Shown here: piece after piece, positions 1 through 64,000 of the stretch
Numbering within the stretch: the first letter of the stretch is position 1
How the letters are laid out: each line of letters starts with the position of its first letter
Origin: Heterostelium multicystogenum
Lineage: Eukaryota > Evosea > Eumycetozoa > Acytosteliales > Acytosteliaceae
Direction of reading: 5' to 3'
Assembly: GCA_003667245.1 (NCBI GenBank)
Contig: RCNN01000122.1
Span: forward strand, 1 to 64,000
DNA length: 64,000 nt
The notes under the pieces: generated by a model
What the model was told of the DNA's origin: nothing
The model's database searches: none
Seen by the model: the letters and a program-made list of their open reading frames with translations, nothing else
Translations under genes and position numbers: made by a program

Positions 1-157
1 ATTGTTGTAGTTATAGTTTTATAGTTTTATAGTTATAATAGTGTAGTTATTTAGTTAGTTAGTTTATATAAATGAAATTTTAAATAGCTGTTTTGTATAG
101 AAGATATAGATATTAGATATAGATATTTGATATAGAATAAATAGATAGAATATAGTT

Positions 158-1434
158 ATGAAATGCAATGTAGACTTTATTAGGATTTGGTGTGGGATTC
201 TCTCTTTATCTCTATTTATATAATTATATGTTCTTTTGTTCTTGGAAAATGGACTATGGATGATTATATGCGCGCAGATTTGTGATGCTAGGTGACCCTC
301 AGATGGAAGGTTCGCATCGAATCATCAGAGAAGGAAGAAAAGGTCAATACAACATATGGTTCCAACGACAACATATTTCAAGCATATCGTATCGAATATC
401 GCCTACTACTTGGTGCCCTCGCACATACTGGTGCTGGGCGATCTCTTCTCTTCGCAGTACATTCGATGACAAAGAGTTTTGAGCTGCGTGTATCGCGATA
501 CCAGAATATATTCTCGCACTGGCTCGACGCGCACCATCCTTATCAACATCACTGGAAACCACGACATTGGCTATGGCAATGAGGCGAGCAAACAGAGTTG
601 AGGCGGTTCGAGCGAGCGTTTGGAAAGGTCAATTCCAAGTGGTACAGCTCGCCGGCCACAATCGTCGCTGTTGTTAAACTCTATCAATCTCGACCCCACA
701 TCGAAGGAGCAGGCTCTCTTATGAGGACACGGTGGCGCTTCCTCAGGCAGCTGGCGGAGGAGGCCAACTCCACCAACACTCCCATCATCATTGCCACACA
801 CATCCCGCTGTACAAGGACTTGGGCGAGCTTCACACTAACCGAAGCTACAAGCCAAACCTGCCTGCGCCGCACCACTCAACACCCGCTGTGCAATCGAGC
901 AATTTGCAATCAAAACATGTGACACGTGGCGATGGACAGTCCATGATCAGAGAGCAGAGCATGCTTACCAAAGGAAACAACACAATACATTCTCGATGAA
1001 ATCAAGCCAATCTATGTATTCAATGGCCATGATCACGATGGATGTATATTTAAACATAATAATCAAACGATAGAGTAAGTTGGCCATCATGAAACAAGCT
1101 GGTTTGCGAAGCACTCATACTAACACGAAGACTATTCTATTCGTTAGATTACAATTCGATCGATGATGGGTGAGTTTGGGTGGATATTCGGCATTGTTTG
1201 AAATCAGGAAACCCAACCCAGAGGTCGAGAGTTTTCGAGTATAGCTTCAAGATTTGTCCATTCGTTCAACTAAATACATTAATATATCATTTTGGAGTTA
1301 CAGGTGGATGGTTTAGTTCTGTTCATACTCACAACGTAGCACTGTCGATCATTCAATGCTGTAGCTCAGCACGAGCCAAACCTAAAGATAAATATAAAAA
1401 GAATAATAACAGGCAATCTACCAATAACAAGTAA
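158..1434 (+). CDS. TED1/CDC1/MPPE1-like metallophosphoesterase
   Basis: Calcineurin-like phosphoesterase of the CDC1/TED1/PGAP5 group, membrane enzymes of the ER/Golgi that trim ethanolamine phosphate from GPI anchors. The metal-binding motifs appear in order: GDPQMEG (about 291), ITGNHDIGYGNE (about 548-580), a family-typical RRFERAFGKVN stretch, THIPLY (about 798), and FNGHDHDGC (about 1020). A hydrophobic N-terminal segment (about 190-250) fits a signal anchor. The ATG at 158 is the best start because the reading continues into that segment, but it needs frame changes near 217 and 283, so the start is uncertain. An intron with a GTAAGT donor near 1075 and TTAG acceptor near 1146 follows the GHDHD motif. 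Further one-base shifts occur near 480, 595 and 1170. The end at 1434 is the last in-frame stop and could be earlier or later. The family is clear; the exact GPI role is inferred from relatives. Confidence 0.78.
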
Positions 1435-1606
1435 AGTCGACAAGCAACAGTATCGATTCAAACTGTCAACTAAACCTGTGTACCACCTTCCTAGGTTTTC
1501 CCTGATTTATACACAAGAATAAAGTAAATCAAAGCAAAAGCAAAACCAGAGAACAGTTATATTTAATCTATCTATAGTATACTAGTTGTATTTATATTAT
1601 ATTATA

Positions 1607-2625
1607 TTAAATGTTGTTTAATTTTGCTTGTTCTTCTTCTTGGTATTCACGCTCTTCGTCCTCCAACATCTTTTTGTTGGTCGATAAACCACTGGGGTAG
1701 TCTGTTGGGCAGAGTTACCAAAATCGACATCGAATAACTAATAAATTGCTCGTTGACATACGTGTATTGCTTGGACCAGTGAAGCTTTGATACTCAACGA
1801 GAATCGATGTCAAGTTCCAATTCTGAAGACGACGTAGACATCCTACCACACAATCCAGTTCTGGTTGACACCACTGGTACATGTAATCAATCAGTGGATA
1901 ATAATCATAATTCAAAACGATCTCCAAAGTCTCCTTAATCAACTCCTCAGTAATCGGCTTCCAAGATGCATCTGCTTTCCATGCCTTCAAACCAAGATGT
2001 ATCTAATTAAATGATTTGGTTGTCAAATTCAAATAAGAAGTTAGTATTTAGGTACTCTAGGATCCATGCCTGTTGGCTGAGTAGAGATCTGATTAATTTT
2101 TGATTGATAGGTACCAGGTTAATGTTGTTTTCTTTTAAAACATGTGGTTACAGCCTTGATTGGCACTTCTGGTGATAGTTGTACAACTGTTTTCAAACCA
2201 AGTAGTTTGATGAATGGGAAATTATATAGGATACAGAGAGTTTGTACGATATAGCTGTGGTTCAATGGTACCAACAGTGCTGGTGGTGATAATACGGGTG
2301 GGCCTTGCTGTAGTAATATTAATTTATTTGCTTGTGATAATTGTTGTTGTTGTTTGCTGTTGCTGTGAATGTGCTTGTAGTATTCAAAGATGATGTTGAT
2401 ATAGATGATGATTTTCCATTTGCTGCAGGAGGTGCAAGTTTTCCCTACATTCGTACTATTTATAGAGGTCTTTCTATTTGGTTGTTGCTGCTGCTGTTGC
2501 TGTTGTTGTTGAGGTTGTGGCTGCTTATTTGATGTTGATGCTATAATGTTGATTGGAGATGTATTTTCATTATTATTACTACTACTATTTTGGACAGAAT
2601 CTATATGATTGTTATCAATGTTCAT
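1607..2625 (-). CDS. Siw14/OCA-type putative protein tyrosine phosphatase
   Basis: Member of the Y_phosphatase2 (Siw14/OCA) family of small dual-specificity-like phosphatases; yeast Siw14 cleaves inositol pyrophosphates, but OCA relatives have other or unknown roles. The N-terminal third is Asn/Gln-rich with a polyQ run. Then come a strand-rich segment with GLKTVVQLSPE (about 2185), the linker HLGLKAWKADASWKPI (about 1985), and VVGCLRRLQNWNLTSI followed by an EYQSFTGPS stretch typical of the family C-terminus. The catalytic CX5R loop lies at about 1848-1875 but is split between frames: CTSGVN is read in one frame and the following RTG/VVG part needs one-base shifts. The end at 1607-1609 is reached in the frame reading EEREYQEEEQAKLNNI. 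The start ATG at 2625 is the first in frame. Expression in one piece depends on the frame breaks being sequence errors. Confidence 0.72.
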
Positions 2626-3429
2626 TATGTAAAGTAACTTTGATGATGTTATGTTATAAATATAGTAAATAGTCTAAATCTATCTATCTATTTATGTATT
2701 TATTTATATATTTATCAAGAAGCAAACAACTGTAAAGCCAACTGATTTCTCTAATAATAAGCCAATGTAATAAAAATGAAAAAAAATAGATGTACTTCGG
2801 GTTTGGATTTTAAAAATGAATAAAGTATAACACCCCACTTTAACAACACTTTAAATGACATATCTACTTTGGGTTCCAGATGAAACCTCAATGTTTTAAG
2901 CAATAAATCAAAAGATCTCTAAGGAAGTGTCCTATTTGAGTAAACAAACCAACTTTTAACATATTGAGTAACCAGCTCAAATCACATACATCAATAAACT
3001 AAACTTACAATTTAAATTATATACATATAATTAATTAAAAAAGTGATTAGATACAAGTTTTAATAAAATTAAATTATCATTTATTCATTCAATAGACAAG
3101 TTGAAAAGTAAAACAAGTCAATAGAAATCACTTTGCCTTTACTGCCGAAATATTTTAAAAATAAACCATGAGCTATCGGATATAAACAGGGCTTTAGCAA
3201 AAATGAAAAAAATAAAAAATAAAATAAATTTAAAAAACGAATAATCATGATATCATATGACAATACTCGACTGTTGTTGTAGTTGTATATCTCAATAGAT
3301 TACTAAACAACCTAGATATATATCATTACATATCTATATATACTAGATAGATAGATAAATAACACAGCCAATCAACAACACAAAAGACACACACACACAC
3401 ATATTATATATATATACTTACAATAAATA
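2626..3429. other. Divergent intergenic region, about 0.8 kb
   Basis: Separates the minus-strand phosphatase from plus-strand purB, so it should hold both promoters. It is very AT-rich with A/T runs and a short CA repeat at about 3390-3402 just upstream of the purB ATG. An open frame at 3081-3263 (-) has no recognisable features and is not accepted as a gene. Confidence 0.6.
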
Positions 3430-4809
3430 ATGTCAATCAATCAATTAACTGCAATTTCACCAATCGATGGTAGATACTGGGATAAGTGTAGTTCGCTCAG
3501 TGACTACTTCTCAGAATACAGTTTGATTAAATATAGAGTGTTGGTAGAGATTGAGTATTTCATTCAGTTGACTACCGTCGCCGATATTAAGCCACTCGCC
3601 GCTTTGAATACTGAGGAGCAACACTCTGCCTTGAGAAAGATCTACCAGGATTTCTCAGAGTCCGATGCTTTGAAGATCAAGAACATCGAGAAGGTCACCA
3701 ACCACGATATAAAGGCCGTCGAGTATTTCATCAAGGAGAAGATGACTGGTGCTCCTTTCAACTACTCCGATGCCATCACAGAATTCATCCACTTTGGTCT
3801 CACCTCGCAGGATGTCAACAACACTGCCATCCCACTGTCAATCGTCAAGGCAATGGACGAAGTCATCATTCCACAACTCACACCTGCGCCATGCAGCCAC
3901 TCCAGGCTTGGCCAGCTCTACCCGTACCGTTCCAATGCTTGCTCACACCCACGGACAACCAGCAACCCCAACCACTGTCGGTAAGGAGTTCATGGTTTTC
4001 ATTGAGCGTCTCCAAAACCAAATTGCATTGCTCGAGCAATGCCCACACACTACCAAATTTGGTGGTGCCACCGGTAATCTCAACGCACACTACGTCGCCT
4101 ATCCAAACGTTGATTGGGTCGCATTCGGAGAGAGATTCGTCGCCTCCCTACATCCAAAATTGAAACGTTCTCGTTTCACCACTCAAATTGAACACTACGA
4201 TAATCTAGCTGCTTTGTTCGACGGATTGAAGCGTGTCAACACCATTTTGATCGATCTCTGTCGTGACATCTGGACCTATATCTCCATGGAGTACTTTGGA
4301 CAACGTGTCATCAAGGGTGAAGTTGGTTCATCAACCATGCCACACAAGGTCAACCCAATTGACTTTGAAAACGCCGAAGGTAACATGGGTGTTGCCAACG
4401 CTCTCTACGAGCATCTCGCCGCCAAACTCCCAATCTCCAGACTCCAACGTGACTTGACCGACTCCACCGTTTTGCGTACCGTCGGTGTGCCATTGGCTCA
4501 TTCACTCCTTGCATTTAAATCACTCCAGCGTGGTCTTGGTAAGTTGGTTCTCAACGAGCAGCCACTCCACCACGACCTCGACCAAAACTGGGCTGTCATT
4601 TCTGAAGCCATCCAAACCATCTTGCGTCGTGAGGGTTATCCAAAGCCATACGAAGCACTCAAGGAACTCACCCGTGTTTCTGGAACAAGAAAATCACTCA
4701 ACAAGATATCCACACCTTTATCGACACCCTTCAAGTTTCAGATCAAGTTAAATCAGAACTTAAGCTTATTACACCATTCAACTATTTAGGTTTCATTCCA
4801 CAATTCTAA
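3430..4809 (+). CDS. purB: Adenylosuccinate lyase
   Basis: Purine biosynthesis enzyme that splits SAICAR to AICAR and adenylosuccinate to AMP, releasing fumarate, in the cytosol. It begins MSINQLTAISPIDGRYWDKC, the start of the short bacterial-type PurB (about 456 residues in E. coli). Visible landmarks are FGLTSQDVNNTAIP, AHTHGQPATPTTVGKE, and the fumarase/lyase signature GSSTMPHKVNPIDFENAEGN at about 4325-4382. The C-terminus ends NYLGFIPQF at the stop 4807-4809. The reading frame shifts near 3890 and again near 4690-4700, with family-conserved residues continuous on both sides, so the gene is probably intact in the organism. No introns are needed. The length matches the bacterial-type family rather than the animal-type ADSL. 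Confidence 0.95.
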
Positions 4810-6322
4810 GAGATCAAAATCGAGCGAAACAAACCAATTCCAATCCAATATCCAATCCAAATCAACAACTTCACTTGTTTTATTTATTTGTTTATGCATT
4901 AGTAATTAAATATAAACATAATAATAATAATTCTTTAACTCTAGAGATAACTGTAGTTTTAATGCCTTATTCTTTCCACCAGTTTATAATAATGATCTAC
5001 AAGTAGTTGTTAAGTTGGAAATTTATTCAAAATCGGAGATTAGTTTAGTTTTCTTGGTTTATTTTTTATCTGAAATTGTTGATGCTCCAACATCACTGCC
5101 AATCTTGAATACATCAACAAAATAGGTCCGAAATATAATTGGTGGAGTTATAAAAGTAGGTTCAATGAGATTTTGGGCTAACCCATTGGGTCCTTTTTAT
5201 CGATAAAAATTGTGTTTTTGGCAATCAGTAAAAATGCGATTGTTCATTACTACTCAATAAATAGCCTCCATCTCTTAATTTTCAAACAACCCACTCTGAT
5301 GCATTTCAATCCAGTCCGTTGAAAACCCATCATAGTTAGGTTTTGATGGGAGAAGAGTCCTTGAAAAACACTTTATTACATTGGGTCATTAGTAACTTCT
5401 TAAAATATTGATAACTACCTCCGTGGGCGTTTAAAGACATACCAAACAGTGAACCAATTTTATGTCATCATGTTTTTTGTAACCTAAGTTTGTTAACTCC
5501 TACACTTTTCGGAATGAATTTAAATCAAAGCAAAGCATTGATCCATCCATCGTAACAATAGTAAGCTGAGATATTTTTAAACATGGTTGTTTGGTATCAT
5601 ATCAACCATTCTCACACTCATTTCAGCAACATCACAACATCCCACCTATCTAGTGAAAGCAGAACAACAACACAACCATTTTATTTAGATATATGATTTT
5701 AAATTTAAACTGGAAGCTGCAAATGTAAATCAATCCAATCCTGCAAATACTATTGATAAACACATATCCTGACCTATGATATTGGCTGGGTTGTGATAGT
5801 GTTCTACTGTTGTTGTTTAGTTTAATATATGTATGAAGTGACAACACAACATCAAAAACAGCAACAACATCAGTAAATATAGTAAACTTAACAATATTTC
5901 TGAATTTGAGTAAATGTGTTACTGATGTTGATGTTGATGTTGATGTGGATGGATGATACAGATTTTTATTTATAATTTTTTGCTATTCAGAGCTAACTAA
6001 CATATCCACCACACTTATCTATCTACAGTTACTTATTACAAAATCACTATTATAACAATAATTAAATACTTATTTAAGAATCATTCATCTGTGAATTCCA
6101 ATGATATACGAATAGTTATTACCATATATATATACATATATTATTTATTTATTTATTTATTTCATTCATTATTATTAAATAACTGTTGTATTTTTAATTT
6201 ATATATAATTTCATACCTTAACTTAGGTTTATCCAAATCAACCAAACCAAATCAAACTAAAAAGAAACTAACAATAAGATCAACCAACTATTATTGCAGT
6301 TTGTATTATAACTTTTAAAAAC
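4810..6322. other. Intergenic region, about 1.5 kb, no gene seen
   Basis: AT-rich spacer between purB and the RasGEF gene on the same strand. It contains GATGTT repeats at about 5925-5950 and TTTA repeats at about 6143-6162, plus a small CCCATCA/TGATGGG inverted repeat near 5327-5351. Open frames at 5650-5847 (-) and 6091-6318 (+) are low-complexity and unsupported. Confidence 0.6.
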
Positions 6323-7221
6323 ATGAATGGTAACATTAGTAATAATAGTACAGTTGGAACACCATTTGTACAGTATAAAATTAATAATATTCACTATAAA
6401 CCCTTACCTCCCCGACCACCTCAAATACCCCACCAACAATCACTTCCTTCAACTACTATTAGTCAGAAACCTACAACAAAACTTCAAAAATGAACCAATT
6501 TCATTTTCAACTGAAGAGCAACTTCCTTTTAATTCTTCAACTATTGAAGGTCAACCCATAGACAATAATAATAATAGCCAATCATTGATAGAAAATAAAA
6601 TTAATAATAGCAATAATTCTAATGAATCGAATAAAAAGGTGTGGAAGTTTGCAAATACTCCAGCTTGGAAGAGTAAGAGCTGCTTCAAACTTACCAGCAC
6701 CCATTCACTATCAGTCTCCTATTATAGCACTAAACTCAACACCTACAACTTCACCTTCCAATTCTATTAAATCATCACCCTCCTCACCTACCCTTCCAAA
6801 GCGGGTAGTCAACAACAATTTTCAAAAGCCATTGCCAATTGCTCCTACACCAATAAAATCTTTCCTCCATAACAATCCAAACTTTGGGCCATTTCAAAAC
6901 AGGCCAACAACAACAATCATCTTCTCTTCCTTCAAACTCAATTCTATCACAAATGGCATCATCTAATAGTAAAGCTCTTCCAAAACAAATACAACAATCA
7001 ACAATGATTCAACAATGTCAGCTCATTCAAGTTACAATAGTAATGGAGTGAATAGCAACATGACTAGCTATGGTAATAGTCCAACAATTTCCACAATAAG
7101 CACAGCTAGCAGCAATATTACTCCCCCGCTCTCACCACTCCACTCCCCAAATAGTCCAAGGAAACCTACATTGATTGGAAAATTTAAAGGATTAATCAAC
7201 ACCCCTCTCAATAACAACAAT
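6323..7221 (+). CDS. Pro/Ser/Asn-rich N-terminal exon of the downstream RasGEF gene (probable)
   Basis: An ATG at 6323 opens a low-complexity protein rich in Asn, Ser, Thr and Pro. It includes a KPLPPRPPQIP stretch near residue 28, which resembles an SH3-binding motif. Coding continues through frame changes near 6490, 6670 and 6985 to TPPLSPLHSPNSPRKPTLIG. It ends at a strong GTAAGT donor at 7222, leaving phase 0. The next good acceptor (ATAG before 8507) opens a Ser/Thr/Asn-rich segment in the same phase that runs into the GRAM domain, so this is most likely the N-terminal exon of that gene across a 1.3 kb intron. A separate short gene is the alternative. No folded domain is recognisable. 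Confidence 0.5.
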
Positions 7222-8506
7222 GTAAGTTGGTTTGCTGCTATTGTCGATATTTTTTATTTGCTATTGGTTTTATTGCCCTATAAATCATAGGTTTATTGGA
7301 ACCTAAATATGGGAATTGAAAATGAAATATGATAAAGAGACAGGATATATATATATTGTAACATGTGTTATATTTCTTTATATGTTTGAAGTATTTGTTC
7401 AAATGCATACATTAAGTTACCATTAAATTTAATTTAAATAGAAATGTATGGTTGGATACAACAACCACCTCATTATTTTAAAAGTAACAAAACAATAATA
7501 ATTCAATCAACATAAGAATAGTTCACACCATCACCTCAATTCAACTGACAGAACATATCTCTTCAATATTCAATCAATCAACAACAACAACAACTCCCAC
7601 TCATACTCACACTCAGATCCCTATTCAATTCGATTCATTTCAACTCATTACAAACATATATTTTCTCACAAAACTATGATAACAATACAATAATATAGAT
7701 AAAAAGATTGGAATTGAAAATCAAATGAAAATCACCACAACAACAAAAACAACAATCAATCAAACCAACACAACCAACACAACACACAACCAACAACAAT
7801 AATACTGATGGTATATAAATAGATAAATGTAAATGATTATTTGTTGGTGAAAGTACACTCTTCTCTTATTTTTAGAATTTCAATTGGATGTCACAGTCTT
7901 TAATTCTTACTCTACAGTGTTCACAACTCAGCTCCACCTTTTAGCTATATTTCAGTGCTGTACTTATAGGTTATACTTGTAGTTGAGGTGGGTGTGATTG
8001 TGATTGTGATAGTGGTGGTGGTGGTAGTAGTGTTTGGAGTTGACACACAAACATATATATCCTATTTTTAAGGTTTGCATCAACTATTTAATTTTGATGA
8101 TCAATAAATCTCAGAGTGGTGTGTTTGTTAGAAATGTTTAATGTATTGTGTGTGTCTATGTGAAGTGTGTTGTTGATGAATTGAATAATGGAATCTCAGT
8201 CGTTGTGTATGATTCTTGGTGGTCGAGTAGAAGTGTGTTGATGTGGTTGCTGTTGATATGTGGTGTTTAGTATGTCTGTGGTTTCATCTGATCGAATCTA
8301 TTTATATTTAAATTCAACATCAAACACTAAAAACTAAAAACTAACCAAATCACTTACTGATCAATTAAAATTATTGTTATTATTATTATTATTTAATATT
8401 TCCATATTTATCCATTTAAAAATTTAAATGAAATCATTTAATATATTTATTTATACATTTGTATATTTACCATTCATTTATAATTAATGGAATTTTAAAA
8501 CTATAG
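7222..8506 (+). other. Long putative intron with strand-composition switch
   Basis: The stretch has stops in all frames, a GTAAGT donor at its left edge and an ATAG acceptor at its right edge, with matching phase. At about 1285 bases it is far longer than the other introns in this window (roughly 60-180 bases). The plus strand is CA-rich from about 7490 to 7810 and then GT-rich from about 7970 to 8290. If it is not an intron, it is an intergenic region with promoter-like sequence. Confidence 0.45.
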
Positions 8507-11500
8507 GACTATATAGTTTCATCTTCAACTACTGCTTCTAGCTCTCAAACTTAACATACAGCAGCCCCAACTACAATAACAATAGTAATAGTAATAGTAA
8601 TTCAGATATAAATACCATTAATAATTATTATATGATGTCGAAAGAAAAGAAGATTTCCAATGAAGATATTATAAAGATATTCAATTTGCCAAAGAATGAG
8701 GTGATTCTGTCTGAACATCCATGTGCCTATCGAAAAAAAGGTGTCGAAAGCTGGAAAATTATATATTACAAATTCTTACTTTTGTTTCTACAGTTTAATA
8801 TTTAATAGTGAAATTAAAGTAAGTCATTCCATTATTGCTAGCAATAATCTCCATATCATTTCTAAACTAACCTTGTCATCGTTTCCAAAGGAACACCAAG
8901 CTTTTAAAGATTTAAAGAATATAAGAAAGTAACCTCAATCATTTTGGGTAGTTCCATAGAAATTTCAACTAAAGATTTCAAAGTAAGTTGACTGGCTGAT
9001 GCCTTTGAATTCATAAGAAATAATTATACTAACTGAAATTGGATTCAGTATGTTTTTTGGATTGTTTGAAAGTACAGATACTGCTTACTGGGCTTTAATG
9101 AAGCAGTTTAGCCATTATCAATCATACTCGGAAGTCAAACCTATTGCTATGTTAGCAAGGAGACTTTTTTTCCAGAATATATTAAGTATCACACCCGATT
9201 CGATTAAGATAGAAGACAAAGAGGACTCGAATTCGAGATCAAAGAAGACCAAAATCAATTATTATTAATGAATCTGAGAAATCCAATGAAGGTAGAGTCA
9301 GATTCACATCGATGTCATCAATACAGAAAGAAGGTACCTCTGTACCACTGGAATCCGATACAATGAGAACCAGAAGCGCTCACTTCCATCGTATGCCACA
9401 ACAAAACGTAAGAAGATCAAAGGAAGCTTCACACAACTTATCATATCAAAGTCCAACAGGAGACAATCAGTCTCTTCTCAAGATGAATTCAATCAATGGA
9501 GCAAGGACTTTACAACTGAAAATAACAAAGCAACAATTAGTAGTCCAACCTCCCTCGACTAACACTTCAAATGCCGAAGAAAAAGGATCTTCATCTACTT
9601 CTCCAAAGAATACTGTGGACAATAAACATACTTGAGCAGACTATAAAATCCACTGGATCACCAGTGGAAACCAATGAGACTAAACCAACTTCTCCTTCCA
9701 ATCCAAGAATCAAGCTCAGAATAGATCGATAACCTTTGGCTGTGAGTTAAATAGGGATTTCAAAGTTTGAGGAACGAGTTAACAAAGAGAAAGAAAGCAG
9801 CAAGGAGAAAGAGAAAGAGGTTGTAATTGTTGCACAATGACTACTTACAAACTACAACTACAACATCATCGACATCATCTAATACAATCGTCCAATCAAC
9901 TTCGCCACCAAAAGAACCTAGAGATCGATCCAATTCCATTTTCAACTTGATGAAGGGTCGTAAGAAGATTGCCAAGAACAAGGAATCTGAGGAAAAGCTA
10001 AGTCAAATGCTGATTTCAAGAAGAAGTAAATACGATGCTGCTCAATTTTATCTCAACGAGGATGTATTTGGAATTCCTATTGGCCAACTCAGAATGGATG
10101 AGAATGGTTGTCCACTATTCACCTCATTGCTCTTCGCTCACCTTGAATCACTCGTCACCTGCGAGAGTCAATTACAAAATGCCAACACAGTCACCATCCA
10201 ATCGATCTATCTTTCACACATATTTACTAGTAGCCGACTCAGCAACAGTGGACAACACAATGCTGCATACTTTGAAGAAATTTCTGAGGACCAAATGGAG
10301 ATGGAGCTGGAGATGAACAACAACATCCACAGTCTCGCTGGCGGAATGAAGAATAGAAACATTGCCCTGGAGAGGACTTTTGGTGAGAACCAAGCGTGGA
10401 AATGAGGATGTGTACAAGGAACTAGGCAGCTCTCCAAGAGTCATTGGCGAACTCCTGAGACACTTCTTGCGAGCGCTGCCCCAGCCCTTGATGCCAGAGA
10501 AGCTATTGGACTGTTTGGAGGTGGACGATCCCCGCTACAAGATATCCATGATTCGCTCACTTATCTATTCACAGGAGCAAGCTGCATGGTCACTCTTTAG
10601 AATGATGATTTGCCACTTTGTCAAGCTAGCCGAGCAGTATTCCAACAGCTACAGAAGCTCCATCATGACACCTGACCTCAACAACAACAGTGGCCTCTAC
10701 CTCACTAAGCAGGAGATACTACAGCACATTGCAACGATATTTGGTCCTCTTGTGTTAGGAACAGGAGAACGACAACAACCTTTTGTTGATACCCGATAAT
10801 AGCAGCCAACTAGACTACAAGAAGTCAATCGATATCATGCTGTTTATATTGACAAACCACGCCGACTTTGTTTTCGATCACATCAATGATGTTCACTATG
10901 CAGTGAAGAAGGGCAAACAGATCGTAAAGTCTGCGCCAATCGAGCAGCTCATTATCAAAACTCACAGATGTACACTACCGCGACGACACATTGCTGGATA
11001 CGTTTAACCTGACACACGAAGACTACTTCATAAGCAGCAGTGAATACTTGGAGAAACTGTTTGAGCTCTACAACCAATGTATCCAAGAGAAATATGTCGA
11101 CTTACAATGGCGCATTGCCCTTCGTGAAAGAATTCTCTACTTGATCCGCAAGCTGATGGAGTCTAAACAGCGATCATACTGGCAGGCAACCAACCCTGTA
11201 GGCTCAAAGCTACTACTTTCGATTCGCCAAATTCTAAGCGACAACCTTAAACACCGTATCACCTCCTACGAAGAGAACAAGCAACTTCGCCAACTTGATG
11301 ACTATTGCAAGCAACAAACCGACTTTTCAACCATCAACATCTCCAATACTAACAGTGGCAACGGTAGCTTGGCTACTGCTCTGCAGCAAAACACAGCTCC
11401 AGTCGCCGCTACCTCTAGTCCAAAGAAGTCAAGAAACGATTTTATCCTTGCTGCGACTCGAACCATGCCAACTCGCAAGTTTACTGTGGTGGACAGTGAC

Positions 11501-12247
11501 TCAGCAGAAGTGTCTATACAAATAGCACTGCTCGACGAACAGACTTTCAGCGCATTGCATGTGTCTGAGCTTTTGCTCAACAGATTCGCCAAACCAAGTG
11601 AATCGCCCTGCTTCCAAGTGATGGTGGCCTCCTTCAACAGATGGAGTGCCTGGGTCGGCTCGGAAGTGGTCGGAGCCACATCGGTATCTTCCAGAGCGGC
11701 ACTATTCGAGCGTTTCATCGAGATCGCATCCAATCTGCTGGAACTCAACGATTTCCATGGAAGCTACGCCATTACCATGGGATTGCAACATTATGCTATT
11801 AGAAGACTATCACAGTCATGGGAGAAGGTCAGTCGCAAATCAATCTCGTCATACCACGCACTGCAGAAACTGTTTGCCACCGAAGCCAACCACAAAGCCT
11901 ATCGTGAGAGACTCCACAGTGCAAAAGCCCCGCTTGTTCCCTACATCGGAATCTACTCGAAGGATCTCTTTGCTGTGTCCGATGCCTCACCGACCATACT
12001 CTCAAATGAAAACGCCAAAAGCTCGGCAGCCGACACCAGCAACAAGCCCATTCTCAACATGGACAAAATGAGACAGATACAGTCGATTCTTCATCTACTG
12101 CAGTCGTACCGACAAAGCAAGTATCCAATGAAAGCTTCGCCAACCATCCAAAACAAAATTTTAGAACGTCCAATATTAAATGATGACGAGATGTATGAGA
12201 AATCGCTCTTGCTCGAGCCAAGACAACAGCAGCCACCACAACAGTAA
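8507..12247 (+). CDS. GRAM-RhoGAP-RasGEF protein (GflB-like)
   Basis: Signalling protein that should activate a Ras/Rap GTPase through a CDC25-type RasGEF domain and may inactivate a Rho/Rac GTPase. In order: a GRAM domain (about 8690-9120; [13 protein letters not shown], then STKDFK and YVFFGLFES across an intron 8983-9048); Ser/Thr-rich linker; RhoGAP domain (about 10050-10800; [32 protein letters not shown]); RasGEF N/REM module (about 10960-11190; [13 protein letters not shown]); RasGEF catalytic domain (about 11510-12230; [27 protein letters not shown]). The first ATG of this exon is at 8632. Frame shifts occur near 8540, 8740, 9640-9830, 10370, 10785 and 10985. The RhoGAP arginine finger falls in a broken stretch near 10370, so GAP activity cannot be confirmed. 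D. discoideum GflB, a Rap1 GEF in chemotaxis, has RhoGAP and RasGEF domains in this order as I recall; orthology is inferred. An AATAAA lies about 50 bases after the stop. Confidence 0.85.
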
Positions 12248-13402
12248 CAGTAACGTTCTGGTCTGGTCTTGAATTGAATTGAATCAATAGACTTTAGTTC
12301 AATAAAAAGAGAATAGGACAGATCTCAGGGGGTAACTTTCAAATTTTCATTCAAACTGTTAATATAATCATTGCTGTAAGAGATCTTGTTGATGCTGTCT
12401 TGGAAATGAATTTAAGAGATAATGAAATCGGAGGAACCAATTAAATTATGGTTTGGTGATTTAAAATTGTTTTTAATGAGAATTTCTCAATTCAATTGGA
12501 TGTGTGTGTAACTTTAACTACTTTATATTTGAAACAACATTTGTTAAATTAATTTAATCCAAATTTGGTTTGTTGGACAATTTAGAATTTATCGAAAATG
12601 AATGATGATGATGATCATTATAATTTTGGAATCTAATAAATGTACTTCTATAGTCTTTCAATTAACGTATGTGTACTATTCATAACAAAGGAAAGGATTA
12701 ATAAGAAGACTAAACAAAGGTGGCACTTTGTGAAATTTTAAAATAAAGCCCGGGCTTATTTTTTTTTGATTTGTAAAAAATTTGAAAAGATTTGCAATTT
12801 CGAGACAACATTATAATTACAAATATAAAGCTTATGTTTTACAGATAACTTTTGCCTAAATAAATATTATTTGTTTCTTTTGTGTGTGTATGTGTGTTTG
12901 TATGAAGATCTTGTCTTGTGTGTTGAAAAAAATGATGATGATGTTGGTACTGTTTCTTGTGGCTACAGATCTGTTTCTTGTCGTCGCTCAGTGTAGTGTG
13001 AACAGTGCACTCTAAACATGATGAAAAAATGATTTTTTGAAAAATTGCCAAAAAAAAAAAAAAAATTGATAAAAATTAGTATTCAGCAATCAGACAGATT
13101 TATCTTTTACTTACTTAAGTGTAGATAATTAAACTTTGGTAGATCTAATATAATAATTATATTATTATCGTTAGAAGCAATACACACAGAAAAGAGAAGA
13201 AGAAGAAGAGGCATCAGTCGTCTGCAGCAGAATTTGATACTCGTTCACTCATCAAGATACTACTAGAACACACCTGATTCGAATCATTACAACATCGACA
13301 GTTTGTTAGTTGACACCACAACAGATCATAAGATAGATTAAGACCCTAATTAGACCTTAGATAAATAGATAGATCATACCTCAACATATATATAGAGAAA
13401 CA
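12248..13402. other. Intergenic region, about 1.2 kb
   Basis: AT-rich spacer holding the RasGEF 3' end (AATAAA near 12300) and the promoter of the PEPCK-like gene. It includes an A run near 13050-13065 and an AGAAGA-rich leader near 13195-13215. An open frame on the minus strand at 12839-13051 is low-complexity and not accepted. Confidence 0.6.
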
Positions 13403-15364
13403 ATGTTTATCATTAAGAGATCATCACCATTGTTCAGTGAACTTATCAACTGTGGTGCAGCATCAAGAAGATTCTACACTCCTTCAGCAGTCAACTTCTC
13501 ATCTGTATACGAAGCCGCCAGAAGAAAGAGAGAAAGAAAGGGTTTGGTAAGTGAATGAATGATGAATGAGTGAATGATCAGACAGGTTACTTTATTACAT
13601 CTCTGGTTGTTAGGATGCTTCGACGAACTTGTACTAATACAATGAATCCAATCCATCACTCAATCAATCAATCAATCAATCAACCTCAACTACAACAATA
13701 ATAATAACTACAATAATAACAGGTTAACATTGAAAAAGAGAATGAATCAGATGTTATGCTTTTCCCTAATGAGAGAATTGGATTGGACTATGCTTTGAAT
13801 TGGACTTTGAACTCCTACTCAATCACCCCAAGCCAAAATGCTTTCCGTAATCCATCTGCAAAGTTGTTGTTCCAATACGCAGAGGGAACCAAGGAAAAGT
13901 CTGGTGCTCTCTCTTGCCAGGCCGGACAAGAAAGCAAGCCAGTCAACTACTATCTCGACCAACAGGTTGCAGCATTGAACCAGGCACCAGCAAACGTCAT
14001 CTCGATTGCCCAATACAAACAGTTGCTCGCTGAGGTCAAGAACCACATCAGTGACACCGATAACATCTACGTGCAGGATGCTGCCGTCGGTTCACACCGT
14101 GCCTGCGAGGGATTGGTCCGTGTCATGACCAACTGCCCACAAGCCGCACTCTTCCTCAAGCACCTCCTTCCAAACACCCCACTCCCAGAGGTCCGTAGCT
14201 TCAAGCACCAGATCACCCTCTACGTCGCACCAAACTTCAAGGCCACCGACGCTGCCAAGCTTGGTCTCAAGGACGGTAGCGCCTCCTTCAACGTAATCGA
14301 CATCAAGAGAGGTATCGCCGTCATTGCCGGTCCACAGTCAACCGAGAGCATCAGACGTACATTGTCTGCCATCTCCGCCCCATTCCTCCTCAATGAGCGT
14401 CAAGGTGTTACCATGTCCGCTGCCGACATCTTCCAAACCAAGGATCAAAAGAACATTTTGGTTTTCTCCTCTGACAACTACCTCCTCAACAAGAGATTTG
14501 AATCTGGTAAAGTCGTTTCCCAAGGTTCACTCTGGAACAAAGAAGGTTTATTCCGTCTTTTTCGACTCCATTTCCTATCCATTGGAATCCGCTGCTAAGC
14601 AACCACTGTAAGTTTTGCATCAATATCAATCTATTCCATTACATCAAACAACAAACTAATCATACGTAATCCTTCGAACAACCAGTGATTTGATTGAGAA
14701 GTTCACTAACCCAAAGAAGGTTATTGCCACAGTACCAATCAAGAGTGACACCAACATATATGCTAGCCCATCATCAGTTGTATTCTTGGTTAGAGATTCC
14801 AAGGGAGTCATCCCAGCATTTGCTCAATTGACTCCAGAGCAAGCAGAGAAATACTTTACATCTGGTTTCAATGGTGAATCATTCCAACCATACTTCACCC
14901 CCGAATCAATTACTGTATCACCAAAAGGAAAGGCCGAATTATTTAAGAGTAAGATCGATCTATATCACATGACACTATTAAGAAGAATGAATGACTAATT
15001 CCAAACTACTACTATAGATTTAATTCAACAAAACAATACCAATGTATATATAATCAATACTCTTTCATTCCAAAAAGATGCTGATGTTGATAAATTAATC
15101 TCTGTAATCTCAAGTGGAAAAGTTGTAAGTTGATCTTCTGACATTGATTCGATCGATCTATTGTAGTAGTACTTTATATAGAAACTAATCCTATTATCAT
15201 CATCATTTAGAATAAATCAACCAAATCTGATATTTATAAATCATTATCACCAATTAATCTCTCTGAAAACTAAGGTCAGTGAGGTCGATAAGAACAAGGT
15301 CAAGGAATTCGAAAACCACTTTGAGAGCTTTGTTTCCAAGCTTTTCAACAGCAACCATCAATAA
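13403..15364 (+). CDS. PEP carboxykinase (ATP)-related pseudoenzyme, probably mitochondrial
   Basis: Related over its length to ATP-dependent PEP carboxykinase but without its catalytic motifs. Five exons: 13403-13546, 13723-14607, 14686-14948, 15018-15124, 15211-15364; phases agree at each join. The N-terminus (MFIIKRSSPLFSEL..ASRRFYTPS) is Arg/Ser-rich like a mitochondrial presequence. Matches to PckA include KSGALSCQAGQESKPVNYY (aligned to the GALxxxTGxFTGRSPKDK region), the IYVQDAAVGSHRACEGLVRV segment, and VVFLVRDSKGVIPAFAQLTP with YFTSGFNGE. At the P-loop position (GLSGTGKT in PckA) it reads SSDNYLLNKRFE; at the GDDEHGW position QGSLW; the MHCSAN metal histidine and GRSPKDK arginine are also absent. 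It should not carry out the PEPCK reaction; a structural role is inferred. One-base shifts occur near 14550 and 15270. Confidence 0.78.
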
Positions 15365-15636
15365 TTTCACTACAGCTTAATTTAAAAGAACAAGAATAGA
15401 ATAGAAAGGTGAAGATCGATATACAATTATAACAGTAACCTCTACAACCATACATACATAGGCACCACCATCAATCATCAATATCATTAATAGTTAAATT
15501 AAATACTAATTATTATGAAACAACATATTACATCAAACAATCAACAACAACAACAACAAACAAATAAACAATAAATAAAAGTTAATTATCATACAATATC
15601 TTTTCTTGGATCATAATAATAATAATAACAAGTCTA

Positions 15637-16790
15637 TTAGAATTTGTCAATGTCCCAGTATATGGTTGACTCCACTGGATAGAGCTCGTCTAGTAGTCTT
15701 CTTTGGTCGTGTTGGCTGATTTCAAATAGTATGGCATCATCGACTTGTCGATTCTCTTGTGGGTAGAACTCAGTGATGGATCTAACACTTGACTGATTTT
15801 CGATTCTTGAAGTAATGGTGAAGGATAGATGATTGATCTTATAAATACGGATGAGCTCATTCTAATGAGTGCGTATCGCATCAATTTGATGGCTACTTTC
15901 TCTCGATCTAGATCATTGTCGTTTACTAAGCTCTCGTTGATTGCGATATCTTTAACAAGTAGAGTAGTGTTGTTATTGTTGAATGAATCTTTGATAACAG
16001 AACAGATAATGGATCCAACGATCACTCCATCTTGCTTCATCAGCCAGCCACAGTTCGACTTAGAGATGGAGAGATATTTGATGCGATCCAGACTCTCCAG
16101 TAGCTCTCATCTCTAGTGACACTAGTTTCATAATGCTTGGTATTCAACAGTGATTTGATTTCGTCAGAGGTAATATTTTCAGCCAAGTAACTTGAACTCA
16201 TTGGCTCGAAACAACATGAATCAGATGACAATTGATTCTGATTCTCAAAGTTTAGATGAGCGATGTTATCTTTCAGTGTTTCAACAGTAAGTGACCTCTC
16301 AATGAAATCCCAGCCCTTGGATTGGTACATCAGAGCAAATTTTGAACTAAACAGTAGGCCAAGCTTAATTCCATTTTGTTTCATATAATCTTTTGCCATA
16401 TCAAGGAGCTTTATAGAGAGAGATTGTCCTCTATACTCCTGTTTAGTACTGACCTCACCAATGCCGCCAAAGCTGCTGATACCAGAACTAAGATGTACGC
16501 TTCTAACAAATAACTTCACTGTTGATACAATCTTATCGCCATCTAAACAAACAAATATGACTTGATTATCAAGCAATAGATATTAGAATAACCTATTCAA
16601 ACATATCAAATCATACATATCTAAAAAGTCAATTTTGATAAATACCATTGTTTTGTTTGTTTGGATCTGAATAGTGATGCTCTTTAAAGTATTCATATGG
16701 AGTGTCGGTGAAAACACTGACCAAATGGTTAAGCCACTCTTGAATGAATTGATCAGTTTGTTCAGGGTACTTTAGGACTTGGAAATTCAT
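15637..16790 (-). CDS. GNAT-family N-acetyltransferase
   Basis: Predicted acetyl-CoA-dependent N-acyltransferase of unknown substrate. Exon 1 (16790-16646) encodes MNFQVLKYPEQTDQF and joins exon 2 at 16560 in phase. The GNAT core is in the N-terminal half: VIFVCLDGDKIVSTVKL forms the central strands, and GGIGEVSTKQEYRGQSLSIK is motif A, with the Q/RxxGxG/A-like acetyl-CoA loop reading EYRGQSLS. The C-terminal half, after a frame change near 16070, contains a second strand-rich segment (MKQDGVIVGSIICSV, LLVKDIAINE), which may be a degenerate second GNAT fold. The frame ending ELYPVESTIYWDIDKF reaches the stop at 15637 after another shift near 15720. The total is about 360 residues. The gene is convergent with the PEPCK-like gene, with 272 bases between them. 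Confidence 0.72.
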
Positions 16791-16986
16791 TATAGTCAAC
16801 TCTGAAGTTGCTTAATAGAAAAAATAACAATCAGTCGGAAAACAAAATAGTGCACACCACCCTTGAAGTAGTTAAAATTTATTATTAGCCTATGTTCAAA
16901 AGTCTATGAGACCATCCCTGTAATGAATTAACTAATAAGTAACTACTTGTCTCCAAACTATTTTGTAACTCCAATCATTCTTTTCC

Positions 16987-17011
16987 TGCAATCAGTCAGT
17001 CACTGATTGCA
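16987..17011. repeat. Perfect 10-bp inverted repeat (hairpin)
   Basis: TGCAATCAGT at 16987-16996 is followed, after a five-base loop (CAGTC), by its exact reverse complement ACTGATTGCA at 17002-17011. It lies in non-coding DNA with two other hairpins within 430 bases. Confidence 0.7.
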
Positions 17012-17251
17012 ATCATATGACCAATTAGTAATTCGAAATCTTCATGTAACTGTTGAAACATGTTTTACCAAAGAAGATTCCACAGGATTCCATTCTATTA
17101 ACCGCGCCTCCAATCATGATGTAAAGATTTTAATGTGATCAAAGGGAATGACCCTGATTTCCAAGTGTGTCCGTCAAAATTGCAAAAAGTCAAACTACAA
17201 TCAGATGACATCAATCCCATCAAGATATCTTGATTTTATTTGTTGTTGTTA

Positions 17252-17320
17252 TTGGTGCTCCGTGAAATTTATCTACGATTGACTCCACAGTATTGTCTGA
17301 TAAATTTCAAGGAGCACCAA
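17252..17320. repeat. 22-bp near-perfect inverted repeat with 25-base loop
   Basis: The arm at 17252-17273 begins TTGGTGCTCC and the arm at 17299-17320 ends GGAGCACCAA. The 22-base arms pair at 21 of 22 positions around a 25-base loop. This fits a precursor-like RNA hairpin, a small transposon remnant, or a terminator; sequence alone cannot decide. Dictyostelids are known to produce small RNAs from hairpins. Confidence 0.7.
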
Positions 17321-17395
17321 GCCATTTGCCGAACTGCCACCAGTTAGGGAGGAATGAACACCAAATGTAACAAATTCATAGACGTTCTCTGGTCC

Positions 17396-17416
17396 GTGTA
17401 ATAAACAGCATTACAC
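17396..17416. repeat. Short 7-bp hairpin
   Basis: GTGTAAT at 17396-17402 and ATTACAC at 17410-17416 are exact reverse complements around a seven-base loop. It is the third hairpin in the 16.98-17.42 kb cluster. Confidence 0.55.
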
Positions 17417-19761
17417 AGACTTTATGAAGAGCACCAATTTAAAAATAATATCTTTTCCATTTTATAAAATGTAAATTAAAAAAGATTTTTTTTATCAAGA
17501 CAAGATATTATTTTTCAATTTTTTGTGATTGTTAGTGCTAACTAGTGGTCCATTTGCTGTTGCTTCAAAAAAAAGATATAGTGGAATGCAGTGTGGGTGG
17601 GTAATGATAGATAAAGGTCAAAATATCGTGCGCTTGTCAAAAATATGTTGTTTTTGCAAAGACAAATTTGACAGAGACCTAAGCCAGATTCCTCATCAAA
17701 AAAAAAAGGACTGTCATAGCCAAATTAAAAAAAATAAAAACTAAATTCGAAAAAAATAATCAAAATTTAGATTGATAGTAGTATATTGTCTCGAAAAAGC
17801 TAAGCAAAGAAAGAACGCAAAAGAAAATAAATATCACAATTTTAAACTATTTAAATTTATCAAATCAAATTTAAGTTGGTTAAGCTCAGCAACAACACAG
17901 AACAACAGATCAACAAAAACAACAACAGCAGCAGCAGCAATCAATTGATACTCTGCAATACGAGTTAAATTAGACACTCTAGATAGATACCTACTTCAGT
18001 GCACTTGACAAGTAATATCAATAAAACAGGTGTGTTTTTGTTCCGCAAGTTGGGACCTTCTTTTCTTTCTTTTTTTAAATGCGATGAAAAAATAACGACG
18101 ACAACCATAAACAGAGTTCTTTTAGATTTTCCTCCCTCACACCTAACAGCCTCATCTCAACAAATCAAAGATCAAGGCAGGCAGTGAACTTTCTTCTTCC
18201 CTACCTATCACTATTTCACACAACATCATAATAATATATCTAACTAAACTCATGGTGTTTAATTGCTGGAAAAAAACAAAAAAATAATAATATCTAGTTT
18301 CTTTGATCAAAAGCACCAAAACACTCACACCACAAATATCGTTGTTGGCAGGTCATAGCCATCTTTATTCTACTACAACTGTTGATTGTAGCAAAGAATA
18401 ATAATAGATAAAACAAGATAATTATAATAATAACAAATCAAATAAAAAAAAACAAAGGTAGAATACAGCAATAAGAAATATAATAATAATAATAATAATA
18501 TTTATAAGATCTAAGTTGTTTGGATCATTCTTGGACATCCTGATCTAGGATAATTATAATGAATAATAACAACCATCTATACCCTAATGTTTAATTGATT
18601 TGGTTTGAATTCAATCGATTGATTAATTAATAACATCTATCCAATCTATCCAATATATGCATGCTTTATCATTTACTATTATCAACGATACTATAATTTA
18701 TTTTGTTGGTCCAATAACATAGTACTCGACTCTACACTCGAGAAACTTCATTTTAATCACTAATCTTTTAGTTCCCAACATCAACATCATAATAATAATA
18801 GTAAAAATAATTATATGTTACTATATACTATTCTCGTCTTGAGGATTGATATCAATAAATGGTCACTTGTTTTGTTGTTTGTTGTCAATTAATTAAAGTA
18901 TTAGTAATAAAAGTACAAGTACTGGAAGTAAAAGAGAACACAACAAAACAATAACAATCAACTACCCTCACTCTTCCCTGATAGACTTGCTCTCTTCTCA
19001 TTTCTGGCGATCGCTACTGCTCTTACACAAACTAGCACACATCGCACATTAATCACCCACACAGTCACACACAGATAGACGGACACCCTATTAGCACACA
19101 CACGCACAATCATATATACATCAACGTAAAAGTTATTTTTTTTTATTTGCAAAACAAACCAAAATTTTCCAATACCAACAACAAAGTATATCTTTTATCA
19201 AAAATCCAACCATCCATTCAAATCTATTTTTTTTGTTTCTTTTTTTTTTCTTTTTTTATTAAACCAAAATTGACTTGTTAGTTCAATTACTCTGTTACTA
19301 TAAATATTTATATTATATATCAATTACTATTATTTATTTAAATTATTATTAAATTAGCTTTTTATTGTTTATTATATTTTTATTATTTATTTTATATTAA
19401 TATATATCTCTCTCTCTATTAAATCAATGATTATAGGTTTGTTTGGACAATATTAGAAAAAAAAACAACAGATAGTAGTTGATAGACAAACAGATATACT
19501 GACAGGCATAGTAATAGATAGTAGATAGATAGATAGATTAAATTTACGTCAAATTCAACATTTAGAAGATTATTGTATTATTATTAGCATCATTAGCATT
19601 TTATCAATTAAGATTGATTGATAACTAGATTTTTATAGAAAAGTAAAAAAAAAAAAAACAACAAAAACCAAACCAACCAACAACCAAATTGTTGCAACAT
19701 AACATAGTTTTTAAAATTGTAGAAATCTATTTAACATACAAACAGTATAATTAGAAACAAT

Positions 19762-22687
19762 ATGTCAGCTCCACCATCTTATGTAAGTTCCTATAACCTT
19801 AACAACAACAACAACCATTAGCATTAGCATTATCATAATCATTAGCATTAGCATTTGCATTTGCATTTGCATTTGCTATTACGAATATCAACACACCTCA
19901 AAAAAAAACATACAAAAAAAATACTAATCTTTCTTATTATCCATAGAATATTGGTGGTGGTTCACCTTTAAATGGTGATGCTTTAATGAACCAAGTTCAT
20001 CACCTTCAAGATCAAGTATGTATAGCAAGAAGTGACAATGAAGGGGGTGTAGTGTTAGATTAAATGTTTATGGAAATGTATACTAATCTTTGATGATTCT
20101 AAATATAGTGTGTTATTAAATGATTCAGTTAGTAATAATAGATCATCCACCAGCATTTAAATTCAGCAAACAGCAGTCACAGTAGTTTAGAAATGGGAAA
20201 GAAAAAACATTGAAGAGTAATGTAGTGAAGAGTTTGTTAAATAGATCGAGTTCCGGTTCGAATTTGATGAGTCGTAGACAGTTCACTGGCTCGACGTCGT
20301 CGTTCAACTCGGGAAGTATCGGTGGTTATATAGCAGACGATGCATCAGAGTCATCGCTTGACTCGCCAAAGTCATCGCGTAGACTGCACGGTGGCTCAAT
20401 GACAGAGAACGATGTCGACAAGTCACTCTGGACTATACGTGCTCTCAAAGAGAACCCAGAGATCGCCGACATCTATGAGCGTATCAAACCCATTCACCGT
20501 TGTATATCACTTGGCCAACACTATGCCTACGAAGAGACTTCTCCTCAAGGACGATCCACTGATCGGTGGTGACACCATGATGCAACTGATTTCTCCAACA
20601 TCTACAATACGAGGTTTTGGTCAGCTCAAGAAAATCATTAGAGAGTGAATCAAATGTTAAATGTAAGGATCTAATCATGATATCTTTTCTGCGCGCGACA
20701 CTTGTTCCACGGGTTACTAACATGCTTTCTTGACATCGATAGACCCTGACTATGCATTCAATGAAAGTCGTTTAGTAACATTTAATTAGAACAGCACTGA
20801 AAGATTCTGAAAGAATTTATAGTTTAACTTTGGATGAAAGACAAAAGGATTCTCAACAACTGCTTGAAGAACAGTTGGCTTTGATGGGTCTACTTTATGA
20901 AGGTAAGAGCAGGGAGTGGCAGATATATAGATATCGCAGTGGACAGCCATTTATTAATATTATATCCTTCTTTCTTTCTTTAGAAACAAATGATACTTCA
21001 GAAGATGTAAATATTTATGATGAACCAGAAGATTCCAATATTATTTATTCAGAGGAAAAAGAAACAAAGGGTGGAGATTCAGGATCGTCAGCAAACAGTC
21101 GAACACTTCCACTGGCAGTCTAGCAAATTCTACTGCATCGCTTACCAGCGGTGCCAACACCTCTAGCTCGTCACTTCCATCGAGCCCTTCACTAATGAAC
21201 AACAGCAACAGTTTGAGTAGCGGCAATTTTAGCGGTGCCACTGGTTCAAGTGGAAACAACAGCACGAATACAAATATAAGTAGTTCAATGATGAGTCTGC
21301 CTTCGAAGGACCACTCTGAACCGATCAAATCAATCAAGGCAGCATCACTCAAACAAGCTAGTGATCCTCCTGACTCCAGAGAAGAATCACGATCTCGAGT
21401 ATGCCAAGACTTTCATTCTTACCTACCAATCATTCACAACCCCGAGAAACTACTACAGAAATTGATACAGCGTTACCAAGTGCCTCAAAAGCCAGGTCAA
21501 TCCGACGAAGAATGGAAAAAGATTGCCATCCCCATTCAGCTACGTGTCGTTAACGTACTGAAGACATGGATCAACCAATCATTTCTCTGAATTCAACGAC
21601 AAACTCATTCAAAACATCAAATCATTTTTGGAAATCCTAAAACACGACAACCCATCACTTGCCAATCGTATTTTACAAACTTTGAATAGCAAGGTAAGAC
21701 CGACAACTGAACTACACAGGCTCATTGGACCGGACCGAATACTAATTCCCTATTGCTACAGATTAAAGGTATAGGTATTGAAGATGAAGATGACGATAAA
21801 AAATCAAAGGTTGTGTTTACAACTGCCGCACCAGAACCAAAGGTTCCAAAGAATATTTGGTCACAGAAACTTGGATATATTCGATGTAGAAGAAGAAAGA
21901 GGTTGCCAGACAGTTGACTCTCATCGATTTCGAAATATTTTCATCGATTAAACCATCAGAGTTACTCAACCAGTCATGGAACAAACCGAAGCTTCGTCAC
22001 CGTTCACCCAATGTTCTTACTTTGATTACACGTTTCAATGAGATTTCGTCATGGACTGCATCTATGATCCTCAGCTACGACAAGGTAAAAGGATCGTGCA
22101 AGAATCATGGCAAAGATCATCAAAATCGCTGAATACCTCATGCGTCCACTCAACAACTTTAACACATCGATGGCTATCCTCTCTGGTCTCAACGCTGCAT
22201 CCGTACACAGACTTCGCTTCACCAAAGAAGAAATGCCAAAACACATCCAACAGGTCTGGGTCGATCTTCAAGCACAACTTAGCAGCAACCAATCATACAA
22301 AGTCTATCGTGACCTCCTCTCCAAAGCCAACCCACCATGCTTACCATATCTTGGTGTTTGTTTGACCGATCTTACTTTTGTAAGTAGCTTCTTGATCCTA
22401 CAAAGATAATCAAGACAGACTAAACTAACTAACAATTTCACTATCTATAGATTGAAGACGGTAATCCAGATTTAATCAAAGGATTCATTAATTTCAGCAA
22501 GAGAAAGTTAATTTATAATGCCATTTCCACTGTTCAAAGTTTCCAAAATACAAGATACAACCTACATCCAGTATATCAGATATCTAAGCTTTTGAGAAAT
22601 CTTAAACCAAGATTGGACGAAGATGATTTGTATCGTAGGTCACTTAAGTTTGAACCAAGAAACAAAGAGAGAAATGAAATTCTTTAA
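19762..22687 (+). CDS. RasGEF-domain protein
   Basis: Predicted guanine-nucleotide exchange factor for a Ras or Rap GTPase. Exon 1 is tiny (19762-19782, MSAPPSY); exon 2 (19947-20015) encodes NIGGGSPLNGDALMNQVHHL. A Ser-rich stretch follows, then a conserved SLWTIRALKENPEIADIYER segment. After low-complexity Ser/Thr-rich sequence comes a REM (RasGEF N) module with YLPIIHNPEKLLQKLIQRY and RVVNVLKTWINQSF (about 21420-21600). The catalytic domain (about 21880-22640) shows RQLTLIDFEIFSSIKPSELL, ITRFNEISSWTASMIL, FNTSMAILSGLNAASVHRL and CLPYLGVCLTDLTF, followed by an intron and IEDGNPDLIKGFINFSKR. These match the CDC25 fold well. Frame shifts occur near 20205, 20540, 21110, 21580, 21890 and 22085. 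It is the second RasGEF within 16 kb but not a close copy of the first. I cannot assign a specific gef gene. Confidence 0.85.
19818..19879 (+). repeat. CATTAG/CATTTG six-base repeat in intron 1
   Basis: Tandem six-base units (CATTAG, then CATTTG repeated) lie inside the first intron of the RasGEF gene. It is a simple-sequence repeat without coding content. Confidence 0.7.
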
Positions 22688-23322
22688 TACCAACAACAGC
22701 CACAACTACAACAAACCAATTATACCTTCAGCACCACCTACTACACTTCTTTCTACTATTAATATCTATATTTTGCGATGTTCAACTTTAAATTGAACGA
22801 AAATTAACCCTCCTTGATCAACCCACCAACCAACCAATCAAACAAACCAATAATAATAATGTCCTTCATTTTTTTTTTTATAGAACAAAACAAAAGATAA
22901 CAACAACCAAGACCAGCAACTACTACTACTACCACTACTGCCACTCCATTCTTTTAACATTATTATTAAATTGTAATAATAAATTATGTTTAAATCAAAT
23001 ACAAACATGATGATCATTGCACCATTACATTTTGTATATTTCATGAAATGATGATTTGATATATTAAGAGTTGTAATAATACTAACTATATATATATATA
23101 TATAGTACATTGATGAACTAGATAGATCGACGAACCTAACAATTAGCTGTATCTTGTTAGGAATACTTAATTTTGATGTTTTGCTAAATAGTTTTTTATC
23201 AATTTTTAGAATGTTGTTGATTGATTGCAGATTTACACAACATTCGTCACCTGATCAGATATTTATTCTATTAAACTATTGTATAGTATAGTTTAATATA
23301 TTATAGATAGTTTAGTTGTAAA
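22688..23322. other. Intergenic region, about 0.6 kb
   Basis: Spacer between the RasGEF 3' end and the mitochondrial SerRS start. It holds a TA repeat at about 23086-23103 and AT-rich promoter-like DNA. The open frame at 22838-23110 (-) is low-complexity and rejected. Confidence 0.6.
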
Positions 23323-24800
23323 ATGTTGTTGTTTAATAGACAACTTTATAAATTAGGTAGTAGTAGTAGTAGGTGTATATTGAGATCATTCTGTAGTCAA
23401 TCGTCAGCTTCGAATCAGCAGAATACACAATCATCGGCAAATCATCAGTCGTCAATATGGCAACAGCTGAAACCACACATTAACTTTCAATATATAAAGG
23501 ACAATCAAGAGGCATTGCAGGAGAATGCCAATAAAAGAAATACACAGGTCGATATAGCATCGATTGTTAGCAAATACGACGAGTATCGTATCGTAAAGAA
23601 GGAGATAGATGCTGTGAGAAAACAAAAGAACGATGTCGCTGCAGCTGTGAAACAAAAGTCATTGACGAAGGAGCAGAGAAGCGCGCTCATTGAGCAGGGA
23701 AAGCAAGTTAAGGACAGATTGGCAGAGATGGAGGTAAATCATGATAGACTGTTGAATGAATTGACTTCAGATGCAACAAAGATACCAAACAACACACATC
23801 CAGACTCGCCAATCGGTCCTGAGGACAAGGCAGTCACCCTGATGACTGTTGGAACCATTCCAAAATTTGAAGGGTTCAAACCAAAGGATCACATGGAGAT
23901 TGGCGAAGCTCTCGGATTGATCAAGCCAGCCAGCCAAACAACAGGTCACAAGTACTATTACTTTACTCGCGATGCAGCTATGCTCGAGATGGCTCTGAGC
24001 TACTGGGCCTTCTCAACTATGCAGATGAAATATGGATTTACACCAATCATCACACCAGATGTGGTTCACCCAGCACTTGCCGAGGCATGTGGATTCCAGC
24101 CTCGTTCCGAGGCTACACAGCTCTACTGGATGCGCGACCACGAGCTGTGCCTCACAGCCACAGCTGAGATCCCAATGGCCGGTGTCTATGCAAACACCGT
24201 CCTCGAACAATCAGAGCTACCAGCAAAGATGGTAGGATTTTCCCATTGCTTCCGTGCCGAGACTGGACGTGGCATTTACCAACAAGGGAATCTACAGAGT
24301 GCATCAATTTAGCAAGGTCGAGATGTTTTGTCGTCTCCACGCCAGAGCAGTCCGAAGCCATATTGAAGGAGCTTCTCGACATTCAGATCGAAATGTTCAG
24401 TTCGCTCGAGCTACCTTTCCGTGTGTTGGACATGCCAACCGAGGATCTCGGAGCACCGGCCTACCGCAAATACGATATTGAAGTTTGGATACCGAGCAGA
24501 AATGGCTATGGTGAGATATCAAGTGCGTCATCTTGCACAGATTACCAAAGTAGGAGATTAAATATAAAATACAAAATCAATGAACAACAAAACAATGCAA
24601 CAACACACAACACCACCACAAACACCACTACAACCACACCAACAACATCATTTGCACACACCTTAAATGCAACAGCCTGTGCGATCCCCAGAATCATTTT
24701 GGCAATTTTAGAAAACAATCAACAGCCTGACGGATCAGTCATTATTCCGCAAGTACTACGACCCCTTATGGGAGGAAAACATAAGATTTCGCCAATGTAA
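23323..24800 (+). CDS. mserS: Seryl-tRNA synthetase, mitochondrial
   Basis: Class II aminoacyl-tRNA synthetase that charges tRNA-Ser, predicted mitochondrial. The N-terminus (MLLFNRQLYKLGSSSSRCIL) is basic and Ser-rich like a transit peptide. A coiled-coil arm follows (about 23550-23770; YDEYRIVKKEIDAVRKQKND), as expected for the tRNA-binding arm. The catalytic core has the TAEIP loop (about 24163), motif 2 HCFRAETGRG (about 24245), RVHQFSKVEMF, and motif 3 in the mitochondrial form NATACAIPRI with LENNQQPDGSVIIPQVLRP (about 24670-24760), close to animal SARS2. An Asn/Thr-rich insert (about 24590-24655) sits before motif 3. Frame changes occur near 24285 and 24330. No intron is needed. The assignment is firm; the mitochondrial location rests on the N-terminus and the motif 3 type. 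Confidence 0.92.
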
Positions 24801-25317
24801 TCTATTTCATCTGTCAATTCAATCCAATATCCAATATCCAATATCCAACAACCGGTTACAAATAGATTACAATTGAATTCAAATTCATTTAAATTTGTCC
24901 AAAATATAACTAGAGGTTCCACGATTTAAGTAATCACAAAAAACAACCAAAAGACAGCAACCGTGCAAGTGTGCAAGGTTTCAAAATATCTTTTTTGTTT
25001 TCATCTAACAGGATTTTTTGTATTTTTCAATCAAATCATTTTTTGACATTTGTTGTAAGATTTTTTTGGTTTTTTGATGACATAAATTCGGTTTTGATCA
25101 TACACAATGCGTCCACCGGGGGTTACCACAGGCAACCATCTTCCAACCTACCACCTGTCAACAATCCACCTGAGTCTTAACCAATGAATCAGTTTCAAAG
25201 CAAATCATCAACATTTAAATTTATTTTACTTTAATCTATTTATATTATTTATATCTGTATATTTATATTTATATCTGTTTAATATAATATTATAATATTA
25301 TAAAATTATATAATAAG
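24801..25317. other. Intergenic region, about 0.5 kb
   Basis: Spacer between the SerRS stop and the next plus-strand gene. It includes direct ATCCAAT repeats near 24820-24850 and an AT-rich leader before the ATG at 25318. No gene is supported. Confidence 0.6.
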
Positions 25318-28300
25318 ATGAATTTATACAGATCTAGATATCCGAATCATGTATTATTAGTATCAGTAGTAGTGTGTTGTCTAGTTTTTAGTTTTGTAGG
25401 AGTTGGCAACGTCGTCGTTTCAGGTGAAATTCTGTCAGCTGAATATAATGTGAAGAATATCAATTTGTTGGGTGGCCAAATGAGCTTGATCAGTGGTGAG
25501 ATTTTGTTTGATCAGGATATCTATAAGATGGAAAGTTACACTTGTCCGAATTACAATTGCTCGACATATACGCCACCAGCTTGCCCACCTTGCGATTATA
25601 CGGCTAACAATCCGCTGGGTTGTGGTGTCTCCAATTGTCAGAGCTGCCCAGACAATGGCAGATCCTGCAACCCAACCTTCGATTGGCAGCCACTGAAGCT
25701 TGGCGAATTGACACATGGCTTTCTGAAATCAAAAAAGGCAGAGACCAACCATGTCTTTTACAACTTCTATGCTGATCCTACCAAATGCGTTGGTTACAGG
25801 ATCTCAATTCGAATCCACCAAGGATCGATTCTTTTCTATGCGTCAAACGAAGCATTTCACCCAGACTTTGATGCCGCAACTCGATATATATTTTCAGAGT
25901 CAACCGATTACACTATGAGCTTCTGTCCCAACTACAATACACTCAAGAATATGGAGAATATCATTGTGTTCCCATATGGAACGATGTTCTTTTCAATTCA
26001 AGCAAGTACTCTTCTCCAAACCGATGTAGTTTACGATATAATAATTGAAGAAATTTCGAGTAAGTTGACCATTAATAATTATTGAAAGTGTAATTAGTAT
26101 TGATAGGTTTGTATTATAGTTGAATCCCCTAGGCCTATAGTCAAGCCTTGTCAAAGTGTAGTTCCAGGAATCGATTGTTTGGAAGATGGTGAATTGGTAT
26201 TTGATTTTGTTCCAAATCCTGGCAAGATTTATTCCTATACTTTTGAAGGTTGCAAAAACATAACCATTTCAAACACTAATATTGATGTTGATTTTGATCT
26301 CTATGTAAATGTAAACGACCCAAACGTCGATCAAACTAACTATAGATATGCTAGCACTTTAGCTTGTAAGTAAACTCCTTCATGGATTGGTTGAAAAACA
26401 ACAACTTCTAAACCTGACTTTTGTTTTTAGTTGATGATTTAATTGTCGTTCATATTTGTCCAGAGTCTGGTAGAAGTAATACGACATTGTTTATCTATTT
26501 GCAGTTTTCAGACCTTGGAAATCCAGTGGGATTTACCAATCTCTTTGTAAAATCTACCGGAAACATCAAGTTGCGTTCGCTTTCCGATTATCCTACACGA
26601 TCTGGTAATTGGGCTTTGGCAGGTTCATCTCGTTTGAAGGTAGAGAATAACTGGCTTAAATGTACAGATTATTCTCAGGGTTGCACTCTCTTTTTCCCAT
26701 CTTTCCCAAGACAATATAGAAATCCTCTGAATCCAATTCCAGCAATATTTTTATCGGAGGGTCTTTCTTTGTCACAATTCCAGAATATAGCAATCAATGA
26801 AACCGACAATCAACCAAAGAAAAATAGCTACCAATTCGGATTGGTTCTATCGACATTTTTCAACGGAGCAGATATTATGTTTATTCACTCTTACAATTCT
26901 ATTGTCCTGGAGTTTTTGGATTCGATTCTCTACGCCAATGGATCGCCTGTAAGCACCTCAGAAATAGTTGTTAAGAATGTCAACAATGAAGTTTGTGCAT
27001 TCGAGCAATTCAACTTGATTGACAAGCAACAAGATCAAATTTTGGACAGCATCGCAGTCACAACCGATCCTGACCAAGTTCAATCGAAACGATATCTATA
27101 TGATATTTTGGTGGCTCGTGATAGTTATTATGGATGCAGTCAACTCGCACAACAATTCATGAAGTTCAACACAACCTACAGGATGATCAACAGCACAAGA
27201 TGTCCATTGGAGAATAAGGATCAGTTTGGAACCAATCCATGCTGCAGTTTGTCTGCAATGTTTGAGGGTATATGCAGACCTACTCTTCAGAATATTTCCT
27301 TCATTCAATTCGAATCGATCGATCAAGACTTGGTTGATGATCAGTGCAAATTGCCACAGTGCGCCGACAGTGTCTTAACCGACTTTGCAAACTCACTTGT
27401 CCAAAATCAATATAGCCCATGTGTAATCGATCCTAGACACGAGCACAATATTTTGGACTCCTTGTACGAAGCATTTAGAGACTGTCATGAGCTCCACACT
27501 AGCCCAGTCTATTGCGATGACCACTCCAACTGTACCAAGCTCTATGGAAACGAGGCATATTGCAATTTCCGTTCTCTCGAGTGCCAATTCCCAGCAATTG
27601 GAATTGAAGAGAAATTTATCGAATGTATCCTCCAAAAGACACCAAAGGAAATCGCAGCAGGAGTTATTCAGAAATTAAACTCAACAGATCCAGCGTATAT
27701 TCGCCAATATTTCAATACACCAATGTGTCACACCAAATTCAATGAAGTCTCTTATGTAAAGCACCAATATCAGTATAAAACTTTGGATCCAGACTATCTC
27801 TACAGATGCTTCTCTACTCCAATTGGACTTGACCTTTCAGCACCAGTTCTCTACGATGCATGCATGCAAGGATTGCAAAATTATTTCTGGAGAATGTTGG
27901 AAATTGAGGAGAGTAACTGTAACATTAATATTCGTTGCGATTGGCTTGGAGACAAAGGTACAGCTGCCACTGGAAATGCCACTCAAATTATAGCCGATTG
28001 CCAAACAAATACTCCAACACACTTTTGCGGTGATTGCTCCGATCAAATGATGAATTGCTACAGCAACTTAACTATTACTGACGAGGCAACCTGCAATCAA
28101 ACCTATGCTTGCTATCAATACTACGATGTTACATTGTCCACAATGAAAGGATCAACTGTTTCTGTGGATAATGAATATTTCCACCAGACAACAGACCCAT
28201 CAACCTGCTCAAAACTATGGACATTGCAATGGTACATGTGGAACTGAATGTGCAGGAGTAAATACATGCAACTATATGTTAAGTGATTTCGACGGCAACT

Positions 28301-30785
28301 GTACTGTAATAGCTGGAGTAGAGGGATTTAAATACCCAGACTATAGATCCCAAAAAGCCTACTGTTCATACAATAGCAGTGTAACCCAACTTCAATGTAC
28401 TCAGGCCGGAGGTTTCTACGCAAATTGTGCATCGCTCAATGAAGAGCAATGTAGTAGTTGCGGTATTGGTTCACCATACTGTCACTGCTATGTTGTCAAA
28501 ATCCCATGTAACAATCAACAAGAGTGTGAAGGACCGGACCAAGGAGTGTGTTCTGATGAATTCTACTTCACACTTGACAGATTAGGTTATCCAGTATATG
28601 CACCAAAATGCAATTTCAACTATACAATCTCTGAAGCCTATCAAAATAGCTACCCTCAATGTGTATTTGGTGTTTCGAATGCGTCCCCTCTTGGTTGTTT
28701 CGGACTCAGATCTGACTTATTAAATAAAACTGAGTGCGAGGCATCTGGTGAAACCGTTTGGAAACGTGCAAAGACCAAGGCAGAATGCTTGTCGAAATTT
28801 GGATGTTTCGGTTACGAACTGACAGACTCCTATGCTCCACCTGGCACAAAAAGATTCAACATGAAAAACAAGCAAGATTGTTTAGAAGCCGGCGAAACCT
28901 GGACCAATTTGTTCACTTGGAGCCCCTCAAAGTGGTCACCAGCTGTTCCAGTCCGCCTTCAATGGATCCCTGCCAAAAAGGAAGTAACCCAAACCACTCA
29001 CTATACGCCATCGTTTGAGTTCAATGCTTTTATTCAATACTTTATTGAGGCTACCAAGCAACGACTTTCAGAAATCTATCGATCAGAGTTGCTTTGCCTC
29101 ATTTCCAATACCAAAGCAACACTGGAGTCAATCTCATGTGCCTGTGCAGGAGGTGATCAACAATGTTTCCCAGAGCAGGAGACACCGACCACTTCCATTA
29201 TCAAGCCATGCACCAAAGTCATGGTTCCCAGTCAACCAAGATGGTGTATTATCATTTGAAAACGATAGCATTGCTGAAAACCGATGTGTGTCCATTGGAA
29301 TCGGTACCATCTTTGCCAACCAATTTATTTCGAAACAAGTTCGATCTCTATCCTCAAATTTCATCTCAATCAAAACACCGGACGACTTTTCCGTGTTCAA
29401 CGAGAATTCTGCAGCAATTGGAATTGTTATTTCCGATGGTGTGACACTCAACTTCTTTAGTGACGGTGTCAACTCCTTTGAACTATGCTTACCAACCACA
29501 AGATATTCATCATCGAAATATCGCATAATGGACTTTGCTATTCTCACAGATGCTGAAAATGGTGAAGTTGAGCCACTTGAGTGTGACATTCGAGTCAATG
29601 GCTCCAATTTTTGTTGCCAAATCCGTAACCCTGCTGTTGGCACTTCTAATTATGTCCTTATTAACAGAATCAAAGATTGGAAGTCTGAAGAACCAAAGAT
29701 CTTCTCATCATCTGGCGAAGGTTTAGTTTACACTCTTGCTGTATTCTATATCATTGTGTGTGTTACCTGCTTTGCAGAGCTCTGCTTTTTCGGATACATG
29801 AGATTCTTCTCTAACGAGCCATTCAGAATAGTCCACATCCTATTTTTATTCCTATTCCTTTTTACAATCAGTAAGTTAACTCGTTGACTAGTTAGCATGA
29901 TCAATAGTCTTTACTAATCAACTACCTAAATTATAGCGAGATCTATTTATTTCTTTTTATTACCAACTGGAAAGCTCATGAGTGGAACGAGCGTTGGTGA
30001 ATATATTTTGGCAGTTTTACCAACTTTCTTGTACTTTACATCATTCACTATTGTATTAGTCATTTGGTATATTTTGGCAAATATCCAAGCATCTTTGCTT
30101 AACAACTTGACCACTGTGATCAACAGAATGGTGGTTATTATCAACATAGTATTATATCTATTATTTATTATCATTGTATTAGTATTTAATTTCAATCATC
30201 CTTCACGTCCTGACACTTGTGGTGGTAGATTAGCTGGACAGTACAAGAATACCAAAGCCCAGTCTGCAGTATCCATTCTCTACGCCGTCGTCCAGTGCGT
30301 GCTTTCACTTGCAATTGCTATTGGATTCATCTACTACGGAAGAAAAGTATATGGAAAGCTCTCAGAAGTCCAATCCAAATCACCAAATAGTGGAAAACAA
30401 AAACAAAAGGTAAACTACTCTTTCCTCAAGTTGACATATACAATAGTTCCCAATTCTAATCCTCTTTTAATATGTATTGTAGACATTAATTATGGCAGCA
30501 ATTTGTTCAGTAGGATTCCTAATTCATTGTATCTTTATTATTGTTTTGGTATCAGCCACTCCAGAGAATATTGTTTTCAGTTTTGTTTTATTGTTGGCCA
30601 CCGAAATTGTGCCAGTCGTCACCCTCATTATTGCATATAACCAAATACCATTGAAGAAAGTACCAAGTGCACCCATTCACCTTACCAAGAGTACCTGGTC
30701 AGCTTCTACTTCCGTAAGATCCAATTCAACGGCAACCTCCTCAGTGACTACCTCTACAAGGGCTGGTACTATAACCCGAGAATAA
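25318..30785 (+). CDS. Large Cys-rich membrane protein with TOM1/THH1-like seven-helix C-terminus
   Basis: Predicted type I surface protein of about 1,700 residues; function unknown. A signal peptide is visible (MNLYRSRYPNHVLLVSVVVC). A very large ectodomain follows with many Cys residues and N-glycosylation sites (CPNYNCSTYTPPACPPC near 25540; many NxT/S). The C-terminal part (about 29700-30690) has roughly seven hydrophobic helices: VYTLAVFYIIVCVTCFAEL, IVHILFLFLFLFTI, EYILAVLPTFLYFTSFTIVL, VVIINIVLYLLFIIIVLVF, and three more. The order and the RSIYFFLLP turn resemble the THH1/TOM1/TOM3 (DUF1084) domain; this is moderate similarity. Introns at 26060-26119, 26366-26430, 29871-29936 and 30410-30482 all keep phase. 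One-base breaks near 28205 and 29225 split the long exon. The cytosolic tail is Ser/Thr-rich. NAGLU starts 175 bases downstream on the same strand. Confidence 0.7.
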
Positions 30786-30960
30786 ACTTTGAAATTTTAT
30801 TACCAGACTCAAAACCAAATTTTGATTTCACGAATTCATCATAAAAATGGTTTACAAAGATATTTTGGGGCTAAACTGTTTTTAATTCCGATTTAGGATC
30901 CACTAAAACTCCTTCAAACATTTATTAGTAAATCTCATTTGATTATCAAGAGAATAAGAT

Positions 30961-33245
30961 ATGAAATATTTACAAATATTATTTGTATTTCTTTTTATAA
31001 ATATAATAGCAACAGTTTCATCACATCAACAAACAGTTGGATCTATCAGAAAAAGTGAAAGACTCTACAAAAGTCTGTAATAATTAATGATTAATAGCTT
31101 GAGTTTGAACCCAAATATTCTAGTTGTTCAAGGTTTGATTTCTAGAGTATTAGGTTCACAATTCATCAACTATTTTAATTTAAACTTGTCAAATTCTACA
31201 ACACTAAAAACAATACTTTGAAATTTCAAGTACCACTTCAAATGGTGAAACAGAGATAAATGTTTCTGCAGATTCGCCTGTTAATCTTGCAAGTGGTATC
31301 AACTACTATTTGAAATACTATGGACAGTGTTCTTTCACTTGGACTGGAGATCAATGCAATTTGACACCTTCAAACTTACCACAAGTCAATGGAACTGTAA
31401 ATATCAATGTAGTGTCGAAATACAGATACTATATGAATGTTTGTACCTTTGGATACAGTACTGTTTGGTGGGATTGGCCTCGTTGGGAAAGAGAGATCGA
31501 CTGGATGGCTTTGAATGGTTACAATCTTCCACTTGCTTTTGTTGGACAAGAATATGTTTGGTATCAAGTGTTCGCCAATCTTGGACTTTCAGAAGCTGAG
31601 ATACAAGCATGGTTCACTGGACCTGCATTCCTTCCATGGAATAGAATGGGAAATGTCAATCAATGGGCAGGTAACTTGACAATGGGATGGATGACCGATC
31701 AGAGAGACCTTCAAATACAAATCTTGAAGAGAATGAGAGAATATGGAATGCAAGCTGTTCTTCCTGGATTTGCTGGTCATGTTCCTTTAGCTTTACAATC
31801 TCACTACCCACAAGCAAATATTACGCAACTAGGTAGTTGGTGCGCATTTAATGGTACTTACTACTTGAACCCAGAAGATCCTTTGTTCGCCACTATAACA
31901 AAAGACTTTATCTTGACTCAAAACCAGTTGTATGGAACAGATCATTTCTACAATTTCGATCCATTCAATGAATTGGAACCACCATCATCTGACCCTGAAT
32001 ATCTCAAGAGTTGCTCACAGTCAAATGTTTAATAATATGATAAGTGCAGATCCAAATGGTATTTGGGTATTACAAGGTTGGTTCTTAGTGAATGACCCTG
32101 AATTCTGGTTACCTAATCAAACAGAAGCATTCTTCTCTGGTGTTCCAATTGGTAAAATGATTGTTCTGGATCTTTGGGCTGATGTTGATCCAGCATGGAA
32201 TACAACCAACTTCTTCTATGGTCACGAGTGGATTTGGTGTATGCTTCACAACTTTGGAGGTAGATCTGGAATGTATGGAAAGATGCCATTCATTTCAAGC
32301 AATCCAATCTTGGCAAGATCATTGTCTCCAAACATGGTTGGAACTGGTTTGACACCAGAAGCAATCGAACAGAATGTCATTGTTTATGATTTGATGAATG
32401 AAATGTCATGGAGGTCAACTCCTCCAGATCTCAAAGAGTGGGTTGATCAATATGTCACCAGAAGATATGGAAAGTATAATGAATTACTTGCAGATACATG
32501 GTTTGAATTAGTTGGAACTGTATTAAATAGTACTATCTACAGTAATGGACCTGTAACTATTTTGATTTCCTCAAGACCAGAGTTAAACTTGACTGCTCCT
32601 CTATACTATGATCCTTCTGTAGTTTCAAAAGCATGGTCTACATTCCTTTCTATCAATGACTCTGATATTATTGGAACTACAACATTTTTATTCGATCTTA
32701 CTGAAATTACTACACAATCACTCAGTAATACCTTCACAGCTATTGAGCAACAAATGAATTCTGCATTTTACAACAATAGTTTAGAAGAATTCAACCAACT
32801 ATCTAATATTCTATTGGAAATTATTCAAGATGTTGACACAATGGTTTCAACACAAGAGATGCTTCTTGTTGGAAACTGGACAGCTAGAGCAAGATCACTC
32901 ACTCCAACCAATGAATCTACTGATCTCTATGAATTTAATGCAAGAAATCAGATCACTTTATGGGGACCACCAACTTCGATCATTCATGACTATGCTTATA
33001 AACTATGGGGTGGTTTAACATCAGATTTCTATTTAACAAGATGGACTCTATTCACCAAAGAATTACAAGCATCTTTGGTATCTGGTCAACCCTTTAACTC
33101 AACTCTTTATGAATTGAATTGCGAATCTGTCGAAGAGAATTGGAACTTACAAACCTATGAGTATCCCACAAATCCTACTGGAAATGCTTATGAAATATCA
33201 AAATCCATTATCCAGAATCAACTTTATTACCAACTCAACAAGTAA
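30961..33245 (+). CDS. naglu: Alpha-N-acetylglucosaminidase (GH89)
   Basis: Lysosomal glycoside hydrolase family 89 enzyme that removes terminal alpha-linked N-acetylglucosamine; the human orthologue NAGLU is lost in Sanfilippo B disease. A signal peptide is seen (MKYLQILFVFLFINIIATVS). The first exon ends near 31070; the next begins after TTCTAG (about 31130) with VQGLISRVLGSQF. Family landmarks are close to human: YRYYMNVCTFGYSTVWWDWP, WEREIDWMALNGYNLPLAF, FTGPAFLPWNRMGN, GFAGHVPLAL, and IWCMLHNFGGRSGMYG. The two catalytic glutamates of NAGLU fall in FNELEPPSSDP (about 31965) and LMNEMSWR (about 32391). Frame breaks occur near 31220 and 32010. Many N-glycosylation sites fit a lysosomal protein. 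It is convergent with the CAP-papain gene, 113 bases away. Confidence 0.94.
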
Positions 33246-33358
33246 TAATATCCATCCGCTTTAATAAATAAATAAATAAATATTTTATTGGTGATTGTAT
33301 TATAAATTATAATTACAATAGGTTGGTTGTATAGAAACAGAAGTTGATTGAAAATCGA

Positions 33359-34606
33359 CTAGTAGTTTACATAACTTGATGCATATCCTAAGATATTGCA
33401 GTTATCGTTGGAAGCTGTAAGTCTAATATATCCAGATTCACCCCACCAGGTGTTCCATGAGTTTTTGATTAACCATGAGTCAGTGGCCTCATCATAACCA
33501 GTTCAAGGTAACTGCATGGTTGACCGAAGTATATTTGGTAGGGCAACTGTAAATACCAGATCTATAACTTTGGAATCCGTCATCTGCCTCAAGTGCAATA
33601 GCAATGGGTCCTGTTTTAAGGGCAGATATTAAAGCTTCTTTAGTCCTTGCTGTTTGAGAATAACCTGTGAAAGAATATCTAGGTGTAGCAGTCTTGGTGC
33701 AGGTGGTTTTGAACTCCGGTGTATTTGTTGGCTGATTCAGGACCAAATCCAGTAGTTTTAAAGGTTTCATAGACATTAGTTGGCCAACCTCCATTGCAGC
33801 CATTCTGAATACAATTTAGACCTTCTTGTTCTGAGAAATCAATGGTTGGATTGACTAAATTGTTCTTAATAGCATATCTTGCTTCAGCGTTAGCTATAGC
33901 GGCAAAGATGTAACAACTTCCACATGCACCTTGGTCTCTAACTGGAGTAGATTTAGATTTCCAATTGATAGTGTTTGAAGAGGATGTTTGAGTTGGGGTT
34001 GGAGTAGGGGTTTTTGTTGGTGTTTGAGTTGGGTTTGAGTTGGGGTTTGAGTTGGTGTTTGAGTTGGTGTTTGAGTTGGTGTTTGAGTTGGTGTTTGAGT
34101 AGGGGTTGGTGTTGGATTGAGGGGTTCATAAAGAGGATATCCTCTGTATGGTCCAACTGGATCAAAGTCACAATAAATCTATAGGTGGTACCACATTTGT
34201 TCAATGCGCATGCGGCAGTCTTACCCTTACCAAGAACAACATAGGAATGAAGGCATGATCCAGAGACACAAGTGCTTGTATTGAATTGATAATTGGCCGC
34301 TGTAGAACCAATGTAGTTCAAAATTACTTGGAGATTCCATGCTCCACTATAGGTGACAACAAACTCGGATGCCTTTCCAGTCTTGGCAAATGGTGAGAAA
34401 CTGGTTGCACAGGTATTGACATAGTTTTGCAAATTGGTCTCATAGCTTGAACTCCAAGACAAAGCGGTAAGAGCAACCTTTGGAGTAGGAGTAGCATTTT
34501 TTCTCCAGTTGTTGAATGTATTGAGAATGGTAGCTTTCTCAGTGGGTGTCAAAGCAGCATTAGCAGCCACAATGGAAATAATAAATAGAACAATAAGGTA
34601 TTTCAT
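33359..34606 (-). CDS. Secreted CAP-domain / papain-family cysteine protease fusion
   Basis: Predicted secreted or lysosomal protein combining two folds. Signal peptide MKYLIVLFIISIVAANA. CAP/SCP domain (about 34550-34130): WSSSYETNLQNYVNTCATSF, CLHSYVVLGKGKTAACA, and the CAP end motif CDFDPVGPYRGYP, reached after a frame change near 34175. A TPTQ repeat linker follows (about 34120-33975). The C1A papain domain begins INWKSKSTPVRDQGACGSCY (about 33960) with the catalytic Cys, then GCNGGW, NHAVTLVGY with the catalytic His (about 33510), and IKNSWGTWWGESGYI with the catalytic Asn. The usual Trp after the catalytic Cys is Tyr. No I29 propeptide is present; the CAP domain and linker occupy that place. 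Frame breaks lie near 34020, 33720 and 33500. All catalytic residues are present, so activity is plausible. Confidence 0.85.
33990..34120 (-). repeat. 12-bp tandem repeat encoding a TPTQ linker
   Basis: Units of GTTGGTGTTTGA (plus strand) repeat with minor variants. On the minus strand they encode Thr-Pro-Thr-Gln repeats that join the CAP and papain domains. Such repeats can change copy number by slippage and may also confuse assembly. Confidence 0.85.
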
Positions 34607-35601
34607 TTTGGAAATAAATAAATAATAATATTACAATTTATATATTTTAAATATACAATCTAAATGTTTAAATATTTATGTATTTGGCAGTTTAAACTTC
34701 TGGAATGGGATTTGTAATTTATTGATTTAGGGTGACAAATTGTGTAAAAATAGATTTTATAATAAAGATTGTGTAAGTGATTATTATGGTGGGATGTAGT
34801 TTAATTTAAAATCAGTATTGTTTGATGATTTCTTAAATCCAATTTTCTTTATTTCTGTAAACTTCACACTTAAATTTGCTAGAAATATAGATGTATGTGT
34901 AAAAAAGCCATGTAACCCATCAGTTAAGAATGGCAAGATTTTCAGCTTCGATCAAACATGGCACAATTTATCCATCTTTGCAGTTTTAAATGTGTTTTTT
35001 ATGGTTTTTAAAACAAAAATCTTTTGAATCGAAGGATTGAGTGTTTTTGTAAAAATTTTTGATGAATACTAACTATCGATTTCATTTTAGGGGGACGGTC
35101 GAATTGAGCTTAATTTGAAAAGAGTAACTAACTGACTTTTGGTTGTTATGAAGATCCCCAACTTGACATTGATAAGATAACAGCTTTTTGACTCTAGTTT
35201 TATATTAAAATGGGCGCCTTAACTGTTGATGTCACAATGGAATTCTCTTGATATGGTGGTGAATTACTCTGAGAAAGCCAAACTTGCTTCTGTTTGGTTC
35301 TACAAAATGGGATACTTACGATTGGCTTTGATATCGTCAATCGAATTAAACATCAAAACATTAAGCCACAAGAATTATCCAAACAAATCTGTGAAATAAT
35401 AAACTAGTTTCCATTCCAAGAGTTTTCAAACAGATGTTATAATTGTATTTATAGAATTTATAATAAAAATCTTCCCAGTGTTTTGAGTATAAGTTTAAAC
35501 ATCTCAAACTGCAATCAATACTCTTCTATATATAATATATCAAATTTATAAAATCATTTAATTATTTTATACAACTTCTATATTCCTATACATAATTTAA
35601 A
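34607..35601. other. Divergent intergenic region, about 1 kb
   Basis: Lies between the CAP-papain gene (-) and the I29 gene (+), so it should hold both promoters. The stretch 35200-35420 is less AT-rich and contains a short readable segment (FDIVNRIKHQNIKPQELSKQ) that faintly recalls PP2C-type phosphatases but lacks catalytic motifs. No gene is accepted. Confidence 0.55.
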
Positions 35602-36296
35602 ATGAAAACTATCTTATTTATTTTTTGCTTGACAACATTATTTATTGTTGCCAATGCACAAGCCGAATATGATTTTGAAACACTGTTTCAAAACTATGTA
35701 GAGGCTTTCGGAAAACAGTATACAAGTGGAGACTACCAAGCTGCTTTTGCTGCTTTCAAGGAAAACTTTTTGAAAATCCAAAAAGTAAACAATAATTGGT
35801 CCGGATCTCATGTCCACATTGAAGTCCCAGAAAGTACCAACATGAGAGAATTGTATGCTGCTGAGCCAATAATAACATTCCCATCCCAAGACATTCCATT
35901 AAGTAATTTATCATGATAAAATATTTTATTAAAAAGAAATTGTATTAACATAGTTTAAAATCAGTGGAATTAAACCAATTCAGTGATTTGACATATGAAC
36001 AATTCTCTTCTATCTACACAGGTCTTGATGCCTCATTAGCTCCAGGAGGTGCTGCTGCCGCCGGTCTCTCGACTGGTGCTATTGTTGGAATTGCAGTTGG
36101 AAGTGCTGCTGCAGTTGCTGTTGCTGCTGGTGTAACAGTAGCTGTTGTAAGATCTCGTAAATCCTCAGAGGTATCTAGCACCTCTAACGGTCAAGTTGAA
36201 ATGAAGCGTAAATCAATCGGTGTCGACATCTTCAAATGGAGAAGATCCAAGCATCAATCAATCACAGCCCGTTCAGTCCCAGTCGACAAACAATAG
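35602..36296 (+). CDS. Membrane-anchored I29 cathepsin-propeptide-like protein without protease
   Basis: Small predicted membrane protein of about 210 residues. A signal peptide opens it (MKTILFIFCLTTLFIVANA). It is followed by an I29 inhibitor-type propeptide fold: FETLFQNYVEAFGKQY, FAAFKENFLKIQKVNNN (ERFNIN-like helix), and, across an intron 35903-35964 that keeps phase, LNQFSDLTYEQFSSIY (the GNFD/FxDLT region). No papain domain follows. A Gly/Ala-rich hydrophobic segment comes next (GAIVGIAVGSAAAVAVAAGV), then a basic tail (VVRSRK..KRKSIG). The hydrophobic span and the basic tail predict a single-pass membrane protein with the I29 part outside. By analogy with CTLA-2 and BCPI-type free propeptides it may inhibit a cathepsin; this is inference. 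It is divergent from the CAP-papain gene, which lacks an I29 domain. Confidence 0.8.
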
Positions 36297-36602
36297 GTCC
36301 AATCCAATAAGATTGACACCCAATGTAATCCTAATATCTAATAGAAATATTATAAAAAACAAACCTATTTATTTATTTATTTATTTATTTATTCATATAA
36401 TAATAAACCATCCCTATTTATTTATTTATTAATTATCTAACTTCCAATTAATCAAATAAATAAATCACTCCCAAAAACAACGAAAAGAAAGAATCCATCT
36501 TTAATTTGATGATGAAGTAAATGAGTTTTAATTTCCAGATTTATAACACTTGTTGTGTTTATTCATTATATATAATATTTGACAGATTAAAATGAAGAGT
36601 TA
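36297..36602. other. Short convergent spacer with TTTA repeats
   Basis: AT-rich 3' region between the I29 gene (+) and the peroxiredoxin gene (-). TTTA repeats occur at about 36366-36395 and 36416-36432. AATAAA-type signals are present on both strands. Confidence 0.6.
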
Positions 36603-37355
36603 TTAAAATTCTTTTAAAGGTGCTTCAAAAATGTTCTCAGCAGTTGAAACATCCAATTGACCTGGATTTTCAACACGAGGTATTTAACTACACCGTTATC
36701 GATGATGGCGGCGTAACGCTTTGAAACGTACGGCACCCATACCGAATCCAGAACCGTCCATAATCAAACCAAGCTTTTGAGTGAACTCACTGTTACCATC
36801 GGCAATCAATTGTACAGAGTCACCAACATTCTTCTCCTTACCCCAGTAGCTCATGACAAAACAGTCATTGGTGGCGATACAAATGATGCTATCAACTCCC
36901 TTCCTTTGATAGCAGCGGCATTGCTAACAAATCCTGGCAAATGGTTTCCACTGCAAGTCTAATTATGAAATGTATATTAGTCTTAATTCTTTAAAGTTAG
37001 AAATTATAAAGGATACATACTGGTGTGACTATATTAGTTTGACAAAACGATTGAAAAGATAACGATAAAATGATAAGGCAGTTAGTATTGAAAAGTGAAT
37101 ATGTATTAATGAGGGACTTACATGCACCTGGTACAGCGAATAAGACAACCTTCTTATTTTGGAACACATTTCAGCTGAGGTAGTCTTTTGTGGGATTGGA
37201 CATGATCCATCATCATTGATCTTTGAGGCCTTCCACAAAGTAACGTCAAATGGTACCTTTTCTACAATATCAGAAGAATAGTAACCAGTTAGAAATGTTG
37301 AATTTAAAAGCAACGAACACATTAGAAATACATTACCTCCTACTTGAATAGTCAT
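36603..37355 (-). CDS. Peroxiredoxin-5-type thioredoxin peroxidase
   Basis: Thiol peroxidase of the Prx5/AhpE-like group that reduces peroxides. Exon 1 (37355-37337) encodes MTIQVG and joins exon 2 at 37261 in phase to give EKVPFDVTLWKAS. The segment NKKVVLFAVPGAF is followed by the active site FTPTCSGNHLPGFV, spread over two short introns (about 37122-37034 and 37022-36963), with the peroxidatic Cys in PTCS. Downstream are IICIATNDCFVMSYWGKEKN, LIADGNSEFTQKLGL, the dimer-side GMGAVRFK region, and the C-terminal VENPGQLDVSTAENI. The gene ends PLKEF at 36603. No N-terminal mitochondrial or peroxisomal signal is evident, so it is probably cytosolic. Frame breaks occur near 37160, 36890, 36712 and 36680. 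Family assignment is firm. Confidence 0.88.
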
Positions 37356-38129
37356 TGTATATATGTTTATTTATATTATATATATATTATATATATTTGT
37401 TTATGTAAAGTTAATGTATTTGATTATGAATAAAAATTAAGTTGTTGATTGTTTTAAATTGAATCACTAAATTAATTTGATCATTTTTTAAGTTCATGGT
37501 TTCAAACCTTTCATTTGGTTCGTGCAAAAATACTTCTGATTCTTTTTTGGTTGTGTCATCTGAACCCCACTGTTGATGACAGAATTCGAAAAAGAAAAAC
37601 TGAGATTCCTTGTGGTTAACTGCTTGTTCTCATCAACAATCTTTCATTGAATTTAATTTATTTTATATTATGTCCGAATCTATATCATATGTCATCATTC
37701 TTAAAAGTAGATCATATTTGCAAACTGACATCATATAATTTATGCAACAAACTACTCAATCATAGAACCACATACTATTATCATATGTCAATGAATATAC
37801 TTTTAAAGTAATAAATAAAATGAATAATCATGTTGATTCTATTGATGGTAGCTTACATCCCTAAAATAAGTAATATCTTATATTTAACTTTCAGTCATTC
37901 ATTTGGTGTTTGGAGGTTGGGGACTGGTTTGGATTTGCCCATTAAACTCTATTTTAGTGTGACCCCTTTTTGATTTTTTTTTTTTTCTAATTCCACTTTG
38001 CTGGATGGATGGATAGGCTTCAAATAAAAATAAAATGGTAAATATCTGTATTTACAAAAAAAGACTAAAGGATTAAAATATATGTTTTTTCAATATTATA
38101 AGTTTTTTTTTAGTTTAATTTTAAAATAT
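37356..38129. other. Intergenic region, about 0.8 kb
   Basis: Between the peroxiredoxin start and the LIS1 3' end, both on the minus strand. It has AT dinucleotide-rich sequence at 37360-37400 and poly-T tracts near 37975-37990 and 38105. No gene is supported. Confidence 0.6.
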
Positions 38130-39519
38130 TTAACCAAGTTTCCATATCTTTATAATATCATCAACACCTCCTGTTGCAATATGAGGATTGTGGTTACAAA
38201 AATCTAAACATGATATGAAATGTGAGTGAGCTTTCGTTGATTGTCTTGATACATCTACCCTGTGCTATATCCCAAACTCTAATCGATTTGTCATCTCCTA
38301 CACTAATTAAATATTTTCCACATGGATGGAATTTAATTGATCTGACCCAATTATCGTGACCAATCTAAAATAAATGAAACTGTTAACAATTGATCTATAG
38401 TTGTGTTCAAATGGGGGTCCAACTTACATAGGTTTTGTAAACAACGACCAGTTGCCAATTCCCATATTTTAATTGTTTTATCTCTTGAAACCAGTAGCCA
38501 GATAACCGGCTTGACCAAATGAGGTACCACCTGCACCAGCCTTCGCTTTGGCCTTACCCTCTGGAGTAGACAATAGCGAACCTGGGATCTCGACGATGTT
38601 GGCTGGTGAGAATGCAAGACATTCGACAACATGGCTGTGCTCTCTAAAGGTAAGTAGACACTCACCCTTGGCTAGATTCCAAACACGTGCAGTCTGATCG
38701 TTAGAGCACGATGCCAAAGTGGTACCGTCCTCACTGACAATAACCTTTCTAACCCAATCCTCGTGTCCTGTCAGAGTCTTTATGCAATAACCGGTGGCGG
38801 TCTCCCAGACTTTGATCGACTTGTCACGGGAAGAGCTGACGAGCTGATCACCGGACGGAAGGAATCGGACACAGCTGACGTTGTGGTCGTGTCCGTGAAG
38901 TGTCTTTATGCAGTCGAATGATTGGAAGTCCCAAAGCTTAATCGTCAGATCGGCTGAGCACGATGCCAGCATATTTCCAGTCTTGTCAAAGTCGATGTCC
39001 TGTACGGCATTGGTGTGACCCTTTAGTGTTCTCTCAAAGTCACCGCTATCGAAATCCCAGATTCTCATGGTGGCGTCCTCTGAAGCTGACACAATCACTG
39101 AGAATAAAGGATGAAATTTGACTGCATTAATACAATTTCTGTGACCTGTAAGTACGTGCTTCTCGGGCTGACGTGGCAATGCATCTTCCTTGCCACGACG
39201 CGCAGGTCCACGTCCACCATTATTCAGCTCCTCCTCTAGCTGTGCTACCTTTGCTTCCAAATCCATCACCTTCTTTTGCAATCTAATAACAGATGTCCAT
39301 TTTTTCTCCAGCAATCCTTTCAACTTTGGATCCAACTCTATATTTGTTTCTTTTGTAAACTCTGACGATGTTTGTTTGTATCCCGATGAATCAAAATAAT
39401 CTAAAAATCGCACCATTTCTATTGATATCGAATTGATCTAATTAGTTTTAAATGTAGCTGAAATCGATCTATGATCTAAAACCTTACAATTCCTCTTTTT
39501 GTTTATTGGTGAGTACCAT
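38130..39519 (-). CDS. lis1: LIS1 (PAFAH1B1), dynein regulator
   Basis: WD40 protein that binds cytoplasmic dynein and controls microtubule-based transport, centrosome and nuclear positioning. A short first exon (ATG at 39519) encodes [11 protein letters not shown], the start of the LisH motif. The next exon completes it ([16 protein letters not shown] after a frame change near 39410). A coiled coil includes [20 protein letters not shown]. Seven WD repeats follow, with clear units such as [78 protein letters not shown], and a late [17 protein letters not shown] unit. An intron at about 38365-38428 precedes the sixth repeat. The end reads [13 protein letters not shown]. Frame breaks near 38490 and 38230 hide the last repeats from simple ORF calling. 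It is the usual LIS1 size (about 410-420 residues). Confidence 0.95.
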
Positions 39520-41261
39520 CTTACTAAAATATATTTATTTATATATATCTTCTATCAACAATCTAAATCACTACTATCTAACTAACTGGTGTGGTTTTTT
39601 GCTTCAATTGTAAATATTACTATGCTCCTCGCTGATCTACACTTCTATTCGAATCTTTACTATATTTTTCTATTATATTAATATAAAATTGATTAATATA
39701 TTTTTTACTTTATTATATATAGCGTATTAATATTACAATGCTATAATATTAACAACTTTTATTAATATTTATTTTATATATTATTACTATAAAATATTAT
39801 CTTAAATTGTTATTCAAATATTTAAATTTTAAAGATAACTTTAACTTTGAAGAGAAATTTCTTTTTAAAAAAATATGATGGTGAGGATATTTACAAAAAA
39901 GTTGCTTGTTTTTGAATTGCTGCAGCAGTGCAGTGTCAGTGTATGCCTTATGATCTTTAAAATAAAGAATAAAATAACTAAACTTATTTACTGTACAGTT
40001 GGAATCAAACAACAACAACTAACCAACTAACATAACATAAGCATGAAATGATTAAATTGTAACGATTATATTATTGATCATTATTCAAATTTGAATTATT
40101 AAAATGGATGTTCAATCTTCAAATACAAATATATATTAGATAATTAAAACACATCACATCTATACATACATATTTATTGACAGCATTAATAATAACAATA
40201 ACAACAACAACAACAACAACAATGCTGTAGTATGCTTATTGGTATTATTTGTTTTTTGTTTGTTGTGTTATTAGAATATTATTGTTCTATTGGATTGGTG
40301 TTGTAAATGACAGGGGATTAGAATAGAGTTGTGTTTTATTTTACTTTTGCTTTATTGTCTTATCGTATCTTTTGTTTTAATTTTATTTTTAATTAATTAG
40401 GATGTTTAATAACAATACAACAATAACAAAAACAACAAAATAAAGGTGGTGATATTATTATTATTATATTATATTATTAGTAGTAGTAGTATATCATTAA
40501 TATTTGAACACACATATCTGACACTACACCACCCCACATATGCAAGAATATAGTAAATATATGGTTGCAACACATAAATCAAAACACACCACACATAAAT
40601 GTTATTGTTTTTTTTAACATTCTACATGATCTTCGGATTCGCCAATTTTAATAATGATTTCGAACTTTGTTGTTGTTTTGTTGTTGTATTCCTCATTCAT
40701 TCTATAGATTAGATTGTTATTTCTTTGTGTTTGTTAAGTTGTTAAGTCTAGTGATGTATTGTTGTTTTTAGATTTATCAATTGATTTTAGTGAGTGAACT
40801 ATAGACCTACACAATTCAAGTATTTCTAAAGAATAGATCGTTATTAGAAGTTGACTTTTGATGGATTTGATTTGATTTGATTGATTGATTGATTGATTGA
40901 TAATTATTATTAATAATAAATTGAAATAAGAATAAAGATAATTATAAGTCAACAAAACTCTTCTGTAATTGCAAAGATGTTTTTTTTTTATTTTTTTTAT
41001 GATTTTGGCATGCATCACTGAGTCCGTTGAATGTTCTTGCAAAACAAGAGAAAAAAAACATTTGAAATTGACCAACTGCTAAATTTTGAAGTTCATCTTT
41101 TAAAGTTTTTGATTTGTTTTTTAAATGATAGTACTACAGACTCTGTAGAGTGAGTGATTGAAAAAACGATAATAATATAATTATTATTACATTACTTGTA
41201 TATCATTTGGTGAATCGATCGATCTCTTCAATTCAATTCAATTTAGGTGAAGCATCCAATC
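39520..41261. other. Divergent intergenic region, about 1.7 kb
   Basis: Between LIS1 (-) and LSM8 (+). It is very AT-rich with CAA repeats at about 40199-40221, ATT/TAG repeats near 40456-40490, and GATT repeats at about 40870-40900. An antisense open frame at 40734-41075 has no recognisable features. Confidence 0.6.
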
Positions 41262-41895
41262 ATGTCTATGCTAGAACAGTTTGTAAAAAGTAAGAAACAA
41301 TATCACACTAAAAGTAACAAAGAACCAACAACAACTTGTTTGGTTTGATCAAATCATCAACTATATCATACCAAGTCAAGCACACAGCATCTTCATCTTC
41401 ATCTTCACAATCAATCATATCATCGTCAGAGCCTGAGAATACCAAACATTACTAACCTAATCGACTTCATATTACACTAAATAGAGAGAGTATTGGTACT
41501 AACTGCTGATGGTAGAAAATATAGTGGTAAGTGATGCATTCTAACAAGTTCTGCAAGGCTTGGAGACAAAGTTGAATAGTAATTAACAAATATCATTGGA
41601 TCATCGCAGGGTACATTGAGAGGACTGGATCAATTGATTAATGTGATTCTCGAACAATGTCATGAAAGAATTTATACAGAGGAGGGTGTAGAGATTTTTT
41701 AATTTGGGTATACATATTATTAAAGGTGATGACGTGTATGTATTCAAGGTATGATTGATCAAAGGAACTGTACTAATCATCTTCATCATTATCTGCTTAA
41801 ACAGTGCTGTCATAGGTGAACTTGACAAAGAGTTGGATGAAAATTTAAATTTAAAGGAAATTATTGCAGCACCTTTGAAATCAATAATTCACTAG
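41262..41895 (+). CDS. lsm8: LSM8, U6 snRNA-associated Sm-like protein
   Basis: Subunit of the nuclear LSM2-8 ring that binds the 3' end of U6 snRNA for splicing. Four small exons: 41262-41290 (MSMLEQFVK), 41484-41526, about 41610-41735, and 41805-41895. The Sm fold reads RVLVLTADGRKYSGTLRGLD (Sm1), then QLINVILEQCHERIY, LGIHIIKGDDVAVIGELD (Sm2), and the LSM8-type C-terminus AAPLKSIIH. The spliced size is about 95 residues, as in animals and plants. Two frame problems each fit one extra base in a run: the GGG at 41609-41611 and the six T at 41695-41700. Correct phases at the other joins support a functional gene. Exons this short are easily missed by ORF finding. Confidence 0.92.
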
Positions 41896-43296
41896 TATTC
41901 AATCACATATTATATATAGTATAGCTTTAGCATTTGTACATAGTCACCGAACAATGAGCGACCCAACAACAAGAATCCAACAAGTTATGAATCACAATCA
42001 ATCAATTAAACAACAAACAAACAAACAGATAGATAGATACTGGAATCGAGGTTGAACCAAATTATCAACTACAAGCAAATAATAGCATTGTAGATAATAA
42101 GTAATTATCTTTACAATGTGCCTCAAAAGTCATTCCACAAGAGTTCACAAGATAAGTGAGCTAACTAGTTGTCTGACAAAGAAGATCTCACTCTCATCTC
42201 ACCAACCCGCCTAAATAAATACAATAATTTAATAATTAATATAATCATTGTACAATTCAGATACCAGTGGAGGTAGGAAAGGAGTTTATTCTAAAAACCT
42301 GTACTAAAATGGATCAAAATGATCAAATTATTATTTTTCAGAAAATAGAAAAATTTTTAAAAGATGAAGGTGGGGTACAACTTTTACTATCTGCTCCCCA
42401 GTATTAAAGACGAAACGATCAAAATAGAGGGACATGCACGTTTTAGACGTATGCTAAATCATCTTGTTTTTCACTCACTTGCAACATCTTCATAGGTTCT
42501 GAAAAACTTAACCACTCTCAGATATTTATTCATGAAGTGACTTTCCATAATAGTGTATCTTCAGTAGGGCTATGAACAAGCCATTGGTACCATCTATCTT
42601 AAAAAGTTTATTACCTTATAGTTTCAATCCCATGCTCCCAACCCTGTAAAATAAAAACCAACCCATTCTAAAATAAATATATGGTATGTTATTTTTAATA
42701 CAAAGTTTGCAACAAGAAAGACTCTGATGTACACAAAACAACAATTGATTTATTTATAAATAAATTTAATAATTTGAATTAATATTATTTTAATTTTTTT
42801 CATTAACAATTGTTTGTTTGCTGTAGCTTTCAATGAACCAATAAATAAAGGAGAGGACATCCTCAGTCATTTCACTTCTTGTCAATCCAGCGCTTGTCTT
42901 TGTATAACTAATAAATTTTAAAACTCTTTTCTCCACTCCACTCCACACCCACCTTACAAAAGTAAACTTAGTGTTGTACTCACAAATCTAGTTAGTAATA
43001 TCCTATCACTAAATTATAATTTTATTTTCTTTAAATAATTCATTGTTCATTTTATAATAATAATATATATTATATCGACTCTGATTTATTTTATCTAAAT
43101 ATCATTGTAATTTTCTAATCAATATCACTAATTTATAATAATAATCATTCAACTTGTGTCACACACTTAATTTCTTTTCCACAAATCCCCAAACAATCAA
43201 TCACATTTCCACATCTAAAACTTCACAACATAAAAACAAACCTTCTTAAATCTTTTTTTGTATAATTCTATTCAAACCTAAAACTACAAACAAACA
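41896..43296. other. Intergenic region, about 1.4 kb
   Basis: Between LSM8 and HMG-CoA synthase on the same strand. The middle (about 42270-42560) is a little less AT-rich and includes a 32-codon open frame at 42310 with no known features. The right end is a C/A-rich leader before the ATG at 43297. No gene is supported. Confidence 0.55.
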
Positions 43297-44760
43297 ATGT
43301 CAAAGAGAGCAGAAAATATTGGTATCTTGGGTATGGAAATTTATTTCCCAAAGACCTACGTCGCTCAAGAAGATTTGGAAAAATTCGATGGTGTCTCAGC
43401 CGGAAAATATACTGTTGGTCTTGGCCAAACAAATATGGCATTCTGTGGTGATCTTGAAGATATCTATTCATTGTCCATGAATGCTGTTACCAACCTTATG
43501 GAGAAGTATGATGTTGATCCACACTCCATTGGTCGTCTTGAAGTTGGTACTGAGACCGTTATCGATAAGGCCAAGTCTATCAAGACCGTTTTGATGGATC
43601 TCTTTGCCAAAGTCTGGAAATACCGCTATTGATGGTATCGACACTATCAATGCCTGCTACGGTGGTACCTCTGCTCTCCACAACACCCTCCAATGGATGG
43701 AATCATCCTACTGGGATGGAACGTAATGCCATCGTTGGTTGCTGGAGACATTGCCGTTTATGAAAAAGGACCTGCCCGTCCCACTGGTGGTGCTGGAGTT
43801 GTTGCCATGTTGATTGGTCCAAATGCCCCAATTACTTTCGAAAGTGGACTACGTGGTGTACATATGGAGAATGTCTAATGATTTCTACAAGCCAGACATG
43901 GATTCCGAATACCCAAGAGTTGATGGTAAACTTTCAATCTCATGTTACCTTCGTGCCATTGACAATTGCTATGCTCGTTACCGTTCAATGTTTGAAAAGA
44001 AATACAGCCCCAGAACAATTCAACTTGTCCAAGGTTGATTATGCTGTTTTCCATTCACCATATAACAAGTTGGTCCAAAAAATCATTTGTCGTATGGTAA
44101 TTATCAAATGATCTCATTCAACTATTATCATTCGCTCATCCTAATTCTTTTCATTTAATTTAGTTGTACAACGATTTCCTTAGAGATCCAAATGCCGAGC
44201 TCTACAAATCCTTGGCAGCTTTTCAAGGATTTGAAGGCTGAAGATACCTATTTCAATGGAGATCTTGAAAAAGCATTGGTTGCTCTTTCAAAGGATGATT
44301 ACAAACAAAAAGGTTGCTCCATCTACCTTGTTGCCAAGCAATTGGGTAACACCTACTGTGGTAGTACCTATGGAGGTTTGCTCTCATTGTTCTGCGAGAA
44401 ATCCGACGAAACTTGTTGGTAAACGTGTCTTGACATTCTCTTACGGTTTCAGGTCTTTCTGCCTCTGCCTTCTCTTCAAAGTCAACCAATCGATCGAGGA
44501 GATGGTAAAGAAAGTAGACTTGAAGAAACGTTTGGGATCAGAGACAAACGTGTTACCCCAGAGGAATTCACACAAGCAAATTGACTCTCCGTGAACAACG
44601 TCATAATTTGAAGAACTACTCACCATCCGACTCTGTCTCCACTCTCTTCCCAGGATCATTCTACTTGAAACATGTTGACGATGCTGGAAGAAGAGTTTAC
44701 AACAGATCCTATGTTACCATGAGTCACTTGGCCACCGGTATCAGAATGTTGAAAAAGTAA
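43297..44760 (+). CDS. hgsA: Hydroxymethylglutaryl-CoA synthase
   Basis: Condenses acetyl-CoA and acetoacetyl-CoA to HMG-CoA, the second step of the mevalonate/sterol pathway. The start [20 protein letters not shown] is typical of the cytosolic enzyme. Landmarks: [13 protein letters not shown], the catalytic Cys in [12 protein letters not shown] (about 43655), [39 protein letters not shown], the catalytic His in [11 protein letters not shown] (about 44052), and an LSKDDYKQK region. A small intron (44097-44163) splits RM from [14 protein letters not shown] in phase. The C-terminus after several frame changes reads [16 protein letters not shown] and ends ATGIRMLKK. Breaks occur near 43612, 43725, 43855, 44010, 44090, 44210, 44310, 44410, 44450, 44545 and 44580, one of the highest loads in the window. 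D. discoideum calls this gene hgsA. It is convergent with the CHD gene. Confidence 0.95.
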
Positions 44761-44959
44761 ACAAATAAACATCCTCCATCCCTTTTTGACCATCTAATTG
44801 TTCTCGCTTAAGTTTATTTATTAATATGGATTACTTGATTTTGTGGACCAAGTATTGATTAATAGTAATTTTTCATGAAAGAAGACAAACAATATAAGTG
44901 GATACGTCCATACAAATACTATTTATGTTTATGTAGCTTTTTTGTTTATTATATGTTTG

Positions 44960-47900
44960 TTATTTTGAAGGATAAAGTGAATAACATTCAATTACATCGC
45001 TATCTTGAAGTCCAATTGTGAGTAAAGTATCGTTTGGATGTACAATGACACCTCTGTGCTTAAATATAACATTCTTCTTGGAAAGTTGGTGCTCCTGGCA
45101 GAATTTATCCATGAGAATTTGGAGTGGGAATGGGTTGGCTTGTGTGCATTTTTATATAGCTTCCAGAGTCTTGACCAACAAGTCTAACTTCCACTTCGAT
45201 GATTGGTGGTGCACCTATTGTCACTTGAATAGTTGCATGTGGACCATCTTTATAGATTCGGGATTTTCTTCAGGAATAAGACGCTTTCCTTCATGCATAA
45301 AGTTTGCATTTGACTTTTGGAGCTGGAGACGGTCGCAGAAACGTTGCATTAATGAATCAAATGATGTGTTTGTGCTAAGCAAATAGGGTACAGATGTGTT
45401 GTTGTAGTTGACATCAAGACGTACCAAAAGGAGATATGCCACAATCTGTGTATCCATGTCAATACCTTGTTCAATTGGTGATTTTGTTGGATCAACCTGC
45501 TGATTAGTTGCTGAGTTGCTAAAGAGAATCTGCTTAACTTGCAAACCATGCTTCTTGAGGAATGAGTCGATCAACTTTGAGAGGAGTGTTGATTTCTTGT
45601 GTAGAGCATATATTTCTTTTTCTCCTCCCCATGATGGGACAACATGTACATGAATAATGTCAGGAGACGATACAATAGAGAGATAAGAATCATTCTTAAT
45701 CTTATTGGATCCTATATCGCTCTTGAGATCCAATATCTTTTCCAGCGAAATCGATACGGAGATTCTTGATTTCGTAGGGTGGGGTGAGCTGTGGAAATAA
45801 GCACGTACGATATCCTCTAGAATAGTATCGTCTTGCACCTTCATGAGTACACTTTCTTGATCGAAACCTTTCACCTGAATAGTCTTCCACTTATTCTCCC
45901 AAGTGACAGTGATGATATCGTTGTCTTTGATACCAAGTTCACCTAATCTGATATTGGGTGGGATTTGGTTGTCCTTGTGGTAGAAGCGCATGATATAAAT
46001 CATTATTTTCACCATGTCCAACTTCGCCATACAAATTGTACTTGACAATGAACATCTTTTTCAATGTATCTAATGAAGTAGAGTTGGGAACAGTCATTGG
46101 GAAGAGCTTTTTCTTGCCAATGGAACATCAATGAAAGAGTATTACTCGAGGACTTTAATTCAAGGCCAGCATATCTCGTTTCAGTTGGCTTCTGCTTTAC
46201 AATTGGATCTTTTTGAGGCACTGGTTTCTGTGTTTGAGGTGGTGGCTGGTTGGTAAATTTAGATTTGTATTGCATATTTTGTTGTATTTGTTGTTGAAGC
46301 ATTTGTTGTTGTTGCTGCTGTTGTTGCTGCTGCTGATATAATTGTTGTTGATGTAATTGTTGCTTTCCTAAACTGCTAATACTTCTAAATTTATCTTCGT
46401 CATCAGAAATGTCAATGGGTTCGGGTGAAAAGATATTTTTATCAGAGGATTCTGGTTCAACCATGGTTGCAGCATTCTTGAATGCACGCTCATTCTGTTC
46501 ACTACGCAAGATAAGCTCTGTAATTCTGGTAATACGACGTCTGAGTGATTCAGAGGATGGAATTTTATCTTGAGCTGAGGCATTGGCTTCGTCATTTTGC
46601 ATAGGATCATCCGATTGACCTCCAGGAGGTTTGTTGGATCTAGTGGAAGATTGAAGCTCTAGCTCGGGATCGTTAAATATCTCTACATATTTACCATAAC
46701 CATACTTGTAAACACCTATCAAGAGAGATTTGTCATTTTCTTGATTCCAGTGGAATGTTGGACCACGACCAAGTACTGGTATCCTGAGATTCTTGAGTTG
46801 CTTTCCATACTTGATAACCAATTGTTTTGATTGCACGCATTTGCACCAAACGTGTCAAAATAGTCTGTACACGAGTGGAGAACGATGGGAAATCCAACTG
46901 CTGCCATATGATGTTGGGAGTGGTTTGGATACGGACACTGTTACTACAGATTTGGTAGGTATTGGTGAGTGGATTTGCATAGATAATATTGACAACATAG
47001 GTGCCATTGAATCCTGGGAAGAATATTTCCAATAATTTGATGCTGTCATTGATTGGATAGGTTCTAACGATTTGACTCTCTTTGAATTCCTCATTGGACA
47101 AGACCAAGTAGTAGCCAGCTTCTTTGCATGGATTCTTGTTGGAGAGAACTGGCAGTTGCTTTGGTGATGCTATAGGTGAAGAGTTATGTGAATTTGTTAA
47201 ACCATTGCTATTAGAGTTGGTCTCATGTGTTGAACCATTGTTATCATTTCCTTTGTTATCTAAAGGTGGTTGTTCAGCTGTTGGCTTTGTTTCTGATGAT
47301 TCTGTTGTTGTGGATGTTGATTCATTATTTACAGTAGTAGTGATGGGTGGAGTTGATGTTGATGTTTCAGATGGCTCAGTTTTGGTGATCGATGCTATTG
47401 GTTGATCAGCTTTGGTTTCGGACGGTGTTGGGTTAGAGGTTGATGATTCGGTTGATGATTCAGTTGGCGCTGAGCTTGAAGTAGGTGGAGGTGGCGTAGA
47501 TTTATCCCATCTAATGACAATGGATTGTGTGGTAATAAGTGGAATATTATTGTTGACTTCTCTGATGTTAAAGTAGTCCAAGTTACTGTTGGAGGTGGGT
47601 GGTGATAGTATAATTTTGCTTTCAATGTTGAATCCCATTTTGTGCCAGTTGTAGTTAGCGGTATCATCTACAAAACTGTCGAAAAAGTCTTTCATTGCAG
47701 TGGCCTGATACTTTAGACCTACTTCCAAGAATGATTCGCATATTGACTGTATCTCTGAGGGGGTCTTGTTAATGCCAGCAAGTTCCTTCTGAATCTTACG
47801 CCAACGATGGAAACCATATTTGAACATGACTCCTTTAAGCTTGTCTTTGTTGGACTTGTTCCAGACAGGAACACTTCCTGCACCAAAGAGATTGAGTGGA

Positions 47901-50900
47901 CCATTTCCAAGAGAGAGACTACTTGAGGAGGAATTCATTTGAATACCTGATCCAGACTGCTTCATACGGTTCTTTTCTTTACGTTTGCTATCAACGGTCT
48001 CAACGTCGTCGTCTGTATCTGTCTCAGCCTCATTTTCGATGTACTCTGTGTCGCTTCCATGATTATCGTCACTCGATGAGTCAGTGTCTTGCATTGCAAT
48101 GATTGTCTGGCTCTTCTTCTTCTTTTCATTGCCGTGGCTCATTGACTGTAATACCTCGGGTACAATACGCTTTCTTGTACGAGGTTTCTCAAGAAAGCAT
48201 TCTCATGTTCTGAACACGGTCACGCTCTTCAGTTGTGAATTTGGTATTGAATTCAACACGCATGATCAGTTTAAGTAGATCACCTATAAACTCGACAGAA
48301 ATAGAGTCATTCAGCTCATCACGCTTTGCTTGTGCCAGTGTACAGATGTCTTCAATATACTTTGAACGTGCTTCATCAGTGACAAAAACAGATCCACTGG
48401 CAAGCTTTTCCTCGAGCTGCTTTACTGTCTTGTAGTCAGGAAGAACCTTTTCCCAGAAGTTCTCATCGTCAATGTCTACATTCATATCGGTTTCAGTTGA
48501 GCAGAATGTTGCCTTTGAGAATCCAGAGAGATTGGATGGCTTGTTCTTGTTGTCAAAGCTGATGGTGGTTGATCTCTCTAAAATCTTATCAATGTCTTCA
48601 TTGATCATAATCTTATCGAGCTCGGATGCTTCGTTAGCGTTCTCTGCAAAGAGATAGGCAGCACCATACTTAAGCATTTGACTGATTTCCGATGGTGCTT
48701 CTGGGTCAATATCCTTGACCGCAGTTGTAGTTGGACTAGTAGTAGCTGCATCATCTTTATCTTTTGACTCACCACCCGCTGATTCTGTCGATGGTTCCTC
48801 ACCTTCCTTTTCCTTGTCTTTATCCTTATTTTCACTGTCTTTCTTCATTGGGTTATTTTTGGCATTGTTCAAAACAATATGGTCCAATAAAAGCTTCTTT
48901 GTGGCCACCTCAAAGAGATACTGCTCGTATGTATTTCTGGTAATAAGACGGTAAACCTTTACATTGGAGGTCTGTCCAATACGATGACATCTTGCTTGTG
49001 CCTGTAGATCACTCTGTGGGTTCCAATCGCTATCAAATAGAATAACAGTATCTGCACTGGTCAAATTGATACCGACACCACCGGATCTAGTTGAAAGGAG
49101 GAAGACGAAACGATCAGAGTCTTTCTCCATGAATCTCTCAATGCTAGCTTGACGAACTTCACTCTTGACAGAACCATCTAAACGTTCATAAGGATACTCT
49201 CTATAGTGAAGATAGTCCTCAAGAATATTGAGGGACTCGACCATCTGACTGAAAATTAACACCTTGTGACCTTCAGCTTTCAGTCTTTGCAGCAATTTAT
49301 CAACTAAAACCAACTTGGAACTTGATCTAATCAATAGTTCTGAAATTTGCTCTTCTGTCTTCAGCTTTTCCTGCCTGATAATAGTGTCCTCGGCACCTAA
49401 AATTAAAAATGGATGATTGCAAACCTTACGAATCTACATGATTGATTGAATTATTAGTATCAAGGAGCATGCATATATATCTTTTGTTTACATACCTGTA
49501 TCATGATATTTGTCAACTTTGGTAAATTTGATTTGCTCTTTACACCTCTTGAAAGGAACTCTCTGTTCTTTTCGAGAATGGCACGATAGTAGGTCTTCTG
49601 AGTAGAAGACAGCTCCACTTGAATGACGGTTTCCTCCTTGATAGGAATGGAGAGCTCGACATCTTCTTTCATTCTACGCAACAAATATGGAGATAAAAGA
49701 TGGTGTAGTCTTTGCACCTGTGACTCCTCCTTCAAATCACTAAACTCTGCAAGAAACTCTGCACTGTTGTTGAATTTCTTTGAATCTAAAAAGTTTAACA
49801 TTGTCCACAACTCTTTCATGTCGTTCTGTAATGGAGTACCTGTTAAGATGACGGTATGTTCAGACTGAAACAAAAGAGATTGAGTGGTAAGTATATGTTA
49901 AAGGAATCGGCAATGATAACTATAGCTTACTTTGATTGATTTTAATTTGGTCAAAACTTTAGAGTTTACATTTTTGATACGATGTCCTTCGTCGAGAACC
50001 ATAATTCTCCAAGGTACTTTAACAATGTCGGCATGCTCGGTCATCACTGTTTCATAGGTTGTCAAGAGAACCTCAAACATGTATGTCTTGTCCTGTCGTT
50101 TCCATTCATACTTCTTCAGAGTGGAACGTGCTTCCTGGGTTCCATAGAATACCAAGACACGCATATTGGTCCATTTTATGATTTCTTTGTGCCAATTTCC
50201 AAGAGTAGACAGGGGAGCTACAACCATGAAAGGACCCTTGATACCTACGGACTGACTGATATATTGGAGGAATGCAATGGTTTGGATAGTTTTACCAAGA
50301 CCCATCTCATCTGCAAGAAGCGATGATCTTTCGTGGTACCAGCAGTATGATAGCCAAAGGAAACCCTCGACCTGGAACTCCTTAAGAGCGAGCTGCTCAT
50401 TGAATTTAGGGACCAGATTGTTATCGAATGGTGGCATCTTTGATGGACGCTTCACGACTTTCTTTGTACCACCACCTGTAGTCTGCAGCTCATAGTAGGC
50501 TTGGATTGCCTGCTTATCCGAGGCAGAAGACAGTGAATCCTCTGTCTCCCAAGTTGTCTTCTCATAGGGAAGACCTTTCCATTTCACAAGGTATCGTGTT
50601 TCAGTCTTTCTGGTGCCTCTAGCTTGTTTTTTGACTTCAGTCAAGATCTTCTCTACCTGTATGTTGTCCTGGTTAAAGTAGTGCAGTGGATTGGCTTCGG
50701 ATTCGTCTTTGATGGCTTCGGGTATAGTTGCATTTGCTTTCTTTGTCATGAGTTGAATTCTGTTTGTAAGATTGCGCGTGCTCTCTAGCTGCGCCAGTGT
50801 CATCCATCTAACTGCTCTAAATGATTTATCTTTCAAAAGGACTAAATATCTAACTTCTTCACTTGGTTTGTCTGGAGTTGATCCTCCATTTTCTGTTGGT

Positions 50901-52603
50901 TTCTGTTCGGTCTCTATTGACTTTGTCTCTGATTCGGTCTTTGTTGCTGGTGGGGTTGATGTACCATTTTGTTTAATTTCTTCCTTTACACTGCTGCTGC
51001 TGCTGCTTTTATCTTCACTGTCTAAGTTCATGGCCGCAGTTTCCGAGGCCTTGGAGTCTGTTGTTTCTTCTTTGATATCCACTGGATTTGAGGAGGTCGT
51101 AGTTGTTGATGTCGATGATTTTAAGATAGGTGATGATGTGGCCGATGAATTTTGTGGATTGGGTGTCGATGCTTGATTACTGTTATTCAGATACTCCTGC
51201 AGAGTATACGGCAATAAAACAAATTTTCCTTTAAATAACTTTGTTGTTAAAATCTTTTCGACAGTCTCGTTCTTTAGTTTCGCCAAATTGCGGATGCCAG
51301 CATCGATTGATTCGTCCATCTCTTCTTCACTCATCTCTTCACTGCTTTCGCTACTTTGCTCCTCGTCCTCTGATAATGAGTCCATGGACTCCTCGGAATG
51401 ACTTGAATCTTTGTCACGGTTAGGAGCGCTGCTATCACTGTTTTCCTCCTCTTCACTTGCATAGTCTTCATCATCCTCTTCCTCCGAAGAATATAGAATC
51501 TCTTTCTTTGATTTCTTTGTCTTTTTCTTTGGCTGCTTTGCTGTGCTCTTTCTCTTTGTTGACGCTATTGTCTTTGGTTGTTGTTTCTTGGCAGGTGCCT
51601 TTTTCGACTTTGAATTAGGTGGCATATAGTCTGTATCGGAATCTGAAAAGTCACTCCCTGTATCGTTCTTTCCATTTGAAACTGATTTCTTTGTTGATTT
51701 TGCTGTAGCAGCTTTTCCTTTGGCGACTGGAGCAGCTCTTTTTCCTTTAACACTCCTACTGGTGGCAACACCATCTGATTCCGAATCGCTCATGTCCGAA
51801 TCATCGTACTCATCGGATTGGTCTTCGTCCATATATTTTGTGTTTTTCTTCATGCCCACCATGACCTTTACATTGACAGGTTCGTCATCAAAGTCGGCAT
51901 CTGAGTCTTCATCTGTAATATCGTCATCGTCTGATTCTTCAACCAACATCTTCTTGCTATTTGATTTTTCCGCTGTTATTCTTTGCGGAGCTGTTGTTTG
52001 CCTTCTTGGCAGCTGTTTGATGTTGCTGTTGTTGCTGTTGTTGTTGCTGAGCCAGCAGTTTGGATTTGGCTCTAGTCATTGTTGTAGTACTATTTATAGG
52101 TGAAGGTTGTTCGAGCATTCTCTGTTGTGAGCGAGTGCGAGGGATCACAGCTGGTGGTGGGGCATTCATAATCGGTGATGACGTAATGGGTGAGGAGGAG
52201 TGCGGCGATGACTTGGCCTTGCCCTTAACAACGGGTGGGATGTCGTCGCTCATTTCTTCGCCACTCTGATCAGACATTTCGACGTCAATCACTTCCTCTT
52301 TCTTCTTACTCTTTGAATTTGTCTTCTAAATTTGTCAAGCAATAAAACAGCAATTAATTAAACCAATCCATCAACTACAAGGGTCAATTTACAAAAATTA
52401 AATAAATAAAATTCAAAATTTAAAAACAAAAAAATATGAAATGAAAATTTGCAAATTCATTTGAACAACACCAAATAAACAAACACATCCCTGCACGACG
52501 CTCCTGACAACAAACAAAATAACAGCTAATTCCAATTCAAATAATGAATGCTGTTTGTTGTGTGGTTCTTAATATTGATATAGATAGTTACCTTTGCTGT
52601 CAT
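44960..52603 (-). CDS. CHD-type chromatin remodeller with tandem C-terminal SUMO/ubiquitin-like domains
   Basis: SNF2-family ATP-dependent nucleosome remodeller, about 2,350 residues. Exon 1 (52603-52592) encodes MTAK and joins 52325 in phase. A Ser/Asp/Glu/Lys-rich N-terminus with polyQ follows. Two chromodomains come next, the first weak (YLVLLKDKSFRAVRW), the second clear (TRYLVKWKGLPYEKTTWE, about 50600). The helicase has LLADEMGLGKTIQT (about 50300), DEGH (about 49995), TGTPLQNDMKELW, introns 49865-49930 and 49434-49495, RKVCNHPFLI, VLIFSQMVESLNILEDYL and CHRIGQT. SANT-like (about 47870-47700) and SLIDE-like (GVYKYGYGKYVEIF, about 46715) helices follow with a long Ser/Thr insert between. 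After polyQ the same frame enters beta-grasp folds: about 46134-45895, 45889-45629, 45622-45428, 45427-45190 and 45189-44963. The last two are most SUMO-like (LMQRFCDRLQLQ, HEGKRL; LMDKFCQEHQLS, VIFKHRGV). Frame breaks near 51953, 48185, 46780, 46060, 46000, 45235 and 45120 are bridged. Relatives are CHD1-type; the tail is unusual. Confidence 0.85.
46265..46360 (-). repeat. CAG/CAA (polyQ) repeat in the CHD gene
   Basis: A Gln-rich run (minus strand) links the SLIDE-like region to the first ubiquitin-like fold. Similar polyQ lies near 52018-52050 in the N-terminus. Such runs are common in dictyostelid proteins. Confidence 0.85.
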
Positions 52604-55600
52604 AATTTACTAATTACTTCTGCTAAATTATATATATGTGTGTGTGAATGAGTTGGAGGTATAGGTTGCCTGTATCTGTACTATATGTAATATAGCTATG
52701 TACTGAGCTGTATATGTATATGTATATATATATATAAATACTACTAAATTAGATATTTGTTATTGTTTTAGTAGTAGTTGAAATTTGAGTGAATAAATAA
52801 AGTTGCTTTTGTATATAAATATATGTATTAAACTCTTCCAATCAAAATAGAGAAGAACAATGATGACTGGCAACTATTTACAAGATTCTTAGACTACTAC
52901 TGAGTTGAGTTGATTGAAGTTGGAAGAGTTACTGAAGTATATATGACTGCTGTATGACTTTCTGTATGTCCTCTAAACTACCTGTTCGGTCTACACTAAC
53001 ACCTGCAGTTAATTCAAAAAGTTGAATAGGTTAGATTTGTGAACTTTTGTCAAAATGAGAAATTCCAATAATGTATATAAATAACACAACACATTTGAAC
53101 TTTTGAAATATCTATTATCTCTGTGAATGTGAACGTAAATATGAATTTGAAAGTGAATGTGCAAAGAACCGAGGCTTTGAAGTTCTTCAGTTCGATGCTG
53201 ATGATGTCGCAACCAGTTTTATTTTTCTCTTTGACTTGAAATATTTGCAAATATGTCAAAAAAACAAAAAACAACATCAACTACCAAAATAAAATATAGC
53301 TACTATTATTACTCCAACTACGACTACTACTACTGCAATATATAAATCTATCTATAAAACTAGACTTGACTTTGTTTGTTTGAATATATTTATAGGTATT
53401 ATAATATTTATAATATATATGTATATATTTAGGATATATATGTTAATGATTATTAATTTGATGATGGTGATGATGGGTGTGTGGTGTGTTTGTTTATTTG
53501 TTGTTGTTGTTGTTATTGTTTTTAATTAATTTGTAGTGTGTAAAAAGAAAGTAGAGGTTCCAAATCCAAATGATGATTCTTGAATTCAAGTGGGGTGGAT
53601 GGAGGTTGGTAAGGGTAAGGATAAGTATGGTGGTTAACTTGTTGTTGGTATTTGATTTGTTTGATTGGTCAATGTCAGCAATTTATTGTTATTGTTGTTG
53701 ATGATGTTATTGTAGAGTAGTTATAATTATTGTTGGGTGTAATATTATAATTTAATTGAATATCAAGTCTTTGCATACAGAAATTTTTCAAAATTCTAGA
53801 AAAAAATAAACAATAAAAATATAGTTATATAAATTCTTATTACTTTTGTTATTTGTTAATCTGTATATGTTAATTTATGTTATGTGTTGTTTGTGTGTTT
53901 TTGTTAATGTTTGTTTGGATTCCAAAAAAGTAAAAGTGTTAGTCTTGTTGGTGGGGGCAATCTTTTATATTGTAAGAAAATTTTTAGAGCAACTTCTTCT
54001 GTTTTGCAAAAGCAAAACAAACTTTGATCTAAAAATTAATTGAATTGGTGCGTGTGATTTTGTTTATTATTGGGAGAATCAATTTGACTTGAAGGTCTGT
54101 TGGTCCTCCGTGTGGGGTGATATTTTTAAAAAAAAAAAAGTAAATATTTTTTAAAAAAAAAATTAAATAAAATAATATTTGCAGACCAGATCTAACTCCA
54201 AATGGCTCGAACCAGTGAAATAATGAATATAATATGGCGCCAAGTTTGATTTGCGACGTAATTTCGAAAAAATCCCCAAAAAACATTGGATTCAATCAAA
54301 AAATATTCTGATTATATGTTGGAATCAAGATAGTTTGAGTCACTGGTGTTTAATTGACAGGACTGGACAAAAGATTAGTTAGGAGGTGAGTGTGGGAGGT
54401 GAAAAACGTGATGACGTGCACTTCGCTGGAGTGGAGAAATATCAGACATTTTAGTCTGAAGTCCTAAAATGATTCCATGTGATAAAAGTATAGTGGTGAT
54501 GATGAGTGGACAAATAGGACTTGGAGTAACTTTAAAAAATAAGTATAACGAATATATGAAACTAATTTGTTCCATCGTGGAATGAATTACTGGGAAATGT
54601 AAATTCTCGAAAAGTCCAAAATTAATTATGATTTACGAATGATGTCCAAATATCAAAATATGGTTCTTGATACAATGTTCTAAATAATCATAATGCGCCA
54701 CTATATATAAAATAACCTACATTACCAAGTTTTCTTTTTCAGTATGTTGACAGTATTAATATTCTATTCACGATTATTGTTGATTGATTGATTGATTGTT
54801 AGTAAACTATGAAAGGGTAAAACTAAATATTGGGATATTTAGAATTAAATAAGAATAGGTCAAGCAAAGTAATAGTAGTAGTAGTAGTAGCAGAAAAATG
54901 GTATATATTAGTTTGTCGGTATTTATAAATATATTATATTATAATATATGTGATATGATGAGAAATTAAAAGTCTGACTCTTTTTGGGTGAGTTTGGATT
55001 GGATGCAGCTGGATTGGTTCAAGTGTTTTAGTGTGTTAATAATTGTATTCTTTTCCAATTTTAATACAGTGTAATGTAGGAGGGAAATGTGGGGGGTGTT
55101 GTCGGTTGGTTGGATTTGAATAAATTTGTATAGATAGTTCTCTGAGGTTAATTTAAGATGGCTGGGGATATATAATTAAACGTAAATCTAGTTTGATTTT
55201 ACAGATGAATATTTTAAAATCATACACAATAATTGTTATAGCTTCCTTCTAACACCAAAAAAAACAAGTGTTGCACATCCCCTGACCAAAAATTTGAACG
55301 AATGAAATTAACTCCTAAATGTTCAATAGGAGGACAATATATATTGATGGTTGGATTGGATGTTTTCTAATAGCTTTATGTGCATATGAACCACCCCACC
55401 CGCCATAGATCTTAAATGCAATTGTGAATTAAGAGATGAGTCTAAAACAAAGTTATGAAATGTACTTTGAAATGGAATAGAAATGAAATATTCTGGAAGT
55501 GGACTTTTCCTAAATCTGAATATTTCAAATGGAGTCCACCAATTCCTGTTGCATTTGTTTGATTTGTGCTTCTGTTTGCTGCTGCTGCTTCTATTAAGAG

Positions 55601-57507
55601 TTCTGTTTGTTGTGAAGAAGTTTTGGTTTTTGTTTGAACTGAACTGAAATGAGGTAAGGTAGTGTTTTTGATTTGATCAAAAAACAAAGGAATAAAGCAA
55701 ATTAAAGAATGATGATGGATGTACCCTTGGTTTGGGGTATTGGTGATCGTGATCATGAACGTGAGGTATTTATTGAATTAAATAAATATATCAAAATAAT
55801 TAAAATAATATCAAGTAGTTTTTTTATAGAACAGTATTATATATATAGTTATTGTTATTGTTGTAATTGTTGTTGGGGTTTGAGGTTGGTGGGTAGTGTG
55901 GATAGTAGATGGATAGAAAGTAAAGGAGGAAAGCTGAAAGTGAAATGAAAGGAAAGAAAAGGAAAAGATGTAAAGGAGGAGAGTGTTATTTTATGTACAC
56001 CAATCAAGGTTGTATAGTATTCGAGCTAGCAGGAGCAGCAAGTTTTAATATTGATTGTTTTGGGTTATTTAATATATTTGGATGGGTGTGGTGTGTGTAG
56101 TTTTGAGTGTGGTGGGTAGTGTGAGATTGATTGTTTGATATAGGTGGTATCTTGGTGGGGTAAAATCTATAGCAAATGATGAAATAGTTTGTAAGTTGGA
56201 AGATTAAGTAAATATGGAGTTTTGTTTGGTAGGTTTAGTAAAATCGAAAAAAGTGTCATTCAAACAAAGTACCATGTCCAAAGCCAACATCCAAATGCCA
56301 ATCCAAAGAAAAGAAAAAAAAAGGTCCATAACAGTGCCTGATCCTGTCTTTGAATTTCCAAGAACTCACTGAGTGATAATCATTCGTTTTGAGTGTTCCC
56401 AAAGAAAAAACTCAAAAGTAAAGAAATAAAAATGATTCTATTGATTATTATTGTTTCCATATAGAATTTCAAGGTCCAAGATGACTATTTCTGCATGTTT
56501 ACATGGAGATAACAGGATCATAAACTTTGATCACCTAAACTCCATTAATTTTGAATTCTGTTGACTGATCTTTCAATTTAGAGGAACTTGATTGATTTAT
56601 GGGTAGTTCCTTGTACTAAAATGATGATCAGAGGTAATGTGACAAGTATTCATTGATTTACCTTTCAATTATAGAGTTTCGAGTTAAATGACAATACTAC
56701 TGAAAATTTATTCACTTTGATCAAATATTCGTCATATATAGTAATATTAGTATCCAAAACTGATATTGATTCTGTAGTCTTTCTAGATATAAATTTATGG
56801 CACTGAAAATATTTGTTGAGGTTGAACTAGTTAAACTAACTTTAACAAATTTAGAACATCTTTGGGTTTAATAAAGATCATTTATAAAAAAAAAAAAAAA
56901 CTAATAATGCTGAAAAAAAAAAAAAAAAATAATAAATAAAATGGTTGGGGGGGGTTGTTTGATTGTGGTGGAACTAAAACAAGTCTTTTGTTATAAAAAT
57001 ATCACACAGTTAAAAGGTGCAAAGTAAGTTCCCCTGAAAGAAAAACAAAAAAAAAAAAAATTAAACTAAAACAAAAGGATGTCAATATTGAAAGTGACAC
57101 AATCTTTTTTCTGATCCTAGATAGGATTTTCGACCAGCTCTGAATCTACAGAAAAATTATATAGTTTATTCAAAGTTCGAACAATCAATTGTTAACTGTT
57201 ACCAAATAATTCACTTACAAGTAACAATCGAGGTAAGATGTTCACGAAAAATTCAGTAATTTATTTATTTTAAAAATCTGTTTTTACAAAATCCAATCTC
57301 AACGTGACGTCAGATTGTTGTTATTTGTCGGACTTGATACATACGCCACTTTACCCAAGTCAAATAACCTTTGATAAAGATAAGGTATGATTATATATGT
57401 GTTTGAAAATACTTTTAAATAGTATATAGGTTAAATTTAATTTAGTATGTAAAGAGAGATGAGGTTTTAGATGAGTTTATTGTTGTTGTTAACCTAAAAT
57501 TAAAATT
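52604..57507. other. 4.9 kb region with no supported gene
   Basis: Upstream of the CHD gene and downstream of the RRM gene, both on the minus strand. The plus strand is GT-rich from about 53440 to 56230, so the minus strand reads as CA/CAA-rich, like leader regions before other genes here. A-runs occur at about 54127-54140, 56887-56899, 56915-56929 and 57045-57060. Scattered open frames (53009-53280, 53846-54043, 54029-54295, 54375-54575, 55442-55756, 55709-55948) show no known features. A non-coding transcript or long upstream leader is possible. Confidence 0.5.
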
Positions 57508-58987
57508 TTAATAGGGTTTATATCTATGATTGGCAGCGACCACTTCAGATGGAGTGTAACTTAAATAGGAATCGGTCGTTTGAATCGGATAGAGAGAGTA
57601 GGATGCAGGTGCGGCTGTGAAGCCAAAACTATTGTAACCCTGTGGGTATTGGAGAGCGGTTGTAGGTGCGGCTATTGTCGCAGCAGATGTGGCAGTTGGA
57701 GCACCTTGAAGTTGGAAAAATGATATACCAGGTTGGATAGCAATGTTTTGAGGAACACCAGCGGTAAGAGTGGGTACTATCTGGTGTAGTTGTTTGACTG
57801 CATTCTGATTTTGGCGATTAACAGTTCTCTGTAACTTACGGACTCTCAATTCAGCACGTTGCTTTTTGTCCATTGGCTTGGCAAATGAAACAATCAAGTC
57901 ACGACCTTGGTATGTGATTGGTTGACTATTGTGACGGACCAATGCCTCTTCAGCTGCATCTCTCGACTCAAAATGAACAAAACCAAAATCTCTTCTTTGC
58001 TGGCCTGGAATATTGACTGGGATGATGACCTTTTCAATAGCGCCAAACTCTTCAAATATCTTTTTGAGGTCTTCACTATTTCTTTGCTCAGGCAGATTTC
58101 TAACATAGAGTACTCTTACATTCTTCATAACATCTTCATCAGGCTCCTGAACAGGATCAGCCCAATTGACGGTCACACAACTTGACCCAATTCTAAAGGA
58201 AGGAGAAGCAAGTTCTAAATATAAAATTAGTTTAAATTAGATAAAAATTAAGAAAAAAGAGAAATCATAAATATTTACCTTTTCTTGCTTTATCTGCCAA
58301 ATAATAATCAGAAAATTCTACAAATGCAAAACCTCTATTTCTAGATGGATTATCAGGATCCTTTTTAAAAAATTAAGTTAATAATACGCAAAGAAAAGAT
58401 TTAATTACTATATATTTACCATTAAGAAATCAATTGAGCATATTCCTTCAGTATGTTTTTGTAATACCTCCATCAATTGATCTTTGTTGAATTCCTTTGG
58501 AAGATTACCCAGGAATAGCTTTCTACGATTCTCTGAATATTTAACTCGAAGAGATTTGCCTTTGAGCTCCTTGTTCGAAATCTTTTCAACTGCCAATTGA
58601 CAACTTGATTTATCTTCAAAAGTGACAAATGCATATCCCTTGCTTTCTCCGTTGAGTTTGTTTTTCATTAATCTGACTTGACGTACCGAACCCACTGAAT
58701 TAAAGATATTTTGAAGATCATCCTCTGTGACACTCTTGCTTACACCACCAACAAAAACTTCATTCTTGGCCAATGGTTTCTTTACTACAGAATTGGAGTT
58801 GTTGTTGTTGATATGGGATCACATTGTTCTAGTATTTTATGGAAATAGATAAATTCGATTAAAAAAATAGATTGTTAATTAAAGTTATGAAATGTATTGT
58901 GAAATTGATATTTACATCAGAATCTGGGACATTGGATAAATCATCTTCATTCGAAACAGGGGAATCAGTTTGAAATAGAGTATCCAT
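57508..58987 (-). CDS. hnRNP Q/R (SYNCRIP)-like protein with three RRMs
   Basis: RNA-binding protein resembling SYNCRIP/hnRNP R. Exons: 58987-58916 (MDTLFQTDSPVSNEDDLSNV), 58828-58420, 58360-58279 and 58214-57508; the last three joins keep phase. RRM1 begins NEVFVGGVSKSVTEDDLQNI with RNP1 SKGYAFVTFE. RRM2 begins RKLFLGNLPKEFNKDQLMEV and continues across the intron with NRGFAFVEFSDY. The linker VTVNWADPVQEPDEDV matches the SYNCRIP linker before RRM3. RRM3 begins VRVLYVRNLPEQRNSEDLKK with RNP1 RDFGFVHFES and ends IVSFAKPMDKKQRAE. The C-terminus is Ala/Gln/Tyr-rich. One frame break occurs near 58790 between exon 2's beginning and RRM1. Roles in mRNA stability or localisation are known for animal relatives; here they are inferred. 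Confidence 0.88.
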
Positions 58988-61900
58988 TACAAAAAGATTA
59001 GATGGTTATCGATGTAATTTAAAATTGTAAAATATAGAAATTGGATATTGATATTACCTATTTTTTACATTATGTTAGTTATTAATTTAAAAAATTATTG
59101 TCACTACAAAACATATTATTATTATTATTAAGTATTGAACTATTTAGTATTTTAAAATGATAGAGATTTAAACAATAGCCTGAAGCGAGGAATGATTGTA
59201 AGGATGTATGGATGGTAGTAGTTTGATCAGGTGGTGGATTGGTGAAATAGAAAATTAAAAGACAGAAAGATATATACAGTGAAGCAATTATGCATTCACG
59301 AAAGCCATTTAATATAAACATCGTATTCTATAAATCTAAAGCAACAAATTAATAAAGAATTTAAGATTTCATTCTTGAGTAATTTCAGTTGTTATGATAT
59401 AGTATATCTGTATTTTTAAAGAAAAAAAAATGATGAAGGAGATTTTTAATATATGATCTTAAATGTATCTAAGAAATAAATTGAATAAAATTTTTAGGAT
59501 GGATATTTGTGATATTATTGAAATCTATAAGTAAATTATTACTATTCCTATAATATATAATAAGACTAAATAGATATATATAATTATACTTAGATAATTT
59601 TCTTACTTACATGTAATATTATTAATATAAGAATCTAAAATAGTTAGTGGATTATCTTTTAATTATATGTATAATAAATTCTTAAGATAATTATTATAAA
59701 TATTAAGTTATTGTTTAGGTTGGAAATGATATTGAAATTGAACTTGAAATTGAATACCTTCAATTGAATTTTGGAGATGTACGAATAATTACTAAATGAA
59801 CGAATTTTCTCTTTTAGTTGTGTACACTGTTGAATATTCTATTTAAATAGAATATAAATTGGAAATACTTTGAAAACACCAACACTCGAGACACTGTGTC
59901 GCTGGAGACTTTACAATTAAATGTAATAAAAACTAATTAAAAATAAATAGAAAGAATAATAATAATAATATCAATGGTTGTTGGATTCCAATGTATATGT
60001 TTCACTTTGCTCTAACTAACAACAATGATACCTACCAAAGATGGTCAACAGCAACCAAGTTTCTAAACATATAATTCACTTTTAAGTTTGGTGTCAATGA
60101 ACAACACATTGGCATTTTAAAAGACATATTCCATTAGACGCATCTTGGTACCACCTTCATGAGCTTGTTAGTTAGTCTGCTAATTAACTTTTCTTTAAAA
60201 GGAATCATTCTAATATACGTATACTTAATACTCTTAAATTATATTTGTTTTTAAAATTAAATTTTAAAAAAATCAAAATAAATTCTGAAAGATATAATAA
60301 GTATCAGATAAATGATATTTTTATACAATATCCTATTTTAAAATTGTGTGGTTTACACATTTTATAATTCAACACCCACTTTTAAAAAGATAAAACCTCA
60401 CCATTCTATTTATTTTGTCTATTATGAATTAAGAGCGATGAAATAATTTATAAATGAATGACATTCATAACATAATAAATATATTTATTTATTAATATAT
60501 TAATATATTTATCTATTTATCTATCTATTTATCTACCTATTTATCTATCTATCTTTATATGATATACAAAATTAATATATAATATATTTAATTTATTTGT
60601 GTTTTAATTTGGTCTATGGTTTGAGTCTGAGTTGGCATGAACTTATTTTTCTAACAATAAGTTGTCCCATTTATTTGAAATTGATTTACTGTTTCAATGT
60701 TGATGATATCATCTGATCAAAAAAACAAAAACCAAAAAAACAACAAAAACATTCTGGAATGAATTGTTTATACAACAAAAAATTAAAGATTTTTTTGTCT
60801 TTTTTGCATCTTACAATCTGAACTGCACCTCTGCACACAACTTTTCATACTTTACATCAACCTTCTTTTAAATCTATTATTTTAATAAGGATTCTCTATG
60901 GGCTGTGTTGTTAATATTGATTTCATCAACCATTTTCAAATCTACCATCAAAGTAAACTCATATTTTATAGCTATACAAATACACAGTTATTTAGGTATA
61001 TTATATATATCTGTATGTAAATAGGTAGGTAGGACATATTAAATATAATTATGAACCATTTTAAAAATCATTTAAAAAATGGTGGTGATTTTATAATTTT
61101 TTTTAAATTTTGCTATAAAATTAGCAACAGCAGCAAAATAAGTGGTTGTCATATGATTAGCAGGGGTTAGGTTATCTTTCAACAACACACACACATCTCA
61201 CAACACAACAACAACAACAACAACACACTCTATTATTAATGTACTACCACAACTCCTCATTTACATTTATTTTATTAAAATATTTATTAATAATCTTAGA
61301 TTGCAATCAGTCAAGCAAAAGCAAACATTAAAGCAACAGTATTATTTACAACACACCAATAACATTAACACAACCCTATAATTAACCCTACAATTACTCA
61401 TAACATCCTAACCTTGGTAATCAATCTAATACAACAACCAACAATAATAATAATTATATCAATTATTAAACAACACAAGCATTTATTATTAAACCTAAAC
61501 AATATACATAAAACCAAACCAAACCAAAACAAAAACCAACAAACCACCCTCAATTCAAACTATTCTAATCTAGCGTAGACAATTACTAATACTACGACTA
61601 CAACTAATAACACAAATACTTGCTGTTTGCTTGCTTTATCTTTGTTTTTATGCATATTAAAACAAATATATAATTATATATAAATTTAAAATTATAGTAT
61701 CATTACAATCAATATCTTAATTGAATCAAATTTATATTATTTGCGTACAGCTACAATCAAAATTTATTAATTTGACAATCAATCAATCAATCTAAATCAA
61801 CTTGATATCAAACAACAAAATAGAATCAATCAGACTTTTTATCTATTCTATCTGACAGTCAATCACATTTACATCGACAACACTACAATCAACTTTTTAA

Positions 61901-62249
61901 AATACCAAAACAAGCCACACTAGTATTAACTATTGTTTTATTGTAGCAGAAGCGTTACTAATAGTGTTAGACAGAGTTATTGATTGAGATCATATTAGTC
62001 ATCATTACTACCAACAACAGGTTCTTAATATATCCTATATAATATTGTAAAGTTTTTATTGTAAAGTCAAAATAAGAGAATATGTATTGTTAAAACAAAC
62101 AGATATATAATAGAATAGTCTAATTAAACATTATTTATTAAAAGAAAATAAGAATCAATATCTTCACAACAATTATATATAAAGAATAGCAGCAAATAAT
62201 CAAACAGTAAAATAGTAGTATATATTTAGATTTCAGATAGATATAGTAA
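58988..62249. other. Divergent intergenic region, about 3.3 kb
   Basis: Separates the RRM gene (-) from the C1 gene (+). The left and middle parts are extremely AT-rich with TATC/TTTA repeats at about 60490-60560. From about 61180 to 62000 the plus strand is CA-rich (CAA repeats at 61204-61223), which fits a long leader for the C1 gene. An open frame at 59082-59321 (-) has no support. No RNA gene was recognised. Confidence 0.55.
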
Positions 62250-64000
62250 ATGGGTACTACCGATAAACAACACAATTGGATCAAGAAACATTTCAAGAAT
62301 CCACCATTTTGCTATGTTTGCAATAAATTAGTTTGGGATATTGGCAAAGTTGGTTACTGTAAGTTGAAAGCTTCGTGACATTATTAGCCCCAAGATTTGA
62401 TATTAAGACCAACAACTATTCTAGATTGTACAACTTGCCCATAGAGCTTCACATATAGAGTGTAATGAGACCTACCACTACGTACCACAGTTTTGTAGTG
62501 CAGTTAAGCATGATTGGTCAAAGGATTTCTTTGAAAACTCGCCGATGTGCTCCGGTTTGTAACAATATCATATTTTCAGCAGATAAAATATCTTGGATAT
62601 AGCTGTACCAAATGCTCTATAAAGGTAAAACAATTCAGCATCTAATGTTTATCACTGATCTGTTATTAATAATGTTTAACTGTAGTCACATAAGAATTGT
62701 AGAAATCTGACGACAAAATGTGAATCCTCAAAATCATTATTTTCAAATTGTAAAGTCTTCATTCGATGAAGCAGTAGTAAGCAGCAGTTCAAATAGCGCA
62801 AGCAACAGTGCAAGTAACAGTTACTCTAATTTAGAGGCAGCATTAACTTCACCTCTTGGTGCAAGTGGACTGTTCGTGCTTTGAGTGTATCATGTACGAT
62901 TCAGCCAACTTCGATGATAGGAAACAGAGGATCAACCAGTTTGACTTCAAACAGCTTAGCATCAAACAGGAAAGAGTGGATCATTTTGTAGGTAGTAGTA
63001 GCATTTTTAGCAATGGCAACAATAGCTTGAGTAGTAGTGTTAATTTAGCAAATAGTAATAATAGCAGTAATTTATCAAATAGCAGTGGAAGTAGTATAGG
63101 TGGAAGTGGAAATAGTAGTCACTTTAATAGTTTAAATAATAATAGTCTAAATAACCCAAATAGTTTGTATTAATAATAGTCATTTTAGTAATAGTATAAA
63201 TATCAGTGCCTCTCTTTCCGCAAGTGGAGTCATAGGCGGATCGTCACCTTCATCTTCGTCTTCACCTACCAACTAGCTCAACAAATTTGCTTTCCCACTT
63301 TCACCCAAGAGTACATTATGGACACCACCCTCCATACGAGTGCGCTTGATAATCCGTCGATGAGACCTTCATCCTTAGCTAAGTCACACGATCCCAATAG
63401 TGCAGGTGCGAGTGCATCTTATGGTAATTTGTTGTCACATCATCATCACCACGTTCGTACTTCCCTATACCTATCAATCATTGGCAATCGACAATTTCAG
63501 TGAGTTTGAGACAATCTTGTTCAATCCATCTATGTCGACATTCAATCAAAAGTTGATTTTCGTCGAAAAAGTAAAGTCTTTCTTTATTGGACTGTCATCA
63601 AAGATGGATCCGTCTTACGACCTCTCAATGCCACATCGCCCCCACAGTTCAGATGACCTCTACAAACTAGTAAATCGATTCAAATCGATTTCTCATATTT
63701 TCCACTATGAAATGATTGTGTATGGTCGCTTCCGTACACAATCACAAATCGATCAATATAAACACACAATGGAGTTGTTCCTTCAGCTTTATTATCATGC
63801 AGCATGGGAGGAGGAATCAGAGTTCATTCTTCGCTTGGCACTAGATTTTTATAATCACCTCTGTACACACCGATCTGATCTTGAAAATGTACTAATAGGC
63901 ATGACACCAAGTAAAGAGATACAACGTCGAATCAAAAAGTATTTCTATATCAATCCAGATGTTGATAAGAATGCTAAATCCTATCAGAAATTCAAAGGTC
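62250..64000 (+). CDS. Tandem C1-domain protein, 3' end cut by window
   Basis: Predicted signalling protein with two C1 zinc fingers. Exon 1 (62250-62358) starts MGTTDKQHNWIKKHFKNPPF and supplies the first His and the CYVC pair of C1 number one; its HX12CX2C spacing is exact. After an intron the finger continues YCTTC..HIEC with a frame break near 62436. C1 number two begins HDWSKDFFENSPMC (HX12C again), continues CTKCSIK, and finishes after a second intron with SHKNCRNLTTKC. Whether they bind diacylglycerol cannot be told. A Ser/Asn-rich linker (about 62770-63480) contains His repeats (SHHHHHVRT). The final part is a helical region of unknown family (MELFLQLYYHAAWEEESEFI, LALDFYNHLCTH). Frame breaks near 62555, 62870, 63170 and 63480 occur. 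The gene runs past 64000, so its main catalytic domain, if any, is not visible. Confidence 0.72.

Follow-up and report, generated by a model that had tools for sequence, protein, structure and literature searches.

A gene for a CHD-type chromatin remodeler that appears to terminate in five tandem SUMO-like domains was found on the reverse strand of a 64,000-nucleotide stretch of DNA from Heterostelium multicystogenum (the window; contig RCNN01000122.1, here C122, from an assembly of 29.7 Mb in 528 contigs). At the level of the DNA and of the predicted domains this architecture is well supported, and we infer that the two parts are made as one protein in vivo. The fusion of a CHD remodeler with five SUMO-like units had been proposed in an earlier note on this DNA, and the proposal is now supported by the Pfam matches of the remodeler core, by five stretches that match Rad60-SLD, by the modeled fold of the last domain, and by the lack of a clear gene boundary in the DNA. 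The arrangement suggests a motor with built-in SUMO mimics, by which enzymes of the SUMO pathway or other partners would be drawn to chromatin.

Structure and Domain Order of the CHD Gene

The gene and the features that precede the SUMO-like array are listed below.

44960..52603, reverse strand: whole CHD gene, from the ATG to the stop codon TAA (44962-44960)
50489..50659, reverse strand: chromodomain (Pfam PF00385, E 1.3e-12)
49925..50377, reverse strand: SNF2 ATPase lobe 1, first part (Pfam PF00176, E 2.6e-36)
49493..49873, reverse strand: SNF2 ATPase lobe 1, second part, 3' of an intron (Pfam PF00176, E 1.3e-29)
48975..49310, reverse strand: helicase C-terminal lobe (Pfam PF00271, E 1.8e-25)
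47780..47860, reverse strand: SANT-like helix region (NKDKLKGVMFKYGFHRWRKI), recognized by eye
46525..46752, reverse strand: SLIDE/HTH_CHD1_Hrp3 region (Pfam PF23588, E 1.6e-9)
46150..46524, reverse strand: polyQ linker, in an open ORF in frame with the SLIDE region and the first SUMO-like domain, with coding-like GC

The coding sequence is proposed to begin with a short first exon, MTAK, in which the ATG at 52603 is followed by a GTAACT donor, with three introns thereafter. The longer intron is proposed to lie directly after this four-residue exon, and introns of 66 and 62 bases split the ATPase. The order of PF00385, PF00176, and PF00271, in which a two-lobed ATPase follows the chromodomain, identifies the product as a CHD remodeler. 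For the first part of the ATPase, the top sequence matches in the PDB were structures of Chd1. A single chromodomain was recognized by Pfam, and a candidate degenerate first copy near 50851-50800 did not score. The SLIDE region also matched the Chd1 DNA-binding domain (E 5.5e-6) and, together with the match to HTH_CHD1_Hrp3, this identifies the DNA-binding region of CHD subfamily I.

With a limit of E 1, Pfam matched nothing in the ORF that contains the SANT-like helices. A long S/T/P-rich stretch, followed by the unassigned segment AGYYLVLSNEEF...NSVRIQTT, separates the SANT-like region from the SLIDE region (47700-46900), and the ORF of this stretch and segment gave no Pfam match at the same limit. 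The CHCT domain (PF13907) was not matched on C122. A search of the whole 64,000-nt window with Rfam at gathering scores returned nothing.

Five SUMO-like Domains at the C-Terminus

The polyQ linker leads directly into the array, whose five domains (D1-D5) are as follows. The frame breaks in the list are single-base breaks, and their origin is considered further below.

45896..46149, reverse strand: D1 (Rad60-SLD E 0.0033, which falls short of the Pfam cut-off; two frame breaks)
45665..45895, reverse strand: D2 (Rad60-SLD E 4.6e-5, 23.6 bits against a cut-off of 23.8; two frame breaks)
45431..45664, reverse strand: D3 (Rad60-SLD E 0.069; unbroken)
45207..45430, reverse strand: D4 (Rad60-SLD E 1.7e-4 when read through; one frame break; acidic residue in FMHEG)
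44963..45206, reverse strand: D5 (Rad60-SLD E 5e-7; one frame break; ends YPSK)

When the whole tail was read through with an X at each break, Rad60-SLD was matched by Pfam in five stretches (E 1.1e-21), and one unbroken ORF of the tail was matched in three stretches (E 4.6e-13). Among the five single read-through units only D5 exceeds the Pfam cut-off, and the profile matches of D1 and D3 are weak; the in-frame piece of D4 also lies above the cut-off of 23.8 bits (24.4 bits, E 2.5e-5). The D3 stretch (residues 136-208 of query P0002) matched the SUMO-like chain 2k8h in the PDB with an E of 6.6e-4, and D5 matched SUMO2/3 with an E of 1.2e-5. Both D4 and D5 score higher as SUMO-like domains than as ubiquitin. 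The domains adjoin one another with almost no linkers and are divergent, D5 being 21-27% identical to D1, D3, and D4 and 7% identical to D2.

A beta-grasp fold had been anticipated for the tail as a whole. For D5 this was obtained: the AF2 model, for which D5 was aligned with D4, D3, and another, partial reading of itself, reached a pLDDT of 85.3 and a pTM of 0.75 and was recognized as a SUMO fold by both Foldseek and VIA. The profile match and the beta-grasp fold together are those of a Rad60-SLD domain. No confident structure model was obtained for D1-D4. A model of D3-D4 from the unbroken ORF P0003, folded without an alignment, had a pLDDT of 43.5 and was unusable.

The last domain closes with YPSK, as the earlier note had observed, and is followed by the stop codon at 44960. 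The end of the array thus differs from that of a SUMO modifier in that the diglycine is absent. Because it lacks the diglycine, the array should not be conjugatable as SUMO and is therefore regarded as a fixed module, which agrees with the previous suggestion of an interaction module rather than a conjugatable tag.

Other CHD and SUMO-like Genes in the Assembly

Among the matches listed, those to the chromodomain and to SNF2 coincide on C122, C333, and C32. The two additional genes are

C32:134000-138850: CHD1-like gene, ending in CHD1-like_C (E 1.3e-19)
C333:7179-12587: CHD6-9-like gene, with HTH_CHD6-9 (E 1.3e-13)

Apart from the one encoded on C32, no CHD1-like_C (CHCT) domain was found in the assembly. 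The last long ORF of the gene on C333, taken as the end of the protein, gave no Pfam match. No SUMO-like tail was found on C333 or C32 when ORFs of at least 60 and at least 70 amino acids, respectively, were read, and among the three CHD genes found the tail is present only on C122. Many chromodomain matches with identical scores (C23:130178, C84:94732, and C1:161054, among the matches listed) lie in frames of up to about 1150-1310 amino acids, which are probably retrotransposon polyproteins as recognized by eye and which, in contrast to the genes for CHD and HMG-CoA synthase, are intact. Pfam Dicty_spore_N is matched four times in the assembly, which supports a dictyostelid source.

The SUMO of this organism, encoded on C10, ends IGGCN and has the diglycine. 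When it was used as the query, the sole other place matched was D4 (E 0.022, 25% identity). The C10 gene was considered as another frame-broken gene, and this was rejected since an ordinary intron is present in the DNA; it is not counted toward assembly errors. With D5 as the query, no locus was matched besides the CHD tail. A whole-genome search with Rad60-SLD at E 0.001 returned 21 places, and the CHD tail locus was not among them. Nine of these were read by eye and were found to be ubiquitin repeats, a ubiquitin-tail fusion, a broken ubiquitin copy, a ubiquilin-like sequence, a talin/FERM-like sequence, and two other single ubiquitin-like domains, with no second tandem SUMO-like gene among the nine; a tenth is the SUMO on C10. 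Judged from these 10 of the 21 places, there is a weak indication that a separate gene for a RENi (Rad60-Esc2-NIP45) protein is absent. On one strand of C135:91500-94500, a ubiquitin-like domain, a von Willebrand-A-like segment, and an ORF of 306 amino acids resembling a ubiquitin-conjugating enzyme were recognized by eye close together, and these are possibly one gene.

Proposed Function of the Array

We tentatively propose, at somewhat less than even confidence, that the protein is a CHD remodeler with a CHD1-like ATPase and HTH region and without CHCT, that its C-terminus is a five-domain fixed SUMO mimic, and that D4 recruits Ubc9 to nucleosomes. The array would sit at the position of CHCT in CHD1-type proteins and would act as a fixed, non-conjugatable mimic of SUMO. 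D4 would most likely bind the SUMO E2 Ubc9 non-covalently, in the manner of SLD2 of Rad60 and Esc2, and the remodeler would bring Ubc9 to nucleosomes, so that local sumoylation is promoted. The remaining domains may space or stabilize D4, or they may bind further partners. That the tail could recruit the SUMO E2 through mimicry had been suggested previously; from the aligned residues this is plausible and can be narrowed to D4. Both the binding of Ubc9 and its effect on chromatin are what we infer from this likeness.

In an alignment at the FRFDG segment of SUMO2, the corresponding residues are FMHEG in D4, FKHRG in D5, FYHKD in D1, and DFAGK in D2, and D3 has an insertion. The acidic residue is kept at the aligned position in D4 only and is replaced by arginine in D5. 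We take the acid of FMHEG in D4 to be equivalent to E380 of Rad60 and to the aspartate of SUMO FxxDG, a contact to Ubc9. These residues point to D4 as the candidate contact for Ubc9 and make D5 similar to the charge-reversed mutant. Neither D4 nor D5 retains the lysines found in FKIKRHT of SUMO2, which presumably belong to the SIM groove. For Rad60 and Esc2, SLD2 is described as binding Ubc9 through a required acidic residue, E380 in Rad60 and D430 in Esc2 (PMC7891725), and a further role of Rad60 SLD2 that is independent of Ubc9 is also described (PMC2946365).

An explanation of the same tentative standing gives Ubc9 no role and makes the array a scaffold, an intramolecular regulator (of the ATPase or DNA binding, for example), or a binder of SIM partners. 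The near absence of linkers, the divergence of the domains, the confinement of the acidic residue to D4, and the location of the array in the place of the CHCT domain of the CHD1-type paralogue are all in keeping with such a role. However, D4 and D5 are closer by score to SUMO-like domains than to ubiquitin, and the loss in these domains of what we assume to be the SIM-groove lysines makes plain SIM binding less likely. Recruitment of Ubc9 by D4 is the reading that we prefer, with the scaffold or regulatory role as its equal rival. It is also conceivable, although rather unlikely, that a dictyostelid array of the RENi type became the C-terminal module of a CHD protein and was expanded to five domains, such that one polypeptide both slides nucleosomes and recruits the SUMO E2; in that case the protein may also do the job of RENi.

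Origin of the Frame Breaks

Six single-base frame breaks were placed in the tail (near 46110, 46007, 45781, 45723, 45250, and 45137) and three upstream of it (near 51966, 48200, and 46805). A single stop-free frame had been reported to run from the SLIDE-like helix through the polyQ tract into the array. This holds as far as the first strand of D1, since the ORF at 46854..46009 on the reverse strand spans the helix, the polyQ tract, and that strand, but it does not hold for the array itself, which contains the six breaks.

The coding path was also determined without homology by using a Viterbi model of codon usage trained on the CHD exons at 51942-46830 in three pieces. The model was applied to 48202-44963, of which 48180-46830 was also in the training data. 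A stop was made cheaper than a frame change, so that the path was not forced around stops. The path shifts frame at five of the seven breaks placed in 48202-44963, missing both of those in D2, and no in-frame stop occurs on it over this range. One extra frame change, an excursion in the polyQ tract, was taken as an artifact. The breaks in D2 rest on the Pfam score, which increases from 14.5 bits in frame 0 to 23.6 bits when read through.

The breaks probably stem from errors in sequencing or assembly. Assembly indels are likely because the neighboring HMG-CoA synthase gene and the two other CHD genes look broken too. In the former (43282-44757, forward strand), eight of the nine pieces tested match Pfam in three frames and in roughly the order of the profile; two of the pieces overlap, and a gap elsewhere is perhaps an intron. 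NACYGGT and FHSPYNK, which we take to be active-site motifs of HMG-CoA synthase, can be read in this region. The frame also appears to change inside the conserved cores of the two other CHD genes. Other frames of the assembly are long and intact, and the errors are therefore not uniform across it. A second copy of HMG-CoA synthase is present on C227, which formally allows for the decay of both neighboring genes.

That the tail is the decaying end of a pseudogene, with the remodeler shortened in this species, is improbable. The placement of nine breaks in one gene, with six falling in the tail, is in accord with decay, but nonsense changes would also be expected and none is found on the tail path, even though stops were the cheaper choice. 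The frame changes in the HMG-CoA synthase gene, and those apparent in the genes of C333 and C32, are the pattern of assembly indels.

One Gene or Two

In steps of 100 bases, the GC content stays at 0.33-0.42 between 47.0 and 45.0 kb and drops to 0.25 at 45.0-44.8 kb; for comparison, it is 0.24-0.27 above 52.3 kb and 0.28 at an intron. A simple pattern search of 46600-44963 found no intron-like stretch with a GC content under 0.33. On the gene strand, no AATAAA occurs inside the gene from the start codon onward, and the one at 44950 follows the stop codon by roughly 10 bases. The linker contains the variant ATTAAA at 46159, two more copies lie within the ATPase part, and all three are read as coding.

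It is slightly less probable still that two adjacent genes, one for the CHD protein and one for a separate multi-SUMO-like protein, have been joined on paper. The ATTAAA at 46159 could be a weak poly(A) signal, and a RENi-like protein, JC3V1_0C0008_11033, with SUMO-like segments at 230-340 and 340-449 is listed for D. discoideum in Table 1 of PMC549199, but the frame is open across the linker, there is no AT-rich gap, and AATAAA is not found within the gene. The least probable alternative is an assembly misjoin of two unrelated loci at the repeat-like polyQ tract that separates the two parts, since a 33-mer and a 31-mer taken from it are both unique in the 29.7 Mb assembly, the reading frame continues through it, and the tail DNA was found once. 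A single gene for the remodeler and the array is the reading retained below.

Comparison with Known Systems

The earlier note knew of no CHD protein with tandem SUMO-like domains. This agrees with our full-text literature searches (titles and abstracts, with few subscription papers covered), in which neither a CHD protein with SUMO-like domains nor a Dictyostelium protein combining such domains with CHD was found. If the assignment is correct, the combination of a remodeling motor with a non-conjugatable SUMO-like array would be a natural and permanent link between nucleosome remodeling and SUMO signaling. If D. discoideum shares the fusion, removal of the tail could sever this link in a well-developed genetic system.

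The C122 protein has in common with CHD subfamily I (yeast Chd1 and animal CHD1/CHD2) the chromodomain, an SNF2 ATPase closest to that of Chd1, and the HTH_CHD1_Hrp3 region. Those proteins have CHCT at the C-terminus, whereas the C122 protein ends in five SUMO-like domains instead. Dictyostelium has ChdA, ChdB, and ChdC, and three contigs with both chromodomain and SNF2 matches are found here among the matches listed. Three Chd proteins, one of them of type III, are described for D. discoideum (PMC5378177), and the three CHD genes of the present assembly, one of which is CHD6-9-like, fit that description.

The array differs from SUMO itself (Smt3/SUMO1-3) in having no C-terminal diglycine, in being fused in tandem, and in its divergent binding surfaces. 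The RENi proteins are described as having two C-terminal SUMO-like domains (one in plants) without diglycine, preceded by a polar low-complexity N-terminus (PMC549199). The C122 protein likewise carries non-conjugatable SUMO-like domains at the C-terminus of a chromatin protein after a low-complexity stretch, and Foldseek matched D5 to, among others, the structure of SLD2 from NIP45 (3a4r). In contrast to RENi, it has five such domains preceded by a CHD motor and, if this architecture is correct, SUMO mimicry would be extended from one or two domains to five.
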